This document shows, piece after piece, positions 1 through 64,000 of a stretch of DNA of 64,000 bases. Location: the IMG/VR virus record IMGVR_UViG_3300037319_000172, positions 1-64,000 of that record, one strand, 5' to 3'. This DNA is from a virus. The notes under the pieces were generated by a model that had not been told where the DNA came from, made no database searches, and saw only the letters and a program-made list of their open reading frames with translations. Numbering within the stretch: position 1 is the first letter of the stretch; the number at the start of each line of letters is the position of its first letter. The position numbers and the translations under genes were made by a program.

Positions 1-776
1 TCTCTCCACCACATTTCGTGATACCTTGAAACCTCATCTGCATCTGTTAATTTATATTTGTTCTTTAATTCTTCAACCTTCTTAATAAATTTTGCTTTAT
101 TCTTATCAAAGTCAAGATCTTTACCTAATTTAACAATTTGAGGTGGAATTATCGTAAATACCTTTCCAATATTTGCGTTAACTTTAGTAAGAGCAGATAC
201 TATAGACTTAGCTGGAGAATCATCTTGTCCGATAATGTTTCCAGCTCCGTCTGTTTTTTTAATACCATGAAATTGTATAAGATCTCTATCATAATAAATT
301 ACGTTAGGATTCTTAGAGTATATTAATTCCATGTTCATGAAGTTTAATCCATTATCAAATACTTCTAAATCTTTTGCAGATAATTTAGTTAATGCTTTTG
401 CTAAATCTTCAGCTGCGAATTGGAAAGTGTCTTCAACCATCTTAGATGGATGTCCTTCAAACTTTTGCTTAAACGTTTTAAGATTCATTGGATTCTTTAA
501 CCCTCCTTTGTTTCTTGCAAATTTAACTTCACCATCTTGATATGTTGCAAATACATTCTGACCATCTGTCTTCTCGGTAGGGTCTTCTTCGAAGTTGAGT
601 TCACCACTCAGGCCTGCCTCTATGATTTTCTTGAAATCTCCAAATGTTAAGTCCTTCTCGTCAAAGGGGTGACTCATGTGACCCGCTGCACCTCCTTCGA
701 GTATAAGACTTGAATCATTAAATTGATTAGAAGTTTTTTCTACTAGAAATTCGTGAAATGATAGAAGCTTATTCAT
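1..776 (-). CDS. KxDG nucleotidyltransferase / RNA-ligase-like protein, 3' end cut by window
   Basis: The reading frame starts at the ATG at 774-776 and stays open to the left edge, giving 258 codons without a stop. Residues 1-13 (MNKLLSFHEFLVE) look like the capsid-targeting tag seen on other genes here. About 60 residues in comes EKTDGQN, matching motif I (KxDG) of the ligase/capping nucleotidyltransferase superfamily, where the lysine is adenylylated. Further on, MNMELIYS and IQFHGI resemble the glutamate and IxFHxI-type motifs of the same fold. I infer an AMP-lysine ligase or related transferase. It recalls a phage family I remember as DUF6267, which I cannot check. The C-terminal part lies outside the window, so substrate and activity cannot be judged. 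Confidence 0.6.
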   Translation of the reverse strand, partial: MNKLLSFHEFLVEKTSNQFNDSSLILEGGAAGHMSHPFDEKDLTFGDFKKIIEAGLSGELNFEEDPTEKTDGQNVFATYQDGEVKFARNKGGLKNPMNLKTFKQKFEGHPSKMVEDTFQFAAEDLAKALTKLSAKDLEVFDNGLNFMNMELIYSKNPNVIYYDRDLIQFHGIKKTDGAGNIIGQDDSPAKSIVSALTKVNANIGKVFTIIPPQIVKLGKDLDFDKNKAKFIKKVEELKNKYKLTDADEVSRYHEMWWR

Positions 777-779
777 ATA

Positions 780-1124
780 TTATTTTAAAGTATATTTTAA
801 AATTGCAAAAGACCCCTTACCTTCTAAATTAACTGAAATCTTACCTTTTGATAATTTTTCAACTTCTTTTTTAGTTTCGTCAGGGGTTTGTGCTGCTTTG
901 TAAAATACGTTTTTAATATTAGTTGATTGACCAGACTTGGCTTTAAATTTAGAAACTAAATCCCCGCCTTGATATCCTACTCCACCTACATTTACCCAAC
1001 CTCTTGTTGAATTATAATAAACTGCATAGTCTGGTTTTGCATTTAGTATTAAATCAACTAGCATTTTATAATCAGAAGAGCTTGCTTCGTTAATAAACTG
1101 TTCGTATAGTTTTATAGTTTTCAT
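780..1124 (-). CDS. Small protein with capsid-targeting-like N-terminus (114 aa)
   Basis: The product begins MKTIKLYEQFINEASSS, the closest match in the window to the T4 internal-protein capsid-targeting sequence, which I recall as MKTYQEFIAEA. The INE-A junction fits the (I/L)xE cleavage rule of the T4 prohead protease. The mature part would be about 100 residues, rich in Lys, Gly and Ser, with no domain I recognise. It lies between the nucleotidyltransferase-like gene (3 bases away) and a second tagged gene. Packaging into the head is inferred; no enzymatic motif is visible. Confidence 0.7.
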   Translation of the reverse strand: MKTIKLYEQFINEASSSDYKMLVDLILNAKPDYAVYYNSTRGWVNVGGVGYQGGDLVSKFKAKSGQSTNIKNVFYKAAQTPDETKKEVEKLSKGKISVNLEGKGSFAILKYTLK

Positions 1125-1141
1125 AGTCGTTTACTTAATTT

Positions 1142-1495
1142 TTATAGAGCTTTAATAAAATCAATAGCTTCTTGAAAATCTAAAAATTCTGCCGAATCAG
1201 TTGCTTCTATTTCAGCTTCCATTTCTTCAAAATCATCTGTTGAGATTCCTCCAACTTCTTCAGCATATTCTGCCTTCCACTTAGTATACTCTGTATTATA
1301 TACGTTGATGTCCTTACCTTCAAGTTCAACAGTATATGTGTCCTTGTTAGGTGCTGTGAAAGAATAAGATTTTCCAGATTTCTTTAATTTAGAAATGTTA
1401 GAAAGTTTACCTAATTCTGCAAATAGGTTTTTAAATTCAGCTGCACTAGTTTCGTTTACTGCTGTGAATGCTTCAAATAATTGTACGTGTTTCAT
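1142..1495 (-). CDS. Small acidic protein with capsid-targeting-like N-terminus (117 aa)
   Basis: The N-terminus MKHVQLFEAFTAVNE follows the same tag pattern as its neighbours (Met-Lys-x-hydrophobic-Gln-x-Phe-Glu). The central part (residues 35-70) is basic and probably beta-rich. The C-terminal third is strongly acidic, with clusters such as DDFEEMEAEIEA. No known domain is recognised. It is co-directional with the genes on both sides and separated from each by 17-49 bases. The tag suggests an internal head protein, but this rests only on the N-terminal resemblance. Confidence 0.65.
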   Translation of the reverse strand: MKHVQLFEAFTAVNETSAAEFKNLFAELGKLSNISKLKKSGKSYSFTAPNKDTYTVELEGKDINVYNTEYTKWKAEYAEEVGGISTDDFEEMEAEIEATDSAEFLDFQEAIDFIKAL

Positions 1496-1544
1496 AATAA
1501 TTGTTTATTTAATTTAATTTAATTGGTTTACTTATTTATCTTCT

Positions 1545-1985
1545 TTATATATCCATTGCGTCGTCGTAATCGCAAACAATACCTTTTTTTGTTAATTGCT
1601 TACAAATAACATCTAATTCTTTTTCGTTGTATTTGTAAGGTGCTTCTTCTTTAATGCCTATGTTTTTTAGAAAAAGATTAGTTTCTTCTAATGTTAATTT
1701 AGCAGCTTTACCTACATTTGATGTTTTAGCAACGTCAAATAAAGATGTTCCATAGAATTTATCATTTCTTTCAATATATGTAAATCTAATTCCTTTTACT
1801 TTGAATTTTTTGCCTTTAGCAGAAAAAGCCTGCGCTTCATCAATACCTGATCCTATTGTCGCTGTTGCGTAATGTGCTGTAAATTCTTCTCTTGTCATTC
1901 CAAGTTTCTGAGCTTGCATACCTACGAAATCATATTCGTTATATATAGTCTCCGTGTATTCTTCAAATAGTTTTATGTATTTCAT
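1545..1985 (-). CDS. Hypothetical protein with capsid-targeting-like N-terminus (146 aa)
   Basis: The product starts MKYIKLFEEYTETIYNE, a clear member of the tagged family. The rest is soluble, mixed alpha/beta and unrecognised, with cysteines near the C-terminus in VICKQL and GIVCDYDD. The chosen ATG at 1983-1985 keeps the whole tag. Just upstream is a hairpin terminator ending the preceding 595-codon gene, so this gene may need its own promoter. The sequence TTATATTTAC lies 3 bases upstream of the ATG, too close to act as an ordinary promoter for this start. Confidence 0.65.
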   Translation of the reverse strand: MKYIKLFEEYTETIYNEYDFVGMQAQKLGMTREEFTAHYATATIGSGIDEAQAFSAKGKKFKVKGIRFTYIERNDKFYGTSLFDVAKTSNVGKAAKLTLEETNLFLKNIGIKEEAPYKYNEKELDVICKQLTKKGIVCDYDDAMDI

Positions 1986-2000
1986 AATGTAAATATAAGA

Positions 2001-2038
2001 AAAAAGATTGACCCGGGAAAACCTAGAGCAATCTTTTT
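2001..2038 (-). terminator. Hairpin terminator after the 595-codon gene
   Basis: On the minus strand GATTG and CAATC arms extended by A/T runs enclose an 18-base loop and are followed by TTTTTTC. The flanking A-run and T-run also allow it to work on the plus strand. It lies between the stop at 2052 and the start at 1985. Confidence 0.7.
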
Positions 2039-2051
2039 TTATTTTTTTTGT

Positions 2052-3839
2052 TTATCCTAATGATGATGTTAACATTCCGATTGCAGCACCGTAATCTCCG
2101 TCTGATTTTGATAGTATTCCATCAATTACCTCTCCAGCTTTAGCTTCGTCATATTCATCTCCAAATGCCTTTTGTAATACTGTTTCTGCGTATTCTTTAA
2201 ATTCTTTATCAGAATTTATTTCTTCTTCATTAACAACTGATTCTTTAATACCTAATTCTTTTAAAGACTTAACATACTCTCCAGCTTCTTCTTCATCGTC
2301 TCCTGCATACGCTAATAATCCTGCAGATATTAATCTTTTATAGATTTCATTTTCAACCATTCCAAAAGAAATTGAATTGCTTGAATTTCCCCAAGTATCT
2401 TCTACAGATTCTGGATCAATCCATCCATAACCTCTTTTAATTTCTTTAATCATGTCAGCTAAATCCTTTTCAAATATAGTTACAGCTTCATTAACTAATG
2501 ATTCTTTAACGTATACTGAAAATGTATCTTCAACATCATGTTGGTATGCATCATGGTCTATCCTTCCTTCTCCACCGTCTTGATCTGAGAACGAGCTTAA
2601 AAACTCGGTAGCAGCATCTTCTAATTTATCTGCTTTTAATAATTTTACAATAGCTTTCATATCTGGATCGCCATACATTCCTTCTTCTTCTAAGTTACTC
2701 ATTATATTTGAGAAATCCTTTTGAAGTTCTTTTAAGTTAACTTTTCCTTCTTTTAAGTCTTCATCTTCTACTTCAGGATGCATCTTCTTAATCTCTTCAT
2801 CACTAACTCCGTCTTTCTTCATTTTCTTAGCGTGAGCTGGCATTTCTTCAGTTAATTCTTCGTTAGATTCTTCGATGTATTCTGCTAAATCAGCATCATC
2901 CCATCCGTCTTCACTTGCTAAAACAGAAACTAAATCTTTTCTTTTTCCTTTAAGTTCAATTTCCGGAAATCCAGAAGGACCTTCCTTGTTAACAACTTTC
3001 ATTGTTACTTTATATTTCTTTAATAGTTTAGCAAGATCCTTTGAGTCGGGATCAGTTGCATCCATTATAACTGTAGATTCGTTTGTTGACTTTGCTTCGT
3101 TTAATTTAGTATCAATATCTACTCTTAAATCATTACCCTCAAACTTAGAGTTAAATGCAGTTATTAAACCGTATCCCATCTTTTCTTGATTTAAAGTCTC
3201 TAGGTATAAAGCAGTACCTTCAACGATACCCATACCTGACCATCCAGCTGCATTTGCAATATCTGAATAATACTTGTCTAACATTGTTTTAATAGTATTA
3301 GGTCCAATCTTTATGAAATGTCCTCCTAATCCAGGCATTTTAATCTCTAAAGGTTTAATAGAACCTTTAATGAATTTTGCAATTGCGTTTCCTTCTCTTG
3401 AGAAGTTAGCATCTTCCATTGCTTCTTGAAACAAATACTTGATAGTTCCTAACTTTGACTCAGATGACATTGCTCCAAAATCAACTAATACTTTATTAAA
3501 TATTTTATTGTATTGTGTAACAACTTTCTTAGCGTCTCTTTTACCTTCAACCTTTAAAGCTTCAGAAACTTCTCCATCTTCATCTTGTTCAGCGTTAACT
3601 TCAGGTTCTACTTCTTCTGTTGATTCTGCTTCTCCAAATAACTTTTCAATTAGTTTAGTTTTTTGGTCTTTATCTAATCCATCAAGCGATGTGATTTCCA
3701 TTGAATCTAATATAGATGCAATTTTAGTAGATAATTCTGCTTTTTTACCTGTGTTTTCTTCCTTTAACTTGATAGCTGAATCAGCTGCTAATATGTCCGT
3801 GAAAGACTTAAAGGATTTTATTTTGTTAGATTCTGCCAT
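2052..3839 (-). CDS. Large acidic putative internal head or scaffold protein (595 aa)
   Basis: The first 15 residues (MAESNKIKSFKSFTD) resemble the capsid-targeting-like tag of nearby genes, shifted by a few residues. Residues 20-100 are very acidic. The central region (100-250) is helical, with a Gly-rich patch near residue 170. The second half is again highly charged. Several sites fit a prohead-protease pattern, for example LNE-A at 246-249 and VNE-A further on, so it could be processed into several pieces in the capsid. No enzyme motif is recognised. A scaffold/core protein or a polyprotein of internal head peptides are both possible. Confidence 0.55.
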   Translation of the reverse strand: MAESNKIKSFKSFTDILAADSAIKLKEENTGKKAELSTKIASILDSMEITSLDGLDKDQKTKLIEKLFGEAESTEEVEPEVNAEQDEDGEVSEALKVEGKRDAKKVVTQYNKIFNKVLVDFGAMSSESKLGTIKYLFQEAMEDANFSREGNAIAKFIKGSIKPLEIKMPGLGGHFIKIGPNTIKTMLDKYYSDIANAAGWSGMGIVEGTALYLETLNQEKMGYGLITAFNSKFEGNDLRVDIDTKLNEAKSTNESTVIMDATDPDSKDLAKLLKKYKVTMKVVNKEGPSGFPEIELKGKRKDLVSVLASEDGWDDADLAEYIEESNEELTEEMPAHAKKMKKDGVSDEEIKKMHPEVEDEDLKEGKVNLKELQKDFSNIMSNLEEEGMYGDPDMKAIVKLLKADKLEDAATEFLSSFSDQDGGEGRIDHDAYQHDVEDTFSVYVKESLVNEAVTIFEKDLADMIKEIKRGYGWIDPESVEDTWGNSSNSISFGMVENEIYKRLISAGLLAYAGDDEEEAGEYVKSLKELGIKESVVNEEEINSDKEFKEYAETVLQKAFGDEYDEAKAGEVIDGILSKSDGDYGAAIGMLTSSLG

Positions 3840-3870
3840 TTTAAATAAATTTATTTATGTTTTTATATGT

Positions 3871-3883
3871 ATAGTATATATCT
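3871..3883 (-). promoter_or_regulatory. Late-promoter-like AGATATATACTAT
   Basis: Minus-strand AGATATATACTAT ends 32 bases before the ATG of the 595-codon gene. At least ten gene starts in the window carry an RATATATA core at 19-42 bases upstream, comparable in placement to the T4 late promoter TATAAATA. The assignment is by recurrence only. Confidence 0.45.
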
Positions 3884-3913
3884 ACTTAAAATATACTCTA
3901 TTAATATATGATA

Positions 3914-4555
3914 TTATCTGGAAATGCTCACGCTTATTCCATTGGGTTTAACTTCTGCTGTTTTCTTTTCATCTAAATTAACAGTTACTTTTTTGGAAAG
4001 TTTTACTCTAAAAGTGTCTGACCAAGGTACGAATAAATTACCTTCAGCGACTACTTCTAACTTAATAGTTCCAGTGTCTCCTTCTTTTAGAATTCCTAAC
4101 TTTTTTATAGGAACATTACATTTTCCATTTAAGATAGTTCCATCAAAAACAAGAGACCATTCTTTTGTTTCAATAATGATTCTAGAAAAACTATTTTCAG
4201 GAGAAGCTCCTTCAATTTCAATATCACATGAGAATTCCTCGTTAATATCTTTATATAGTTTATAGCTTTCGTCTTCTTCTACTAAAGGAATTTCTTCAGG
4301 AATTGTCTCTATAATTACTTCTTCTTTTATAGCTTCTTTTTCTATAACTTCTTCTACAATCTGATTTGGTAAAATAGGAAGTTCTTTAGTTTCAATAACT
4401 TTTTCTTCTTTTACTGCCTCTTTATATATTGGCATAGATTCTCCTTCAAAAACAGGGGCAACATTCTCTGTTTTTTGCTGTACTTGTTTTTTAGTAGAAG
4501 TCTCAGTTTCTACTCCTTTAAAGTCAGTATAACTAGTTACATGTCGATTTTTCAT
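3914..4555 (-). CDS. Glu-rich protein with C-terminal beta domain (213 aa)
   Basis: Residues 1-20 (beginning MKNRHVTSYTDF) may be a diverged copy of the tag used by neighbours. Residues 20-100 are low complexity and rich in Glu, Lys, Ile and Val, in EEVIEKEAIKEE-type repeats that are probably extended or coiled. Residues 105-213 look like a compact beta domain with one Cys pair (FSCDIEI and GKCNVPI). No family is recognised. It follows the fibre locus and precedes the 595-codon gene with its own late-promoter-like element upstream. A structural or internal virion protein is a reasonable but unproven guess. Confidence 0.55.
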   Translation of the reverse strand: MKNRHVTSYTDFKGVETETSTKKQVQQKTENVAPVFEGESMPIYKEAVKEEKVIETKELPILPNQIVEEVIEKEAIKEEVIIETIPEEIPLVEEDESYKLYKDINEEFSCDIEIEGASPENSFSRIIIETKEWSLVFDGTILNGKCNVPIKKLGILKEGDTGTIKLEVVAEGNLFVPWSDTFRVKLSKKVTVNLDEKKTAEVKPNGISVSISR

Positions 4556-4580
4556 ATTAGATTACTTAATTTTTATTATA

Positions 4581-4593
4581 CTTTATATATTAA
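4581..4593 (-). promoter_or_regulatory. Late-promoter-like TTAATATATAAAG
   Basis: This element lies 26 bases upstream of the start at 4555, between it and the stop of the 112-codon gene. Confidence 0.4.
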
Positions 4594-4604
4594 TTAAAAA
4601 AAAC

Positions 4605-4943
4605 TTATTTTTTAAAACTAACTTTTACTGTAATGCTTTCTCTTATTGCTTTTTTAACAAATATCTCAAAATCAAATCCTGTTACTTTAATATCATCGTT
4701 AATTTCTCTAGACTCGTCATACTCAATACCTTTATAGTTACAATAGAGTTTAATAACTCTTTTGGTCTTTTCATCTCCAATCTCTTTCTGTAACTTTTTC
4801 CAAGGATCACTATATGTTGAATATCCTCCGCCTCCGGTTACTATTCTGTCTACTTCAATAAGGACAGAAACATCAGACCATTTCTGGTTGATGTTTTTAA
4901 AGAGGCCTAACTCTTTCCATTTGAGAAATCTTTTATTTGCCAT
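4605..4943 (-). CDS. Hypothetical protein (112 aa)
   Basis: A small soluble protein, basic at the N-terminus (MANKRFLKWKEL), with a GGGG tetrad near residue 38 and a probable beta-rich C-terminal half ending in VKVSFKK. No domain is recognised. It lies directly downstream of the two duplicated adhesin-like genes (17 bases from the first). This makes a role in the fibre or virion possible, but nothing in the protein shows it. Confidence 0.55.
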   Translation of the reverse strand: MANKRFLKWKELGLFKNINQKWSDVSVLIEVDRIVTGGGGYSTYSDPWKKLQKEIGDEKTKRVIKLYCNYKGIEYDESREINDDIKVTGFDFEIFVKKAIRESITVKVSFKK

Positions 4944-4960
4944 TAGACCTTTTACTTGTT

Positions 4961-6403
4961 TTAATTAAAATCTACATACCTTACATAAACCTGTGCTGCT
5001 GCTGTTGCGGTTGATACTTTAGCATCCCACTCCATGTCGGTGTATGCTGCGATGTGAGAACTATATCCGCTAGAGGCAGACTTACCTGCATAAGGATTAG
5101 TTGTTCCTGCATTAGAACCATACATTGGATTTCCTCTAAACTCTACTTGAGTTGTAGTCGCAACAATAGAATTCATTCTAGCTGCTAACATAAGCATCTT
5201 GCCTGAGAATCCAAAGTCTTGATATTCTCCAGGCTTACCATCAGGTAATGTAGGTGCTAATACCTCTACTGAAATAGCTTCTAATGCTGCTATTGCAGAT
5301 GGAGTAACTTCTATTTTATCAATTAATACAGTAGACTCAAATATAACTTTTCTAGATAATGCACTAGATATTAAAGTAATAAATGTTCCTTCACCTTCAA
5401 TAAGTTGAAGCATTAAGGTTTGATTATCTGCAATTAATCCCATTGATATAGGGTTAGTAAGTGCAATACTTATCTCTGAACTTTCACTAAATAAGCTTAA
5501 AGTTGCTGGCTCATTTAATATTGCTATCATTGCAGCAGTGCTACTTGCTATCTTATTCATCGGAATAGGATCCGCAAATATTTGTTGTGTAGTTTCAAAT
5601 GTAGAACCATTTACTTCTGTTAAAATAAGTAGGATATCATAAATAGTATCATACAAAGTTTCTGAAGTTGACATCCAATCTACCCATACACTTTCATGTG
5701 ATGCAAAGTCTATTAACGCTGCCGGTATTGTAACAATTATTGATCTTGCTGCATCTGTAACAGTAGTTATACCTATTGTACTTCCAGCTAGTGCGTGTAC
5801 ACTATAATGATTATTTGCTAAGATAGTAAATGCAGATTCTTTAGCAACTATATCTTCCATTGCTGTTTTTGTTTCTACAACTATATCCATTGCTCCTTCA
5901 CTACTTACCAATGCTTCCATTGCATTTTCATTCTGTGCTATTTGATATGTTGCTGCTGGATCTGAAATAAGTTCATTTAAATTAGCATAGTCTCCCGGAT
6001 TTAATCCTGCGAATAATGTTACAATAGTCTTAATATTATTTTCATAATGAGGACTATTTATAAATAAATCCCATGAAATTCTGTTTTCAATAGCTATATT
6101 TAAAGCATCTAATGATATAGATATTTTATTCATTGCTACCAAGCTATTTGATATTGCTAATGCTGCAGATGTATTATTAAGTCTAGTTGATTCGAAAATT
6201 GCTTTATGTGCTTTTGCACTAACAGACATTGCTGTCATCGTTAACGTATTTGAAGCTATTCTATTTGTCTGACTTCTAGTAGATAATAAACTATAAAACT
6301 CAGCCAAATGGCCTTGGTTTGAAAGTCTAGACTCTAGGCCTAAACCATCTAAAGTTCCAGATTCTACTTCATTTAGTGTTTTTATTGCTCTTAGTGTTGG
6401 CAT
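4961..6403 (-). CDS. Tail fibre/adhesin-like repeat protein, copy 1 (480 aa)
   Basis: The N-terminal 70 residues (RAIKTLNEVESGTLDGLGLE...) are followed by about 300 residues of degenerate repeats, each near 15-20 residues, built on the pattern AxxxSxxAMxxIxxN. This resembles the short Ala/Ser/Met repeats I know from phage fibre proteins. The last 100 residues change character and end in AAAQVYVRYVDFN, a probable beta-sandwich tip. It is a full-length paralogue of the next gene upstream. I infer a virion surface fibre or receptor-binding component; the receptor is unknown. Confidence 0.65.
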   Translation of the reverse strand: MPTLRAIKTLNEVESGTLDGLGLESRLSNQGHLAEFYSLLSTRSQTNRIASNTLTMTAMSVSAKAHKAIFESTRLNNTSAALAISNSLVAMNKISISLDALNIAIENRISWDLFINSPHYENNIKTIVTLFAGLNPGDYANLNELISDPAATYQIAQNENAMEALVSSEGAMDIVVETKTAMEDIVAKESAFTILANNHYSVHALAGSTIGITTVTDAARSIIVTIPAALIDFASHESVWVDWMSTSETLYDTIYDILLILTEVNGSTFETTQQIFADPIPMNKIASSTAAMIAILNEPATLSLFSESSEISIALTNPISMGLIADNQTLMLQLIEGEGTFITLISSALSRKVIFESTVLIDKIEVTPSAIAALEAISVEVLAPTLPDGKPGEYQDFGFSGKMLMLAARMNSIVATTTQVEFRGNPMYGSNAGTTNPYAGKSASSGYSSHIAAYTDMEWDAKVSTATAAAQVYVRYVDFN

Positions 6404-6437
6404 AATTTTATATTTGTTATATTATATATTAGTATTT

Positions 6438-7862
6438 TTAAAACGATACATAAGTTATTGTAATCCTAGCTGCTGCTGTTGCTGCGATAGAATTAATATC
6501 CCATTGAATATTAGTAAATGGTAAATTGATTATTGGGTATTCACTTGCTGCGTGAGTACCTGGACAAGCAAATGTTGCAGTTGATTGACCATCTCCTTTA
6601 AAGTAGTTATCAACTTTAGCGGCAGTAATAGAACCTATTCTAGCAGTTAACAATATAATATTACCTGGTAAACCTAAATCTTGGAATAATCCAATCTTAG
6701 TGTCAGGTGTTGGTCCTGTTAAGTCAATAGATAAGTCTTTTAATGTTTGAAGAGAGTCAGAACCTAAAGTTGTCATTGTTGCTATTAAAGAGGGAGAAGC
6801 AAAAATAGCTTCTTTAGCTAATGTGCTATTTAATAAGTCAGGGAATGAAGAAGAACCAATAAGGTCACTCATGATCTGTGCGTCTGCTGTAAATAATCCC
6901 ATTGAAATTGGGTTACTTAAAATAACACTAAACTTATAACTAGTAACCATTAAGTCTAATGCCGATGGCTCATTCATTACTGCTACTATTACAGCTCTAT
7001 TGCTTGCAACTTTAGACATTGTTACCTCATTACCAAATATTTGTTCTACTGTTGTAAACACTGTAGGGTCTATTTCTGTAAGTACAATTATCATACCATA
7101 TATGTTAATGGCTAAAGTTTCTGAAGTCTTCATTAAAGATTTCCAAAGAACTGGGTAAGAAGCCATTATTTTAAGAGCAGATGGAATACCTACTACTATT
7201 GATCTAGATTCATCAGTGACAGCTGACATAGCTATTGAACTTTGAGCCACTAAATTCATGCTTGCATTATTGTTAGCTACAATAGTTATAGCTGAAGTAT
7301 TTGCTGATATATCATCCATTGCAGTAAATGTATTTACCACTTTAGTCATAGCTACTGTACTATTTACAAGTGCAGTCATTGCAAAATCATTTCCCGCAAT
7401 TTCATAAGTTGCTGCAGGATCTTCTATCATTTCTTCGATAGAACTATATAAACTTGGATCTATTCCGGCAAATAATGCTACAATAGTTTTGATGTTTGAT
7501 TCATAATAAGGACTTTCTATAAAAATATTCCATGATATGTCGTTTTCAATAACTACGGTTAGTGCCTCTAGGCACATTGCCATTTTAGCCATAGCGATCG
7601 GACTATCTGCAACTGCTTGAGCTGCTGTCGTGTTATGGTTTGTTGCAGTTTCAAAAATAGCTTTATGTGCTTTTTCACTAAAAGCTATAGTTTCCATTGT
7701 TAATGCACTTGCTGCCATTCTTCGAGTTTGGCCTTTAGTAGATAATAAGCTATAAAATTCAGCTAAATGACCAGGATCTGCTAGTCTTGCCTGGAGGCCT
7801 GAACTATCTAATGTCCCTGCCTCTATTGCATTTAATGTTCTAAGTGCTTTTAATGTTATCAT
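6438..7862 (-). CDS. Tail fibre/adhesin-like repeat protein, copy 2 (474 aa)
   Basis: This is a paralogue of the 480-codon neighbour across its length. Shared blocks include the LARLADPGHLAEFYSLLST-type segment near residues 25-44, KAHKAIFE near 63-70, NPISMGL, and the closing AAxxxxxYVxF. The repeat section again has Ala-Met units spaced about 15-20 residues apart. The two copies differ most in the C-terminal 90 residues, as expected for receptor-binding tips under diversifying selection. The tandem duplication is visible directly; the adhesin role is inferred from repeats and position within a fibre locus. Confidence 0.65.
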   Translation of the reverse strand: MITLKALRTLNAIEAGTLDSSGLQARLADPGHLAEFYSLLSTKGQTRRMAASALTMETIAFSEKAHKAIFETATNHNTTAAQAVADSPIAMAKMAMCLEALTVVIENDISWNIFIESPYYESNIKTIVALFAGIDPSLYSSIEEMIEDPAATYEIAGNDFAMTALVNSTVAMTKVVNTFTAMDDISANTSAITIVANNNASMNLVAQSSIAMSAVTDESRSIVVGIPSALKIMASYPVLWKSLMKTSETLAINIYGMIIVLTEIDPTVFTTVEQIFGNEVTMSKVASNRAVIVAVMNEPSALDLMVTSYKFSVILSNPISMGLFTADAQIMSDLIGSSSFPDLLNSTLAKEAIFASPSLIATMTTLGSDSLQTLKDLSIDLTGPTPDTKIGLFQDLGLPGNIILLTARIGSITAAKVDNYFKGDGQSTATFACPGTHAASEYPIINLPFTNIQWDINSIAATAAARITITYVSF

Positions 7863-7882
7863 ATAATTTTATTTAATATTTG

Positions 7883-8506
7883 TTAATTAGTATATCCAGT
7901 AATTCTTGTTTCTTCGTATTCTATGTAATCGTTTAATATAGAGTCTTTAAATAAGTTAGAAGCATTTAAGTAATCTGGATGTGGAAGGTTTAATAACCAC
8001 TGTCCTATCGGAGCTGCTGTGTCAGGATGTACTGCCGTAAAACATGTTTCATCTTCGTCAGGCTCTGATATACTTTCTACATAAATAAATTGTCCTATAA
8101 ATTCAATAACAACAGAGTCATCAGCTACTGGTAATGGTGCTGCAGGACTTCTCAATACTCCTCTAGATTCATAAGGTAATGTTCTTAAAGAAGTAGCTCC
8201 TCTTTCTATTACTAAAGGAATTCCACTTAAAAGAGATACTCCGTTTACTGTACTTATATTGGTACCGTCAACTAAAGAATCTTGTTTTTTCAAAAACTCT
8301 GCAATAGATAATATACTTAAAGCTTTATCAGCATCAGATGTATTGTCTACGCTGTTTAACTGAGTTTCAACGTAATCCTTTGTGGCGTTAAACGCCGATA
8401 CAAGAGCATCCGCTGCTTCTTTTGTGAGAGTTGCTTCTGCAATTTGTGCTTGTACTGTATTATCTAGTACTACTAACGAATCTACTATGTCTTGATTTAC
8501 TGCCAT
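7883..8506 (-). CDS. Fibre-associated protein (207 aa)
   Basis: Residues 1-60 form a probable coiled coil (VDNTVQAQIAEATLTKEAADALVSAF-type heptads, quoted here loosely). The rest is beta-rich with the segment GVSLLSGIPLVIERG. It sits in the middle of a run of six co-directional fibre-like genes, 3 bases from the next. The coiled-coil stem plus beta tip suggests a short trimeric fibre or fibre adaptor. No named family is recognised. Confidence 0.5.
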   Translation of the reverse strand: MAVNQDIVDSLVVLDNTVQAQIAEATLTKEAADALVSAFNATKDYVETQLNSVDNTSDADKALSILSIAEFLKKQDSLVDGTNISTVNGVSLLSGIPLVIERGATSLRTLPYESRGVLRSPAAPLPVADDSVVIEFIGQFIYVESISEPDEDETCFTAVHPDTAAPIGQWLLNLPHPDYLNASNLFKDSILNDYIEYEETRITGYTN

Positions 8507-8508
8507 TG

Positions 8509-8721
8509 TTATTTGTTTATAAATTTAAGGAATAAAGTTTTAGTTTCAATTGAGTTACTAACTACTGAAAACATTCCTGATACAACTGTATCACCTGCTT
8601 GAGTAACCCCATCTGCAACTGATTGTTCTATATTTGCTTTGGTTGTATTAACCGCAGATACTAACTCAGCGTTAGTATTCTGTAAAGCCATTATTGCTAT
8701 TTCTTCTGATGTCATTTCCAA
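8509..8721 (-). CDS. Short coiled-coil protein in fibre locus (70 aa)
   Basis: A 70-residue, mostly helical product rich in Ala, Thr, Val and Asn (ALQNTNAELVSAVNTTK). It overlaps the start of the upstream gene's stop by 10 bases, so it is probably translationally coupled. Its N-terminal helical section resembles that of the 207-codon gene downstream, suggesting a related stem or adaptor. It could be a fibre fragment left after recombination. Confidence 0.45.
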   Translation of the reverse strand: MEMTSEEIAIMALQNTNAELVSAVNTTKANIEQSVADGVTQAGDTVVSGMFSVVSNSIETKTLFLKFINK

Positions 8722-9143
8722 TTATTGTTTATAGATTTAATAAATTCGGTTTGTTGCTTCATCATCATATCTGCACTATGTACCATTGGATAAATAGTAT
8801 CCTGGTCTCCAGTGTTCTTACCTGATAAATTGGAACCTATAATAGTACCTTTTGCGTTGATAGTACCTATGTTAGGTAAATTAGTAACAGTCTCGGGATA
8901 AGTTGTATCATCTCGTTCTGCGAATGTAACCCACCCATCTCTATCTTTATTAAGTGTTCTTAAATCGTTTTTACTATAAAAAACACCGTTAGATTGTAGG
9001 AACCCCTCAGCTTTAATGTAACCAGTAGTATCTAAATTACCATTTAAGGTATCCGAGGTGTTTTTCAACCTCGAATCCTTAACTGATTTAATTTCAGCTG
9101 CTATTCTTGCTACTACTAGCGCTATTTTTGATACTAAACTCAT
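8712..9143 (-). CDS. Short tail fibre protein with shared N-terminal anchor (143 aa)
   Basis: The first 25 residues (MSLVSKIALVVARIAAEIK...) match those of the next gene upstream position by position (MSL, R-x-A-x-E-x-K-x-VK), suggesting a common attachment module. The middle has the NTSDTLNGNLDTTGYIKAEG-type motif typical of phage fibre shafts. The remainder contains KNTGDQDTIYPM, another common fibre sequence. I infer a fibre subunit that docks on the same site as its neighbour. Confidence 0.6.
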   Translation of the reverse strand: MSLVSKIALVVARIAAEIKSVKDSRLKNTSDTLNGNLDTTGYIKAEGFLQSNGVFYSKNDLRTLNKDRDGWVTFAERDDTTYPETVTNLPNIGTINAKGTIIGSNLSGKNTGDQDTIYPMVHSADMMMKQQTEFIKSINNNWK

Positions 9144-9147
9144 TTAA

Positions 9148-9795
9148 TTATAGTAATGCTGATTCAAAAGCGGCAACGTGGTCTACTGTTACGTCTCCTA
9201 TCTCTGTTTTTGTAAATGAATCCGTTATTCCAAATCCAGCAACTGTTGTTGGTTTAGAAAATAATTGATCAAATGTAGTTTCATGTGGATTAGCATCTTT
9301 AATTTGTGAATGGTCAAATGCAGTTCTACCTCTATCTCCCCTGTACGCTGTAGAAGAAGTTTCTCCTAATGCTAAAGACTTAGATATTTCAACATATCCA
9401 CTACCTGTCCATCTGTATGTTATATTATCATCTAATGTTACATAAATAACACTTGTTTCACCAGAGACTGGTAAACTAGAAAAGTCAGCTGATTCTAATA
9501 CATCATCAACATAAGCGGGTAAGTGTGCTGCGGGAATCTTAGCACTAGAGTCTAATGGCGCATATCCATTTGCCTGTCCTTTGTTGTTTACATCTTCAGG
9601 AGTATATCCTAAATCTGCTTGCTTTGTATCTACATCTGCCTTAAGAGAGTTGATTGCTGCTAAAATACTAGTTTTAACTGTTGTTGTCAGTGCTGATAAA
9701 CTACCGGATGCATTACCAGTGATTATACTCTTTACTGTTTTAAATTCCGTTGCTACTCTTGTAGTTAAATCGGAAATTCTTTGAATTAAGCTCAT
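9148..9795 (-). CDS. Tail fibre protein (215 aa)
   Basis: After the anchor-like N-terminus (MSLIQRISDLTTRVATEFK) comes a coiled coil. This is followed by a widespread phage fibre module with NGYAPLDSSAKIPAAHLPAY, VIYVTLDDNITYRWTGSGY and LALGETSSTAYRGDRG. These sequences are characteristic of fibre shafts and tips in many tailed phages. The product is short for a full fibre, so it may be the distal or proximal segment. Neighbouring genes on both sides are also fibre-like. Confidence 0.75.
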   Translation of the reverse strand: MSLIQRISDLTTRVATEFKTVKSIITGNASGSLSALTTTVKTSILAAINSLKADVDTKQADLGYTPEDVNNKGQANGYAPLDSSAKIPAAHLPAYVDDVLESADFSSLPVSGETSVIYVTLDDNITYRWTGSGYVEISKSLALGETSSTAYRGDRGRTAFDHSQIKDANPHETTFDQLFSKPTTVAGFGITDSFTKTEIGDVTVDHVAAFESALL

Positions 9796-9831
9796 TGTTT
9801 ACTTTTTTGTTTATTTATTTTGGTACAGGGG

Positions 9832-10152
9832 TTATACTAGTGCATTTTCAAATAAGAGAGACATATTACCTATTTCTATTTGAGATAGATCAGCCTTTAA
9901 TTCTAATTTAATATTATTATCTTTTATTGTTTCAAATATAGATAAATCTTGATCCGGCGCAAAATTATCAGGGTTTGATGCTGAATAAAATTCAGAAGCA
10001 TTTAATCCATTTAAAGTGTTTGCGTCAATATTTAATAATTCTCCTATACCGTTGTAGTATAATCCATCGACAATTTGTACTAACCTTTGATACGTTGCAG
10101 AAACTTCTGCTTCGGTTAAATCTAGAGTATTAATGTCTTCTGCTGGGTCCAT
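9832..10152 (-). CDS. Fibre-locus hypothetical protein (106 aa)
   Basis: An acidic, mostly helical small protein containing NTLNGLNASEFYSASNPDNF. This resembles the NxLxGxxAxxF segments of phage fibre shafts. Its C-terminus (IEIGNMSLLFENALV) resembles the end of the following 215-codon fibre (DHVAAFESALL), hinting at a shared terminal element. It is the first gene after uvsW in this locus and has late-promoter-like sequences upstream. Confidence 0.5.
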   Translation of the reverse strand: MDPAEDINTLDLTEAEVSATYQRLVQIVDGLYYNGIGELLNIDANTLNGLNASEFYSASNPDNFAPDQDLSIFETIKDNNIKLELKADLSQIEIGNMSLLFENALV

Positions 10153-10170
10153 ATTACTTATGTTTTTATA

Positions 10171-10183
10171 GTATTATATATCT
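10171..10183 (-). promoter_or_regulatory. Late-promoter-like AGATATATAATAC
   Basis: The element is 19 bases upstream of the fibre-locus start at 10152. A second AGATATATA copy lies near 10215-10224, just inside the gap after the uvsW stop. Confidence 0.4.
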
Positions 10184-10227
10184 AATTTTTATTGGTTATG
10201 TTATTATTATATTACATTCTATATATC

Positions 10228-11727
10228 TTATTCAAAGGTTACTCTTTTAATGTTATATTCGAATTTTTCTTGTTTATATATTGATTGCCTAACTTTACCA
10301 TGTTTCCATAAGTAGTTATCCCACTCTTGTGTTCTAATGTTATCAACAAAGTCAATAATTAAAACTTTATCCTTGGACTCATGTTGTCTTAAACCACGTC
10401 CAATTGACTGTCTAATGATTACTTCCGATTTAAACGATTCCGTAAAGAAGATACTGTGGATTTTCTTAATAGAGATACCTGTCGAGAACGTACCGTAACT
10501 CGCGACAATAACAACTTCGTCTCCTGATTCCATTTTCTTTTTGTATTCTTCCCTAATATCTTTGTCAGTTCCACCGTCAACGTAGTAAACTCTTTTATTA
10601 CTTTCTTGTCTAAGCTTCTCGTATAATCTCTTACCATGTTCAATCCTATGGAAAAGTACAAGGGAATTACGGGGTACTCTACCAATAACACTCGAAATAA
10701 ACTCGAGGCGAGCGTCGCTAGTGATGACAAAATGTTGTTCCAATTGAAATACATCTTTATTTTCATATTTGTTTTGTGCTAATTCTTGAAAAGCTAGCCT
10801 CTGTGAGTCTGTTGCGTAATTCATTTCAATTACCTTTACAAAACACTTCGCAATATGTCCTTGTTCTTGTAAAAAAGCTGCTTTAACTTCACTAATTACA
10901 GGGCCAGTCTGACTCATTAGTGTTAATTTATCTAGAGTTCCATCCTTAGGGATAGTACCTGATAAACCAAATTTATATTGTGCATTAGTACACTTTTGTA
11001 GAATTGTTTTAATTGAAGCACTTTTAGCTTTATGTGTTTCATCGACAAGTACTGCGTCGAATTGCGCAAAATACTCAGCATCCTTCTTTGTAAGAGACTG
11101 GTACGTTCCAATTATAATATTCTTGTTTGATTTGATTTTTTGACCTGCGAATATCTGTTGAATCTTTAGTGGGATTCTATTCATATAATTATAGTCATGA
11201 AAATCCTCATGTGCTTGTATTACTAATGAAACATTAGGTACAATCATTAAGATTTTTTCTGCCTTTCCTTTTTCTAACATATACGCTATCGTTAGAAAAC
11301 TAATAAGGGTCTTACCTGCGGACGTAGCAAGCTCTGCAAGGCACTTTCTAAATTTAAGTATATTATATGCCGTCTCTATCTGATAGTCCCTTGGAGTGAT
11401 CTCTGCGCCTTTAAAGAAGTCGTTAGCCCATTGTTCAAACTTCTCCGCGTTTATATTAGGATCTAGTAAACGTTTGATTCCGTTTATCTCAATTTCTAAA
11501 TTATAATCTTTACAAACTTGAAGAACGTATCTCCATAGACCTGCGGGAATCCATTTGTCATCTTTGATATAAGAAACATAACCATCCCATACTCCTCTCT
11601 TTACTAACGGGTTAAATCTCCAGCTGTCGATTCTTTTCGTCAGGGAGATTGTAATCTGTTCTAATTCAAGTTCAGTTGCATCGTCAATTCGTAGGAATTG
11701 ATTATCTTCTGTTAATGTTAGTATCAA
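10228..11727 (-). CDS. uvsW: UvsW-like DNA/RNA helicase
   Basis: A superfamily 2 helicase of 499 residues. Visible motifs are TPRDYQ (111-116), Walker A ATSAGKT (134-140), DETH (229-232), SGT (256-258) and the arginine-finger region QSIGRGLR near 447. The N-terminal 100 residues match the small substrate-binding domain of T4 UvsW, including the WDG and WRY segments. In T4 this enzyme unwinds R-loops and drives branch migration, shifting replication to recombination-dependent initiation. It lies next to a uvsY-like gene, as in T4, which supports the call. The frame appears intact. Confidence 0.9.
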   Translation of the reverse strand: MILTLTEDNQFLRIDDATELELEQITISLTKRIDSWRFNPLVKRGVWDGYVSYIKDDKWIPAGLWRYVLQVCKDYNLEIEINGIKRLLDPNINAEKFEQWANDFFKGAEITPRDYQIETAYNILKFRKCLAELATSAGKTLISFLTIAYMLEKGKAEKILMIVPNVSLVIQAHEDFHDYNYMNRIPLKIQQIFAGQKIKSNKNIIIGTYQSLTKKDAEYFAQFDAVLVDETHKAKSASIKTILQKCTNAQYKFGLSGTIPKDGTLDKLTLMSQTGPVISEVKAAFLQEQGHIAKCFVKVIEMNYATDSQRLAFQELAQNKYENKDVFQLEQHFVITSDARLEFISSVIGRVPRNSLVLFHRIEHGKRLYEKLRQESNKRVYYVDGGTDKDIREEYKKKMESGDEVVIVASYGTFSTGISIKKIHSIFFTESFKSEVIIRQSIGRGLRQHESKDKVLIIDFVDNIRTQEWDNYLWKHGKVRQSIYKQEKFEYNIKRVTFE

Positions 11728-11744
11728 TATTCATGAAACTATTT

Positions 11745-12173
11745 TTATATTCTTGTCATATCGAGGCGATTCTTTATTGCAAAGCCCATATTGTCAAGTG
11801 TTTTCACGGTTGCCTCAAAAAAAGACTTCTGTGTTTCTAGTAAATCTAGTAGTTGATTATCTTCTGCTAGATCTGCTAATAGGAATTTCTCCCGTTGTTT
11901 ATCAGTTAACTTGTAATCGTATGTATAATACTCTATCCATTTTGTTTTATACTTCTGATCAACAGAAGTTTTCTGAGCTCGTATTCTAATAGACATTGAT
12001 GCTAAATTTTCAACTAGTATTTGTCTATAACTTAACGAGTAAGAACTTACCTGTTCTAACTGATTACCTAGTTTCAACTCTACAGTTAATCCCTTGATCT
12101 TATCAGTCCAATCCAGTCTTTGTTTACCTAAATATTCGTCTAATTTAAGTATTTTATCTTTTAAATCTGCCAT
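11745..12173 (-). CDS. uvsY: UvsY-like recombination mediator
   Basis: A 142-residue helical protein, close to the 137 residues of T4 UvsY. The C-terminal FAIKNRLDMTRI parallels the AIKHIQDM end I recall for T4 UvsY. The central IRAQKTSVDQKYKTKWIEYY parallels its AQKKVALKARLDYY segment. UvsY loads the UvsX recombinase onto gp32-coated single strands. The adjacency to uvsW and the nearby gp32 gene support it. No uvsX is in the window. The match is from memory of the T4 sequence. Confidence 0.75.
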   Translation of the reverse strand: MADLKDKILKLDEYLGKQRLDWTDKIKGLTVELKLGNQLEQVSSYSLSYRQILVENLASMSIRIRAQKTSVDQKYKTKWIEYYTYDYKLTDKQREKFLLADLAEDNQLLDLLETQKSFFEATVKTLDNMGFAIKNRLDMTRI

Positions 12174-12181
12174 TAGTTAAT

Positions 12182-12406
12182 TTAAAATAGTGAGTTTTTA
12201 TTGTTGTTTTTAAAATTCTTAACGTATACTGTTGTATTAATCTTCTTTTTAAACTTAGGTTCTGGCATAACTATTTGTTTTTCGTTATAGTCTACAATAG
12301 AACTTTCAAAGCTAATAAGCTGTTTAAGGTTTTTTCTACGGTTTCGATCTTGTTCAAATTCTTCGAATTCTTCATCGATCATATCAATTATGTCTATTTT
12401 TGTCAT
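12182..12406 (-). CDS. Hypothetical protein between uvsY and primase (74 aa)
   Basis: Acidic N-terminal half (IDMIDEEFEEFEQD) and basic, Asn/Lys-rich C-terminal half. Its start overlaps the primase stop by four bases (ATGA-type coupling), so it is co-translated with replication genes. No domain is recognised. A small accessory factor of the replisome or recombination machinery is conceivable. Confidence 0.55.
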   Translation of the reverse strand: MTKIDIIDMIDEEFEEFEQDRNRRKNLKQLISFESSIVDYNEKQIVMPEPKFKKKINTTVYVKNFKNNNKNSLF

Positions 12407-13521
12407 AGGTAAAATGCGTCAAGTTTTGAATCACTGAAATATTTTGAGAGATCTTTAATACAATCATCTTTTAAATAATAAGCAATTCTGACTAAATCAT
12501 TTAAGTCACCTAGTTCTTTAGGATATTTATCTCTATTTTCTTTGTCAATAGAATCTAGATACTTTTCCCATCTTGTATCTAATTTTGTTTCGTTAAAGAA
12601 CTTACCCCACATAAATATCTCTTTACCTCTTTTAAGTTTCTCCATCATCTTCTTTTTACCAGTGGTATCATTATCAAACATGTAACGGATGGTTGGAATT
12701 TCATCAAACTCTTCTGTGGATCTACCAGCAGTCGCTAATCCGATACTATTTTGCATAAACATCGCATCAATAGGTCCTTCAAACATTGTTACTTGTCTTT
12801 GTAAATCAACTCGAAGTATACCAAATAATGTAGATACTTTTTTAAGGCTAATTAATTCTTCTATAGAAACTCCGATATCTTTTTTCATCTCTTGATATAT
12901 CTTTTCAATATCATAAGTTAAATATCTAGCGCTTTTATATTTAGAAAGGGCTCGTGTTTGAAATCCAATAACTTTATTATTAGGAGCAACATTAAGAACT
13001 ACCATTCTCTTGTCTTTAGGAGAATACATAAAGTTTTCAAGCTTGTGCGATAACATTCTTCCTCTTAAATAGAAATAACCAGGATCTCCTGTTTCTATTT
13101 CTTTAAATCCAAAATATTTAATAAGATCTTCTCGTGTAGGTGCTAAATCGTATATCTTTTTAAAAACATCATGCTCTAATACTTCTACTGATTCTGCTGA
13201 AATTTTATGTTCTTGTATAAAATCAATAACTTTGATAGAATCTTCACGATCTTTAAAACCGACATGATGGTCTTTCAATAAACTATATACATCACCGTGT
13301 TGGCTACAGTTAAAACAATGAAATTGTAAACTATCCCAGTATATACTTCCTCTTTTCTTATAAGTATCTGTAAAACTATCACCACAATATGGACACGCAA
13401 GTGCAAGCCTTCCCGGCATTTCCTTAAGCATTCTTTTATTAGGATCTGTATGTTGTGTAGTTACAACTTGTTTTATTAAACTTCTGATCTTAGATTTTAA
13501 TGACTCGTCTATGTTACTCAT
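12403..13521 (-). CDS. DNA primase (T4 gp61 type)
   Basis: The N-terminal zinc ribbon has paired cysteines C43-x2-C46 (CPYCG) and C69-x2-C72 (CFNC). The Toprim domain shows FEGPIDAM (E248) and FDNDTTGKKK (D283, D285), the acidic residues that hold catalytic metal. Length 372 is near that of T4 gp61. It would make RNA primers for lagging-strand synthesis together with a gp41-type helicase, which is outside the window. The neighbours gp32 and uvsY fit a replication cluster. Confidence 0.9.
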   Translation of the reverse strand: MSNIDESLKSKIRSLIKQVVTTQHTDPNKRMLKEMPGRLALACPYCGDSFTDTYKKRGSIYWDSLQFHCFNCSQHGDVYSLLKDHHVGFKDREDSIKVIDFIQEHKISAESVEVLEHDVFKKIYDLAPTREDLIKYFGFKEIETGDPGYFYLRGRMLSHKLENFMYSPKDKRMVVLNVAPNNKVIGFQTRALSKYKSARYLTYDIEKIYQEMKKDIGVSIEELISLKKVSTLFGILRVDLQRQVTMFEGPIDAMFMQNSIGLATAGRSTEEFDEIPTIRYMFDNDTTGKKKMMEKLKRGKEIFMWGKFFNETKLDTRWEKYLDSIDKENRDKYPKELGDLNDLVRIAYYLKDDCIKDLSKYFSDSKLDAFYL

Positions 13522-13547
13522 TATTTTTAAATTTATAATATAAAAAG

Positions 13548-13591
13548 AAAACTCCTCTGATGTAATTTATAAAAAAACATTGAGGAGTTTT
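13548..13591 (-). terminator. Terminator after the gp32 gene
   Basis: Minus-strand arms AAAACTCCTC and GAGGAGTTTT (10 bp) enclose 24 bases and are followed by CTTTTT. It falls 20 bases after the gp32 stop and before the primase start. Confidence 0.75.
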
Positions 13592-13610
13592 TATTAAGTA
13601 GTATTATATT

Positions 13611-14549
13611 TTAGATATCTAAATCGTCTAAGAAAGAATCTAAATCGTCGCTGCTATCAGCTGATGCTGCTGGAGATGGATTAACTGTATCTTCTTTTGG
13701 AAATTCAAAATCTTGTCCTCCGTCAGTTCCTTGAGCTACTGCAGCTTTTTGTTTAGGAGCTGGAGTTGCTTTTGGTTTTGAAACAACCTTATCCATTGAA
13801 CTACCTGGATTTAGATATTGTCTTAATATTCCATTAACAAAGTCTCTTGCGTCTCCGTCCCATGCTTTATATTCATAAGGCTCTAAAGAAGGTGCAGCTT
13901 CTAATTCAGCTTTAATTGCTGTCATAGATTCTTTATTTCTTTCTGCTGGTTCTCCTTCAATTGTAATAGATGAAGTGTTAGCTGAGAATTTAGATTTATC
14001 GTAGTTGTTGTATTCACCTTGTCTTGTGATGATTAGCTCAAAGTTTTTACCTCCGAATAAATCGAATACTTGAGTTGGTTCACCGAATGCAGGCTTTAAT
14101 TCCTCATCAATTTTCTCTTTGATTTTGTAACCAAATTTGTAAACCATATACTGGCCTTCCATTGCTGTGTTTTGAGGATCTTTAACTACTTTAATAAGTG
14201 CGTAGTATTGTTCACGTCTTTTAAGTTTCTCACTCATCTTACGATCTACTGCTGAATCACTGTTACGTAATTTAAAGAAAGATTCCGCAATCGGACATGT
14301 TTCTCCAACAGAGCTAGGTGAATCGACTAATCGACCATTACCTGATGCGTCTGTTAACCAGTGTACATACTTTTTAATTAATGAGTTACGTGGATTTGAT
14401 GGATTTGGAACAAAACGTATTAATGCTTTATATGTCCCATCTTTACCTTGGTCTGCACTAGGTTTATAGATTACATCAGTTTTTGCTTGTTGTTCATGTG
14501 TGTCGACGTCTGTTACGCCTAAATTGAAAATGTCAAATGAGTCTGCCAT
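13611..14549 (-). CDS. Single-stranded DNA-binding protein (gp32)
   Basis: A 312-residue protein with the T4 gp32 plan. It has a basic core with KALIRFVPNP (41-50) and the Tyr/Arg-rich YVHWLTDASG segment, a YMVYKFGYKIKEKID segment (134-148), a linker rich in Pro/Ala/Lys, and an acidic tail (SSDDLDSFLDDLDI). Only one cysteine (C85, ETCPIAESF) is present, so the T4-type His-Cys3 zinc site is absent. It would coat single strands and recruit UvsY, primase and polymerase through the tail. It has a 120-base leader and its own terminator, suggesting a separately controlled transcript. Confidence 0.9.
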   Translation of the reverse strand: MADSFDIFNLGVTDVDTHEQQAKTDVIYKPSADQGKDGTYKALIRFVPNPSNPRNSLIKKYVHWLTDASGNGRLVDSPSSVGETCPIAESFFKLRNSDSAVDRKMSEKLKRREQYYALIKVVKDPQNTAMEGQYMVYKFGYKIKEKIDEELKPAFGEPTQVFDLFGGKNFELIITRQGEYNNYDKSKFSANTSSITIEGEPAERNKESMTAIKAELEAAPSLEPYEYKAWDGDARDFVNGILRQYLNPGSSMDKVVSKPKATPAPKQKAAVAQGTDGGQDFEFPKEDTVNPSPAASADSSDDLDSFLDDLDI

Positions 14550-14670
14550 GTCTTTAATTCTTTTAATTTGTTAAACTTTAAATTCGTTGATCGTTAATTC
14601 TTTCGGTACCGTTTATAACTTTCATGTTAATTATACTTGATTACTTGTAAAAGTTTCAAATTTAATTAAA
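14550..14670 (-). promoter_or_regulatory. Leader/promoter region of gp32
   Basis: This is one of the longest non-coding gaps. On the minus strand it holds TTTG, 21 bases, then TATAAT (about 14631-14662), a plausible promoter, and then an A-rich leader ending AATTAAAGACATG. In T4 the gp32 leader folds into a pseudoknot for autogenous repression. I see no clear equivalent fold by eye. Confidence 0.3.
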
Positions 14671-14859
14671 CTATATATCAAAATTATACAGGGCTCCCTC
14701 TTCGTCTACAAATGACTTTCCGTCCGCTGAGACTGCGAGTCCAGCCTTCTTTAATAGCTCTAAGCTTTCTTTTTTTGTTATTCGATCGGTCGAGACCATT
14801 AAGTCTAAAGTACGTTTTAAGTTCATGAGTTCACAGGGTGCTATCTTTTTGTTATACAT
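14671..14859 (-). CDS. Hypothetical protein (62 aa)
   Basis: A small product of 62 residues with a helical centre (RTLDLMVSTDRITKKESLELL) and a probable beta hairpin (SADGKSFVDEEGALYNF). No family is recognised. It lies between the RuvC-like nuclease and gp32. The coding potential is supported by its place in the co-directional series and by an A-rich leader without competing frames. Confidence 0.55.
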   Translation of the reverse strand: MYNKKIAPCELMNLKRTLDLMVSTDRITKKESLELLKKAGLAVSADGKSFVDEEGALYNFDI

Positions 14860-14942
14860 TATTACTATTATTAAATTTATTTAGATGTTTATGAAACTTT
14901 CTACCCGGATGGCAGTATAAGTTAAGTCTTTAAGTCTGAAAG

Positions 14943-15593
14943 TTAAATATGATCCAAGGTCTGAACGTAAGAGTTCAAGAAGTAAGCATCTACTAAATCA
15001 TCGAACGGCTTTGGGATCTTCAAGGTTTCACCGATTTCGTTAACACAAAAAAGAAGGAAGTCCGAGGCTCTAACAATCTCATCTGTTCCGGTTCCGCCTT
15101 CAATAAAGACTTTCCATAACTGAGACTTATTCATGTTACCTTTTCCTGCATGTTTCTTGATTGTTGATGGTGCGACCGTTTCGATTGTTATTGGATTAAA
15201 CTCTTCAAGAATTTTAAGTTTAAGGATTGCGGCGCCAGCTGCCATGTCTATTATATTATTAGTTCCTTGTTTAGAACCAAAAGAAGTTCCTTCAAAAGCA
15301 AAAACAAATTGAGTCTCTCCTTTAGTGAATTCTTTAATAATGTCTATGATATCGTTTGCTGATGTGATATATCTATTGATCTTACCTAATTCAACTGATG
15401 AATAAGCTCCAACGTTTGTAAAATCAGGTTGCTCTTTTAAAACAACATCAGAAAGTAGAGCAATGTCTTCTTGGATCCTTTGTTCTTTTTTGGTTCCTGA
15501 TTTTGGTTTTAAATAAGAAATGAAATGATACTTGTCTTTAAAGATACAAATACCCGGTGAGTTTAATGAAAAATCTATTGTAACGTAAGTCAT
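14943..15593 (-). CDS. RuvC-like Holliday-junction nuclease
   Basis: A 216-residue RNase H-fold protein. Acidic residues expected of RuvC are visible: D7 in IDFSLNSPG, E101 in FAFEGTSFG, and D198/D199/D202 in FDDLVDAYF. A basic segment KKHAGKGNMNKSQLW (147-160) resembles the DNA-binding part of phage RuvC-like proteins. It would resolve branched DNA before packaging or during recombination, doing the job of T4 endonuclease VII. Its stop is followed by a small gene and gp32. Its start abuts the glycine-zipper gene. Confidence 0.75.
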   Translation of the reverse strand: MTYVTIDFSLNSPGICIFKDKYHFISYLKPKSGTKKEQRIQEDIALLSDVVLKEQPDFTNVGAYSSVELGKINRYITSANDIIDIIKEFTKGETQFVFAFEGTSFGSKQGTNNIIDMAAGAAILKLKILEEFNPITIETVAPSTIKKHAGKGNMNKSQLWKVFIEGGTGTDEIVRASDFLLFCVNEIGETLKIPKPFDDLVDAYFLNSYVQTLDHI

Positions 15594-15962
15594 TTATAAA
15601 GCTTTACCGATTGCAGCACCTAAAGCGGCACCAACTAATCGTGAGGTTAACATACTGTAAAATACTCCTTTTTCTATACCTAATACTTTAGCTATAGTTT
15701 TACCAATGGTTTTACCTAAGGCAAATCCAGATAATCCTCCGAATATAGAACCAAACATTCCTTCGTTTGTCATCTCACTATTAAGAGCGTCAATATCAAA
15801 TGATCCGTCTTCGTTTTTATATTCTTTAACGAATTCTTCTAGAGCTAAATCTACTTTTTCTTCAAGTTCTGAAGTCCATTCTATTTCTAAAGATTCCTGT
15901 AGAATTTGAAGTTCTTCGTTAGTAGCGTCGGCGTCTGCCATGTAATCTAAAAATGTTTTCAT
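15594..15962 (-). CDS. Glycine-zipper membrane-active protein (122 aa)
   Basis: Residues 1-70 are acidic and helical, starting MKTFLDYMADADATNE, which loosely resembles the capsid-targeting-like tag. Residues 72-122 form two Gly/Ala-rich hydrophobic segments with GxxxG-type spacing (FGGLSGFALGKTIGKTI and LVGAALGAAIGKAL), typical of glycine-zipper helices that pack in membranes. If packaged in the head it could be a DNA-entry pore protein. A holin-like role is the alternative. Met8 is a possible internal start. Confidence 0.55.
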   Translation of the reverse strand: MKTFLDYMADADATNEELQILQESLEIEWTSELEEKVDLALEEFVKEYKNEDGSFDIDALNSEMTNEGMFGSIFGGLSGFALGKTIGKTIAKVLGIEKGVFYSMLTSRLVGAALGAAIGKAL

Positions 15963-15974
15963 ATAGTATATATC

Positions 15975-16523
15975 TTAATCTATTTCTAGTTTTAAATTGA
16001 ATTTATTATAAAAGAAATTAATCTCAAACGTATTAAACTCTGCAATATTAGAACTCATGTTAAGATCTAATGCAGATAAAGAGTTCATTAAAGGTTTTTC
16101 AAAAACAGCACTCATAACATGAATTCCTTCAGCATCAAGTATCTGTAATTTTAAATCATCTAAGAATTGTTTATTATCTACTGCACTATAATACAATATA
16201 GTGTCTTGCATTATCCAGTAATTAATAAAGCCATCTAGTATTTGCATTTCTACAGTAAACTGTCTCTCTATTGTATTTTGTATAGGTGGAGCCCCTTTAT
16301 AATATGATATAGTACCATCGTTTGTTGATTGCGATACTGGCTCAAATGATAAACCTGGAATACCAATACCTTGAATTGAATAGTTTATAAAATCAATAGG
16401 CTCAGACATTAAGTTTCCTGGCATTCTATTTAAATACTTTTTATACTTGTCAGCAACTTCCTTAGGTATAAAATTTCTAGGGAATTTAAAGTTAAATAAA
16501 TTGTTTCTACTGTTTAATATCAT
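15975..16523 (-). CDS. Tail-tube-family protein (gp19-like)
   Basis: The segment RQFTVEMQILDGFINYWIMQ (86-105) and the following DTILYY match the pattern of tail-tube proteins of T4-like phages, where an FxVxF strand precedes a NYW loop and aromatic helix. Length 182 is near T4 gp19 (163). The N-terminal 60 residues (IPKEVADKYKKYLNRMPGNL) are an extension. Its ATG shares one base with the stop of the upstream 684-codon gene. It could be the major tube protein or a tube-like baseplate cap. Confidence 0.5.
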   Translation of the reverse strand: MILNSRNNLFNFKFPRNFIPKEVADKYKKYLNRMPGNLMSEPIDFINYSIQGIGIPGLSFEPVSQSTNDGTISYYKGAPPIQNTIERQFTVEMQILDGFINYWIMQDTILYYSAVDNKQFLDDLKLQILDAEGIHVMSAVFEKPLMNSLSALDLNMSSNIAEFNTFEINFFYNKFNLKLEID

Positions 16524-18577
16524 TATATGATGTTTACTTTTCCGTAATATAATAAAGACTCTGTTTCTCCGTTCTTTAAATTAATGTAAAACCTATCTGG
16601 ATTTGCATTAGTATCTTTTCTATCGAATCTGTTAGCAACTGCCTTAGTTACTTTAAATAATACTTCTCCTTTTCCTAGATCTACATCTGGAAAATTAGGA
16701 TCATGATAAATTTGTTGCTCTACTTCTCCGCTTTTAATTATAAGAATAATATCTTCAGCATTAACAAGACTTATAGATTCTAGTGTATCTCCCTTTGGTT
16801 TTGCAATACTAAATTTAATAAAGTTATCAGATACTTTTGAAAGCTTTATAATAGACTCTCCTTCTTCTTTATAATTAATCTCGTTTGTAACACTTGCTTC
16901 AGTTCCTTCTAATGTTACGTTAGTAGATCCTGCTAGAATACCATAAGTATCTAGTGCGACCGGAACGTATTTAGTTTCACCAATTGAAGGTCTTACTGAA
17001 TTAATAAATTGATTTAGCTCTCTATTTACCTGTGTATTTGATAGCTTATTATAAACTACAGTAGGGGTAAAATTATCGCTTAAATTAATTTTACTCATTC
17101 TTCTTCCATATTTCTTAGGTTTATCATAAACTAAAGAAGCTACTTTTAATATTTGAGTATTATCTGTTTCATTGTAAATTCTCATATTAACAGTTAACAA
17201 AAAATTACTAGAAACTGCAGAGTTTAAAATTACAGGTCTATATATTATAGGTTCATCGTAATTTGCTACTTGAGAAAAACTAGTGCTATATGTGTTTATA
17301 TAATTTAAACCTAATTGCTCACTAACTTCTATATCGTAAAATACAGTGATGTCATCTCCTGAATTCTGAATTCTTCCGTTAACATAGTTTTCAAATCCTG
17401 AAGTAGAACCGTCTTTAGTTCCGTATATTTCAAAATAGTCTCCTAACTCGGACTCTTCTAGCGTTACTGCTATATCGACAAATTCATCTTCTCTAGACAG
17501 AGTTAATTCTTTAGAATCAGATATTTCTATATAGTCATATCCGTTTACTGTTTTAACTGTTTCTATTAATCCTAACTTTATTTCGTAGTTTGCTGAATCA
17601 TTTACAGCTGACTGTCCTGTTCCAAAGAAAGAATCATTGAATTCCTTATTTCTAGAAGCGTCATTCATGTAAACTAATGAAGGTACTTTTATCTCAATAT
17701 ATTTAGAAAAAGAACTATCAGCTAATACAAACGGTGTAGGGTTTTGAATTTCAAAACTAGATGAATTTAAATAAACTAAAGATGTAAAGTAATTATATGC
17801 ACCTTCTATTTCTTTTTTTGCTTTTACTTGAAAATTAAAACCTTCATATCCTCTTCCACTAAAAGAATAACCTGTTCTTAAATGAAGTCTTATTGTATCG
17901 TAATAAACAGCCTGTACTTCGTTTGACGGAACAACACTAATTGAATTATATCCATTCCATTCTGTAGAATTTAAATAATCTAAACTATTACCTAATAAGG
18001 CAAGTACTCCTTCATTATCTGTTGGAACTGCGTAATATCTTCCTCCTTCACCAGGTGCTGTTCTAATACTATTACCTGTTTCTTGCAAAGGTCTTGAGTA
18101 TAGTGAACTAGCTCTATCACCTACTGTTATATTTGCACCAACCTTAGAGGTGCCTGCGACGTCTCTATATAAATATTCATATTTACCATTAGTATTAGGT
18201 GAAAACGTTACGATCCCATTAATGGGAAGCTGTTGAACTCCTCCTATCATAAAACCGTAAATATTATCTATAGATGAATCTGTTACGTCAAACTTATAAG
18301 TTAATCCGTTCTTAAGAAAAAGTTCTCTTGAAGCAAAATTATTAATATAAACGTATCCATTTAAAGTAGTTACTGTAAAATTAACAACATCAGATCCTAA
18401 TTCATGAATTAACATCCTAGGAGAATCATCGTTGCCATCTACTGTATTTAAGTATTTTAATTGACTACCATTATCATCATTCTCGATCTTAGCCAAATCT
18501 GGCGTACTTTGATCGTTATAGATAAATTCTAATAAAACATCTTCGTCTAACCTTGCGAATTTTGATGATTGTGCCAT
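16523..18577 (-). CDS. Virion structural protein, function unknown (684 aa)
   Basis: A long, beta-rich protein with few Lys/Arg clusters and many Asn/Ser/Tyr residues, typical of phage tail components. The N-terminus KFARLDEDVLLEFIYNDQ is a distinctive segment I associate with baseplate or fibre proteins of Bacteroidota phages, without being able to name the family. No signal peptide or membrane segment is seen. It is directly coupled to the tail-tube-like gene. A tail sheath or fibre-attachment role is possible but not shown. Confidence 0.5.
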   Translation of the reverse strand: MAQSSKFARLDEDVLLEFIYNDQSTPDLAKIENDDNGSQLKYLNTVDGNDDSPRMLIHELGSDVVNFTVTTLNGYVYINNFASRELFLKNGLTYKFDVTDSSIDNIYGFMIGGVQQLPINGIVTFSPNTNGKYEYLYRDVAGTSKVGANITVGDRASSLYSRPLQETGNSIRTAPGEGGRYYAVPTDNEGVLALLGNSLDYLNSTEWNGYNSISVVPSNEVQAVYYDTIRLHLRTGYSFSGRGYEGFNFQVKAKKEIEGAYNYFTSLVYLNSSSFEIQNPTPFVLADSSFSKYIEIKVPSLVYMNDASRNKEFNDSFFGTGQSAVNDSANYEIKLGLIETVKTVNGYDYIEISDSKELTLSREDEFVDIAVTLEESELGDYFEIYGTKDGSTSGFENYVNGRIQNSGDDITVFYDIEVSEQLGLNYINTYSTSFSQVANYDEPIIYRPVILNSAVSSNFLLTVNMRIYNETDNTQILKVASLVYDKPKKYGRRMSKINLSDNFTPTVVYNKLSNTQVNRELNQFINSVRPSIGETKYVPVALDTYGILAGSTNVTLEGTEASVTNEINYKEEGESIIKLSKVSDNFIKFSIAKPKGDTLESISLVNAEDIILIIKSGEVEQQIYHDPNFPDVDLGKGEVLFKVTKAVANRFDRKDTNANPDRFYINLKNGETESLLYYGKVNII

Positions 18578-18594
18578 TATTTATTTTTATTATT

Positions 18595-19404
18595 TTAAAA
18601 TTTTAACCATTTTGGAGAGTAATATACTCCGATTCCTATTGAAGGACCCGTACTTATTACTTGACTGTTGTTTAGATTAATTCCGTATCCGAAACCAACT
18701 CCAATTGACCAACCTCCTTTTTTAACATGTCTTTGATTTAATTTATCATTAACAATATTTATATTTTCTATAGATGTAAACTTTAAACCAGGGTAAGGTG
18801 TTGTAATCCTTAGGATTTCTCTACCATCTTCTTTAACAATTGCTGTTGTTAAACTTATTCCTTGATTAAAATCAAACCTAGAAGATTTAACAGTAAACAT
18901 AGAATCTAATTGTATTAATTCTAATTCACCACTGAACTCTCTATAATTATATTTATCCCAATTTTTATTATCACTAAATTTAAAAGTAACAGTATCTTTA
19001 TCCTGAACAACGGTTACGTTTGAATTTAATATAGAATCTTTAATTACTAAATCAGTAGATATTAATGTATTTATGTTTTCTAATTTAGTCTTATCTCTAA
19101 GAACCTTATTATATCTATCTAGTAATTTTGATTTATCTTCTTTAAGTGTATTTACTGCGTATTCAAAAGTACCTATTTTTGATATTAGATTACCTGCTTT
19201 ATCTTTTTCTATTTTAATAGAATCTTGAGCGGTTTTATAATTTTCAAAGTTTCTATCAGCTATCTTTTCAGTATTTTGTAAATCTTCTTTAAGATTTGAA
19301 ATTTGATTGCATTGCTTTAAGCCTATTAAAACGACAATAGCGATTCCAATGAATCGCAATAGTGTCTTATTTGTTAGTATTTTTTTAATCATTTTTAATA
19401 TCAA
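18595..19404 (-). CDS. Spanin-like membrane-anchored coiled-coil protein (269 aa)
   Basis: Residues 14-29 (LLRFIGIAIVVLIGLK) form one membrane segment. Residues 32-115 make a long coiled coil (KEDLQNTEKIADRNFENYK and onward). Residues 125-225 are a periplasmic beta region, and the end is Gly-rich with alternating aromatics (SIGVGFGYGINL, GIGVYYSPKWLKF), like a short outer-membrane-type beta segment. The layout resembles inner-membrane spanins that bridge to the outer membrane during lysis. It also resembles Bacteroidota proteins of the DUF6808 kind as I remember them. No lysozyme or holin gene is adjacent. Confidence 0.45.
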   Translation of the reverse strand: MILKMIKKILTNKTLLRFIGIAIVVLIGLKQCNQISNLKEDLQNTEKIADRNFENYKTAQDSIKIEKDKAGNLISKIGTFEYAVNTLKEDKSKLLDRYNKVLRDKTKLENINTLISTDLVIKDSILNSNVTVVQDKDTVTFKFSDNKNWDKYNYREFSGELELIQLDSMFTVKSSRFDFNQGISLTTAIVKEDGREILRITTPYPGLKFTSIENINIVNDKLNQRHVKKGGWSIGVGFGYGINLNNSQVISTGPSIGIGVYYSPKWLKF

Positions 19405-19417
19405 TATTAATTAAGAT

Positions 19418-21679
19418 TTATGCTATATTCACTCTAGTGAACGGCTTGCTACCTGAAACCTCTACTCCGTTAATTTCCTCTATCTTAATGGTAACGCTGA
19501 ATTCAGAACCTTCGAATTCGTAATCAAAAGTAGTTTTTCCACCTTGCAATATAACAGTACCTGTTGTAAAGTTTTTAACACCAATTACTGAATCCATTGC
19601 AGTTTGTGGATCTGGTATGTTGAAAAATGTAGAATCTTGCTGTCCATTGTCACCTACTGTAGTTAACTGAGAATAACTTAATTTAATTGCATCATCAGCG
19701 ATTCCGTAATTAAAATCAAGAGTACCTTTTTTAGTAGTGTAATTAGGTAGTGAGCTTGAAATAGTTAATGAGTTTCCTCCTCCTGTATCAGGATCTTCTT
19801 CAACAACTTCTGATTTCATTTCTACAGAAAGGTTTGCACTTTGTGCTGAATATACTCCGTCGTCATCAATAGCTTTAACATAAACCTGAATAAATTCTCC
19901 GGCATTCTGTCCTGTAACTTCAAAGGTAGTCAAATCACCGGCAACATCTCCTAAAAGTTGATCTGGATTTGAGGCTCCAAATATTCGTTTATATATGTAA
20001 TAAGAAGCAACCAATGAATCATCAGTAGATGCGTCCCAGTCTAATGTAAAAGTTGTTTGTGTTATATCACTTGATCTTAAATTAGATGGAAAAGTAGGTG
20101 CTTCATTCGGTATTACTATTTCATCCTGTATTGGTGTAGAGTCGAATGTAATATCAACTATCCCGCCCGAAGGTGAAGAAGATACATCAACACTAAACGT
20201 TATATTATTAGAACCATATGATATAGACGCTGATACATCGCCATCCCCATCAGTAACTGATATTGGCAACGCAACTCCATTGAATTCATATCCATCTGTT
20301 TCGGTAATAGTTCTAGTAAATGTAAACGAGCTACCAGGTACGTTTACTTCTGTATAATCTTGTATAGGCGTTAATTTAGTAGCACTAGTATTTGTATCTA
20401 TAAATCTATAAATAATTGTAACAGGATCCTGTTGTCCTGTGCCTTTATCTTTCCAAAATAAAGAAGTGTCTCCTAAAAATATTACTTGAGGTAGTCTTTT
20501 AATTACAAAGTTATCACCAGATCCTGTTTGTATACTTGAGTCTGCATTATCAATTGATCCTGTTATATCATAATCAGGTGAATCATACTCAGCATCAACC
20601 TCTATCTTTGCTCCACCTATTAAATTAACATTGTTATTGCTTGAGTTTACAGATCCCTGACTATTAGGATCTGATGTTGCTGGATTTTCATCAATACTAT
20701 ATGAAAAAGAATTTAAAGCTGATGTAGGTCTATTAATACCTGCTCCATTTGTCCATACCTTTCCGTGACATATATACCAACCACTAAAGTTATTTATACC
20801 AGCTCCGACTCTAATATTAATAGGTGCATTGTCAGGTGCATTAACTCCAATTTCCTCTATTATAAAATTGCTAGCAATAAAGAATAAAGGATCTATTGAT
20901 ACTACAGTACCTACTGGAACAACTCCTCCAATTTCTTCAATAGTTTTAAACTCTATTTCACCTTCACTGTTTTTAGAAACTGCAATGCTATTAGCAGCAG
21001 GGTTAGCAGCGCCAGATATTTTTAAATATTCATGGACGTCTACGTCTTCTCTAAAGTCTGCTGGTACTTTTGCTATTAAAGAATCTGAGTCTAATGTAAG
21101 AAGTTCATCTTCAGTACTTTCATCTATCCAAACAAACTTGCTAGCATATTTATCTATCACAGTACCATTAATTCCTGAGCTAAATCCCATACGCATCGTT
21201 GTTGTTGTAATGCCTGCGTTTATTTTATTATTCATTCTATAGTAGAAAGAGTTAGAAACTCCTTCTGTTCTAAGTTCTAAATTATTTAAAAATCCAGCTT
21301 CTCTATTGATAGTTAACTTTGCTGTTGTTTCAAAATAATTTATATATTGCGGGGCAGTTGATTTATATCCTATTAAAATAGAAGGAGCTGGTGAACCATC
21401 AATAGCAACTGGTAATATTGTTTTAGCAGTACTATCTGTATTAGAAGTCCATATCCCGTCTCCGCTATCACCTGCAGCACCTTGAGAGCCTTGATCACCG
21501 AAAGAACCTTGATCACCTTTATGCCCTGTTAATCCTATATGTCCTTGATCTCCGATAATTCCTTGAAAACCTCGAGGTCCTCCTCCGTTTGCGACTATTT
21601 GATCAAAGTTATAATTAACCTTGTCTAACTTAACGTCGTTAGTATCTATAAAGGATATTTGTTTTAAATTAATTGCCAT
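19418..21679 (-). CDS. Collagen-like tail fibre with FN3 domain (753 aa)
   Basis: Residues 1-34 are an anchor (ending KVNYNFDQIVANGG) shared with the next gene. Fourteen GxY triplets follow (PRGFQGIIGDQGHIGL and onward), a collagen-like trimeric stem. Near residue 250 begins a tail-collar-like domain (VPVGTVVSI then GWYICHGKVW). A fibronectin type III-like domain lies near 540-640 (APTFPSNLRSSDITQTTFTL), and the C-terminal 100 residues are probably the tip. It is likely a receptor-binding fibre. Its paralogue upstream has the same front half but a different tip. Confidence 0.75.
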   Translation of the reverse strand: MAINLKQISFIDTNDVKLDKVNYNFDQIVANGGGPRGFQGIIGDQGHIGLTGHKGDQGSFGDQGSQGAAGDSGDGIWTSNTDSTAKTILPVAIDGSPAPSILIGYKSTAPQYINYFETTAKLTINREAGFLNNLELRTEGVSNSFYYRMNNKINAGITTTTMRMGFSSGINGTVIDKYASKFVWIDESTEDELLTLDSDSLIAKVPADFREDVDVHEYLKISGAANPAANSIAVSKNSEGEIEFKTIEEIGGVVPVGTVVSIDPLFFIASNFIIEEIGVNAPDNAPINIRVGAGINNFSGWYICHGKVWTNGAGINRPTSALNSFSYSIDENPATSDPNSQGSVNSSNNNVNLIGGAKIEVDAEYDSPDYDITGSIDNADSSIQTGSGDNFVIKRLPQVIFLGDTSLFWKDKGTGQQDPVTIIYRFIDTNTSATKLTPIQDYTEVNVPGSSFTFTRTITETDGYEFNGVALPISVTDGDGDVSASISYGSNNITFSVDVSSSPSGGIVDITFDSTPIQDEIVIPNEAPTFPSNLRSSDITQTTFTLDWDASTDDSLVASYYIYKRIFGASNPDQLLGDVAGDLTTFEVTGQNAGEFIQVYVKAIDDDGVYSAQSANLSVEMKSEVVEEDPDTGGGNSLTISSSLPNYTTKKGTLDFNYGIADDAIKLSYSQLTTVGDNGQQDSTFFNIPDPQTAMDSVIGVKNFTTGTVILQGGKTTFDYEFEGSEFSVTIKIEEINGVEVSGSKPFTRVNIA

Positions 21680-21700
21680 TTCTAACTTTAATATTTATTT

Positions 21701-21715
21701 ATATTCTATATATTC
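21701..21715 (-). promoter_or_regulatory. Late-promoter-like GAATATATAGAATAT
   Basis: Located 22-36 bases upstream of the 753-codon fibre gene start. Confidence 0.4.
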
Positions 21716-21734
21716 TGTTTAAATTAACAAAATA

Positions 21735-24062
21735 TTAAGTGTCACATCTTGCAAGTGTAATACCTATTATTATTTTTCTATTATCATCTGCAATAGGGAT
21801 TGTTGTACTACACATAGTAGCAGAGCCTGGTGAAGGGATGACAACTGATGCCGCTTGACCATTGCATCGGGTATAGTTCACTATTACATCGCTTGAATAC
21901 CCATTATCAACCTCATACCCTACACAATTGTTATCTTGTTGACATGTAACTATACTTGCTACTCTAGAAGAAGTTGATTCGATAACACCGAATCGTTTAC
22001 CAAAAGAGTGTTCTTCTATAATAGATGCCGTTGGCACGTTACTAGACCCTAGGTCTTCTTTGTGTATTTTTATTAAAGGCAGTTCTCCAATATCATTATT
22101 TTGATTAGTTGCAAAACCGATATTAATTAATACTGTTACCTGTTCTTGTAAAAATGCATTTAAATAATTTAAATTTGTTATACTGCCACTAGACATTGGT
22201 TGATTTATTTTAGAGTAGTATATGTCTATTTTGTTATCAGTGCTTATATCACATGTTGTGTTTGTATAAGATGATGAAGGTGTTATTTTACCAAGGTAAT
22301 ATATGTAGTTATCTACAAATTCAGACAAAAACTCAGATCCATTCCAATACTTTCTCATCCACTTTGTGAATCCAGTATCAACTTCACGGTACCATCCTGC
22401 AGGCGCATTATTTCCATTTAATTCTTTTAATGTAGTAGATGAGTTAAGTTTAGAACCATTCAACACGTAATCATTTCCTAATGGAGGGTTACTACTCCAG
22501 TTTAAATTTCTTACATCTTGTTCCTTCTTTAATTTGAAAACATTAGCTAAAGGACATGTTTCTGTAACAATAGTTCCTTGAACTGAATACCAATAAGTAC
22601 CCTTCCAATATCTTGCAATTCCATCTTTTTCGTACCACTTATTAGAAGGTGCCGTTTGTGCATTTAAATAAAGCACAGTACCTGTTACGTCTCCGTTTAC
22701 CCAATCAATACCTATTCCAGACCATTGATACACTTGCTCAGAAGAATCACATGCCGCAACACTTCCGTTTTGAGGTAAAGATAAACTAATACTTTCAAGT
22801 GATGCTTCATCCTGTATTTCCGATTGCCACACAAGAGAACTTTCTCCTAAATTAATTAAGTGAATCATATTTCCTGACACTAAGCTGTTTCCGCTTGAAT
22901 TAAAAGAAGTGTTGATATCTTCTGTATCTTTTATTAATGATACATTATATTTTGAATTATTATCATACGCTGCATTTATATCAATAGATGCGCCTGCTAT
23001 TACTACAGTATCGTTATTACCTCCATTTTGAGCTGAATCTTGATCTATTGAATTAGTCTCTATGTTATAAATAAATGTATGTAATCTAGGAACCTTGTGA
23101 GATATCACACCGTCTAATTCCCAAGAAGATCCATGGCATAAATACCAACCTTCAAAAGGTGTATTTAACCTACCTCTACCGTATGCAATCTCCAACTTAC
23201 CATTAAAGTTACCATTTACGCTATTATCAGTATTAAAGTTTGAATTATTAAAGTCAGATTCCCTTATCGACATTATAGAACCTATCGGAAGGGCTCCAAA
23301 TACTTCGTATTTATTCTTCCAGATAACATTTCCTAATGAATCCTCACAAATTAAAACTTGATTGTCTGCTGCGTTTTTTCTATAACGTACTTTGTTAAAG
23401 ATTGCCCCTTTTTCAAGTGTTGTTTTTTCATGTACTTTAAATAAGCTTGATGTTATTTTAACTGAAGGAATTATATTATTTTTAGTAAATAGATTTAGAG
23501 TTGTGTTATCTAAATTAGTTTCTAAATGCAATATATCACTAGAGCCATTCATCGAACCTACGTCTAATTTATTATCAGAGTACTTGTGACCTGCTCTTAA
23601 ATCAGCAATATGATCAGCGTCAAACTCAAAGTTAGATTTAGTCTCGCTTCCGTAAAAAACAGCAGCAGTTGTAGGGTATGGTATTACATTGTTATAATCT
23701 CCCTGTGTTCCTGCTTCAAATTTCTTACCTATCATTAATGTAACTGCAGAATACTCTGGTGGATTTATAGCTACTGGAGATATATTTTTATGTAAGTTAC
23801 TTTGATTTACGTTCCAAGAACTAAAACCAGGAGCTCCTTCTAATCCAATTAGCCCTGTAGTTCCTGATTCCCCTACAGTTCCTTGAAATCCCCTATTTCC
23901 GGTAATACCACTACTTCCTGTTAATCCAAAAGGACCTGGCATCCCACCTTCTTTTAATTGATTAAAATTAAAATTTAATTTATCAATCTTGTCTTTTGCC
24001 CACCAGTTAGTACTGTTAGGATCTAAATCACTTTTAAATATTTCTTTAATATTTATTGACAT
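21735..24062 (-). CDS. Collagen-like tail fibre, paralogue with different tip (775 aa)
   Basis: The N-terminal anchor (KDKIDKLNFNFNQLKEGG) and 13-14 GxY triplets (GMPGPFGLTGSSGITGNR and onward) parallel the neighbouring fibre. The collar-like block LPIGSIMSI ... GWYLCHGSSW is also shared. The distal part differs. It has two Trp/Tyr-rich repeats (KWYEKDGIARYWKGTYW; GWYREVDTGFTKWMRKYW) and a Cys-bearing C-terminus (NYTRCNGQAASVVIPSPG, TLARCDT). It is probably an alternative or companion receptor-binding protein. Swapping of tips by recombination in the shared half is likely. Confidence 0.75.
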   Translation of the reverse strand: MSINIKEIFKSDLDPNSTNWWAKDKIDKLNFNFNQLKEGGMPGPFGLTGSSGITGNRGFQGTVGESGTTGLIGLEGAPGFSSWNVNQSNLHKNISPVAINPPEYSAVTLMIGKKFEAGTQGDYNNVIPYPTTAAVFYGSETKSNFEFDADHIADLRAGHKYSDNKLDVGSMNGSSDILHLETNLDNTTLNLFTKNNIIPSVKITSSLFKVHEKTTLEKGAIFNKVRYRKNAADNQVLICEDSLGNVIWKNKYEVFGALPIGSIMSIRESDFNNSNFNTDNSVNGNFNGKLEIAYGRGRLNTPFEGWYLCHGSSWELDGVISHKVPRLHTFIYNIETNSIDQDSAQNGGNNDTVVIAGASIDINAAYDNNSKYNVSLIKDTEDINTSFNSSGNSLVSGNMIHLINLGESSLVWQSEIQDEASLESISLSLPQNGSVAACDSSEQVYQWSGIGIDWVNGDVTGTVLYLNAQTAPSNKWYEKDGIARYWKGTYWYSVQGTIVTETCPLANVFKLKKEQDVRNLNWSSNPPLGNDYVLNGSKLNSSTTLKELNGNNAPAGWYREVDTGFTKWMRKYWNGSEFLSEFVDNYIYYLGKITPSSSYTNTTCDISTDNKIDIYYSKINQPMSSGSITNLNYLNAFLQEQVTVLINIGFATNQNNDIGELPLIKIHKEDLGSSNVPTASIIEEHSFGKRFGVIESTSSRVASIVTCQQDNNCVGYEVDNGYSSDVIVNYTRCNGQAASVVIPSPGSATMCSTTIPIADDNRKIIIGITLARCDT

Positions 24063-24067
24063 TGCGG

Positions 24068-27000
24068 TTATGCTTGTATTTTAATATGTAGTTTTAAATG
24101 ATATTTAAAACCAGGCTTTTTGTTATATATTAATCTAAAACTAAGACTTTCATTCTGATATCCTTGGATATCGAAATTAGTAAGTTGTGTAAATCTACCT
24201 TCTTTTAATTTATCTGGAGAATCTATAGAAATAAATTCAGTAGATATGTTTTTACCTTCTATTCCGTATATCTCAGTATTCTCTATAATAAATCTATTAA
24301 CTATGTTTGAATATACATACTTTTCTAAATCATCATCAATAGTTGATTTATCTCCGAAAGAATTTTCAGCGCTTATATACTTTCTAAATTTAGATGAAAT
24401 ACCATCTTCTATTAGTTCTTCATATATTGTTTTAGGTAAATAGAAGTCTGCAATTATTCCAGCGTCGTTCTCTACCCAGTGTATTGCTGTCTTATTTAAT
24501 TTATTAGATCTAATATAGTCTAAAGAATCGATAGAAGTTTCTATAGTATTTGAAAAACTAGTTAAATCGTACTGATTCTTAACTTTCATAATCGTAGATA
24601 CCATAAACGAATTTGATTCAACAGGACTTAAAGTACCGTGAACTTCTTCGCTAGATCCTCCTGCAATTGATTTTGTAAAATAATCACTTGAGTACTTAGA
24701 TTTAAAAACATTTAAATTCTTCTTGTCTATTGCTATCTCGTTTATCATAGGATATAGAGGTAGTTTATCAGTAGTATCTGAAAGTTTTAATAGGTTTTTA
24801 GAATTTTCATCATTTACTTTATGATAATAATAGTTATTAATGAAACCGTAATTTTCATCTACGTTCTTATAAGATGCAAATGCGATTCCTAAGTTTCTAA
24901 ACTTATTGTATATTAGATTATTTCTATCTTTATTTAGAATTAAAGCGTTGAAAGCTCCGTTATATTCAAAACCTACACCGGCACCTGACCCTGATCCTGA
25001 ACCAAAACTATTTTCTGGATAGAATGGAATAGTACCAACATAAGGACCTTCACTTCCTTGAATAGGAACTTCAGGTATTATTGCAGATTGCTCAGAGTAC
25101 ATATCAGTAAAACTGATAACATCTTTAAATAATGGATTGTATTCGCCATTCATTCTTTTTAATATTGTAAAATACCCTCCGTCTTTTCTTTCTTTTAAAA
25201 CTCTACCTATCTCATTAGAACTAGATTGATATGATTTTGGTCTATTTCCATCAGATGCTGTGTCAATAACAGATGGTTTCACAACATCAACACCGTCTTG
25301 TACTTCTAGAATAAATCTATTAAGAGATTCTCCACTAGAGTCTACCGTTATATAGTTAATATCTCCAAAATTATTAAATCTTTTAGCGAAGTTATAAGAA
25401 ACTACTTCTTCAAGTATATTTTTCCATCCAGCAGATCCTGTTTTCCAATAATAAAAAACAGCATCAATTGGAATTGTATTTAAAACAGCATCAGTTATAT
25501 AAGGTACCCCACTACCTGAAGGACCTTCTGTTCCAATACTAAAAGGTATAGGCCTACCTGCAACAACTATAGAATTGTTATCTATAACGGAAACAACTCT
25601 CATTCCAGCATATTGCGGTTCAATGCCTGAACCTGGTATTTCAAAATAAATCCATGAATATTTTCCTTCAGCATCTAACGTTACGCTATCATTAAAACTA
25701 GCTTCTTCACCTGTATCATTTGCATATATTACTGTTTCTTTAATTCTTTCTTCTCCCCACTCAGCTCTATTCAAATCAATAGAGAATGGAATAACTGAAT
25801 CTACTATATCATTGTTTAACTTAATATCAAAAGATTCATACATTAAAGATCTACTTAAAGACTCGATGTCGTTATCCTGAACATTAACATCTATAATTAC
25901 ACATATAAATTTAAATTCATCATTTTTAATAACTGTATATTCTACTCCATTAGGATTACCTTTATTGTAATTTAATGTTACTCCAAATTTATATGAATTT
26001 GTTTCTGTTGTATTTATGAATGACACAGGGCTATCCTGTTTGAATTCTTTTCTTTTCTTGTAAATATATCGTAATCCTCTAAATACTGTGTTAGGTTCTA
26101 ACTCTGTTGACCCTCCGTTGAATTTAGTGTATAGTTTATTAAACTTATCATCAACCCATATTTTAGTATTAGCGTTGATAGATCCTTTCCAATTAAAATA
26201 AAGGCTGAAGTAATCAACACTAGTAGACTTTAACTGAGGAATACTAATACCATCGGTTGTTGTGTAACTTGTGAATGATTTTAAATTAGTAGTTTTATTA
26301 TCTTGATATAATTTATCTGTTATTTTATTAAAATGAAAGTGTTCCATGTTTAAATCATCAACGTTTCTTCCTGATTCTATTCTAATTTCAGGTGAAAGGT
26401 TGTTAGCACCGAACGATTCATTTGTATTTAATATATAAGGTAGGTTTCTAGCATTAGTTCCGTTTTTCAAAGCATATTTCAGTATTGAAGGTACTATTCT
26501 GCTCTTTAAAGCTGTTTCTTTTAATTTATTTTCATCTAATCTGTCATATTCAGAATTAACTGGAGTGCTTATTATTAAATCATCAACATCTTCTTGATAT
26601 AATACAGGAGATAATCCTGCGTATTCTCCTTCAGATAATTTGTCATATTCTAATTCTCCTATTTCTGAGTTTTTAGTTGAATGAAAATCAAAATCAAAAT
26701 CCATTAAATCATAAGCTGAAAACTTACCAAATGTCGGTTTAAATTTATTGTATAATTGTATAGTTCCGTCGCTTGCTGTTTGATAAACACTTTCAATAAC
26801 AACTCTATGCGTTCCTTTATTTATATAATCAGAAACAACATCTATTATTTTAGAATATTTACTAAGATTTATATGCTTGACATATTGTCCAACTTTAACT
26901 TCTCCTAATTCTTCATCAGACACTAGAAACGCAGAACCTACTTTAGATCCTCCTCTTGCAGTATACATATCCCAATCAGAAAACCTTGTTCCAAAATAAA

Positions 27001-28606
27001 TTACTGGAACATTGTTTTGTAAATCACTATCAATTAATCCTACATCGTTAACTGATCCTATCACAACTGTAATAAAAGAACTAACATTAAGTTCGCATAT
27101 ACCAAATGACATTCTTTTCCTATTAGATCCTACTGCATAATCTTCAACAATAACAGAAAGTCCATCAGTTGTTGTTTTATAGGTTGTCATAGACTCTATT
27201 AATCTACTAACAGCTATCGCTATTTGGTTTAAAGATCCTGCACTTGAAAACTTATTTCCAAAAAAAGTTCCTGGAGATATTGAATCGTCAGCAATACCTG
27301 TAAAATCATGTAAATTATAATTAGATAACTCTATTTCAGTTTTATCTGCAATATAAAATCTATCATTACTTATAGGCTTTTTAGTTATTTCAAACTTAAT
27401 AAAAGGTTTGTTAGATATTTTTAATGGTAGTGCTTGTATTTTATTAGAATCTACACTGAAATCAGTTGATGAAATAGATTCTGCAATATTATTATAATTA
27501 GACACTGGTATATTTAAACCAGATATCGGCGTGTTGTTGTTAATATGTAGGAATTGGTTGTCACCTAAGTTAATATAAGACAACATAGGAAACTCTAGGT
27601 CAGATTTACTTGGTAACATATCCTCGTGAGTTAGTCCCGTACCCTCAATAGGATACGTAGTCTGTATACTTCCAGGTCTGATACTTACTATATTGTCTGC
27701 AGAAACAGAGTCAACATCGAATGTTCCTTCCTCAATTACATCTACATATAATCCAAAGTACCTGTATATTTCATAGTTTTCTGCAAACTCATCGTCAAAC
27801 ATAAATTCCATGTTTATTAGATTAGCTGAAATAACACCATGTCTTTCGAACCCGCTTGTTAACATCTCATTCGCTTCAATCTCTAAACTATCCTGTCTTA
27901 TATAGTCTTCTGCTATCGAATCTCGTTTAGATACAAATCCTCCGTTATTAGTGTCAATTCCTCTATACGCAATATCTCCGCCTTCAGAGAAGTTAAATTC
28001 TATTGAAGATGCCGGCATTCCTTTATCAAACACATGTGAATTTAGATATTTACCTAATTTACTTTTGGTAGTAAGATCAAATGTTTTAACTATTGTTGAG
28101 TATTTTAATAACTCTAGAATTCTAGAATTCTGCCCTAATGTATCTTCGTTGTATTCTATATTATAGTCTGTATTTAATACTCTATAAACTACAAATTTAC
28201 CAGGTATTTTTCTATCTAACCATATTGGTGCAAATAACTTGTATTGCTCATCATATAATTTAGTAGAATTAAAACTAGCTCCGTAGTTATATTGATTCTC
28301 GTATTGATTAGAGAATTCCGAATAAGGTGTAGTATCTGATTGTGTTCGAAGTGTTTGAAATCTATCATCCTTTGGAACTTTCTTGAAAAATCGAGCCACG
28401 TCATTTGCATAAACACCTGTATCTGAAACTTCAAACTTCTGGTGTTCTACTTTAGAAAGAATTCTATTTGCTTTAAAAGAACTTAAGAATATATGTTCCT
28501 TTGAATCAACTGTTAGCTTTAAATTACTAGTTAATTTTGGATTTGTTCTTAATAATGCAAAAGAGGAATTCTCTTCTTTGTTCTGTATGTTAAAATCTAT
28601 CGCCAT
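24068..28606 (-). CDS. Very large virion structural protein (1512 aa)
   Basis: The largest gene in the window. The protein is soluble, beta-rich and acidic, with many Asp/Asn/Ser and no membrane segment. Two Gly/Ser-rich spacers occur, GTEGPSGSGVPY near residue 1030 and SFGSGSGSGAGVGFEYNG near 1200. No catalytic motif is seen. It lies between the fibres and other baseplate-type genes, so a baseplate periphery or fibre-network protein is likely. I do not recognise the family. Its start codon sits 5 bases after the second arm of a 10-bp hairpin (28611-28657). Confidence 0.55.
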   Translation of the reverse strand: MAIDFNIQNKEENSSFALLRTNPKLTSNLKLTVDSKEHIFLSSFKANRILSKVEHQKFEVSDTGVYANDVARFFKKVPKDDRFQTLRTQSDTTPYSEFSNQYENQYNYGASFNSTKLYDEQYKLFAPIWLDRKIPGKFVVYRVLNTDYNIEYNEDTLGQNSRILELLKYSTIVKTFDLTTKSKLGKYLNSHVFDKGMPASSIEFNFSEGGDIAYRGIDTNNGGFVSKRDSIAEDYIRQDSLEIEANEMLTSGFERHGVISANLINMEFMFDDEFAENYEIYRYFGLYVDVIEEGTFDVDSVSADNIVSIRPGSIQTTYPIEGTGLTHEDMLPSKSDLEFPMLSYINLGDNQFLHINNNTPISGLNIPVSNYNNIAESISSTDFSVDSNKIQALPLKISNKPFIKFEITKKPISNDRFYIADKTEIELSNYNLHDFTGIADDSISPGTFFGNKFSSAGSLNQIAIAVSRLIESMTTYKTTTDGLSVIVEDYAVGSNRKRMSFGICELNVSSFITVVIGSVNDVGLIDSDLQNNVPVIYFGTRFSDWDMYTARGGSKVGSAFLVSDEELGEVKVGQYVKHINLSKYSKIIDVVSDYINKGTHRVVIESVYQTASDGTIQLYNKFKPTFGKFSAYDLMDFDFDFHSTKNSEIGELEYDKLSEGEYAGLSPVLYQEDVDDLIISTPVNSEYDRLDENKLKETALKSRIVPSILKYALKNGTNARNLPYILNTNESFGANNLSPEIRIESGRNVDDLNMEHFHFNKITDKLYQDNKTTNLKSFTSYTTTDGISIPQLKSTSVDYFSLYFNWKGSINANTKIWVDDKFNKLYTKFNGGSTELEPNTVFRGLRYIYKKRKEFKQDSPVSFINTTETNSYKFGVTLNYNKGNPNGVEYTVIKNDEFKFICVIIDVNVQDNDIESLSRSLMYESFDIKLNNDIVDSVIPFSIDLNRAEWGEERIKETVIYANDTGEEASFNDSVTLDAEGKYSWIYFEIPGSGIEPQYAGMRVVSVIDNNSIVVAGRPIPFSIGTEGPSGSGVPYITDAVLNTIPIDAVFYYWKTGSAGWKNILEEVVSYNFAKRFNNFGDINYITVDSSGESLNRFILEVQDGVDVVKPSVIDTASDGNRPKSYQSSSNEIGRVLKERKDGGYFTILKRMNGEYNPLFKDVISFTDMYSEQSAIIPEVPIQGSEGPYVGTIPFYPENSFGSGSGSGAGVGFEYNGAFNALILNKDRNNLIYNKFRNLGIAFASYKNVDENYGFINNYYYHKVNDENSKNLLKLSDTTDKLPLYPMINEIAIDKKNLNVFKSKYSSDYFTKSIAGGSSEEVHGTLSPVESNSFMVSTIMKVKNQYDLTSFSNTIETSIDSLDYIRSNKLNKTAIHWVENDAGIIADFYLPKTIYEELIEDGISSKFRKYISAENSFGDKSTIDDDLEKYVYSNIVNRFIIENTEIYGIEGKNISTEFISIDSPDKLKEGRFTQLTNFDIQGYQNESLSFRLIYNKKPGFKYHLKLHIKIQA

Positions 28607-28610
28607 TTAT

Positions 28611-28657
28611 GGGACCTCTTTTTAGTTAAATTATATATCATAATTACAAGAGGTCCC
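28611..28657 (-). other. Hairpin overlapping the translation start region of the 1512-codon gene
   Basis: Perfect 10-base arms GGGACCTCTT and AAGAGGTCCC enclose 27 bases that include a late-promoter-like sequence. On the minus strand the second arm (AAGAGGTCCC) ends 4 bases before the ATG at 28604-28606. On the plus strand the hairpin is followed by a T-run, but no plus-strand gene ends here. It could end the upstream transcript weakly, shield an RNA end or mask the start site. Confidence 0.6.
28629..28641 (-). promoter_or_regulatory. Late-promoter-like ATGATATATAATT inside hairpin loop
   Basis: The element lies 23 bases upstream of the 1512-codon gene, within the loop of the 28611-28657 hairpin. 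A transcript starting from it would contain only the second arm and escape the fold. Confidence 0.4.
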
Positions 28658-28676
28658 TTTTTAAAATTAAGAAATA

Positions 28677-31600
28677 TTAATAAGTGTCCGTTATATTAGG
28701 AAGTGAAAAATCAACCGCCCTATCTAATTGAGAATATTTACCTCTTTCGTTGTAATTAGATAACATTGAAGACGTTATAGAATTTATATTTTTACCAGTA
28801 GCTCTGTATTTAGAGTAAACTTCGACATCAAATTGAAAATCATTATCATTAGAGTCTATAATATCTATACCTATCTTTTTAGAATAAGTTAAATTTTGGA
28901 ATGAATTACCAACAATTCCTCCTATTCTACCGGTTCCAGTACTTCCAGCACCGTTGTAATCTGTCATTCTATATTGAAATACAAGATCTACTGTGATTGA
29001 ATTAGAACTACTACCTTCTATTACTTTTTTACCTCTTTTATTACTAGCATCAACAACTAATGCATCCTTACCTAAAGGTGAAAGATATAAGAAAGATCCA
29101 CATGAATGTCCTCCTAGTAGATATTGATCACTAGGTTCAAATGAATTCTTTAATGCAGTTCTATTACCTAAGTTATTTTCGTTATTTACAGTAGGAGTTA
29201 GTTTAAATGGTGTTTGTTGTTTACCATATAAATCAGAAGACTTTCTAGGAGCTGTTTTAGGAATTCCTATTAATCCGTTTGCTGCTATTTCTAAAGCAGT
29301 TAAAGTTCCAGATGCAAATGGGTGATCGTTATGTATAAATATATTGTTATCATACATTGCACTATTAACAGAAGCTGCTTGTAATAAACCGCGATTACTA
29401 CCTGTAAAGCCATTCCATATAAAGTCTGTTCCTTGTACGCCGTCTCCAGGGTAAATTCCTTGTACTGCACCTACAAAATTCCTAGATCCATTTAAAGCTA
29501 CAACTGGTATAGGGTCTAAATTTGATTTAGTAATTTTATAAGAATCGTTAATACCATATTCAAATGAATCATATCCTGATAATACAGTAGGATCAATATC
29601 ACCTAAATTACCGTCGTTGTCTGTTAAGTATAATCCATTATCATTTGCGATGTTTGCAAATCTAGAATAAAGAAATTGACCTCTAAGTTGAGAAGATTGC
29701 ACTGGACTATCATTAAACCATTTAATATCTTCAGTTTCCTGTTGTTCTAAATTTTGATACAATACTGGGACTAAATCGTATTTACCTTCAGTTGTGTAGT
29801 ATGTATTTGAGTCTACCTTAGGATGTATTGTACCTTCAGCTTTACCCCATTTAGAAGAATTAGTTGAAGAGTATGCAGGTTCTTCAATATCTCCTAATAT
29901 TCTAGCAATTAATTCTAAATTAGATGCTTTAGTATTAGATAAGTTTATTTTAAAATTCTTAGTAACTATAAATCCTTTCCCATTAGTATCAGGAACCTCA
30001 TCAATATAATATCCAGCAAAAACTTTAACAGTACTGTTATTTGAAATAGGAGTTACGTTACCATCTTCATCTATTAATTGTACTAATAGTTCTCCGACTG
30101 TTCCATCTATCTGAGCCTTTAATGACGAAATCTCGTTTTGAAGCTCTAGTATTTTATCATAAACTGATATAGGGTTTTGTTCTTCGTTTAAAAATCCAGA
30201 AGCAATTGAATTTGCACTGTGTACGTATGTCTTTTCGTTAACCGTAAATGAATCAGTAATGTGGTCAAATAAACCGGCAGCTTCTAAGTCTTCTTTTAAT
30301 GAAACCTTTAAATTGTCTAATTCATTTTCAGAAAATAAGCTTGACATAGACTGTGTTGAGTATTGTCCGTCAGGAAATTCAACTTTAACTATATCAGACC
30401 AGTCACTTAATATTGGATTTGCAGGAAAACCAGCTTCAGAAATAGATTTAACCATTATCTCAACTATTTCTCCAGGATTAATAGATAAATCTAAAGAATT
30501 GAAGTTAACTGCTTGTGCGTCTTCTTCACTCTCTACTATCCATTCGTATTTACCATCCTCATTTAATTCTCTTTTTCTAATAGGTCCATTTATTTCTACC
30601 CAGTTTGAAAATGCTGCAGTTTTAGAAGTATTATTTGTAGAATCATTAAACTCTAATTGTTCAACAGTAGACGTTTTACCAGACGTTGATACGTAACGGT
30701 ATCTGATCTTGAATTGAACTACTTCTTGTGAAAGTTCTTCACCAACGGACTTAGCTTCAGGTATTGGCCAAAATCCTCTAACTCTAAACTTAGGAGCTAC
30801 TGTTGTTATATCAGCTGATTCTGCAGATGATTTAATCTCAGAAACTAAAGATGCAAATAATTTAACTTCAGATGCTTTCTTGCTTACAAGAGATTTAAAT
30901 TCATTAGATTGTTTGTCTCTTTCTACCTTAGATTTAAATTTCTTAGTATTTAATAAAGACTTTTTAACTTTAATAGCCTCATTATTACTTTTTAAACTCT
31001 GTTCAACTGATATCTTATCAGCCTTTAATTGTTTAATTTTCTCTGTTGTAGTGTTATCCGTTAAATGCTTGTTTATCTGAACAACTTTTAAATTATCAGA
31101 TGTAACTAAAGGTGCATTAGGTGTTACACCAACAAATGCTGGTGGAATATAATCTACACTAAGTCCTTTAATGAATTGACCAAAGTCAGCAACTTCTTCT
31201 TTGTAATAAAGAGCTAGGTTCTTAATAGTTCCGTCTTCTGCTGCTATTTGTAATTCATTTGAATAAAAACCGATACCTGGAGAATACTCATTTGCAGGTA
31301 TATTTGAAACAGGATCGATTGGTTTAATGAAAACTACTTGTCTTTCATCAAATCCAATTTTTATTTCAACATCTAGATCAACATCAATGTCTCTATATAT
31401 TGATAGCACTTCAGAACCTACTTTAATAGATTCGAATCCTTCAATTAATTCAAGTTCTATTTGTGATGTTGAATTATCAATCGCTTTAATAATGTATCTA
31501 GTTCTTAATTCTCCTGAGTTAATAACTAATGAATCTGAAACCTTTAAAACTTCAGTCTCTAGAAGTGTTTTAGATGCATCAGAATAGCTTAACTTATCAA

Positions 31601-32324
31601 GAGTGAATAACTTAACTGTTTTAGTTTGAGTTACACCATCAACGACCTGTGACTTCTGTTCGTTAGATACTTTAGTTACTCCAAAGTTCCCGTAGTATTG
31701 TATTGTTCTAATAGGCATTTCAATAACATCTGAATCCAAATGATATTTTAGTCTATTGTTTATTATAGAATCTTGTAATGCTTTATAAGTTATTTCACTT
31801 TCTCCTTTATATAACTCGTCAAACGCATCTTTCGTTGCAAGGTCGTTTGAGTCAAATATAAATCTTTCTAGATACACTCTTTCAGTTTCAACAGGAAGTT
31901 GTCCACTAACATCTAATCTAATAGTTAATAGAGGATTTAAGAAATCTTCAAAAAATTCATTTAATTTAGTACTAAACTGAGTAGGAGAAGCTAAAGAAGT
32001 TATTGCTTTAGAAGGTCCTTTTAATTTAGAAGTATGTATTTTTCTGTATGATCCATCTTTTAACCTCACGTTGGCACCATTACCTTCAACACCAGTAATA
32101 GATTCTAAATTAGCGTTTAGTCTTTCAATTTCTCTCTTTAAATAACCAAATGCTGGTATTTGTACAGACTTAACTCCTTCAGTTGAAGGATCCCATAAGT
32201 CTACTACAACCGTTTCTTTATCGGTTGAGATCGCTTCATTAATACGATTGAAAGTTTCTAATGAATTAGTGTTTAATTCTAGAAACTGTTCAAGTAATTG
32301 TGATATTGAATTTTGTGCACTCAT
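28677..32324 (-). CDS. Large virion structural protein with coiled coil (1215 aa)
   Basis: Residues 1-120 are helical and include GSYRKIHTSKLKGPS. A basic coiled coil near 430-500 (TEKIKQLKADKISVEQSLKS) splits the protein. It is followed by an FN3-like stretch (FRVRGFWPIPEAKSVGE; VVQFKIRYRYVSTSGKTST). The C-terminal 500 residues are beta-rich with many Asn/Gly. No enzyme motif is recognised. Its position between gp7/gp8-like candidates and the fibres suggests a baseplate wedge or fibre-hub protein of the gp10 kind, which is inferred from context only. Confidence 0.55.
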   Translation of the reverse strand: MSAQNSISQLLEQFLELNTNSLETFNRINEAISTDKETVVVDLWDPSTEGVKSVQIPAFGYLKREIERLNANLESITGVEGNGANVRLKDGSYRKIHTSKLKGPSKAITSLASPTQFSTKLNEFFEDFLNPLLTIRLDVSGQLPVETERVYLERFIFDSNDLATKDAFDELYKGESEITYKALQDSIINNRLKYHLDSDVIEMPIRTIQYYGNFGVTKVSNEQKSQVVDGVTQTKTVKLFTLDKLSYSDASKTLLETEVLKVSDSLVINSGELRTRYIIKAIDNSTSQIELELIEGFESIKVGSEVLSIYRDIDVDLDVEIKIGFDERQVVFIKPIDPVSNIPANEYSPGIGFYSNELQIAAEDGTIKNLALYYKEEVADFGQFIKGLSVDYIPPAFVGVTPNAPLVTSDNLKVVQINKHLTDNTTTEKIKQLKADKISVEQSLKSNNEAIKVKKSLLNTKKFKSKVERDKQSNEFKSLVSKKASEVKLFASLVSEIKSSAESADITTVAPKFRVRGFWPIPEAKSVGEELSQEVVQFKIRYRYVSTSGKTSTVEQLEFNDSTNNTSKTAAFSNWVEINGPIRKRELNEDGKYEWIVESEEDAQAVNFNSLDLSINPGEIVEIMVKSISEAGFPANPILSDWSDIVKVEFPDGQYSTQSMSSLFSENELDNLKVSLKEDLEAAGLFDHITDSFTVNEKTYVHSANSIASGFLNEEQNPISVYDKILELQNEISSLKAQIDGTVGELLVQLIDEDGNVTPISNNSTVKVFAGYYIDEVPDTNGKGFIVTKNFKINLSNTKASNLELIARILGDIEEPAYSSTNSSKWGKAEGTIHPKVDSNTYYTTEGKYDLVPVLYQNLEQQETEDIKWFNDSPVQSSQLRGQFLYSRFANIANDNGLYLTDNDGNLGDIDPTVLSGYDSFEYGINDSYKITKSNLDPIPVVALNGSRNFVGAVQGIYPGDGVQGTDFIWNGFTGSNRGLLQAASVNSAMYDNNIFIHNDHPFASGTLTALEIAANGLIGIPKTAPRKSSDLYGKQQTPFKLTPTVNNENNLGNRTALKNSFEPSDQYLLGGHSCGSFLYLSPLGKDALVVDASNKRGKKVIEGSSSNSITVDLVFQYRMTDYNGAGSTGTGRIGGIVGNSFQNLTYSKKIGIDIIDSNDNDFQFDVEVYSKYRATGKNINSITSSMLSNYNERGKYSQLDRAVDFSLPNITDTY

Positions 32325-32326
32325 AA

Positions 32327-34309
32327 TTATCTTATAATTTCAAGTTCGAATGTCTTGTTTATTTCGTCAATGCAAACTATTTCAATGTATGGTTTGTTAC
32401 TTAATACGTCTCCAACTAGAATCGTATTCTTTAAATCCCATGCACCTTTTTTACCTACATATATTTTTATGCTATTGTTACCCAGCTTATTAATAAAAGT
32501 CTTAAAAGTTATTTTAATAACTTGACCTAATACAACAGGTGTAACGCTATCATCTAAGTATATATCTAAATCATTAACAAACTCCTCGTCTTCATTGTAT
32601 ATTCTAAGTAAGTTGTCATACCTTTTAAGTCTAGTCCAAATACCTTTAGATCCTGCAGTTTGTGGATTCCACATATTCGTAGAATCTATTTTGCTTTCTA
32701 CTGTATTTCCTATAAAATCAAAAACACTTAAATCATTAAGATGATATCCACCGTCAGTATTATTTATTTTAATTTTACCTGGATTAGTTTTATCTATTTG
32801 AATACCACTTCCTGCTTTAATAACATCGGTATTATATTGTATTGCAGAAGGTATTTTTCCTGAAATAACTTGATTTAACCTGTTATTTGTTTCTGATATA
32901 ATATCTAAAATAGAGCTTGAGCTGCTAAAATTAAGAGCAGCATCTTCTAAAGCTTTTTCTAATAAAGCTACTTTATTAGAAATTTCATTTTGAGCGACTG
33001 ATGTCATTAGTAGATTCTCTAGATTATCTAATCTTTCAGATAATTTATTAAATCGATGACTAGCTTCCGCTAATACTTTTGCTGCATTCTCAAGAGCACT
33101 TGTAGAATCAAAGAATATATCCATCGAGAATGTAGAATAATCATTGATATTAGATTCTATTCCTACATTGTCTAGCGATGAATTAAATTTAACATTTAAC
33201 TTTAAAGCAAATGCATTTCCATTTAAACCTGTTATTTCGTTAGGTTTATATTTGCTTAATTCTGGAAGTGACCATCCTTCATTTACTGAATCATGTTTAA
33301 AGTTATCTAATAAGATAACTCCATATAAGTTTGTCGATCTTTGTGCTGGATTTGATTTAGAATAAACATCATAATACACTAAAATTGCATTGAATCTAAA
33401 ATCTCCACCTCTTTTAGAGTAATCTAAAATAGAACTTAATTTAGAATCATTTTCTATTGCAGCGTATGTCGTTGGATTCCACTCAATACCATAATTATAA
33501 GTATCGTTTGTGTCTATATTAATAGTACCTTCAGCTGAATCAGCTAAAGATCCTAATTTTATATTAGAATCTGGATGAACCTGTCCTTCTCTACCGTTAA
33601 TAGTAGATTCAGGCTGGTATGATGTTGCTGTTGTATTATACTCACTTGATTTAAATAAAATATCTGGAGTAGATCCTACTGAAGATGGAACATTCACAAA
33701 AACTTCATTATAAGTATCTCCGTTGTAACTCTTATCATTAGTTACATCTACGTTTCCTAGGTATTTTACAACTTTACTATATTCTGATCCACTTTGTATT
33801 GAATCATCTTCCTCTACATGTCTAGTGTTTCCTGAAGATGCTTCTTGCGAATTTGCTGGCTTTGTTCTAAATGCACCAATATGATTTAACCATTTAAAGA
33901 AAATCTTTTCAGAGTCAGACGCGTATATTGCACTATCAAAATCATCATCAGATAAAATAAAGTTTTCTAAGTTAAGTGCGTAATTTTGAAATGTTTCTGC
34001 GAATCTACGATTTGCATTATCATCTGTTGGATTGTTATCATATGATGGTGCAACTCCTCCACCACTCCCAGATCCGCTTCCAGATCCAGACACTGGTCCA
34101 CCTTCATACAACTTATCAAATTGTATATAGTTATTAGTTGCATCACCTGAGGGTACTGCAACAACTGGTATATCTAGCAATGCGAATTTTGAATATTCAA
34201 AAACGACATCCGGATTATAGTATGCTCTAGTAAGATCTCTAGCAGCGCTAGAAAAGGCATACATAGTACCTCCCTGTTCCTGTGGAATTCTAATTAATGG
34301 TGTAGCCAT
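32327..34309 (-). CDS. Virion structural protein with Gly-Ser linker (660 aa)
   Basis: Residues 1-75 form a compact start (ATPLIRIPQEQGGTMYAFSS). A linker of alternating Ser and Gly follows (GPVSGSGSGSGSGGG, about 75-89), then a mostly beta body. A helical segment near 425-480 (HRFNKLSERLDNLENLLMTS) is probably a trimeric coiled coil. The C-terminal domain resembles fibre-attachment or baseplate proteins, with INKTFELEIIR at the end. No named family is recognised. It ends 3 bases before the next gene start and is co-transcribed with the baseplate set. Confidence 0.5.
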   Translation of the reverse strand: MATPLIRIPQEQGGTMYAFSSAARDLTRAYYNPDVVFEYSKFALLDIPVVAVPSGDATNNYIQFDKLYEGGPVSGSGSGSGSGGGVAPSYDNNPTDDNANRRFAETFQNYALNLENFILSDDDFDSAIYASDSEKIFFKWLNHIGAFRTKPANSQEASSGNTRHVEEDDSIQSGSEYSKVVKYLGNVDVTNDKSYNGDTYNEVFVNVPSSVGSTPDILFKSSEYNTTATSYQPESTINGREGQVHPDSNIKLGSLADSAEGTINIDTNDTYNYGIEWNPTTYAAIENDSKLSSILDYSKRGGDFRFNAILVYYDVYSKSNPAQRSTNLYGVILLDNFKHDSVNEGWSLPELSKYKPNEITGLNGNAFALKLNVKFNSSLDNVGIESNINDYSTFSMDIFFDSTSALENAAKVLAEASHRFNKLSERLDNLENLLMTSVAQNEISNKVALLEKALEDAALNFSSSSSILDIISETNNRLNQVISGKIPSAIQYNTDVIKAGSGIQIDKTNPGKIKINNTDGGYHLNDLSVFDFIGNTVESKIDSTNMWNPQTAGSKGIWTRLKRYDNLLRIYNEDEEFVNDLDIYLDDSVTPVVLGQVIKITFKTFINKLGNNSIKIYVGKKGAWDLKNTILVGDVLSNKPYIEIVCIDEINKTFELEIIR

Positions 34310-34325
34310 TTACTTGTTTTGTTTT

Positions 34326-34874
34326 TTAAAATGTTAATGTAGTATTAGCGTGTGAAATAACATACCATAATGAATCTACTTGTCTTAACGTTAATGTCCC
34401 GTTGTCTAATATATCAAAAATTACTGATATTCCAGCGATATTTGCTGCGTCAATTGTAACATCACCGCTTGCTATAAGAGTAATTGTCTGACCTTCAGTT
34501 CCTAAATTAACGGTGTTTACCGAATTTAACGCTGATCCGTCAATAACGTAAGTTGATTTTGTATAACCATTAACTAATGGCATTGCAGTGACAGGTCCGA
34601 TTGTTGAATGAACCAAAGAACCTTCTAAAGTTAAAGAACTCTTAACTGTTAATGCCTTATGCGCTGTTATTGTGCTAGCTGTTGTTGTGAATACTCCTGC
34701 AATAGTTAATACTGATGCTGAGATAGATCCTGAAAGCGTTAAACTTTGTGTTTCTGTGTTTAGTAAACCACTGATTTCGTTAATCTGGTCGTTTAAAGAC
34801 GCAAAGTTGTCGTTTAGTACCAGCCTAGACGCTGATAAACTATCTGTTCCTAAAATTTGTGTGATGCTTGCCAT
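34326..34874 (-). CDS. Short fibre-like structural protein (182 aa)
   Basis: The first 40 residues (ITQILGTDSLSASRLVLNDNF ending NDQINEI, in part) form an anchor plus short helix of a type I have seen in marine myovirus structural proteins. The rest is beta-rich and full of Thr/Ser/Ala/Leu, with a repetitive triple-beta-helix look (TLSGSISASVLTIAGVF). It contains no Cys. One base separates it from the 938-codon gene. A short fibre, whisker or baseplate decoration is likely. Confidence 0.5.
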   Translation of the reverse strand: MASITQILGTDSLSASRLVLNDNFASLNDQINEISGLLNTETQSLTLSGSISASVLTIAGVFTTTASTITAHKALTVKSSLTLEGSLVHSTIGPVTAMPLVNGYTKSTYVIDGSALNSVNTVNLGTEGQTITLIASGDVTIDAANIAGISVIFDILDNGTLTLRQVDSLWYVISHANTTLTF

Positions 34875-37691
34875 TTAAATTATTTTTAATATGTTTTTAA
34901 TTATTGTATTCTTATTTCCATTAGAATCTTTCAAATCTAACGATACTGTATAATATCCTTTATCTTTAAATAAATAAGTTAATATTGGATTACTATAATA
35001 TATATCTTCGATATTTGATGTACTATTTGATAATGTCCACTGTTGATCAACTATTCCTGGCATATTGCTTAAATCGTATGAAAAAGTGACATGGTTTAGC
35101 GAGTGTAATTCTGCTAAATTATTTATTATATATGTATCATCGAAACTAGGGTTATAACTTTTAAAATTTATTATCTCAGCAATTGCATTCTCTCTACCTG
35201 TAACTTCAACACTACTAAAATCATAACTCCTAGAAGGTTCTTCACCAACAACGAGTATATAAAGGCATACATCCTCATCTCCGTCATTATCATTATCCTT
35301 TAATATAGGGTTATAATTAAATTTAGATAATATAGGATGTTCCTTTCTATCTAGATCTCTTAATTCGGTAGATATTAATTCCCAAGCAGGTATATCAGTA
35401 CCTAACGAAGGGATTGTATTTGTTATTGTGTAAGAATCTTTAACTATTATTCCAGTACTTGGATTCTTTTGTTCTATTGTAAGCACATCTCCATTTATCA
35501 TCTCTAATAAATTTAATTGAAATGAAGAATTGATATCTGATCCGACTCTTGTCATTTCCCAAGTTACTTCAGGTCCGTCTTCCCATACGTGATTCTTAAG
35601 AGATGCCCATTGGTATGGACCTGCAGTTTCACTAAATCCTGAAATAGATGTAGAGTCTAAATATCTTCTAACAGTTGAGTGTTCTATTCCAACTGAACTT
35701 TCATCATGTATATAATTTGCACGATCTAGTGTATTGTAATAAGTAGCAATAACATCGCTTACTGGCATTACGTTTTCTCTAGACCAATCCCAATTAGAAC
35801 CTGCTTTGTCCCATGAGTATTTATAGTCTTTAAAGTCTAATTGTTTTGTTGCCAATTGAGTTAATCCATAAACTTCAACGTTTTTGTTTTTAACTTCAAT
35901 CCATTCTTTATTAATCTTAGTACTTTTTACATTATATAAGTCATATAAATTAGTTTCTACAGTGTAACTTCCAGTATATGGTAAAGTTAAAGGAATATTG
36001 TTATATTCTGCAATAGGCCCTCTGAAATATCTTTTGTAATCTCTAGGTCCTATTAATACCCATTCTATTTCATATACTCCTCTGTGCCACCAATTAGACC
36101 ATGTTAATAAATTCTTAACAGTAGCGTCGTGCTCTGCTAAATAATTATTTAACTTCTCAACTCCTTCTGTTGATTTATCCGTCTCCATTGATTGTACTGC
36201 ATTAGACACTTCAGCATCCTTTGCATCTTCCCATGTGAATTCAGCAAGTTTCCACTGATCTTCAACACCTTCAACATGTAATGATATTGGAGCTCCGATT
36301 GGAATTCCAGCTATTGTATTAAACGTATTTAGACTATTATTATAATAATCACCATAGAATTCTTTAATAGATTCTACGATACTTAATTTGTCTGCAGGGG
36401 TTATTGCATTAAAATCTTGATTAAAACCAGTAAGCCTGTGATCTACCTTACGAAGATCTTCCATGAATATATTCCTAGCTTCTGGTTTTAGAACTGGTCT
36501 AAACTCTACACCAGCGTTCTGTACTTTAATATTATGTTGATTATTCCAAACATTTTGATTAAATTGCGAAAAGTAATCCCCTTCACCTGTTATATCTACG
36601 ATTTTAGCCTGTAACGGTAAGTAATCTTTTTGTAATTTATTCTTTAATCCATATAACTTAATTAAAACCTCGTCTGGAGAATAATCTATAGTTTCTTCAA
36701 CTGTTGGGATATCCCATTCATCTAATACTCCTGTTGGAGTATTTAATCTATAAACTAAAGAGAATCTAGAAGTTTTCTTTTGATTAGAGTTTGGTAATTC
36801 GTTTCCTTTATTCTTGTTAGCTAAAAAACCAACAACATCTTGATTAGGAATTGCGACAGCCTTAAGCTTACCGAAATTCTCAGATTGTTCATTGATATTT
36901 AACCAATATTCCTTTAAAGTTATTTTATCGTATCCAAAGAAATCAATAGCACTTAACAATGCTTTATAAGTTCCTATAAATGGTTTTATTTTAGATGCCT
37001 GTAAAAGTAATTCTTTACGCTTTTGATTTAAAAGTATAAAGTCAGGAGATTGCTCTTGTATATTAGACTCTTTAAATATAAAGTAATCTAAATCATCAAG
37101 GTTCATTCCCATGTTTGAAAGTAACGATTTTAATCTATCATCTTCTCCCTCAACTTCACCATATACCTTTATCTGCGCTATTTCTCTTGTTTCTACTCCA
37201 TCAACAACTTCTAATATACTTAAAGTTCTAATATGAAAGCCTTCAACTTCTGATGTTAATGCAACATGTGCGGTAATTGGAGTTGCTGGTAAATTGCTAT
37301 GAACTACTTTACTATTTCCTATTGAAGATACTGAATTTGAAGATAGTAACAAACTAGAGGATTGCATTTTATCTTTTTGAATATAAAGTTCTCCTGCATC
37401 TTTAATTGCGCTGTATAAGAAAACGTCTTCACTAGTATTATAGTCGTCTTTAAATTTAAATTTAAAAGATACATCACCTGATACTTCAGCGATAGGTGTG
37501 ATATAACTCTTTTCACCTAAAGTTCCTATTACTTCTTCTAAAATATGTAATGTTAATGTCTCATATAATCCGACAGAAACAAGTGGAAGGTATGAAACCC
37601 CCTGCAGTATATTTAAATCATCGTTGTAGATTAAATTTAAGTCGTTAGATTCACTGTCAAAAAATCTTATGTTGTGATATCTATTTGCCAT
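34875..37691 (-). CDS. Large baseplate-associated protein with PKD-like domains (938 aa)
   Basis: Residues 200-275 (LLLQASKIKPFIGTYKALLS and FFGYDKITLKEYWLN) recall the P2 gpI-type baseplate segment. Two immunoglobulin/PKD-like modules are visible. One lies near 575-640 (YEIEWVLIGPRDYKRYFRG ... TGSYTVETNLYD) and one at the C-terminus (QWTLSNSTS ... FKDKGYYTVSLDLKDSNG). It is separated from gp6 by one small gene, the place held by gp7 in T4. I infer a wedge protein, a functional counterpart of gp7, without a demonstrated sequence match. Confidence 0.55.
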   Translation of the reverse strand: MANRYHNIRFFDSESNDLNLIYNDDLNILQGVSYLPLVSVGLYETLTLHILEEVIGTLGEKSYITPIAEVSGDVSFKFKFKDDYNTSEDVFLYSAIKDAGELYIQKDKMQSSSLLLSSNSVSSIGNSKVVHSNLPATPITAHVALTSEVEGFHIRTLSILEVVDGVETREIAQIKVYGEVEGEDDRLKSLLSNMGMNLDDLDYFIFKESNIQEQSPDFILLNQKRKELLLQASKIKPFIGTYKALLSAIDFFGYDKITLKEYWLNINEQSENFGKLKAVAIPNQDVVGFLANKNKGNELPNSNQKKTSRFSLVYRLNTPTGVLDEWDIPTVEETIDYSPDEVLIKLYGLKNKLQKDYLPLQAKIVDITGEGDYFSQFNQNVWNNQHNIKVQNAGVEFRPVLKPEARNIFMEDLRKVDHRLTGFNQDFNAITPADKLSIVESIKEFYGDYYNNSLNTFNTIAGIPIGAPISLHVEGVEDQWKLAEFTWEDAKDAEVSNAVQSMETDKSTEGVEKLNNYLAEHDATVKNLLTWSNWWHRGVYEIEWVLIGPRDYKRYFRGPIAEYNNIPLTLPYTGSYTVETNLYDLYNVKSTKINKEWIEVKNKNVEVYGLTQLATKQLDFKDYKYSWDKAGSNWDWSRENVMPVSDVIATYYNTLDRANYIHDESSVGIEHSTVRRYLDSTSISGFSETAGPYQWASLKNHVWEDGPEVTWEMTRVGSDINSSFQLNLLEMINGDVLTIEQKNPSTGIIVKDSYTITNTIPSLGTDIPAWELISTELRDLDRKEHPILSKFNYNPILKDNDNDGDEDVCLYILVVGEEPSRSYDFSSVEVTGRENAIAEIINFKSYNPSFDDTYIINNLAELHSLNHVTFSYDLSNMPGIVDQQWTLSNSTSNIEDIYYSNPILTYLFKDKGYYTVSLDLKDSNGNKNTIIKNILKII

Positions 37692-37963
37692 TATCTAAAG
37701 TTTTTATAGTCTTTTTTAGTTGTATATGATTTAAATCCCTTAAGGTATGTTACCGCATCTACTAGATCTGATAATACCTTCTGAATTAAAATTACAAAAT
37801 CATTCATTCTAGCATTTCGCATAATATAAGGAGATATTGACTTCTTTAGAATGTTGTTAGTATAATCGTTACCTAAGTTTTTTCGATTATCCATTACACC
37901 ACGCCTAACTCTGTAATTTCTCTTTTGTCTACTTTTAAATAGATTTTGTATTAAAGATGCCAT
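37691..37963 (-). CDS. Small basic protein between gp6 and the large wedge gene (90 aa)
   Basis: A 90-residue, strongly basic protein (SRQKRNYRVRRGVMDNRKN) with a helical C-terminal half (VILIQKVLSDLVDAVTYLKG). Its start overlaps the gp6 stop by one base and its stop overlaps the next start. It is therefore firmly part of the baseplate operon. No family is recognised; an assembly factor or small wedge subunit is possible. Confidence 0.6.
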   Translation of the reverse strand: MASLIQNLFKSRQKRNYRVRRGVMDNRKNLGNDYTNNILKKSISPYIMRNARMNDFVILIQKVLSDLVDAVTYLKGFKSYTTKKDYKNFR

Positions 37964-39783
37964 TATAATGCTTTTCTATTTTTAGCTTGTATTTTAGAAA
38001 ATATAGTATTTGGAACTGCATGTTCGTCGAAATAAATCGAAAGTGCTCCTTGTTCTCCTAGCTTTGCATCATCTGGAATTTCAACTCCATCTCTATCTAA
38101 CCAACCTCCTCTGAATAAAGCAACTTCTTCTTTACCTAAAAGTATATCACCAAATGAGTCTAAATTAATAACATCTTCAGGTAATGCGGCATTAGGTTCA
38201 AAGCTTATTTTTCTTTCAGTTACTGTTCTTTTAAAGAAAACATATTTTTGTTTACCATTTCCTATTGTTTCCAATATAGGGGTAGATGGAGTTACTATAA
38301 CTTTCTCTAGGATGTAATACCCTAACCTACGTGCATCTTCCTCTACTTTAGATATAAATCTTACATTTACCGAATCAATCCCCTCAACACTCTCTAATAG
38401 TGCTATAATGTCAGATTTTGGTAAACGATCTCTTCTTGTTATGTTGATTAAATATTCAGATATCTTAGATCTTATTTCAGAATAAAGAGCAGGTTTGTTA
38501 TATCCTTCAAAATATCTAACTTTAACATCCATACTAAAATACTGAATAGAAGGTTCTACTATTTTAACCTCAGTAGTCACCATTTGTTGTCCACTGTTTT
38601 CTAATAATTCTAAAAATCCATTCTTTTCTTCACTTGAGAAAAAGAATTCATCTAAACCTAAATTAAAATAATCTTTATTCTTAGTTAATTTTCTAGCCGT
38701 GTCTGGCAACATAAATAAATAAATAACATTGTCATCATCAATATATCCATCATCTGTAGTATTATATGCATCTAAATAAGAAAACATTCCGTATCTTGAT
38801 AAAAAATACTCAAAAGAATTAGGGTTAGCTAAAACAAATGAATGAGATTGCAGTGGAGCTATTAATTTAGTTAAGTTGATATCTTCTGGGTTTGCTCCCA
38901 TTTTAGGAGCAATTGTAAATGAAGATTCTAATAACTCATTTAAGTCATATTCTTCTCCCATTGAATCAAAACCTTCAGTTATAAACTTAAAGGTAAGATC
39001 CTTAGACCCTGTTAAATTACCTAAAGTACCTGAAGTTGTCATGTACTCTATTGTAATTGAACTACCAGCCGATGGAACAGATCCGAAAGAACCATTTCCA
39101 AAGTATATGTCTAAACCTCCGTTTATTCCTGTTTTAACTAAATATCCTTTAGTCTCAACTTTCATATCGTATAATGAATCATACTTAGACCATAATGTAC
39201 TATTTACGCTTACTCTAACTGAGTGATGATCTGTGTTTTCTTTTGTTAGTATATTAAAAGACTGTAAATTTTCACCAGTTCCTGTTACCGTTTGTGATTC
39301 GAATTTTCCTTGAATAACTGGTATGCTTATGTAACTTGCATTGTTCTTTTCAATTCTAAAAATATCGTTGTTTGTTTTTAAAATATATTCTAAACCGTTA
39401 GAAGTACATTTAATAATAGAATTTTTAGATATATTTAAAGCGTCTCCTGCAATATCACTAGAAGCTGTTGTGTTTAATCTTATTCTAATTTCACCATACG
39501 CACTAGATCCTCTAAATGCATCATGACCTGCAAGTCTAGCAAGACCATATACTGATTCAGGGTTTTGCGCTGTTAATATATTCTGCTCAACCGTGGCATC
39601 TTCAACATAGAAGAATATAAGCTTAGTGATTTCAGTAAGAACGTCTAGTATTTGTGAAAAGGGAGATGCTGTTGTAAATAATTCACCTGTTCTTCCATAT
39701 AAACGAGAAATATATGACCTCGTGTCCGTGATCATTTCGTCTGCTCTTATCCTAGAGGCTTTTAAAAATTTAAATTCAGCCAT
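37963..39783 (-). CDS. Baseplate wedge protein gp6 (baseplate J-like)
   Basis: A 606-residue protein near the size of T4 gp6 (660). The N-terminal SPFSQILDVLTEITKLIFFY and TAQNPESVYGLARLAGHDA are typical of the baseplate J/gp6 family, as is the later FEGYNKPALYSEIRSKISEYL and VEGIDSVNVRFIS region. In T4, gp6 dimers form the iris-like ring that clamps the wedges. It follows gp25, which contacts gp6 in the wedge core. No truncation is seen. Confidence 0.85.
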   Translation of the reverse strand: MAEFKFLKASRIRADEMITDTRSYISRLYGRTGELFTTASPFSQILDVLTEITKLIFFYVEDATVEQNILTAQNPESVYGLARLAGHDAFRGSSAYGEIRIRLNTTASSDIAGDALNISKNSIIKCTSNGLEYILKTNNDIFRIEKNNASYISIPVIQGKFESQTVTGTGENLQSFNILTKENTDHHSVRVSVNSTLWSKYDSLYDMKVETKGYLVKTGINGGLDIYFGNGSFGSVPSAGSSITIEYMTTSGTLGNLTGSKDLTFKFITEGFDSMGEEYDLNELLESSFTIAPKMGANPEDINLTKLIAPLQSHSFVLANPNSFEYFLSRYGMFSYLDAYNTTDDGYIDDDNVIYLFMLPDTARKLTKNKDYFNLGLDEFFFSSEEKNGFLELLENSGQQMVTTEVKIVEPSIQYFSMDVKVRYFEGYNKPALYSEIRSKISEYLINITRRDRLPKSDIIALLESVEGIDSVNVRFISKVEEDARRLGYYILEKVIVTPSTPILETIGNGKQKYVFFKRTVTERKISFEPNAALPEDVINLDSFGDILLGKEEVALFRGGWLDRDGVEIPDDAKLGEQGALSIYFDEHAVPNTIFSKIQAKNRKAL

Positions 39784-39800
39784 TATTTATATTTATAATT

Positions 39801-40154
39801 TTATATATAGACTCCTAATTGGAATCTAGAATCTACTGTAATATCTAAAAACATTACATGTCTGTCCACATCTTCGACTACTTCGATGCTAACGTCTACT
39901 TTGTATTTTGTTGCAAGAGGAACATATGCTATCAATTGATTAACTACTACGTTTTTTAATTGAAAATCATTATACCTTAATTCATATACATGGTCTTCTA
40001 GGTTTGCTCCAAAATCAGGTTGCCCTAGAACTTCGCCCTTTCGGGTAAAAAGCATTGTTTCAATCTGCGTTAATAACATAGACAGTTCAGTGTCCTGCTG
40101 CATCACATCAGATTTGTAGTTAGGTTCTCCTATATTTTTTACGTAAAATTCCAT
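39801..40154 (-). CDS. Baseplate wedge protein gp25
   Basis: A 117-residue protein with the GPW/gp25 family pattern: an N-terminal helix (DTELSMLLTQIETMLFTRKG), GQPDFGANLEDHVYEL, and the C-terminal beta strands ending in SRFQLGVYI. T4 gp25 is 132 residues and forms the wedge core with gp6 and gp53, contacting the sheath. The frame is intact and lies directly before gp6 in transcription order. Confidence 0.85.
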   Translation of the reverse strand: MEFYVKNIGEPNYKSDVMQQDTELSMLLTQIETMLFTRKGEVLGQPDFGANLEDHVYELRYNDFQLKNVVVNQLIAYVPLATKYKVDVSIEVVEDVDRHVMFLDITVDSRFQLGVYI

Positions 40155-40170
40155 ATGTTTATATATACGT

Positions 40171-41010
40171 TTAAGAATGCATCATCCAATCCGTTCCTTC
40201 ATCGTTCTTTATTTCTTCAATTACTGCTTCTAATTCTCCTTCTCCTAATCCTTGTATAAGATCTGCATTTACTTGAATATTACCAGGTAATGTAAATCCG
40301 AATATTCCTAGTTTTTGACCTAAAGATATTTTAATCTTTGCAGAACAATACCTAAAAAATGCTTCATCACTAAATAGTGCACATTCTGGAATTGTTTCAT
40401 AAACTTCCAATATAATATCTTTCATAGGTGTTTCTCCTGTGAATTTTAATTCATGAGTTAGTTGATTGTAATTAAAACTTATCGGGTTATCTATAATTTG
40501 TCTGGCAAGATCGAAAAAACTTTCATTAATAACATAAGACTGTAAGTTTTCAGCAGCTCCTGCAATTCCAGCACCGCCGCTATAAGTTCCTTGCATCATC
40601 ATTCGCTCTACACTAAAATCACCCTTTTGAAAATCAACATCATTAGTTCCTCCAAAACGAGATCCTGCAGTAAAACAACCGTACACTGAATATATCTCAT
40701 TACCTCCCGTTGTTGTGTCAGGTCCCGGTAACGTAAACGATCTTGTCGCTTTGAATTTTTCAGAATCAAATAAAGAATGGGGTAATACCACAAAACTTTC
40801 TTTAACAGAATATTCATAGTTTTTATAAAACCATTTCTTTGCTCTTTTAATTATATTCTGAACTTCCTTCTTAGGCAGATTCATTGGAATCATACAAGAA
40901 CCTGTAACGTCTTCCGCTAATTCTAAAACAAATTCATTAAAACAATTTACGCCTGGTTCTACATCGTCTAACCATGATTCTTTACCTACAAAAATATTAC
41001 TCATTTTCAA
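40171..41010 (-). CDS. Virion structural protein, possible neck or baseplate component (279 aa)
   Basis: A soluble 279-residue protein. The helical N-terminal half contains NIIKRAKKWFYKNYEYSVKE. A Gly-rich middle follows (GGTNDV; GTYSGGAGIAGAAENLQSY). The conserved-looking end (KLGIFGFTLPGNIQVNADL, GEGELEAVIEEIK) is of a kind I associate with structural proteins next to gp25 in marine T4-like phages. It is co-directional with gp25 (17 bases). A neck (gp13/gp14-like) or wedge role fits, but I cannot choose between them. Confidence 0.5.
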   Translation of the reverse strand: MKMSNIFVGKESWLDDVEPGVNCFNEFVLELAEDVTGSCMIPMNLPKKEVQNIIKRAKKWFYKNYEYSVKESFVVLPHSLFDSEKFKATRSFTLPGPDTTTGGNEIYSVYGCFTAGSRFGGTNDVDFQKGDFSVERMMMQGTYSGGAGIAGAAENLQSYVINESFFDLARQIIDNPISFNYNQLTHELKFTGETPMKDIILEVYETIPECALFSDEAFFRYCSAKIKISLGQKLGIFGFTLPGNIQVNADLIQGLGEGELEAVIEEIKNDEGTDWMMHS

Positions 41011-41019
41011 TTATTATTT

Positions 41020-42312
41020 TTAAACTTCAGTATACAGGATCTTTTCAGTTCCATCAAACTTCGCTAGTTTTTTATCGTATCTTCCTTCTCTAAATATTCC
41101 GCCTTCCATGGAACCTTTTAGTATTCCATCACCATATATATAACCATCTTTTATTTTGACACTTTGGTGAACGTAGCTACTTTTTATCTTTGAAGAAACT
41201 ATTTCGCAATTATCGTAAAAGTTACAGTTATTTAAATCGGAACCATCAATCTTACATCTAAATAAATCACAGTGATATAATTCTCCTCGAATTTGACATC
41301 CTATAAAATCATATCTTTCTAATTCCACACAGTATTGAAGTTCACCTTCACTTACTTGTACTTTACCAGTATCTGTATCATAGTTTATATGTCCTTTCAC
41401 TAAAGTACCGTGAGTAAATAATCTCATTACTCTTTCTTTAATGTTATCCCAGTGCAGATCTAGTATTTGAGCGTAGTTCTGTAAGTCAACTGTGAATTTT
41501 ACATTCTTCCATTCCTTTTCAATAAATCTCCAATCTTTCCTTGCATCTATAATCCTCTGGTTCTCAGAAAGTATTCTCTTTAACTCTAAAGCATTAAGTG
41601 GCGTAAAATGTTTATCCATAGTAGAATTCCAAAGTTGTATTAGGAATTGATCTAGCATGTGTAGTATTGTTGAAGTTTTCTTTTCCCAATCTGCTCCTCC
41701 GATATATCTGAACTCTAAATAGTTCTTATGTCTTTTGTCGAAGTTGATTCCGTAGTATTTTGAATCAGGGTAAATAAAGTTTTGTGAGTGTATATGTTCT
41801 CCGTTGAAGAAGCTCATACCTGTTTTCGGTAAAACAAACTTTACAGATTTAGCGTATGCTGAATCTTTTCTTTCTGGAAAGAATTTAAATACTTGATCTT
41901 CTTTAAAGTCAAGTATGAATTTAAGAACATTCATTTTAGAAATCCTGTACTTGTCTTCTATTTTGTTTTTGTCAAACGATAAATTTAAGTGAATTGACGT
42001 TCTGTCATTAGTATATCCGTTTTCTTTAATCCAACGACATACATTGATAATCATTAATCTTGCACCATAATATTCTTGTGGTCCGGTAACAAGCTCCATT
42101 AGCTTTTCACCACCGCTCATATCTGGTTCTATTTTGAATTCGTCAGCAGTAACTTCAAAGTCACTGTGTGCTTTTTTCTCTACTCTAATCTTTTTATTTA
42201 ATAAACCTGCAAGTTCTTTTGCAGTTTCATCAATCGTTAGATTTGAATAGAACTCGAATTCTACGCCGACAAGGCAGTTTTTTAGTACTTCTGAATCGTT
42301 AAATGTGTTCAT
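41020..42312 (-). CDS. Amidoligase-like enzyme fused to pentapeptide repeats (430 aa)
   Basis: Residues 14-22 (LVGVEFEFY) with later EPDMSGGEKLMELVTGP, SIHLNLSFD and YLEFRYIGG match the layout of the phage amidoligase family (glutamine-synthetase-like COOH-NH2 ligase fold). In that fold the acidic residues hold metal-ATP. From about residue 340, repeats of five (YDFIG CQIRG, LYHCD LFRCK IDGSD LNNC) form a pentapeptide-type beta-helix. Such enzymes join amino and carboxyl groups on peptides; the substrate here is unknown. It lies between small genes and structural genes, so it might modify a virion protein or a host cell-wall peptide. The family call is from motif memory. Confidence 0.5.
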   Translation of the reverse strand: MNTFNDSEVLKNCLVGVEFEFYSNLTIDETAKELAGLLNKKIRVEKKAHSDFEVTADEFKIEPDMSGGEKLMELVTGPQEYYGARLMIINVCRWIKENGYTNDRTSIHLNLSFDKNKIEDKYRISKMNVLKFILDFKEDQVFKFFPERKDSAYAKSVKFVLPKTGMSFFNGEHIHSQNFIYPDSKYYGINFDKRHKNYLEFRYIGGADWEKKTSTILHMLDQFLIQLWNSTMDKHFTPLNALELKRILSENQRIIDARKDWRFIEKEWKNVKFTVDLQNYAQILDLHWDNIKERVMRLFTHGTLVKGHINYDTDTGKVQVSEGELQYCVELERYDFIGCQIRGELYHCDLFRCKIDGSDLNNCNFYDNCEIVSSKIKSSYVHQSVKIKDGYIYGDGILKGSMEGGIFREGRYDKKLAKFDGTEKILYTEV

Positions 42313-42315
42313 TAT

Positions 42316-42352
42316 CGAATATATATTAAACTTAAGTTAGTTTATATATTCG
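42316..42352. repeat. Imperfect inverted repeat upstream of the amidoligase-like gene
   Basis: Arms CGAATATATATTAAACT (42316-42332) and AGTTTATATATTCG (42339-42352) surround TAAGTT. The right arm supplies the late-promoter-like element. It could also act as an operator or a weak bidirectional terminator. Confidence 0.45.
42341..42352 (-). promoter_or_regulatory. Late-promoter-like CGAATATATAAA
   Basis: Ends 29 bases before the amidoligase-like start, inside the inverted repeat at 42316-42352. Confidence 0.4.
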
Positions 42353-42389
42353 AGTTATATTATGATAATTATGGTTTAATCATATGTAA

Positions 42390-42584
42390 CTACCATCTTA
42401 GTAGTTTTTTCTCTAATGTATTTAATAAGGAAGACATCTTTTTTAAAGAAGCAACCGCAATCTTTTCCCTATTAATAATATTTTTATTAGATATTTCTAA
42501 ATGATCTATGTAGATTTCAAGATCTGCAATTAATTGCACTCTAGTTTCCTTGCCTATGTATTCTTTTCTATTTGGTCTTTCCAT
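42390..42584 (-). CDS. Small helical protein (64 aa)
   Basis: A basic, probably coiled-coil product of 64 residues (QLIADLEIYIDHLEISNKN, SLLNTLEKKLLRW). No family is recognised. It is the last of four short genes between S1 and the amidoligase-like gene, with 14 bases to its upstream neighbour. Confidence 0.5.
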   Translation of the reverse strand: MERPNRKEYIGKETRVQLIADLEIYIDHLEISNKNIINREKIAVASLKKMSSLLNTLEKKLLRW

Positions 42585-42598
42585 TTAATTTATTTAAA

Positions 42599-42817
42599 CT
42601 ATCTTTCTAATATAACGTATTCTCCAAATGTATCATCAAATACTGATAATAGATTTTCGTAATCACCGCTCATCATTTTTTCAAGAATAGGTTCTACTGG
42701 TATATCTAAATCATTACAAAATCTTCTAGCATAGCTCATTAAAGCGTGTGCATTTCCATCAGGTCCTGTTAAATCTATTACTATTGGTCCTTCGTGTTTT
42801 TGTTTTTCTCTAATCAT
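42599..42817 (-). CDS. Conserved phage-type small protein (72 aa)
   Basis: The segment IVIDLTGPDGNAHALMSYAR is distinctive and recalls small conserved proteins of unknown function in other tailed phages, with an acidic C-terminus (SVFDDTFGEYVILER). It overlaps the upstream gene's stop by 8 bases, suggesting coupling. No enzymatic assignment is possible. Confidence 0.6.
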   Translation of the reverse strand: MIREKQKHEGPIVIDLTGPDGNAHALMSYARRFCNDLDIPVEPILEKMMSGDYENLLSVFDDTFGEYVILER

Positions 42818-43007
42818 TTTCTTCTAGTTTTTCTTCTTGTTTTTTTAGTTTTTTTAGCTCTTTTAATCTTTTCTTTCTTGTTTTTTTAGCATTTTTAATT
42901 AAAACCTTAATTATTTCCGATGCTGTATCAACAATGACGCTTACTAATAAATAGGCGAAGAATAATCTTAAAAAGTCGCTGGAAATGTAATCTAGTGATT
43001 CTTTCAT
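42810..43007 (-). CDS. Small membrane protein with charged tail (65 aa)
   Basis: One hydrophobic segment (LRLFFAYLLVSVIVDTAS, residues 13-30) is followed by a highly basic then acidic helix (KKTRKKRLKELKKLKKQEEK). It is likely an inner-membrane protein with a cytoplasmic charged tail. Its gene lies between another tiny membrane protein gene and the 72-codon gene. Confidence 0.5.
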   Translation of the reverse strand: MKESLDYISSDFLRLFFAYLLVSVIVDTASEIIKVLIKNAKKTRKKRLKELKKLKKQEEKLEEND

Positions 43008-43039
43008 TTTTTATTGTTTTAAAGTTATGTGTAATAATT

Positions 43040-43198
43040 TTAGCTAATTTTAGCAATATTGTATATTAAACAAGCGAATGCAATACCTGTAGAAAAAGAG
43101 CTCATCATAAGAGGTACTCTTTTTTCTTCTTCTGCTTTATAAATAGTATAAGCTGTATTAGCATTAAATAATAATAGTAATATCCAAACGTAAATCAT
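43040..43198 (-). CDS. Tiny membrane protein (52 aa)
   Basis: The frame from the ATG at 43196-43198 to the TAA at 43040-43042 encodes MIYVWILLLLFNANTAYTIY, a charged turn (KAEEEKR), then a second hydrophobic segment (FSTGIAFACLIYNIA). It appears to be a two-helix membrane protein or one with a signal peptide. It stands directly behind a copy of the conserved early-type promoter at 43213-43256. This supports expression despite its size and suggests an early host-takeover role. Confidence 0.55.
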   Translation of the reverse strand: MIYVWILLLLFNANTAYTIYKAEEEKRVPLMMSSFSTGIAFACLIYNIAKIS

Positions 43199-43212
43199 AA
43201 TTCTTTTGTTTA

Positions 43213-43256
43213 TTAGTTATAGGTAAATATAATCAATTTAATTGATACCTTAAAAC
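43213..43256 (-). promoter_or_regulatory. Conserved early-type promoter, copy A
   Basis: Minus-strand GTATCAATTAAATTGATTAT leads into TATATTTACCTATAACTAATAAACA. The same block occurs at 60370-60412 and 61044-61089. TATATTTAC resembles the Bacteroidota -7 box TAnnTTTG. This copy lacks the TTTTCG of the other two at the -33 side. Confidence 0.6.
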
Positions 43257-43298
43257 TCTTATGCAACTTATTTGTTATTTATACTCATTATAAACAAG

Positions 43299-43328
43299 AA
43301 GAGTCCAAACATAAATGAATGGACTCTT
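43299..43328 (-). terminator. Hairpin terminator after the S1 gene
   Basis: Nine-base arms AAGAGTCCA and TGGACTCTT enclose 12 bases. On the minus strand the stem is followed by CTTGTTT, a weak T-tract. It lies 21 bases after the S1 stop and before the early-type promoter. Confidence 0.6.
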
Positions 43329-43348
43329 ATTTTATATAAAATTAATGA

Positions 43349-44617
43349 TTATATCTTTAAGAAAATCTTTCTAGTTTCTGAATCAATTCTAGTAACTTGT
43401 ACTGTCATTTTATCTCCAGGCTTAATAGTATCTAAATCTACAATATCTTCAATTTCTGAGATATGTAATAGTCCAGCTACTCCTTTTTCAATATCTACAA
43501 AGATTCCATAATCTTTAACTGCTTTTACAGTTCCTACAACCTCACTAGGTGTTTTAATTCTGTCTGTGATTCCTTCCCATAGATCAACTACTGGTTTTGA
43601 ATCGATTTGAGTTAAAATAATCTTCTCATTAGATACAACTTCTTTAATCTTAAAGACAACTTCATCTCCAGGTTGGATTTCTCTACCTTTATGTGCCTTT
43701 AATAATTCAGGAGTTAAATCATTAACGTGAATCATTCCTGTTAAACATTCATCAAACTCTACAAATACTCCGTATTTAGCAGAACCTGTAACTTTACCGG
43801 TAATTTCTTGATTTAAGTTTTCTTGTAATGCTTCTATCTTAGAAGGTATCATCGCTTTTAAGTATTCTCTGTGAGATACTACAATAGTTCCTCTCTTTTC
43901 AGAAAAACTAACAGGTACTACATACATATTAGTTCCTACGATAGATTCGAAGTCTGCTAATTTATTAATTCCAGCCAAAGAGCCTGGCATAAAGCAATCA
44001 ATCCCTTGAATTGTTACAATGTAACCTCCTCCTGGAATCATTTGAGAAACTAATCCCATATAACCAGTTGAAGCCTCTTCGATAGATTCCATGATCTCAG
44101 CAACTACTGCTGATTTAACTCCAGCACTGATAGATCCTAAAACATATCCTTTAGATCCTCCCATTTGAAGAACCTGAATTTTAACATCAGCTCCAAATAC
44201 AAACAATCCTCTAACGCTTATTTCTTCTTTCAATACATTAACATATACACTTTCGCGATATCCAATATCTACTGAAACCCATTCTGCATTAATACTATCG
44301 ATTTTACCCGAGTATATTTTACCAACTTCAACTTGCATTTGCATTGGTCTAGATTCTTCATATCCATTTAATAGGTTTAAGAAATCCTGAGCATATGGTT
44401 CATGTGAATACACATTATGTTGTCCTGAATTTTTAAGACTTTTATTTATCTTTCTAGATCTAGAAGGACATGATGCTTGGTGAGCATCCCAGTCAAATTT
44501 TGAAGGTTCGACGTTTGCATTTTCTAAATATGCTAATTTGTCTGATTTTTTTACTGTTTGAGCTTCTGGTTTATCTGAAACCATACGTACTCTTGATACT
44601 TTAACGTCTTTTGACAT
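43349..44617 (-). CDS. Ribosomal protein S1 homologue with four S1 domains
   Basis: A 422-residue protein with four OB-fold S1 repeats at about 96-165, 182-250, 266-338 and 356-422. Diagnostic segments are GIDCFMPGSLAG, TGSAKYGVFVEF, LTGMIHVNDL, DYGIFVDIEKGVAGLLHISEI (in part). They align in order with domains 1-4 of cellular S1; domains 5-6 are missing. Residues 73-86 (EPYAQDFLNLLNGY) resemble the S2-docking helix of E. coli S1, and KFDWDAHQ (40-47) resembles the NWDAY/FDWD start of Bacteroidota S1. S1 delivers mRNA to the 30S subunit. Likely role: competing with or replacing host S1 to favour phage messages. It is flanked by its own promoter-like element and terminator. Confidence 0.88.
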   Translation of the reverse strand: MSKDVKVSRVRMVSDKPEAQTVKKSDKLAYLENANVEPSKFDWDAHQASCPSRSRKINKSLKNSGQHNVYSHEPYAQDFLNLLNGYEESRPMQMQVEVGKIYSGKIDSINAEWVSVDIGYRESVYVNVLKEEISVRGLFVFGADVKIQVLQMGGSKGYVLGSISAGVKSAVVAEIMESIEEASTGYMGLVSQMIPGGGYIVTIQGIDCFMPGSLAGINKLADFESIVGTNMYVVPVSFSEKRGTIVVSHREYLKAMIPSKIEALQENLNQEITGKVTGSAKYGVFVEFDECLTGMIHVNDLTPELLKAHKGREIQPGDEVVFKIKEVVSNEKIILTQIDSKPVVDLWEGITDRIKTPSEVVGTVKAVKDYGIFVDIEKGVAGLLHISEIEDIVDLDTIKPGDKMTVQVTRIDSETRKIFLKI

Positions 44618-44658
44618 TGTTTTTTTAATTTAAGTAGTTAATAATTAATAATTGTTTT

Positions 44659-44669
44659 AGTATATATCT
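44659..44669 (-). promoter_or_regulatory. Late-promoter-like AGATATATACT before S1
   Basis: Ends 42 bases upstream of the S1 start; the leader between them is A/T-rich (TTAAATTAAAAAAACAATG) and has no Shine-Dalgarno match. Confidence 0.45.
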
Positions 44670-44671
44670 CT

Positions 44672-46459
44672 TTAAAATACAACCGGAATAAATCCTATCA
44701 TAGGAATTGGACCGACTGACGTTGATAATTGTCCTACATATATGAATTTAAAAGATAACAAATGTTTTGCACATACTGCTGCAATAGCGGCTGCAACTAA
44801 TTTAGTAGCAACTGGAATTCCAGGTGGTTTGTCAAATGATTTACCTGTGTTAAATGCTCTTCTTAATCCTGATGCAAGTTTTGATGTACTTCCGTAATAA
44901 ACTGGTATAAATGATCCTGGGCTTGGTATATTACAAGGCGTGACTGCAGGTGAAGCTTTAAATGGTTGAACTGCTGTTGATAACCAATATGCCTTTATCG
45001 CTTTTGCAATTGTGTCATATCCATCAGCTGAACCTTCTACGTCTTCTTCAGAATTTTCTTGATCTAGTTCATTAGCCCACTGTCGTTGTAGTTCTCTGAA
45101 TCTATCTCTTTCTTCTGCGTATTGTTCTTCTAGTTTTTTATTTATATTATTTCTAACACTATTATCTCTGGTTGCCTTTCCTTTATCATGTTTATGTATG
45201 TACACGAACTTACATATAAATTTATTAGTAAACCATTCAGGTAATTCAGTAGGCCTATCTTCATGTCCTTCTTGAAAAACATACTGATTTATAGTAGATT
45301 CTTTTTTATAAACTGGAATTACTTCAGTTAATTTATATCTATTGTCAACATTAGGATCCTCAGTTTCAGGAGTGTAATAGAATCCACTTCTATTTTCCTT
45401 TCTGTACTCTATCCTATTTTTATTGGCAATCTCTTTTATTTTATTGTATACCTTTCTACCAATAGTTTTGTCGTCTCCTTTTTTAATAGTATTAATCCAC
45501 TTATTAAATTCTGGAGTTCCGTTATTTTGAGCCATTACTCTGTCAACTAAAGAATCTATAATTTCTTCATCTGATAGTTCTGGTATTGGCATATGAGTTT
45601 CTGGTATTAAAGCCTCCAACTCTGTATTATTTTGAGGTTCTTCGTTAGAATCAATTACGTCGATATCTGTTATGTTTCCATCTAATCCTATTTTTATAGA
45701 TTTAGATTTATTAATTTCTTTTATAACAACTTCTCCTGTTGAATCTAAGATACTTACAAACTTATAAGTATATTTACCAGGATACGCGGGGATTTCAATA
45801 TCTAACATGCCCTCTGTTGTTGCTGATGTCAATACTTGTTCCTCTCCGTTGATCTGGTATTTTATTTTATATGATTGATTTTTATCGAAGTCTTTTATAG
45901 AAAATCTAGCGATGTTTGTTTTAATAGGTGCCGCTGAGTTTTCTTTATCTAAATTTCCTTGGTCTTTTATTAATTGAAAGTCTACGTTTGCAAAGAAATC
46001 TAATTCTTTATGTAATGGACATGTTGTTTCGAAAAATGGATAGAATTTGAATTTATCTAATCTATCTTTATTTTCAATTGCCCACTTCTCAAGTTCACAG
46101 TATGGATTGTAACTAAGATCTGGTTCTGGTAATGCATCAAATAAATCGGCATACTTTTCCGCAAGTAGCCTGTTTTTCATTTCTTCTGAGCTTTTAATCT
46201 CATTAAATATTTCCTGAAATCCTTTTTTAAAACCTTCTTCTAATACAGGCTTTTGACCTGATTCGTGTAAGTTACCAAAAGGTGTTTGTGATGTTTTAAC
46301 TGCGTCGAAATATTCTTGAGCTAATATCTTACTAAAATCCGTTAAATAGTTTTCATCGGGATTCTTACTCACGTCTGTATTTGGAGAAGATCCATCAATG
46401 TTTCCACTACTCATTTGAGTGGATATGTTTTTAATAAATATAGGCCAATTTGCCGGCAT
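44672..46459 (-). CDS. Baseplate-region structural protein (595 aa)
   Basis: Residues 1-150 are helical and charged. Residues 190-270 look like an Ig-type beta domain (KIKYQINGEEQVLTSATT, YPGKYTYKFVSILDS). A charged helix at about 440-480 (KLEEQYAEERDRFRELQRQW) follows. The last 110 residues are hydrophobic and Gly/Pro-rich (PSPGSFIPVYYGS, VATKLVAAAIAAVCAKHLL, GPIPMIGFIPVVF). The gene sits directly after the gp5-like spike gene, so a hub or spike-tip role is plausible. No family is recognised. Confidence 0.5.
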   Translation of the reverse strand: MPANWPIFIKNISTQMSSGNIDGSSPNTDVSKNPDENYLTDFSKILAQEYFDAVKTSQTPFGNLHESGQKPVLEEGFKKGFQEIFNEIKSSEEMKNRLLAEKYADLFDALPEPDLSYNPYCELEKWAIENKDRLDKFKFYPFFETTCPLHKELDFFANVDFQLIKDQGNLDKENSAAPIKTNIARFSIKDFDKNQSYKIKYQINGEEQVLTSATTEGMLDIEIPAYPGKYTYKFVSILDSTGEVVIKEINKSKSIKIGLDGNITDIDVIDSNEEPQNNTELEALIPETHMPIPELSDEEIIDSLVDRVMAQNNGTPEFNKWINTIKKGDDKTIGRKVYNKIKEIANKNRIEYRKENRSGFYYTPETEDPNVDNRYKLTEVIPVYKKESTINQYVFQEGHEDRPTELPEWFTNKFICKFVYIHKHDKGKATRDNSVRNNINKKLEEQYAEERDRFRELQRQWANELDQENSEEDVEGSADGYDTIAKAIKAYWLSTAVQPFKASPAVTPCNIPSPGSFIPVYYGSTSKLASGLRRAFNTGKSFDKPPGIPVATKLVAAAIAAVCAKHLLSFKFIYVGQLSTSVGPIPMIGFIPVVF

Positions 46460-46491
46460 CTTAGTTAGGTTTTATAAAGTATTTATCCTAA

Positions 46492-47211
46492 TTATTTTCC
46501 AGTCTGTTGGTAATTAACATGTTCTGACTTTAAAGTTGCTATCGCTGAAACTGTAGGTGGCGTTGGAGGACCTGAAGGTCCTGTCCCTGTTGGATGAAAG
46601 TGTTTTTGATAATCATCTAGTAGATTATTTAACCATCCTTCTAATGAAACTCCTCTAACAGCTGGTTCAGATTCATCTTCATCTCCTTCTCCAGTATTAC
46701 TTAAGAATATGTTTCCTGAATCTAAAAATATCTTTTCAGTTGTTGAAATTTTAATAATGCCAGCTTCATCAATTTGTATCAAAGGTCTTTCTTTAGCACC
46801 ACTTCCTCTTGTTATTACCAAACCATCTTCGGGAGAATGATATATCCTTACATTCCTGACGGCGTCATATACTAATGAAACTACATCATGAGCTGCCTCT
46901 GACGGATCTAATATGTCTTCTTTTAATTCTTTATTTTGGTTTATCTGAAACCAATATTCAGGGTGGTATATGTTACCATTATCAAATCTTACAGCGACAA
47001 TATCACCAATACGAGGTACCATTTGTGAACCTACTGCGTCTCTATTCATTGCAGTCGCCCATGGAATAGATTCAGTTTCTAATAAGTCAAACTTACCATA
47101 CACTTTTACCCTGCATCTGCTTAAGTTTGAAGGATCTACATTATCAACCACTTCTCCTAACCAATGAGTTTCTCTAATATTGTCTTTTTCAAGTTCTTTA
47201 TCTGTTGCCAT
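46492..47211 (-). CDS. Baseplate spike/hub OB-fold protein (gp5-like)
   Basis: Residues 15-95 (HWLGEVVDNVDPSNLSRCRV, ESIPWATAMNRDAVGSQMVP, IGDIVAVRFDNG, PEYWF) fit the gp5/gpV/VgrG OB-fold that sits on the gp27-type hub. After residue 110 comes a short beta segment. The C-terminus is Pro/Gly-rich (TGTGPSGPPTPP), lacking the lysozyme domain and long beta-helix of T4 gp5. At 239 residues it is much shorter than T4 gp5 (575). Its neighbours are hub genes. Confidence 0.75.
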   Translation of the reverse strand: MATDKELEKDNIRETHWLGEVVDNVDPSNLSRCRVKVYGKFDLLETESIPWATAMNRDAVGSQMVPRIGDIVAVRFDNGNIYHPEYWFQINQNKELKEDILDPSEAAHDVVSLVYDAVRNVRIYHSPEDGLVITRGSGAKERPLIQIDEAGIIKISTTEKIFLDSGNIFLSNTGEGDEDESEPAVRGVSLEGWLNNLLDDYQKHFHPTGTGPSGPPTPPTVSAIATLKSEHVNYQQTGK

Positions 47212-48386
47212 TAATCGTGTATATTACCTAATGATTTAGCTGCTGCGCTATTCAGCGCATCTCCTATTGTTTGATTTCCTCCAGAAGTTATTCCATGAAC
47301 ATTATCTGCTATTGCAGTCTGAACGCTATTTTGATTAGCAACTGGATTCGTTGCACTATCTACCCCTTGGACAAAATCTTTATACAAGTTGTTAACTCCA
47401 ACATTTAATCTACCTACTGTAGCGTTTCTAGCTTGCTGCTTTAATTCATTAACTCGGTTTATTGAAGTGTTTTTTAAATCTGTAACAGCTCTATCTGCGA
47501 ATGCCATACCCTTTTTAACAGCTTGATCCTTTAAATAATCTCCTATACCGTCTATTTGCTTGTTTTCAGTATCAGGTGCTGGTGATAAATCATCCTTATT
47601 AAATCTGCTTTCTACTATTCCATTTAAAACTCTAGATTCGATATCATATAAACCTTCATAGTTTATTGTTATTTCACCTGTTGCTGCGTCTGTTGGTGAT
47701 TTTTGTAAATCTGCAAATATACTAGTTCCTGATGTAAGATCGAATTCACAAAACTTAAGTGCAAACATAAAATAAGGTCTAGCACTAGATCCTGATATTC
47801 CAGCATTTGAATTTTCTACACCAATTGACGGTTTAAAATTATCTGGAAATCCATCTAAATCAACTCCACTTACTTTAGGGTTTGTCATATTTTTAATAGA
47901 TCTTACTTCAGTAACATAAACATACATTCTAAATTTTCTTAAATTACAAGGTAATACATAAGTCCATTTTCTTTCATCGAAAACTGCAACTCTATATAAG
48001 TGCATTAAACCTGATATTGTTAAATTGATAGATTCTAATGTTGTAATAACTAACTTAGCGTCGTCTCCTCCGAAATAAGCATTCATTGGGTTGTACTGCT
48101 GTAATCTTTCTAAACCAGAAAGACTTTGCCAAAACCAAGGCATTTCATTGTTAATATGTTTTAATGCTTTTTTAAAGTTTTGAAGTGCTTCTAATTTCTC
48201 TGTATAATAAGGACTACCGTTTGCCAGTTTAGCTAAAAAGTCCTCTGCTGGCTTTGATAAAAGAGGAGAGTTTGCAGCATCCGCAAAATCAAACAACATC
48301 AGAAACGACATATAAGTCGGATCTTGATAATCGTTCTTTGATTTTTTACCCTTTCTAAAATCTGCTATTTTCTTAAAATCTGACAT
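47211..48386 (-). CDS. Baseplate tube-cap candidate (gp48/gp54-like, 391 aa)
   Basis: The central part contains RPYFMFALKFCEFDLTSGTS and LRKFRMYVYVTEVRS, strand patterns seen in tail-tube-like baseplate proteins. The C-terminal third is helical and Asn/Ala-rich (NSVQTAIADNVHGITSGGNQ). Size is close to T4 gp48 (364). It is placed between the hub gp27-like and gp5-like genes. I infer that it caps the hub and starts the tube; the match is at the pattern level only. Confidence 0.5.
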   Translation of the reverse strand: MSDFKKIADFRKGKKSKNDYQDPTYMSFLMLFDFADAANSPLLSKPAEDFLAKLANGSPYYTEKLEALQNFKKALKHINNEMPWFWQSLSGLERLQQYNPMNAYFGGDDAKLVITTLESINLTISGLMHLYRVAVFDERKWTYVLPCNLRKFRMYVYVTEVRSIKNMTNPKVSGVDLDGFPDNFKPSIGVENSNAGISGSSARPYFMFALKFCEFDLTSGTSIFADLQKSPTDAATGEITINYEGLYDIESRVLNGIVESRFNKDDLSPAPDTENKQIDGIGDYLKDQAVKKGMAFADRAVTDLKNTSINRVNELKQQARNATVGRLNVGVNNLYKDFVQGVDSATNPVANQNSVQTAIADNVHGITSGGNQTIGDALNSAAAKSLGNIHD

Positions 48387-48413
48387 ATACTATTTATCTT
48401 GTTTTTATTAAGA

Positions 48414-49919
48414 TTATTTTTTAATAGAATCCATATTATTTAATCTACCAGGCCATTCTCTTCTCAACAGTGTCATACTTTGTCGTATTGCTCCATTCTT
48501 ATAAAAATATCTAATAGATCCTACTATATAAAATCCACTTAAAAATTCATCAACAATATTAGAAGTATCTCCGGTAACATCATCAATATCTGCTGACTGC
48601 GATGCTTCAAAACCAAGTTCTTCTTTTTTAGCTTTTGCCGCCATGTCCGCTACAACCTGATTATACGTTTGTTGATATACTACTACTGGTATTTTTTGAA
48701 ATCTATATATTGCTGGATTCCAAGAAGACAACTCAACTTCTAAAAACATTTTATTTAATTCTTGTAAGTTTTGCTGATTATGTATTCCAGAAAAGTTATA
48801 GTTTAAGTGTGTATTTGAAGTCGCAGGATCATTATCTCTTCTTCCTACATATTTATACTTTATTTCTTGTTTATATCTCTCCTCATCCCTACGACCCTTC
48901 AGAGGCTCTACAATGTCCTTTAGTACAGTCGATGATAAAGGCTCTATATTAAAGTTAACTAATCCTTCCTCAGAATCGTTTTCAAAGAACTGTAACACTC
49001 TTTTATATCCATTCTTTTTGGACATTCTTCCAGCATTATTTTTTAAAGAGTATTTATCAATATGTAAATTAGTGCCTTCTAATTCAGGTTTTGTAGATAA
49101 TAAAAGATCTGATTTAATTTCGTTAGTTGTATTAGATGCGTCTTTATCTACTATGTCGTTTAAGTCTATGTCCATTGCAATTAATGCTTCTTCAAAATCA
49201 TCAGGTGCATTTAACATAACATTTAAATCAACATACGTTAGATAATAAAAAGGATCTATACAAAATGTTTGAAAAGAATCATCATTAACATATGAGTGTT
49301 TTACTAGATCTTCAATAGTATCTATAATAGGCTCAAATGCTGTTATACAATTTGATTCATCGTTTGTCGTATCGACATTACTTGCGAATCCTATTTTTAA
49401 ATCTGTTGCTATCTTTTCTAAATGATCTATCGTAGTACCTTTACCGTATGATTTACATTGCTCAGCGTTTATTCCTGGTATTTTCATTTCACCAGAAAAA
49501 GTGTATTTTCCTCCGCCGTCTCCCTTGATAAGCACACTGCTTGGTGGAGAATCAACTTCAGTTATGTCAAAGTCAATGTGTATGTCTTTATAGTCGTTTT
49601 TAGATCTAGCAGCCATTCTAACTGTAATTACATCGCCATCTCGTGGAAATGATTCTGCATTAAAATTAGATCCGTTATCTACAACTGTTAATTCTAAAGT
49701 AGGTAACATGCCGTCAATATTAAGTTCAAATGATTTAATATCGTTCTGGTTAAACCTATATCCATTTATTATTATCAATGGAAACTCTACTCCCATGCCT
49801 CTAGTTGTATTTGAATTCCCTGGATTATCTCCGTCCTCTTCACTATACGATTCGAATTTGTATTCATCGAGTTTTAATGTAGGTTCTAACCTTGTTAATA
49901 TCTTTCCTTCTAATGCCAT
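48414..49919 (-). CDS. Baseplate hub protein (gp27/gpD-like)
   Basis: A 501-residue protein. Its N-terminal domain (INGYRFNQNDIKSFELNIDG, PTLELTVVD) and following FPRDGDVITVRMA are typical of the gp27/late-control-D hub fold. A second beta domain appears near residues 215-260 (DDSFQTFCIDPFYYLTYVDL). The C-terminal part contains RFQKIPVVVYQQ and FLSGFYIVGSIRYFYKNG, common in hub proteins. It would form the trimeric hub that receives the spike. The size is somewhat larger than T4 gp27 (391). Confidence 0.75.
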   Translation of the reverse strand: MALEGKILTRLEPTLKLDEYKFESYSEEDGDNPGNSNTTRGMGVEFPLIIINGYRFNQNDIKSFELNIDGMLPTLELTVVDNGSNFNAESFPRDGDVITVRMAARSKNDYKDIHIDFDITEVDSPPSSVLIKGDGGGKYTFSGEMKIPGINAEQCKSYGKGTTIDHLEKIATDLKIGFASNVDTTNDESNCITAFEPIIDTIEDLVKHSYVNDDSFQTFCIDPFYYLTYVDLNVMLNAPDDFEEALIAMDIDLNDIVDKDASNTTNEIKSDLLLSTKPELEGTNLHIDKYSLKNNAGRMSKKNGYKRVLQFFENDSEEGLVNFNIEPLSSTVLKDIVEPLKGRRDEERYKQEIKYKYVGRRDNDPATSNTHLNYNFSGIHNQQNLQELNKMFLEVELSSWNPAIYRFQKIPVVVYQQTYNQVVADMAAKAKKEELGFEASQSADIDDVTGDTSNIVDEFLSGFYIVGSIRYFYKNGAIRQSMTLLRREWPGRLNNMDSIKK

Positions 49920-49920
49920 T

Positions 49921-50412
49921 TTATAGTATTATAGTGTCTCCGTTAATATCTATGTTCTTTTCTCCGTCTTTTAAAATATTCGGCGGAACGATCTGAGTAG
50001 ATCCGTTTTGTTTTTCTGCCGCTTTCTTTTTTAAATAAGATGCTCTACCAGCGTCTTTAACTGTTAACCTCTTAGAATCTATAAATTGATCTTTAATAGA
50101 TGTTTCTTTTGAAGTTCCTGCTTCTTTTATTGTTTTCCAAGCTTTAAATTTAATATCAAGAGGTGGAATGTTTAATACATCTCCTTCATTAATTGAAAAA
50201 GGATTAGAAATATTATTAAACTTTAAAATTAGTTCCGAAGCATCTTCGTCGTTATAATATATTTTAGATATCATATCTATTCTACATACTTCATCCGCAG
50301 TAACAATGTGAGTTGCTATTGTTTGAGTCTCTTCTGGAAATATAACGTAAGGTTCTCCTAATCTTACCTTGTCGTCTTTTATCTTTTTATTATCTATAGA
50401 TTTGAATTTCAT
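49921..50412 (-). CDS. Baseplate wedge protein gp53 (LysM-like)
   Basis: A 163-residue protein near the size of T4 gp53 (196). A LysM-like core lies at about 40-80 (VCRIDMISKIYYNDEDASEL, NNISNPFSINEGDVLNIP). The C-terminal extension is basic (GRASYLKKKAAEKQNG). In T4, gp53 clips adjacent wedges together through its LysM domain. Its place next to hub genes agrees, and it is separated from both neighbours by only 1-2 bases. Confidence 0.7.
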   Translation of the reverse strand: MKFKSIDNKKIKDDKVRLGEPYVIFPEETQTIATHIVTADEVCRIDMISKIYYNDEDASELILKFNNISNPFSINEGDVLNIPPLDIKFKAWKTIKEAGTSKETSIKDQFIDSKRLTVKDAGRASYLKKKAAEKQNGSTQIVPPNILKDGEKNIDINGDTIIL

Positions 50413-50413
50413 A

Positions 50414-52162
50414 TTATCCGTTTACTTGTTTTGTCAGCTCGCTGTCCAAGTCCGATTTTTGTTGTTTACTATATGCGTTTACATTTGTAGTATTATTGAT
50501 GTCTTTCTCTCCATCAGGTTGTATGTAGAATCTACCTCGACCTGCATTAAACATACTTTCTATTTCTGCTTTATCTCTAGGTCTTGCTGGTTTCAACGTA
50601 ACTTCAACGACTAATCTTTCTGGAAAATCCTGAACTCCCATAGGTCCTTCAAAACTAACAGAAGTATCAGTACATGCTAAGTTACCAATAACAGCAATTG
50701 GATTTAATGGATTTCCTATAGTAACATGCCATTGTCCAGTAGGATCTCCTGTTAACAATGAATTAACTGCCATACCTCCTTGTGGAGAATTAAACATTTT
50801 CATCATCGAACCTCCTAAAAGATTATTTAAAGTCTTTCCTACTCCTCCTCCTTTTATAAAATCTTTAGCACCAGCTACGATATCATCCATCGGATTTCCA
50901 GAATTTTTACCTGTTAAATCGCTAATAATAGATTTCATAAATCCTGCAGCATCTCCATTTCTTAATTTACCAATATCACCTAAAGGCCTAGCGACAGAAC
51001 CATCTCCAATATATCGAGTAGCTCCACCCCAGAAAGGTGCATTATTATATGTAAGTGCTAATATATTAGATAATTGATCTAACATTAATATTTTTGGATT
51101 AGCTCCTCCTAAATCTCTTAGTTCATATTCGAATTTAAGTTTAAACTCTTGATCAAAGTTTAATCCAGATTCTCTTACTAAAACCTCTTTAATAACGTTT
51201 AAAGGTCCAAATACGTGATTAGGATATGTTTCCTTAAATGAATCATAACCTGCACCTCCATTATCTAATCTAGATTGTTCGGCAGCAGATCTACCAGAAG
51301 CAGCGTTACCTGCCGCCTTAAGTATTTTATTATTATTAATGAATGATCCTGCAGTTCCTGATTGTGCTCCTCTTCTAGATTGAATTTCTTGAACAGCAGC
51401 TTCTGCCTTCTTCCAATTATACCCATGTGAAAACTTCATGATGTCTTCCAATTTATTACCGGTTGCTTCTCCTAGCCATGTTACTGCTCTCGCGATATCA
51501 GGTTGTGGAACATTGTCGCCTGTTAATCCTTTTGGACTAATAATGTCATCGGGTGATGGGAATGAAAACCTTCTTAAAGTTATCATCATGTTATTTGGTA
51601 TTTTACCAAAATATTTAGTTAATGCAAAATCAGAATACTGATATCTATATCCTGCTCCACCGCTAGTATCTGTCATTTCTATGATTTTAGAAGCAGTTGG
51701 ATTAATTAAAGTTTTAGGATCTATTTTATTAAAAAACTTAGTCTGACCTTCAACCTTAGAACCAGTTGATGTCATTGGAGTCCCTCTGAAATTAACTAAA
51801 GAGTATTTATTAAAAAGAGAGTATGGACGAGGGCCGATACTAATATTAGCATCTCCATTAACATCCTTATGTCTATATGATGCCACTGAATCTGTATAAA
51901 AAACATCTCCTCCAATGGTACCTCTATTTTCTTGAGTAGGTTCACCCTGTATTGCAGCAACATTTAAACTAGAATCTTCAACGTTAGAAGACTTTAAAGA
52001 ATTCTCGTTGTTTCTAGTTCTTATCTGAGCGTTAACTCCATCAGGATTTTCAATATCAAATAAATCGTTAAGTTTATCTTTTATTGTGTTAGTTCCTAAT
52101 TCACTAAGATTTGTAATTGCCTCGTTTGAGTTATTTATACCTCCACTAATGTCTAATCCCAT
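50414..52162 (-). CDS. Tail/baseplate structural protein with tube-like C-terminus (582 aa)
   Basis: The C-terminal region (TGQWHVTIGNPLNPIAVIGN, TSVSFEGPMGVQDFPERLVV, LKPARPRDKAEIESMFNAGR) has the strand pattern of tail-tube-related baseplate proteins. The middle is Gly/Ala-rich and probably disordered (GSGAGY-like stretches around 290-310). The N-terminus is Asn/Ser-rich. It is the first gene of the hub cluster, with a late-promoter-like element upstream. gp54-like initiator or tape-associated roles are possible. Confidence 0.5.
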   Translation of the reverse strand: MGLDISGGINNSNEAITNLSELGTNTIKDKLNDLFDIENPDGVNAQIRTRNNENSLKSSNVEDSSLNVAAIQGEPTQENRGTIGGDVFYTDSVASYRHKDVNGDANISIGPRPYSLFNKYSLVNFRGTPMTSTGSKVEGQTKFFNKIDPKTLINPTASKIIEMTDTSGGAGYRYQYSDFALTKYFGKIPNNMMITLRRFSFPSPDDIISPKGLTGDNVPQPDIARAVTWLGEATGNKLEDIMKFSHGYNWKKAEAAVQEIQSRRGAQSGTAGSFINNNKILKAAGNAASGRSAAEQSRLDNGGAGYDSFKETYPNHVFGPLNVIKEVLVRESGLNFDQEFKLKFEYELRDLGGANPKILMLDQLSNILALTYNNAPFWGGATRYIGDGSVARPLGDIGKLRNGDAAGFMKSIISDLTGKNSGNPMDDIVAGAKDFIKGGGVGKTLNNLLGGSMMKMFNSPQGGMAVNSLLTGDPTGQWHVTIGNPLNPIAVIGNLACTDTSVSFEGPMGVQDFPERLVVEVTLKPARPRDKAEIESMFNAGRGRFYIQPDGEKDINNTTNVNAYSKQQKSDLDSELTKQVNG

Positions 52163-52190
52163 ATATATTATACTATTGTTTTATACGTAG

Positions 52191-52204
52191 TACTCTATAT
52201 ATTA
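52191..52204 (-). promoter_or_regulatory. Late-promoter-like TAATATATAGAGTA
   Basis: Ends 29 bases before the start of the 582-codon gene that leads the baseplate hub cluster. Confidence 0.45.
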
Positions 52205-52215
52205 GTATTAATTGC

Positions 52216-52806
52216 CTAACCTTTTAAGTTATCGTATTCAGGGCCCATTGGTCGGAATAAAAGTTTGTTGAAGTACTCCGGATCTTTAGGTATTCTGTCA
52301 CCTAGAAACTTTTTAAGATGTGCCTCGAATACTCCTTTAGATTCGTAATAGTATTTACCCTTAGAATAAGAACGTCTAGAAGCTCTCTCATACAACTCTC
52401 TGATCTCTTTTTCAATTAAAAAGTCTTGTATATTTAAATAGAGTTCATTTATTTCATTAAGAGTTCGAGTACACATTACAGAATCTACTGTAATCATGTA
52501 TGTCTCTGCATTCGCATCTAAATACTTTTGAAGTTCTTCCTTATTTTTAATACCAGATCTATTAAACCTAAATTTAGTAGCGCCACCTTTAAAGTTTTTC
52601 TCGAAGTTCATCTCGAAGAAATATCTTTTTAAGAAATTAATATCATCATAGAATTTAACTATTCTTATTTGATACTTCGGCATTGTTTCGTCAAATTTAA
52701 CGTCGTAGATTAGCGCCCTAACAGGGAAAACGATATTTGAATATCGAGTGTTTGAAATAAGAGCATGTATGTATTCACCTTTACTAAATAAACGATGTCT
52801 AATCAT
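52216..52806 (-). CDS. Hypothetical protein (196 aa)
   Basis: A basic, soluble protein starting MIRHRLFSKGEYIHALISNT with mixed alpha/beta character and a Lys/Arg/Tyr-rich C-terminal region (RRSYSKGKYYYESKGVFEAH). Its start overlaps the upstream stop by 8 bases. No motif is recognised. It precedes the baseplate hub cluster, so an assembly factor such as T4 gp26/gp51 analogues is possible by position only. Confidence 0.5.
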   Translation of the reverse strand: MIRHRLFSKGEYIHALISNTRYSNIVFPVRALIYDVKFDETMPKYQIRIVKFYDDINFLKRYFFEMNFEKNFKGGATKFRFNRSGIKNKEELQKYLDANAETYMITVDSVMCTRTLNEINELYLNIQDFLIEKEIRELYERASRRSYSKGKYYYESKGVFEAHLKKFLGDRIPKDPEYFNKLLFRPMGPEYDNLKG

Positions 52807-53221
52807 TGTCTATAAATTTAATAAAATCAAATTGACCTATAATACTACGAGAAGGTACTTCATCCATGTTTAAAGAATTAAGAACAAATTCTATATCTCT
52901 ATCAGTATAACTATATACCATTTCTTTAAAGTTAAGTACAGTATCTTGTGAAAGGTCTCTAAAAGTGTATACTATTGTTGTAGTTTTTTTCTTTTCAGAA
53001 TTCATAACAGTTTTAAATGAATTCATTATATTTAAACCAATGACATAATCATTAGGTTCTTTACTGTATGGATCTGATTTAATTAGTTTATTTTTAATAA
53101 TAGAAAAGTCGATAACAGTCAACTGCGGATCTTCAATAGCTCTCACGAACTTGTTGAAATCTCTTTTTGACTGATACCAAACACATTCTATTGTTAAATT
53201 ATCCATTCCTTGTTGATTCAA
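52799..53221 (-). CDS. Hypothetical protein (140 aa)
   Basis: Alpha/beta protein of 140 residues (LTIECVWYQSKRDFNKFVRA, KKTTTIVYTFRDLSQDTVLN) with no recognised family. It overlaps its upstream neighbour by 23 bases and the downstream one by 8, so the three genes are probably translated in a coupled series. An internal Met6 could be an alternative start, which would shorten the overlap. Confidence 0.5.
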   Translation of the reverse strand: MNQQGMDNLTIECVWYQSKRDFNKFVRAIEDPQLTVIDFSIIKNKLIKSDPYSKEPNDYVIGLNIMNSFKTVMNSEKKKTTTIVYTFRDLSQDTVLNFKEMVYSYTDRDIEFVLNSLNMDEVPSRSIIGQFDFIKFIDND

Positions 53222-53513
53222 GATTCTGTATCTGAGCCTTGAGATTCTTTATTTTAAAGTCGATTTCCTTGTCGGTTGGTTTGTAATTAGAACCCCAACA
53301 TGGATTTACTTGTATTTGAATTTTTGAATTTGAATTTCCAAACTCTAATCCAAGATCGACACTTAGTTCTTCAATAAATTTAATCTTATTAGATACAGAA
53401 TTAAATTCATAGATTGTAGTAGACTCATAAGCCTCTCCACCTCCGTTTATATTGTCATCAGTAACGCTTTTAATAACACCGTTATCTGCCAGTTTTATAT
53501 TAATCTCTTGCAT
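53199..53513 (-). CDS. Hypothetical protein (104 aa)
   Basis: A small acidic/neutral protein with a beta-rich first half (IYEFNSVSNKIKFIEELSVD) and a helical C-terminus (DFKIKNLKAQIQNLEST) that may form a coiled coil. It overlaps both neighbours (14 and 23 bases). No domain is recognised. Confidence 0.5.
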   Translation of the reverse strand: MQEINIKLADNGVIKSVTDDNINGGGEAYESTTIYEFNSVSNKIKFIEELSVDLGLEFGNSNSKIQIQVNPCWGSNYKPTDKEIDFKIKNLKAQIQNLESTRNG

Positions 53514-53892
53514 TCTTTCTCGCTATTAAAGATTGCTGTGCTTCTTTCCTTAGAGATTTTATTACTTTTTTGTCTTCTTTAAGAGTTTCTGGATCTCTTA
53601 ATGTCTGTATAGTCCATGCTTCTTCTAATTTTAGAATTTCACTATCGTTATATCCAGTCTCAGACCAAGTTTGCTTTGACGCATTTAGTTTTAATTGAAG
53701 TTGATCTTCAATAGAATCATTAACCCTATTAGTGTGTGCGCTTTCAGCAGCAGTCCCATCTTCTCTCATTTTACCGTACCACGCCCTAGCTTGTGGAGAG
53801 AAAAAACCGAATTGATTTTTAATCTTTAAGAATCCAGCATCATTAAAATCTTGTCTTCTTTGCTTTCTTGCACTCGTAGTTCCTTTACCCAT
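53500..53892 (-). CDS. Conserved-looking basic phage protein (130 aa)
   Basis: A basic, helical product starting MGKGTTSARKQRRQDFNDAG, with SPQARAWYGKMREDGTAAES in the middle and a Lys/Arg-rich end. Its N-terminus seems familiar from T4-like marine phages, but I cannot name a function. It could bind nucleic acid or serve in assembly. Confidence 0.5.
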   Translation of the reverse strand: MGKGTTSARKQRRQDFNDAGFLKIKNQFGFFSPQARAWYGKMREDGTAAESAHTNRVNDSIEDQLQLKLNASKQTWSETGYNDSEILKLEEAWTIQTLRDPETLKEDKKVIKSLRKEAQQSLIARKNARD

Positions 53893-53940
53893 TATATTGT
53901 TTTAAATTAATTGATATTAATATTTATCTGAATTAGTATA

Positions 53941-54435
53941 CTACTGGTAATATTGTTCTAGAAATGTAGTTATATTTTCTTTAACATATACGTGTAGCTT
54001 CTCTATCTCTATTTGACTAGAAGCAGCAGCTGCTATTTCTTCGTTTAAATCTTCGTCTTCCATTCCTCCTGCTAGGATAGAATACAATTCAGGAGTTGGT
54101 ATATTTAAGTTAATAGTAATAGGAACGCTAACTACATTCTTTTTACTCATTTTTGTTATCATTTTACCCATAATAGATACTGGAGCAGCTTCCACTGCTT
54201 TAGTTTCTGTAACTGGTTTCTTATTTGTCTTAGGTGCAACACCTACTGGACTTGGAAAAGGCAGTACGCCATCGACAACAGGTTCTAGAAATTCAGACAC
54301 AAGAGTTCTAAATATCCTTTCGCCGTTTGTAAAATTTATAAACTTTTCATCTGCGTTTAAAACATCAACAACTTCACCGAAATTGTCTCCTTTTCTCCAT
54401 TGATACTGTTTTGAATTTTCTTTCACTTCTGTCAT
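53941..54435 (-). CDS. Hypothetical protein (164 aa)
   Basis: Residues 10-55 (YQWRKGDNFGEVVDVLNADE, FINFTNGERIF) suggest a small SH3-like beta barrel. Residues 65-100 are a Pro/Lys/Ala-rich linker, and the C-terminal 60 residues are acidic helices (GGMEDEDLNEEIAAAASSQI). No family is recognised. It lies downstream of dCMP deaminase in the same direction. Confidence 0.5.
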   Translation of the reverse strand: MTEVKENSKQYQWRKGDNFGEVVDVLNADEKFINFTNGERIFRTLVSEFLEPVVDGVLPFPSPVGVAPKTNKKPVTETKAVEAAPVSIMGKMITKMSKKNVVSVPITINLNIPTPELYSILAGGMEDEDLNEEIAAAASSQIEIEKLHVYVKENITTFLEQYYQ

Positions 54436-54466
54436 TTTAAATTATTTAATAGTTATATTAAAAAAA

Positions 54467-54664
54467 CTAGTTTTGTTTATTTTTAGACTTAAGATTTTTA
54501 TTATGTTCTGTAGAGAACGTATCTATATAGTCTATAGATTCTGGAGAACCTATCAATGCGTCGGGACTCGTTACGTATATTTTATAGAACATAGTCGATC
54601 CTATCATTGATAATCTTTCTTTTAAATCTTCTAGTTCTGGTACAAATCTTTTATTAAATCCCAT
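54467..54664 (-). CDS. Hypothetical protein (65 aa)
   Basis: A short basic product (MGFNKRFVPELEDLKERLSM) with an Asn/Lys-rich tail. Its start overlaps the dCMP deaminase stop by 11 bases, indicating co-expression. No function can be inferred. Confidence 0.45.
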   Translation of the reverse strand: MGFNKRFVPELEDLKERLSMIGSTMFYKIYVTSPDALIGSPESIDYIDTFSTEHNKNLKSKNKQN

Positions 54665-55172
54665 TCCATGTATTTACTTGTTCAACTCCTATGCCTGCAT
54701 TTTTTAATAAATCAACGCCACTCATATCTCTATAATCTTCAGTGTAATACACTTTAGATATTCCCGCTTGTATAATTAATTTAGCACATCCGAAACAAGG
54801 ACATGTTGTTGTATATAGCTCAGCGCCTAAACAACTCATCGTAGATTTTGCAACTTTCATTATTGCGTTTGATTCAGCATGTAAAACAGCAGGCTTAGTC
54901 GCTTGTGATTCTTTAGTACAAACTCCTCGATCACATTCATATCCTTGTTCCATTAAATCTAATGCAATATCTGGATTTTCATAATGATGTCTAGTAATTA
55001 TAGGTTCTTCACATACATTGTTAAAACCATGCGGCATTCCATTATATCCAAACGAAATAACTTGATGGTCTTTAACAATAATACATCCTACCTTTCTTCT
55101 TTCAGCATAACTCAATTTAGAAAACTGATAAGCTGTTTGCATGTATACTAATTCAATTGGTATCTTTGGCAT
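54654..55172 (-). CDS. dCMP deaminase
   Basis: A 172-residue zinc deaminase. HAESNAI (H98, E100) and CPCFGC (C126, C129) give the catalytic zinc site and proton shuttle, and SFGYNGMPHGFNN (40-52) is the substrate loop typical of dCMP deaminases. Extra His/Cys residues (RHHYENP, YECDRGVC) may bind a second zinc, as in the T4 enzyme. It converts dCMP to dUMP, feeding thymidylate synthesis, which suits an AT-rich phage. Length is close to T4 cd (193). Confidence 0.9.
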   Translation of the reverse strand: MPKIPIELVYMQTAYQFSKLSYAERRKVGCIIVKDHQVISFGYNGMPHGFNNVCEEPIITRHHYENPDIALDLMEQGYECDRGVCTKESQATKPAVLHAESNAIMKVAKSTMSCLGAELYTTTCPCFGCAKLIIQAGISKVYYTEDYRDMSGVDLLKNAGIGVEQVNTWNGI

Positions 55173-55225
55173 ATTATTATATTATTATAATATTTATACC
55201 AATTAATCTAGTATTGTTTACGAAA

Positions 55226-55249
55226 AAAGCCCGGATAGATCCGAGCTTT
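55226..55249 (-). terminator. Terminator between a tagged gene and dCMP deaminase
   Basis: Minus-strand AAAGCTCGGA, loop TCTA and TCCGGGCTTT form a stem with one mismatch, followed by TTTCG. It ends transcription from the 208-codon gene before the deaminase gene. Confidence 0.75.
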
Positions 55250-55273
55250 AAGTTAATTTATATTGTAAGTGTA

Positions 55274-55900
55274 TTAGTAGTTTTCTTGTTCTGAGATGTA
55301 TTCCTCAATATCGTTTTGATCTTTTTTTGATTTTAACATCTTCACTACTTGATCAGCTATGCCTTTAACTGAACGTTCGTTGTGACCTGATTCGTAACAA
55401 AAAGAAAGCTTTCCATCCTGTTTAATAGGCCAACATATTGAGTCTGCCTCTATATCATTGTCAGCATACCATTGTTGGATCTTATATGTTTTCATATCAA
55501 CAGAAAATGCCGGGTAACTTCCTCTTCTAACAGATTCAGCTACATCAATAGCGTCTCCCGATAATTCAGATTCTTTTAATTCAGTAATTTTATCAGTATA
55601 AGATTCAACCATTTTATTACAAGCTGCTTCGAATGCTTCAGTTGAATATTCTTCTTTCATTTCCTTTAATGCCCCAACAGCTAATGTAGCTATTAACGCA
55701 GCATTTTCAGACATGTAAGATTCTACAGTGTGAGAATCATGTGCATCATCTTCGTATACTTTAGCTTCGTTCTTACAAGACTCGTAAACCTTCTCTAACA
55801 TTGAAGATACTGTTTCTTCTACTTTCTCTTCTTTTTCTTTTTTAGATTCTACTTCAGCCTGCTCATTAAGATATTGGCTATATGATTTGAATTTATTCAT
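55274..55900 (-). CDS. Capsid-targeting-like tagged protein (208 aa)
   Basis: The N-terminus MNKFKSYSQYLNEQAE has the tag followed by LNE-Q, fitting an (I/L)xE protease site. Residues 15-125 are helical and Glu/Lys-rich. The C-terminal 80 residues (YPAFSVDMKTYKIQQWYADN, ADSICWPIKQDGKLSFCYES) look like a small alpha/beta domain with two cysteines. No family is recognised. It is the last gene of the right-hand tagged cluster and is followed by a strong terminator. Confidence 0.65.
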   Translation of the reverse strand: MNKFKSYSQYLNEQAEVESKKEKEEKVEETVSSMLEKVYESCKNEAKVYEDDAHDSHTVESYMSENAALIATLAVGALKEMKEEYSTEAFEAACNKMVESYTDKITELKESELSGDAIDVAESVRRGSYPAFSVDMKTYKIQQWYADNDIEADSICWPIKQDGKLSFCYESGHNERSVKGIADQVVKMLKSKKDQNDIEEYISEQENY

Positions 55901-55916
55901 TTTATCTTTCTAATAT

Positions 55917-56927
55917 TTATTTTACAGAAAACATTTCCATTGGTTGCCTGCCAGTTTGCTTTTGAAATGCACGGACAGGTGTTTTGTATCCTTTCTTTTT
56001 ATAATATTTTATTAAATTTTCTTTAGTTGATTTAAAAGAATCTACAATAGTAATGGTTCCGCTATATGTTTTCTTATGTTTGTCATTATCTACAAGTTTA
56101 TATTTACTACTTTCAGTATCTAATACACCACTCGAATACAATAATGCACCGTTGTCACAAACAGAAACATAAGCACTATCATTGAATATACCCCATCCGA
56201 ATTTAGTTTTACCTGTAGTTGCTGGTATGCTACCAATTGGTATTACGTATAATGGCAATACACCGCCTAGATCTGTAATTACATTTATTACGTCATCTGC
56301 ATATTTTTTTAAAATAAGTTGATCAATAATGTCGTAAAATGTTAATGGAATACTTTCATCAGCATTTACGTATATCTTATTTGCTGTTTTACGAGAAACA
56401 GTACATACTATTACTTCATTTTCCTCTTCTATTCCATCTTTATCACCTTCGATAATACCGAAATCCATTAATTCACCATTAACTTTAAGTTTAAAGCTAA
56501 TTTGCTTTCTATAATTTTCGTTAGGATCAAGAATACGCATAATATCTCCATTAAGAGTACCAATACTATCTGAAGTGTAATACTCCATACTACCCCATGT
56601 CAACTCATGATCAGCACTTAATTTATGCTTTAATTTAGTAATCTTTTTAACGTCTGTTTTATCCCAATCATTTGCTTTGACTGTTTTTGGACCAAACGCA
56701 GATGCTTCATTAATAGGTTGTTCCGTTATTGCTTCTTCCTGCTCTTCTACTTTAAAAGTTTCACCTTCAAATTCAAATTCAGAATCTCCAGCTTCTTTAG
56801 CCTTTCTAACTGCGTCCCCAAATGCGTTACCTTCTTCTACTTCTTCCTCTTCGTGCTTAGTTCCTTTATGTTCAAGAGTTTGTTGCTTCTTGATAGAAAA
56901 CTCTTCGAATGATTTTAATTTTGCCAT
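55917..56927 (-). CDS. Capsid-targeting-like tagged protein (336 aa)
   Basis: It starts MAKLKSFEEFSIKKQQTLE, a tag variant without the NE ending. Residues 20-80 are acidic and low in complexity (EEEVEEGNAFGDAVRKAKEA; EEQEEAITEQPINEASAFGP). The latter contains INE-A, which could be a second processing site near residue 74. The remaining 250 residues form an alpha/beta domain (ITKLKHKLSADHELTWGSME, SIGTLNGDIMRI) I cannot name. The mature domain may be released after removal of the acidic propeptide. Confidence 0.6.
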   Translation of the reverse strand: MAKLKSFEEFSIKKQQTLEHKGTKHEEEEVEEGNAFGDAVRKAKEAGDSEFEFEGETFKVEEQEEAITEQPINEASAFGPKTVKANDWDKTDVKKITKLKHKLSADHELTWGSMEYYTSDSIGTLNGDIMRILDPNENYRKQISFKLKVNGELMDFGIIEGDKDGIEEENEVIVCTVSRKTANKIYVNADESIPLTFYDIIDQLILKKYADDVINVITDLGGVLPLYVIPIGSIPATTGKTKFGWGIFNDSAYVSVCDNGALLYSSGVLDTESSKYKLVDNDKHKKTYSGTITIVDSFKSTKENLIKYYKKKGYKTPVRAFQKQTGRQPMEMFSVK

Positions 56928-56946
56928 AATATATTTGTTTTTATTA

Positions 56947-56961
56947 CTTTATATATATATC
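56947..56961 (-). promoter_or_regulatory. Late-promoter-like GATATATATATAAAG
   Basis: Lies 20 bases upstream of the 336-codon tagged gene and touches the stop of the cupin-like gene. Confidence 0.35.
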
Positions 56962-57308
56962 TATAATATCTTATTGACTTTTAATATCAACTGAGTGGTT
57001 CCTGGAATCAATCTATGTATAACTCCTACTGGTATTTTAACATCAACACCTCTTAATAATTCAACCGGTAATTCATTATCATATTGAAATCTCCAATCAT
57101 TATCTTCTAATACTTCGAGTATTCGAGTCTCATCATCGGCATGCCATTTATAAAGGTAATCAGGATATCCTGTTTCAAATGTTCTAATAACTATAGAATC
57201 TGATATGATGTGTTCAGTAAATGGTTTGGTTTGGTCATTTATATTAGACACAAGTTGTTCCATCGTCATATCACCACACTTACATGATTTACATTTACAA
57301 TCTACCAT
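56961..57308 (-). CDS. Cupin-like protein with Cys-rich N-terminus (115 aa)
   Basis: Residues 3-12 (DCKCKSCKCG) contain four cysteines spaced two to three apart, as in a small metal-binding knot. Residues 45-115 fit a single cupin barrel: YLYKWHADDETRILEVLEDN, then the glycine turn ELLRGVDVKIPVGVIHRLIP. The HxxDDxTR and PxGxxHR segments correspond to the metal-binding motifs of cupins, although the first motif is diverged. Substrate unknown. It overlaps the start of the next upstream tagged gene by 7 bases, so it is expressed with the tagged cluster. Confidence 0.6.
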   Translation of the reverse strand: MVDCKCKSCKCGDMTMEQLVSNINDQTKPFTEHIISDSIVIRTFETGYPDYLYKWHADDETRILEVLEDNDWRFQYDNELPVELLRGVDVKIPVGVIHRLIPGTTQLILKVNKIL

Positions 57309-57841
57309 GGGTTATCGCTTTTAAGTCCTAATTGCTTTCCAAAAAGTGTAGGCCCATAACATGCCCAGAATCCAGCTTTCATTGGATCCATCTTTTTAGT
57401 TTGATCACATTGATGTCTAGCCCAAAAACTAGCAGCCTTTCCTGCATCATCGTTTTTAACTGTAAGATTAGGATCTCCCCACTCTACTTTCTTTGCTAAT
57501 ACATTTCCTTCTTTGTCCTTTCTACCGCCGTCTCTATATACTATAAACTTCTTACCTCCTCCTCTTTCTGGAGAATCTAATTTTACTTTAACTGTTTTTC
57601 CTCCTCTTGGAGTATATAGTGCAGGTTTACCTACATCTAGATTTTTAGCCATCCATCCGCTAGGTCCTTTAAGAATAACATTATTCTTGTCCCAATACTG
57701 TTTTACTTCTTCAAACAACTTTGAATAAGAATCGCTTCCTAATCTAAAAAAAGAAGTAGTAAGATCTAAATCTTCTTTAATATGTGCCTTTAGCTCCGGA
57801 GATACGTTATCCCAATCTTCAAATGTTTTTATAAATTTCAT
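57302..57841 (-). CDS. Tagged protein with RHxC/WAC motif (179 aa)
   Basis: The N-terminus MKFIKTFEDWDNVSPE matches the shared tag, lacking the NE end. The C-terminal 85 residues carry KKFIVYRDGGRKDKEGNVLA, KVEWGDPNLTVKN, then SFWARHQCDQTKKMDP and GFWACYGP. The pattern RHxCD...GxWxC is one I remember from head-associated proteins of several phage groups, but I cannot verify the family. The paired Cys and His could bind a metal. It probably belongs to the internal head set. Confidence 0.6.
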   Translation of the reverse strand: MKFIKTFEDWDNVSPELKAHIKEDLDLTTSFFRLGSDSYSKLFEEVKQYWDKNNVILKGPSGWMAKNLDVGKPALYTPRGGKTVKVKLDSPERGGGKKFIVYRDGGRKDKEGNVLAKKVEWGDPNLTVKNDDAGKAASFWARHQCDQTKKMDPMKAGFWACYGPTLFGKQLGLKSDNPW

Positions 57842-57850
57842 ACTAGTATT

Positions 57851-58153
57851 TTATTTCATGTTATCTATTAAGTCCTGTCTTCCTAATTGTTTATAAACTT
57901 CTTTACGAACCTTTTCCATCTTCTCAGCATACTTTGGATCTTCTTTACGATTAAACACAACCTGCTGTGTTAATGATCCACTTATCTTTTTAACATCTTT
58001 ATCACGAGTCTTTATTAACCATGCTGCTAAATCCTTGATACCTAAATCCTTGAATCTTCCTTCAGCCTCAGGAGCATCTGACTTATGAAAGTCAGGAGCA
58101 CCTGCTGGTTTCTTTTCATTTAAATATTCCTCAAATATTTTTATAAATTTCAT
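57851..58153 (-). CDS. Tagged small protein (100 aa)
   Basis: It starts MKFIKIFEEYLNEKKPAG, a strong example of the tag with LNE-K. After a Pro/Ala/Asp linker, residues 36-100 form a conserved-looking helical unit (GIKDLAAWLIKTRDKDVKKI, SLTQQVVFNRKEDPKYAEKM). This unit is reminiscent of small domains found in other phage head proteins, with no known function. It is separated by ten bases from the next tagged gene. Confidence 0.65.
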   Translation of the reverse strand: MKFIKIFEEYLNEKKPAGAPDFHKSDAPEAEGRFKDLGIKDLAAWLIKTRDKDVKKISGSLTQQVVFNRKEDPKYAEKMEKVRKEVYKQLGRQDLIDNMK

Positions 58154-58154
58154 A

Positions 58155-58616
58155 TTATTCTTTTTCTGGTTTCCATGGAAGTTTAGAATCTTTACCAGAG
58201 TCTCTCACTTCTTTCGCTAGATCTTTGTCTGCGTTTTGCCAAGTTCCTTTTCCTTTGTCTAAGAATGCATTAACTCTAGCATATCCCCATGCTTCCTGTG
58301 GTACTCCAGGGTGGTGGCTTGAATTCCAAGCTCCCATTCCTCTTCGCATTACAGCTCTTATAATTCCTATTGGTACTCCAGAGCTTTTAGCTTTTTTATC
58401 AAGAGCAGTGTTTACTCCTTTTCCAGCAAGTTTTGCTCTAGAAGTTGTTTTCTCTTTGTCTTCAGCCTCACCGATAAAATTAGGCGTGTTATCATGATTA
58501 CATTTATGACATAAAAATACATCATTACCCCCATCTTGAATTTTCCAATCCCATCCGCAACCGTCACACGTTATAGTGTTAACTGTGAATTCTTCAAATA
58601 ATTGCAAATACTTCAT
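58155..58616 (-). CDS. Tagged zinc-ribbon protein with DUF5824-like domain (153 aa)
   Basis: The tag MKYLQLFEEFTVNT leads into a zinc ribbon with CDGCGW and CHKC (residues 18-39). The C-terminal domain (KKAKSSGVPIGIIRAVMRRG, AWNSSHHPGVPQEAWGYARV) matches the pattern of a phage domain I recall as DUF5824. The Arg/His-rich face and zinc ribbon suggest nucleic-acid binding. Its start shares one base with the stop of the 266-codon gene, so the two are coupled. Confidence 0.65.
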   Translation of the reverse strand: MKYLQLFEEFTVNTITCDGCGWDWKIQDGGNDVFLCHKCNHDNTPNFIGEAEDKEKTTSRAKLAGKGVNTALDKKAKSSGVPIGIIRAVMRRGMGAWNSSHHPGVPQEAWGYARVNAFLDKGKGTWQNADKDLAKEVRDSGKDSKLPWKPEKE

Positions 58617-59416
58617 TATAATTCCTTTTCTATTTTTTTGTTTAGCTTAATAATTTCTTTATTGTTTGATACTATACTTTCTTCTTTTGACTCTACATTA
58701 AAATATTTCCAACTTTTAATAAGTTGCAATTTACGATCTAACTGTGCCTTATCGAATTTACTTTCATCAAAATCGTAGTTTTTATCTGCACCGTTCTTAA
58801 CAACTCCAGCCCATGTGTATATTACAAAATCATCATCTTTATTTTGAACTTCCTGCCAAACATCCTCATCAGTTAATTTTGAATTCCTTTGTAAATCTAC
58901 TGTTAGTCTTTCGATTCTTTCTTTTTTTCTAATAACCTCTGTATTTAATTTTTCTAATTTAGATAACTTTTTAATTCTAGCAGAATAAGCCTTAGACCTT
59001 TCGCTTCTACCAGTTACTGGAAGATTCGTTTTAGTAATATATCTATAGTGTCTTACTTGAATTTGTCCACTTGCAATAATTACATCAGTTTCTAATCTAT
59101 ATCCTTTATCCTCTCTTAATACTCCTGCATTTATTTTCATAGTACCATTCCTTCCTCGAGATGTATTGATATCTGTAAGAGTATCTGTTGGTAGTGTGTA
59201 TTTTTCTAAAGATTTAAGTAGATTTAATGTTATATCCAATCGAGTGCTTTCTGCGTCTAGCTTAGAGAACTCTCTTTTCATTTCGTGAGTATAGTAGTGT
59301 TCAACATCCTTAATCATTTTAAGAATGTTAGGTTCTATTGCTGATAATATAGAATCTATTAAGTCGTTTGACTTAGATTCGTTTAAAAATTGATCGTATG
59401 TTTTAATTCTATTCAT
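58616..59416 (-). CDS. Capsid-targeting-like tagged protein (266 aa)
   Basis: It begins MNRIKTYDQFLNESKSND, the tag with LNE-S. Residues 20-75 are helical. A beta region around 85-130 (NTSRGRNGTMKINAGVLRED, GYRLETDVIIASGQIQVRHY) precedes a Lys/Arg-rich coiled coil at about 140-180 (SKAYSARIKKLSKLEKLNTE). The C-terminus is again helical and charged. No family is recognised. It is the first gene of the right-hand tagged cluster, immediately after the UV endonuclease gene. Confidence 0.6.
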   Translation of the reverse strand: MNRIKTYDQFLNESKSNDLIDSILSAIEPNILKMIKDVEHYYTHEMKREFSKLDAESTRLDITLNLLKSLEKYTLPTDTLTDINTSRGRNGTMKINAGVLREDKGYRLETDVIIASGQIQVRHYRYITKTNLPVTGRSERSKAYSARIKKLSKLEKLNTEVIRKKERIERLTVDLQRNSKLTDEDVWQEVQNKDDDFVIYTWAGVVKNGADKNYDFDESKFDKAQLDRKLQLIKSWKYFNVESKEESIVSNNKEIIKLNKKIEKEL

Positions 59417-59426
59417 GTAGTATATA

Positions 59427-60356
59427 TTAAGATAAAATTAGCTCATTCATGAATTCTTTTCTGTATTTGATTAAAGCTAATTCTTTTGCTTTAACTTCTA
59501 GTTCTATATCAATATCCATGTTATAAGTTTCAATTTTTTCATAAATATAATCAGCATGAGCTCTTAGTATAACTGAATCATCTTCGTGTAATTTTTTTGA
59601 AGAAGAATAGTGACATAGTTGACGAATGCCGGCTGGCCATGTTTTAGCACATAATTCTAATGCATCTTTTTCAGGCATTGGATCTTCATAACATCTATGG
59701 TGGTGGTAATCAAACGTGATTGGAGTGCCACATGATTCGAATATTCTATATAAATCTTCTACGCCGTATTGAGAAGGCTTGTCATCATTTTCTAGAACCA
59801 ATCTTGTTTTAACAGTTTCAGGTAAACTTGGCCATACATCTATAAATCTTTGTATTGCAGCTTCTTTATCGCCATAAGAACCGCCAACGTGTATATTCAT
59901 AGCAGAGTTATGATCTCTAGCAAATCCCATTAAATCCATGATTTCGCCAGACTTACGCAATTCATTGATAGCACTTACAACAACTTTAGGAGTTGGACTT
60001 ACTAGCACGCAGAATTGACCAGGATGAAACGTTAATCTTTGGCCGTATGATCTTGCTAAAGTACCTGCACCTTTAAGTAGGTTTTTAATAACTGTATAGT
60101 TTGGCATTTCGCTGAATTCGTATTCACTCATCCAAGGAAACATACTAGAACTCATTCGATACATTGTAATTCCTTGTGAATGATTCCACTTTATAATTTC
60201 AATAAGATCTCGAAGGTTAGCTTCAGCTAATTCACTTGCATATTTTATACCTTTGGCAGTAAATGTACGTTTGATCATACTTCTACCTATTTTAATATCT
60301 TTTTCTTTTTGGAGAGTTAAATTAATACAACAATATCCGTAGTCTGCTTTTCCCAT
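59427..60356 (-). CDS. UV-damage endonuclease (UVDE family)
   Basis: A 309-residue TIM-barrel nuclease with the family signatures GYCCINLTL (7-15), RMSSSMFPW (67-75), FHPGQFCVL (110-118; H111, Q114), NIHVGGSYGDK (154-164), VLENDD (187-192; E189) and FDYHHH (215-220). These provide the metal-binding His/Glu/Asp residues. It nicks 5' to UV photoproducts, giving an excision-repair route independent of T4-type DenV glycosylase. It stands directly behind a conserved early-type promoter, suggesting expression soon after infection. Confidence 0.92.
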   Translation of the reverse strand: MGKADYGYCCINLTLQKEKDIKIGRSMIKRTFTAKGIKYASELAEANLRDLIEIIKWNHSQGITMYRMSSSMFPWMSEYEFSEMPNYTVIKNLLKGAGTLARSYGQRLTFHPGQFCVLVSPTPKVVVSAINELRKSGEIMDLMGFARDHNSAMNIHVGGSYGDKEAAIQRFIDVWPSLPETVKTRLVLENDDKPSQYGVEDLYRIFESCGTPITFDYHHHRCYEDPMPEKDALELCAKTWPAGIRQLCHYSSSKKLHEDDSVILRAHADYIYEKIETYNMDIDIELEVKAKELALIKYRKEFMNELILS

Positions 60357-60369
60357 GTTTTGATGTTTA

Positions 60370-60412
60370 TTAGTTATATGTAAATATAATACTTTTAATT
60401 GATATACGAAAA
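60370..60412 (-). promoter_or_regulatory. Conserved early-type promoter, copy B
   Basis: Minus-strand TTTTCG, 18 bases, TATATTTAC, then ATATAACTAATAAACA. The start codon of the UV endonuclease is about 14 bases after the end of the block. It shares nearly every base with copy C from TTTTCGTATATCA to TAACTAATAA. Confidence 0.65.
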
Positions 60413-60423
60413 TAAAGAGTGAT

Positions 60424-60684
60424 TTAATCTACGTATTCTGATACGTTTTCTAATGTAAACCATTTTTTAGGTCTTCCGTCTATTTGTTTAAACTGATTAT
60501 ATTCTGATTCTGAATATGCGTAAGCTGCTGCCGCAAAGAATCCGTTATCTACTACGCATACCATGTTTTCTATGAATGCAGAATCATCAACATGAATCGC
60601 TCCCATTTTTGATAGCTTTTCACATTTTGAATTGAATGAACTTCCTAATTGAATTCCTTTGATTTGATTTACGTATTTTCCCAT
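60424..60684 (-). CDS. Hypothetical protein (86 aa)
   Basis: A small protein with MGKYVNQIKGIQLGSSFN, two cysteines (SKCEKL, MVCVVD), an Ala/Tyr-rich stretch (GFFAAAAYAYSESEYNQF) and an acidic end. The 'GRPKKWFTLENV' segment is distinctive but not assigned. It lies between early-type promoters and is probably an early gene of unknown role. Confidence 0.5.
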   Translation of the reverse strand: MGKYVNQIKGIQLGSSFNSKCEKLSKMGAIHVDDSAFIENMVCVVDNGFFAAAAYAYSESEYNQFKQIDGRPKKWFTLENVSEYVD

Positions 60685-60694
60685 GTTTTTTTGT

Positions 60695-61033
60695 TTATTT
60701 TAAATTATTTTTACGGTAATTAGCAACTGACTTAATAATAATTTCTAATCTTGTATCAGGGTTATGTTCTAATACTCTTATAGTATTCATATAGTTACCA
60801 TACTCTGATTTTACCAACCTTTGCTTATTTAATTGGTAAATTACGCGTTGTTTGCTTTTAGTATAATATGATGTATGTGTATAAGATCTTCTAACGTATC
60901 CAGATGCGTAGCTTAAATAATTAACATCCATAAGAACATCACTGAAACATCTAGTTCCATTTTTCTTTTGTGTTTTTGATGTAGTTTCAACTAATTTAAT
61001 AGAGTGTAATTTGGTGTTTAAGTAATTTTGCAT
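60695..61033 (-). CDS. Hypothetical basic protein (112 aa)
   Basis: A Lys/Arg/Tyr/Ser-rich protein (YASGYVRRSYTHTSYYTKSK, QRVIYQLNKQRLVKSEYGNY) that may bind nucleic acid. No fold is recognised. It is preceded by the conserved early-type promoter (copy C), so it is likely an early product; such small basic early proteins often act on host processes. Confidence 0.5.
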   Translation of the reverse strand: MQNYLNTKLHSIKLVETTSKTQKKNGTRCFSDVLMDVNYLSYASGYVRRSYTHTSYYTKSKQRVIYQLNKQRLVKSEYGNYMNTIRVLEHNPDTRLEIIIKSVANYRKNNLK

Positions 61034-61043
61034 AATATGATTG

Positions 61044-61089
61044 TTATTAGTTATAAGTAAATATAATCATTTTATATGATATACGAAAA
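61044..61089 (-). promoter_or_regulatory. Conserved early-type promoter, copy C
   Basis: Minus-strand TTTTCGTATATCATATAAAA, then TGATTATATTTACTTATAACTAATAACA. It lies just upstream of the 112-codon gene and downstream of the terminator at 61141-61160, so it starts a new transcript. Confidence 0.65.
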
Positions 61090-61140
61090 TCCTAGGACTA
61101 TACTTTTGTTATTTATAATCATTATAGATAAGACTGCATA

Positions 61141-61160
61141 AAAAAAGGGACCGAAGTCCC
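61141..61160 (-). terminator. Strong intrinsic terminator after the membrane-protein gene
   Basis: On the minus strand GGGAC-TTCG-GTCCC is followed by TTTTTT. The stable TTCG loop and uninterrupted T-run make this the clearest terminator in the window. Confidence 0.9.
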
Positions 61161-61180
61161 TGATCGACTGGCAGTCAATC

Positions 61181-61525
61181 TTATTTCCAAAAAACCTGGA
61201 TGCATAATATACCAAATGATAATATTATACACAGTAGTGTTTTCGTTGTTATTCCCTCATCCATCATAAAGTAAGTTATCGTGGTAAAAGTAATAATTCC
61301 ACATGCGAATCCAATAAACCTGCCTGGCCATATAGATCCATCGTAGTATTCTGCAACGTATCTAGTGGCATATATAAAAATATAGCTTATTATTGTTCCA
61401 CCTGTTATAGATAATATAATTGGATTCCTTTTAAACCAAGGCCATATAAATTGACCGTTAGTTTGAAACCAAATGAGCGCCTGTGCTAGCGTGAACAGCG
61501 CAACTCCAGTTATTAATCCTCTCAT
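61181..61525 (-). CDS. Four-helix membrane protein (114 aa)
   Basis: Hydrophobic segments at about 3-20 (GLITGVALFTLAQALIWF), 35-53 (IILSITGGTIISYIFIYAT), 68-85 (RFIGFACGIITFTTITYF) and 95-112 (TLLCIILSFGILCIQVFW) predict four inner-membrane helices with short charged loops. No family is recognised. Its start abuts the RNase HII stop, suggesting coupled expression, and a strong terminator follows. A host-membrane modifier or small transporter-like protein is possible. Confidence 0.6.
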   Translation of the reverse strand: MRGLITGVALFTLAQALIWFQTNGQFIWPWFKRNPIILSITGGTIISYIFIYATRYVAEYYDGSIWPGRFIGFACGIITFTTITYFMMDEGITTKTLLCIILSFGILCIQVFWK

Positions 61526-62164
61526 TTAAAATAATTCCCCTGATGTGGTTAGTAGATGAGATATGAAACTATCTCTATGGTGTATATTTGATCCTGTTTC
61601 TCTAATCGCAGTTATATGTTGTTTAGTACCGTATCCTTTATTTGAATTCCAGCCATATATCATGAATTCTTCATTTTCGCTTAATTCTTTCATTAAAGAA
61701 TCTCTTCCAGTTTTAGCAAGAATAGAAGCTGCTGCAATTGATGTGTATTTATTATCACCACCGACTATTGTCTCAAACGGAACTCCATCATATCCATGAA
61801 ATTGATCTCCGTCTACTAATATAAAATCAAATTGTTTTTCGTTTTTATCTAGATTTACTAAACATCTTCGCATTCCTTCTAGAGTTGCTCTAAGAATATT
61901 CATATGTTCTATGTCTTTTACATCGACATGTTCTACATGATACGCTATTGCATTCTCTAAAACGATTTCACGAGCTAGTTTTCTTTCCTTTTCGTTAAGA
62001 AGTTTTGAGTCTTTAATTAATGGATGTTGAAAATTATGAGGCATTATACAAGCAGCAACAGTAACGGGGCCCGCTAGAGCGCCTCTTCCTGCCTCATCAA
62101 TTCCAACTTCTGTTATTGTTATATCTTTATTGAATGATCCTTTTAGTAAGATGTGTTTAGACAT
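61526..62164 (-). CDS. rnhB: Ribonuclease HII
   Basis: A 212-residue RNase HII with GIDEAGRGALAGPV (21-34; D23, E24), LVDGDQ (D118), GGDNKYTSIAAASILAKTGRD-type core ending at D155 (quoted in part) and NKGYGTKQH (175-183). It removes RNA from RNA-DNA hybrids, such as primers or R-loops, a job done in T4 by the unrelated Rnh 5'-nuclease. It is a cellular-type enzyme, probably acquired. The frame is intact. Confidence 0.92.
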   Translation of the reverse strand: MSKHILLKGSFNKDITITEVGIDEAGRGALAGPVTVAACIMPHNFQHPLIKDSKLLNEKERKLAREIVLENAIAYHVEHVDVKDIEHMNILRATLEGMRRCLVNLDKNEKQFDFILVDGDQFHGYDGVPFETIVGGDNKYTSIAAASILAKTGRDSLMKELSENEEFMIYGWNSNKGYGTKQHITAIRETGSNIHHRDSFISHLLTTSGELF

Positions 62165-62210
62165 ATATAGTTATTTTAGATATTATACTTAAATATCTGG
62201 AATAGTTTAC

Positions 62211-62927
62211 TTATTCGTTGTCTAATTTCCATTTATCATACCTTTTAACTACATCTATAAGAATTTTAGCTCTTACGATATCTTTTTCAGTAAATGCGTG
62301 GTGTCCAATTCCTTTAATACCTTTCATTAATTCTGTAAAAGGTTCTATTCCTGCAGAATTCTTAGATATATCATATTGACTCACATCACCTGTTATGATC
62401 ACTTTAGAAGTCTTTCCCATTCTGGTAACAAATAACATTAACTGTTTAAATGTTGCATTCTGTGCTTCATCAAGTATCATCAGTGAGTCGTCATACGTGT
62501 CTCCTCTCATAAATGCTAAAGGTCTAAATTGTATTATCTCAGACTGTACTAATTGTTCTGTTAGAACTGGTCCTATTATTTTAGTTAAGTTAGAAATATA
62601 TGATTGCATATATGGATCTATTTTTTCTCCGATATCTCCTGGAAGAAATCCTAACTTTTCTCCAGCCTCTTGAATAGGCTTACATAAAATAATGTTTTTG
62701 ATTTTGTTATCTGCAAATAATTTTAATGCAGCGTAACATGCTGTGAATGTTTTTGAAGTTCCAGCAGGACCTGAACAAAAGGTTATATCATTCTCTAATA
62801 TATTTTGTAGATACGCTTTTTGAGATTGTCTTAATTGCGCTTTTATATCTGCTGGTTTAATAATGACTTTACGTCTGTTAATTCTGTTGTTATCGTTTCC
62901 GTTTGTGTTTTCAGAATTCTTCTTCAT
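62211..62927 (-). CDS. PhoH-like ATPase
   Basis: A 238-residue P-loop protein with Walker A GPAGTSKT (53-60), KPIQEAGEKLGFLPGDIGEK-type PhoH signature (quoted to 20 residues), Walker B LMILDEAQN (149-157) and ITGDVSQYD. This matches phage PhoH proteins common in marine phages, whose role is uncertain (possible RNA-metabolism or stress function). The first 25 residues are Asn/Arg-rich and probably disordered. It lies between RNase HII and a small gene near bS21. Confidence 0.88.
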   Translation of the reverse strand: MKKNSENTNGNDNNRINRRKVIIKPADIKAQLRQSQKAYLQNILENDITFCSGPAGTSKTFTACYAALKLFADNKIKNIILCKPIQEAGEKLGFLPGDIGEKIDPYMQSYISNLTKIIGPVLTEQLVQSEIIQFRPLAFMRGDTYDDSLMILDEAQNATFKQLMLFVTRMGKTSKVIITGDVSQYDISKNSAGIEPFTELMKGIKGIGHHAFTEKDIVRAKILIDVVKRYDKWKLDNE

Positions 62928-62946
62928 ATAATGTTAGTTGTTATGT

Positions 62947-63204
62947 TTAATCCCCTGCCATTTCGACAAGTTCTTTCAATTTCATTAATTTATCGCACTT
63001 CTCATACTCTTCCAATCTTTCGAAATACTGAACTAAGATATCGATAAATTCGCTTCTTTGTCCAATACCGTGAGGTATCTCGATTATATCATTTCCCTCT
63101 TTGAAAACGACAAATCTATTCACTGTCTTTGTGAAGTTACGTGTTATTGTGTAATACGAAGATCTCATTAAAGAGTCTCTGTCTTCTCCTAGGATATCTT
63201 TCAT
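62947..63204 (-). CDS. Small protein with EYEKC helix motif (85 aa)
   Basis: Residues 60-85 (FERLEEYEKCDKLMKLKELV) form a helical hairpin like the UVR motif of UvrB/ClpC-type proteins, also found in the 84-codon gene beyond bS21. The N-terminal half is beta-rich (FVVFKEGNDIIEIPHGIGQR). No enzyme function is seen. A UVR-like motif usually mediates protein-protein contacts, so it may bind a host or phage partner. Confidence 0.55.
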   Translation of the reverse strand: MKDILGEDRDSLMRSSYYTITRNFTKTVNRFVVFKEGNDIIEIPHGIGQRSEFIDILVQYFERLEEYEKCDKLMKLKELVEMAGD

Positions 63205-63235
63205 TTGATTGATTTATTTTTATACTCTGCCATTA

Positions 63236-63250
63236 TATTCTATATATTAA
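63236..63250 (-). promoter_or_regulatory. Late-promoter-like TTAATATATAGAATA
   Basis: Lies 32-46 bases upstream of the 85-codon gene, in the 108-base gap behind the bS21 gene. The rest of the gap shows no clear hairpin. Confidence 0.4.
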
Positions 63251-63312
63251 GTAGTGCCTTGTGGTACTGACATAATATGAATTAAAGTATAATGATATTA
63301 TATTATCAAATG

Positions 63313-63501
63313 TTATTCCTGGTTATTAAATTTGTTTTCAACGTACTTTGCTTTTTGCATTTTAGTACGCTTCTCGACTGAAGGTTTCGTATAATCTTTT
63401 CCTTCTCTAAGGGCTTTAGTTTGCCCTGTTCTGTTTACTTTATATTTGAATGACTTTAAAGCCTTTTCAATGTTTCCTTTTTCTACTTTTATTATTAACA
63501 T
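63313..63501 (-). CDS. rpsU: Ribosomal protein bS21 homologue
   Basis: A 62-residue basic protein with the bS21 layout: MLIIKVEKGNIEKALKSFKY, then TGQTKALREGKDYTKPSVEK, then RTKMQKAKYVENKF. FTKPSV-type and KAxYV segments resemble Bacteroidota bS21, including a tyrosine at residue 53, near the position reported to help hold the anti-Shine-Dalgarno tail of 16S rRNA. Its ATG lies within the last codons of the upstream gene (TTAGAATGTTAA), so translation is coupled. No extended Shine-Dalgarno sequence, known from host rpsU genes, is present upstream. Confidence 0.85.
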   Translation of the reverse strand: MLIIKVEKGNIEKALKSFKYKVNRTGQTKALREGKDYTKPSVEKRTKMQKAKYVENKFNNQE

Positions 63502-63749
63502 TCTAGTTTGTCAATGATTTTTTTAATATTAGAACATTTCTCATATTCCTCGCATCCTTTAAAAAAGTTTAATATGTTAGTTAACGCTTCAACCTTCTCT
63601 AAAGGATCTGTGTTACTTTTAATAGCTCGATCTTCGTCATTAATAACTGCATTGTAAATCATGTTCATCATTGTTTCTTTGGAACCTTCCTGCAGATTTT
63701 CAATTCTGTTTGAATCATTACCATCGTATGTGTCATCTAGCTCATGCAT
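63495..63749 (-). CDS. Small acidic protein with EYEKC helix motif (84 aa)
   Basis: Residues 63-83 (FKGCEEYEKCSNIKKIIDKL) repeat the UVR-like hairpin of the 85-codon gene on the other side of bS21. The rest is acidic and helical. The stop overlaps the bS21 start by 7 bases, and the start overlaps the DnaJ-like stop by 8, so all three are translated in series. It may pair functionally with bS21 or the chaperone-like protein; this is inferred from coupling only. Confidence 0.55.
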   Translation of the reverse strand: MHELDDTYDGNDSNRIENLQEGSKETMMNMIYNAVINDEDRAIKSNTDPLEKVEALTNILNFFKGCEEYEKCSNIKKIIDKLEC

Positions 63750-64000
63750 TGTCTAACTCTTTAATTTTTTTAATGTGTTCTAATTGTTTTTCGTTTAATG
63801 TAATATTTGATGTTCTTAATTTAACCATCAAATTACCGTATTGGTTGGTATTATATATCGGAAATCCCATACCAACAATTCTTAAAATTTTACCATCAAA
63901 TGAGTTCTTAGGTACCTTTATCTTTACGCTATTAACTTTAGTTGTAACTGTAAAGTCTCCTCCTAATAACATATCATAGAACGGCATATTATAATCTAAC
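63742..64000 (-). CDS. DnaJ-like C-terminal substrate-binding domain, 5' end beyond window
   Basis: The visible protein has LGGDFTVTTKVNSVKIKVPK, DGKILRIVGMGFPIYNTNQY, GNLMVKLRTSNITLNEKQLE. This is the typical DnaJ C-terminal pattern: beta-rich, then GKxLRxxGxGxP, then GxLxVxxxxxxxxLxxxQ. An ATG at 63985-63987 could start an 81-residue protein. The frame is open upstream to the window edge (LDYN before the Met), and LDYNMPFYDMLLGG reads like the interior of the domain, so the gene probably continues and may hold a J-domain. A phage co-chaperone recruiting host DnaK is likely. Confidence 0.65.
   Translation of the reverse strand, partial: LDYNMPFYDMLLGGDFTVTTKVNSVKIKVPKNSFDGKILRIVGMGFPIYNTNQYGNLMVKLRTSNITLNEKQLEHIKKIKELDNA

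What the first reader, a model, noticed from the sequence alone, without database searches (positions are those of the whole stretch)
43349..44617. Phage-encoded ribosomal protein S1 retaining S2-docking-like and Bacteroidota-type N-terminus
The protein has four S1 repeats that correspond in order to domains 1-4 of cellular S1. It also has a segment (YAQDFLNLLNGYEE) resembling the helix by which S1 docks on S2, and FDWD as in Bacteroidota S1. It therefore looks like a trimmed host-derived S1 that can still reach the ribosome, not a generic RNA-binding protein. Loss of domains 5-6 may change mRNA preference. Full S1 homologues in phages are rare as far as I know.
Basis: partly seen in the sequence, partly recalled or inferred. 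Interest (0 to 1): 0.9.

Follow-up and report, generated by a model that had tools for sequence, protein, structure and literature searches.

The report
Phage ribosomal protein S1-like mRNA loader
A large lineage of phages that appears to infect Bacteroidia bacteria carries its own shortened copy of ribosomal protein S1, usually together with its own ribosomal protein S21, and probably uses them to steer host ribosomes to phage messages.

Summary
The minus-strand ORF 43349-44617 (422 aa) aligns in order with domains 1-4 of bacterial bS1. The best structural match is bS1 on the E. coli 30S mRNA-delivery complex. Its N-terminus (FDWD, then YSxE and a helix) matches a leader found in nearly all Bacteroidia S1 sampled and absent from the Pseudomonadota, other-Bacteroidota and other S1 sampled. 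"Trimmed host S1" is only partly right: phage S1s form one deep clade (100/100) that cannot be placed inside any host group, so recent capture is not supported. The family is not rare: 62 IMG/VR loci were fetched directly, and S1 is present upstream of the same tail gene in 72 of 72 testable contigs. New here: the window also encodes bS21 (63313-63501), and 21 of 25 IMG/VR contigs of this lineage carry bS21 beside bS1. Genes lack Shine-Dalgarno sites (5 of 205 have one). Best reading: a bS1-like protein that docks on the Bacteroidia 30S platform with phage bS21 and favours phage mRNAs. Ribosome binding is inferred, not shown. Huge-phage S1 was reported in 2020 (PMC7162821).

The parts
43349..44617 (-). 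bS1-like protein, 422 aa, four OB/S1 domains
44486..44497 (-). FDWD motif (residues 41-44) of the Bacteroidia-type S1 leader
44351..44395 (-). conserved YAQ..(F/L) segment and predicted helix 76-89 just before domain 1, candidate 30S docking helix
   Evidence: PMC10123108 for the E. coli counterpart
44123..44329 (-). OB domain 1, with D117 and R121 at the places of E. coli D39 and K43
43868..44071 (-). OB domain 2 with the GIxCFMPGS signature; the most conserved domain of the family (76% mean identity)
43598..43816 (-). OB domain 3, RNA-binding residues F285 and H297 invariant in 20 of 20
43352..43552 (-). OB domain 4, F373 and H385 invariant in 20 of 20; the protein ends here (no domains 5-6)
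44618..44640 (-). A-rich leader without Shine-Dalgarno in front of the S1 start codon
63313..63501 (-). phage bS21, 62 aa, closest among solved structures to F. johnsoniae bS21 and one other, with the Tyr at the place of F. johnsoniae Tyr54
46492..47211 (-). baseplate hub/spike protein (Phage_base_V), fixed neighbour
44672..46459 (-). fast-evolving 595 aa protein of unknown function, next to S1 in most relatives
41020..42312 (-). Amidoligase_2 enzyme, fixed neighbour that is not a virion-type gene
40171..41010 (-). head-tail adaptor-like protein; anchor used to test that S1 is always present
39801..40154 (-). gp25-like baseplate wedge protein
37963..39783 (-). baseplate wedge protein

Best explanation
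It is a phage bS1-like translation factor. The protein is made with tail genes, probably late. Its Bacteroidia-type leader and domain 1 dock it on the host 30S platform, in the bS1/uS2 region. Domains 2-4 hold single-stranded, A-rich, Shine-Dalgarno-free leaders of phage mRNAs and feed them to the start site. The same phage supplies bS21, the neighbouring exchangeable platform protein, so the two would together re-specify which mRNAs the ribosome accepts. Shown: the domain order, leader homology, bS1+bS21 co-occurrence, absence of SD, purifying selection and the fixed operon position; the fold is predicted. Inferred: ribosome binding, replacement of host bS1, timing and mRNA preference.
For: Collinear bS1 matches. 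Best structural match is bS1 in the 30S mRNA-delivery complex (9gut_B 4.4e-26). Leader homologous to that of Bacteroidia S1: window scores 12.3 bits with 0 of 4290 shuffles as high, hhalign probability 95 and E 2.5e-8 with FDW on FDW. An [F/I/V]xW leader is in nearly all of 30 Bacteroidia S1 (23 strict FxW) and absent in Pseudomonadota and in other-Bacteroidota S1. uS2-contact positions and RNA-binding Phe/His kept. bS21 in the same genome and in 21 of 25 IMG/VR contigs tested. 5 of 205 genes have SD; A peaks at -13 (0.67 against 0.34 background). PMC6847099 places bS1 domain 4 near mRNA nt -12 to -15 and finds that A at -12 and -13 promotes initiation in F. johnsoniae. E. coli S1 without domains 5-6 is viable (PMC3858243). 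Phage bS21 is expressed late with structural genes (PMC9723584). In Lak phages the S1 with the same leader lies by Thg1, DnaB helicase and RNA ligase genes, not tail genes.
Against: No ribosome binding has been shown. The aromatic at the E. coli F5 place is Asp in 5 of 20 rows. The E. coli-type docking motif alone does not score above shuffles. All scores are far below the curated rpS1 cut-offs (137.7 against 577 bits for TIGR00717). The position in a baseplate operon would also fit a virion protein. Lak phage S1 lacks domain 4.
Confidence: 0.6

Rival explanations
1. Off-ribosome RNA chaperone: the protein binds phage mRNAs (protection, unfolding, coupling to transcription) without joining the 30S.
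For: S1 domains bind RNA widely; domains 2-4 are conserved better than domain 1 (0.60-0.76 against 0.42); Lak homologues lie near RNA-processing genes.
Against: The Bacteroidia S1 leader, which has no known need for RNA binding as such, is kept across very distant members including Lak phages; bS21 co-occurs.
Confidence: 0.2
2. Virion-associated protein: packaged with the tail or baseplate and perhaps injected, to act on ribosomes at once or to serve assembly.
For: In 72 of 72 contigs with enough upstream DNA, S1 lies upstream of the adaptor gene on the same strand, within a baseplate operon; the 462 kb phage LR756500 has the same order.
Against: The operon also holds an amidoligase enzyme; Lak phage S1 with the same leader lies among nucleic-acid genes; four bS1-type OB domains have no evident use in a baseplate.
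Confidence: 0.1
3. Host shut-off factor: it takes the bS1 place on the 30S and blocks host initiation instead of serving phage mRNAs.
For: Same docking evidence; it lacks domains 5-6; a phage bS21 put on E. coli ribosomes cut translation to about 5% (PMC6375957).
Against: RNA-binding residues of domains 3 and 4 are invariant, which a pure blocker would not need; phage genes are SD-less like those of the likely hosts, so a general block would hurt the phage too.
Confidence: 0.08

Closest known systems
Bacterial ribosomal protein bS1 (rpsA; F. johnsoniae bS1, PDB 9zcd_A; E. coli bS1)
   Same: Domains 1-4 in order, domain-2 GIxxF(L/M)PGS, RNA-binding Phe/His of domains 3 and 4, Bacteroidia FDW leader
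   Different: No domains 5-6; about 25% identity; a longer stretch with an invariant Cys-Pro between FDW and the helix; own deep phage clade; below curated rpS1 cut-offs
S1-domain proteins of huge phages (Al-Shayeb et al. 2020, PMC7162821)
   Same: LR756500 and other huge phages carry homologues, and that paper already linked S1 with absent SD sequences
   Different: That paper called true rpS1 hard to confirm and described no leader, fixed tail-operon position or systematic bS1+bS21 pairing in the passages read
Phage-encoded bS21 (PMC9723584, PMC6375957)
   Same: Exchangeable 30S platform protein, aquatic Bacteroidetes phages, associated with structural genes
   Different: bS1 is the mRNA-binding neighbour of bS21; Chen et al. 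report no other ribosomal proteins in their phages, whereas here both are present
bS1 of Microcystis jumbo phage PhiMa05 (PMC13157829)
   Same: A jumbo phage carrying bS1 with other ribosomal proteins
   Different: Derived from Vampirovibrionia hosts and with large-subunit proteins; here the host signature is Bacteroidia and the partner is bS21

Membership tests
bS1 (30S ribosomal protein S1) | tandem S1/OB domains in the order 1-2-3-4 | tested here: met
bS1 (30S ribosomal protein S1) | score above the curated rpS1 equivalog cut-offs | tested here: not met
   137.7 of 577 bits (TIGR00717), 153.9 of 524 (NF004952). It is therefore filed as bS1-like, not as bS1
bS1 (30S ribosomal protein S1) | six domains, as in full-length Bacteroidia and E. 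coli S1 | tested here: not met
   ORF ends after domain 4
bS1 (30S ribosomal protein S1) | N-terminal docking helix and domain-1 contacts to uS2 | tested here: inconclusive
   helix predicted and contact positions kept, but the E. coli-type motif does not beat shuffles and no complex was modelled
bS1 of Bacteroidia | FDW leader before the helix | tested here: met
bS1 of Bacteroidia | phylogenetic position of domains 1-4 inside Bacteroidia | tested here: inconclusive
   separate phage clade 100/100; phage+Bacteroidia not rejected (AU p 0.113), nor phage+Pseudomonadota (p 0.202)
bS1 (30S ribosomal protein S1) | association with the 30S subunit | not testable with these tools
   needs pelleting or cryo-EM
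phage bS21 | Ribosomal_S21 domain above cut-off in a phage genome | tested here: met
   43.1 bits against 27; for nearest structures

The most novel reading that the evidence does not exclude
A widespread phage lineage replaces two adjacent, exchangeable proteins of the host 30S mRNA platform (bS1 and bS21) with its own pair, giving a phage-specified ribosome for SD-less initiation in Bacteroidia. The leader peptide FDW...YSxE would be an unrecognised 30S-docking module shared by host and phage.
Probability: 0.4. Interest if true: 0.8.

Novelty: new variant of a known kind. Interest (0 to 1): 0.6.

Why it matters
How Bacteroidia choose start sites without Shine-Dalgarno pairing is open; bS1 has been proposed to read the A-rich leader, and bS21 helps to hide the anti-SD (PMC6847099, PMC9976891). 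A phage family that keeps its own copy of just these two proteins points to the same surface from an independent direction, and the natural 4-domain (and in Lak phages 3-domain) forms are minimal tools for testing it. It also singles out the FDW leader of Bacteroidia S1, conserved across hugely divergent phage proteins, as a likely contact site that can be tested.

Tried and rejected
Recent host capture: rejected as the simple reading, because all phage S1s form one clade on a very long branch. E. coli-type docking helix as independent proof: the profile did not exceed shuffles; Bacteroidia host S1 also fail that profile, so the test does not discriminate. IF3 as a third partner: absent from the IMG/VR contigs searched, present in three larger phages. 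tRNAs: none in the window. A search for a paper on PDB entry 9zcd gave nothing.

Full report
OBSERVATION. The ORF is real and at the stated place. It is under purifying selection (dN 0.078, dS 0.886 against L003, residues 40-422). Pfam sees two S1 repeats, but rpS1 models and bS1 structures align along domains 1-4, the AlphaFold2 model has four OB folds and Foldseek ranks E. coli bS1 in the 30S mRNA-delivery complex first. The overall model confidence is moderate (pTM 0.46, as expected for flexibly linked domains), so the structural match supports fold and order, not arrangement.

FAMILY. 62 relatives were fetched from IMG/VR at 47-83% identity, nearly all as a 396-437 aa four-domain protein. 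More distant homologues lie in phages of 462-735 kb and in Prevotella Lak phages. Lak S1 keeps the leader (FDW...VYSHESYAQDLYDAY) but lacks domain 4. In the IMG/VR lineage the gene order is fixed: hub protein, variable protein, S1, amidoligase, adaptor, gp25-like, wedge. A separate scan with the adaptor-like neighbour found 502 relatives; of the best 80, 72 had enough upstream DNA and all 72 carried S1 there on the same strand. Many of these contigs are near-duplicates of each other or of the first set (44 distinct S1 sequences).

N-TERMINUS. In a draw of Bacteroidia genomes, 23 of 30 S1s have a strict FxW before the helix, and 6 of the other 7 have [IV][DN]W or FVW; the last has a truncated start. 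The 30 are the best-scoring ones of 60 drawn. The motif is absent from the Pseudomonadota, other-Bacteroidota, acidobacterial and fibrobacterial S1s sampled; the single pattern hit outside Bacteroidia (L127) lies upstream of an E. coli-type start and looks like chance. Phage and Bacteroidia leaders align with FDW on FDW and YSxE near YSxE (hhalign 95%, E 2.5e-8). Part of that score comes from the start of domain 1. Nine phage rows including the window beat all shuffles; the most divergent rows do not. Weeksellaceae-type hosts share wording such as LxNQNVAPExFDWD with phage L064. The E. coli helix FAQLF resembles YAQDF, and the uS2-contact positions are kept, but a profile of the E. coli-type helix gives no signal on its own.

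PHYLOGENY. On domains 1-4 without the leader, phage S1s are one clade (100/100) joined to cells by a very long branch; the place of that branch is not resolved (AU p 0.113 with Bacteroidia, 0.202 with Pseudomonadota). Thus an old capture, or fast evolution, with a Bacteroidia-type leader kept or regained.

PARTNER AND HOST SIGNALS. The window encodes bS21 at 63313-63501, nearest in PDB to F. johnsoniae bS21 and one other entry, with a Tyr aligned to Tyr54. That this Tyr takes part in hiding the anti-SD is recalled knowledge of the F. johnsoniae ribosome work, not tested here. bS21 is present in 6 of 9 and 15 of 16 IMG/VR contigs of the lineage, and in three of the five larger phages tested. 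D'Urso et al. describe bS21 as a clamp that ties bS1 to the 30S (PMC10123108). Only 5 of 205 genes have SD-like sites, and A is enriched at -13 and -11, comparable to the A-rich -14 to -11 region of F. johnsoniae (PMC6847099). The host is therefore most likely a Bacteroidia member; no CRISPR or isolate evidence was available for this lineage.

MECHANISM AND RIVALS. The best-supported reading is a ribosome-docked mRNA loader acting with phage bS21 late in infection. A virion role cannot be excluded from the operon position, but the operon also holds an enzyme, and Lak homologues sit among Thg1, DnaB and RNA ligase genes. Off-ribosome RNA binding and host shut-off are weaker.

NOVELTY. Huge-phage S1 with absent SD was reported by Al-Shayeb et al. 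(PMC7162821), and other phage bS1 since (PMC13157829). The leader, the core status in a lineage with fixed tail-operon position, and the regular bS1+bS21 pairing were not found in the literature held here; subscription papers and supplements could not be read.

Noticed in passing
window 63313-63501 (-): Phage bS21 gene, close to genes for a PhoH protein and a short DnaJ C-terminal domain protein (63742-63987).
   Followed up: partly
window 41020-42312 (-): Amidoligase_2 (glutamine-synthetase fold) enzyme fixed in the tail operon in the relatives; its substrate is unknown.
   Followed up: no
window 44672-46459 (-): 595 aa protein next to S1 with no family match, evolving much faster (31-48% identity) than its neighbours.
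   Followed up: no
L193:4284-6260 (-), about 88 kb of the same contig: ClpA/ClpC-like AAA unfoldase, next to a thymidylate synthase; McNutt et al. (PMC9976891) speculated that phages may encode a protease against host bS21, so a phage Clp unfoldase is worth a look.
   Followed up: partly
L066 9950-11059, 11851-12705: In Lak phage B5 a Thg1-like tRNA guanylyltransferase gene lies near the three-domain S1 gene.
   Followed up: partly
L012 2008-3273: The S1 gene of this contig is split into two frames (246 and 167 aa); frameshift or assembly error.
   Followed up: no
L192 5869-14781 (-): Several large tail-fibre-like proteins with collagen-like GxY repeats (e.g. GPQGEPG, GDQGFQG).
   Followed up: no
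W01-W03 (LR756500, LR756501, LR756504): These larger phages encode IF3 as well as the S1 homologue; two of them (W02, W03) also encode bS21.
   Followed up: partly
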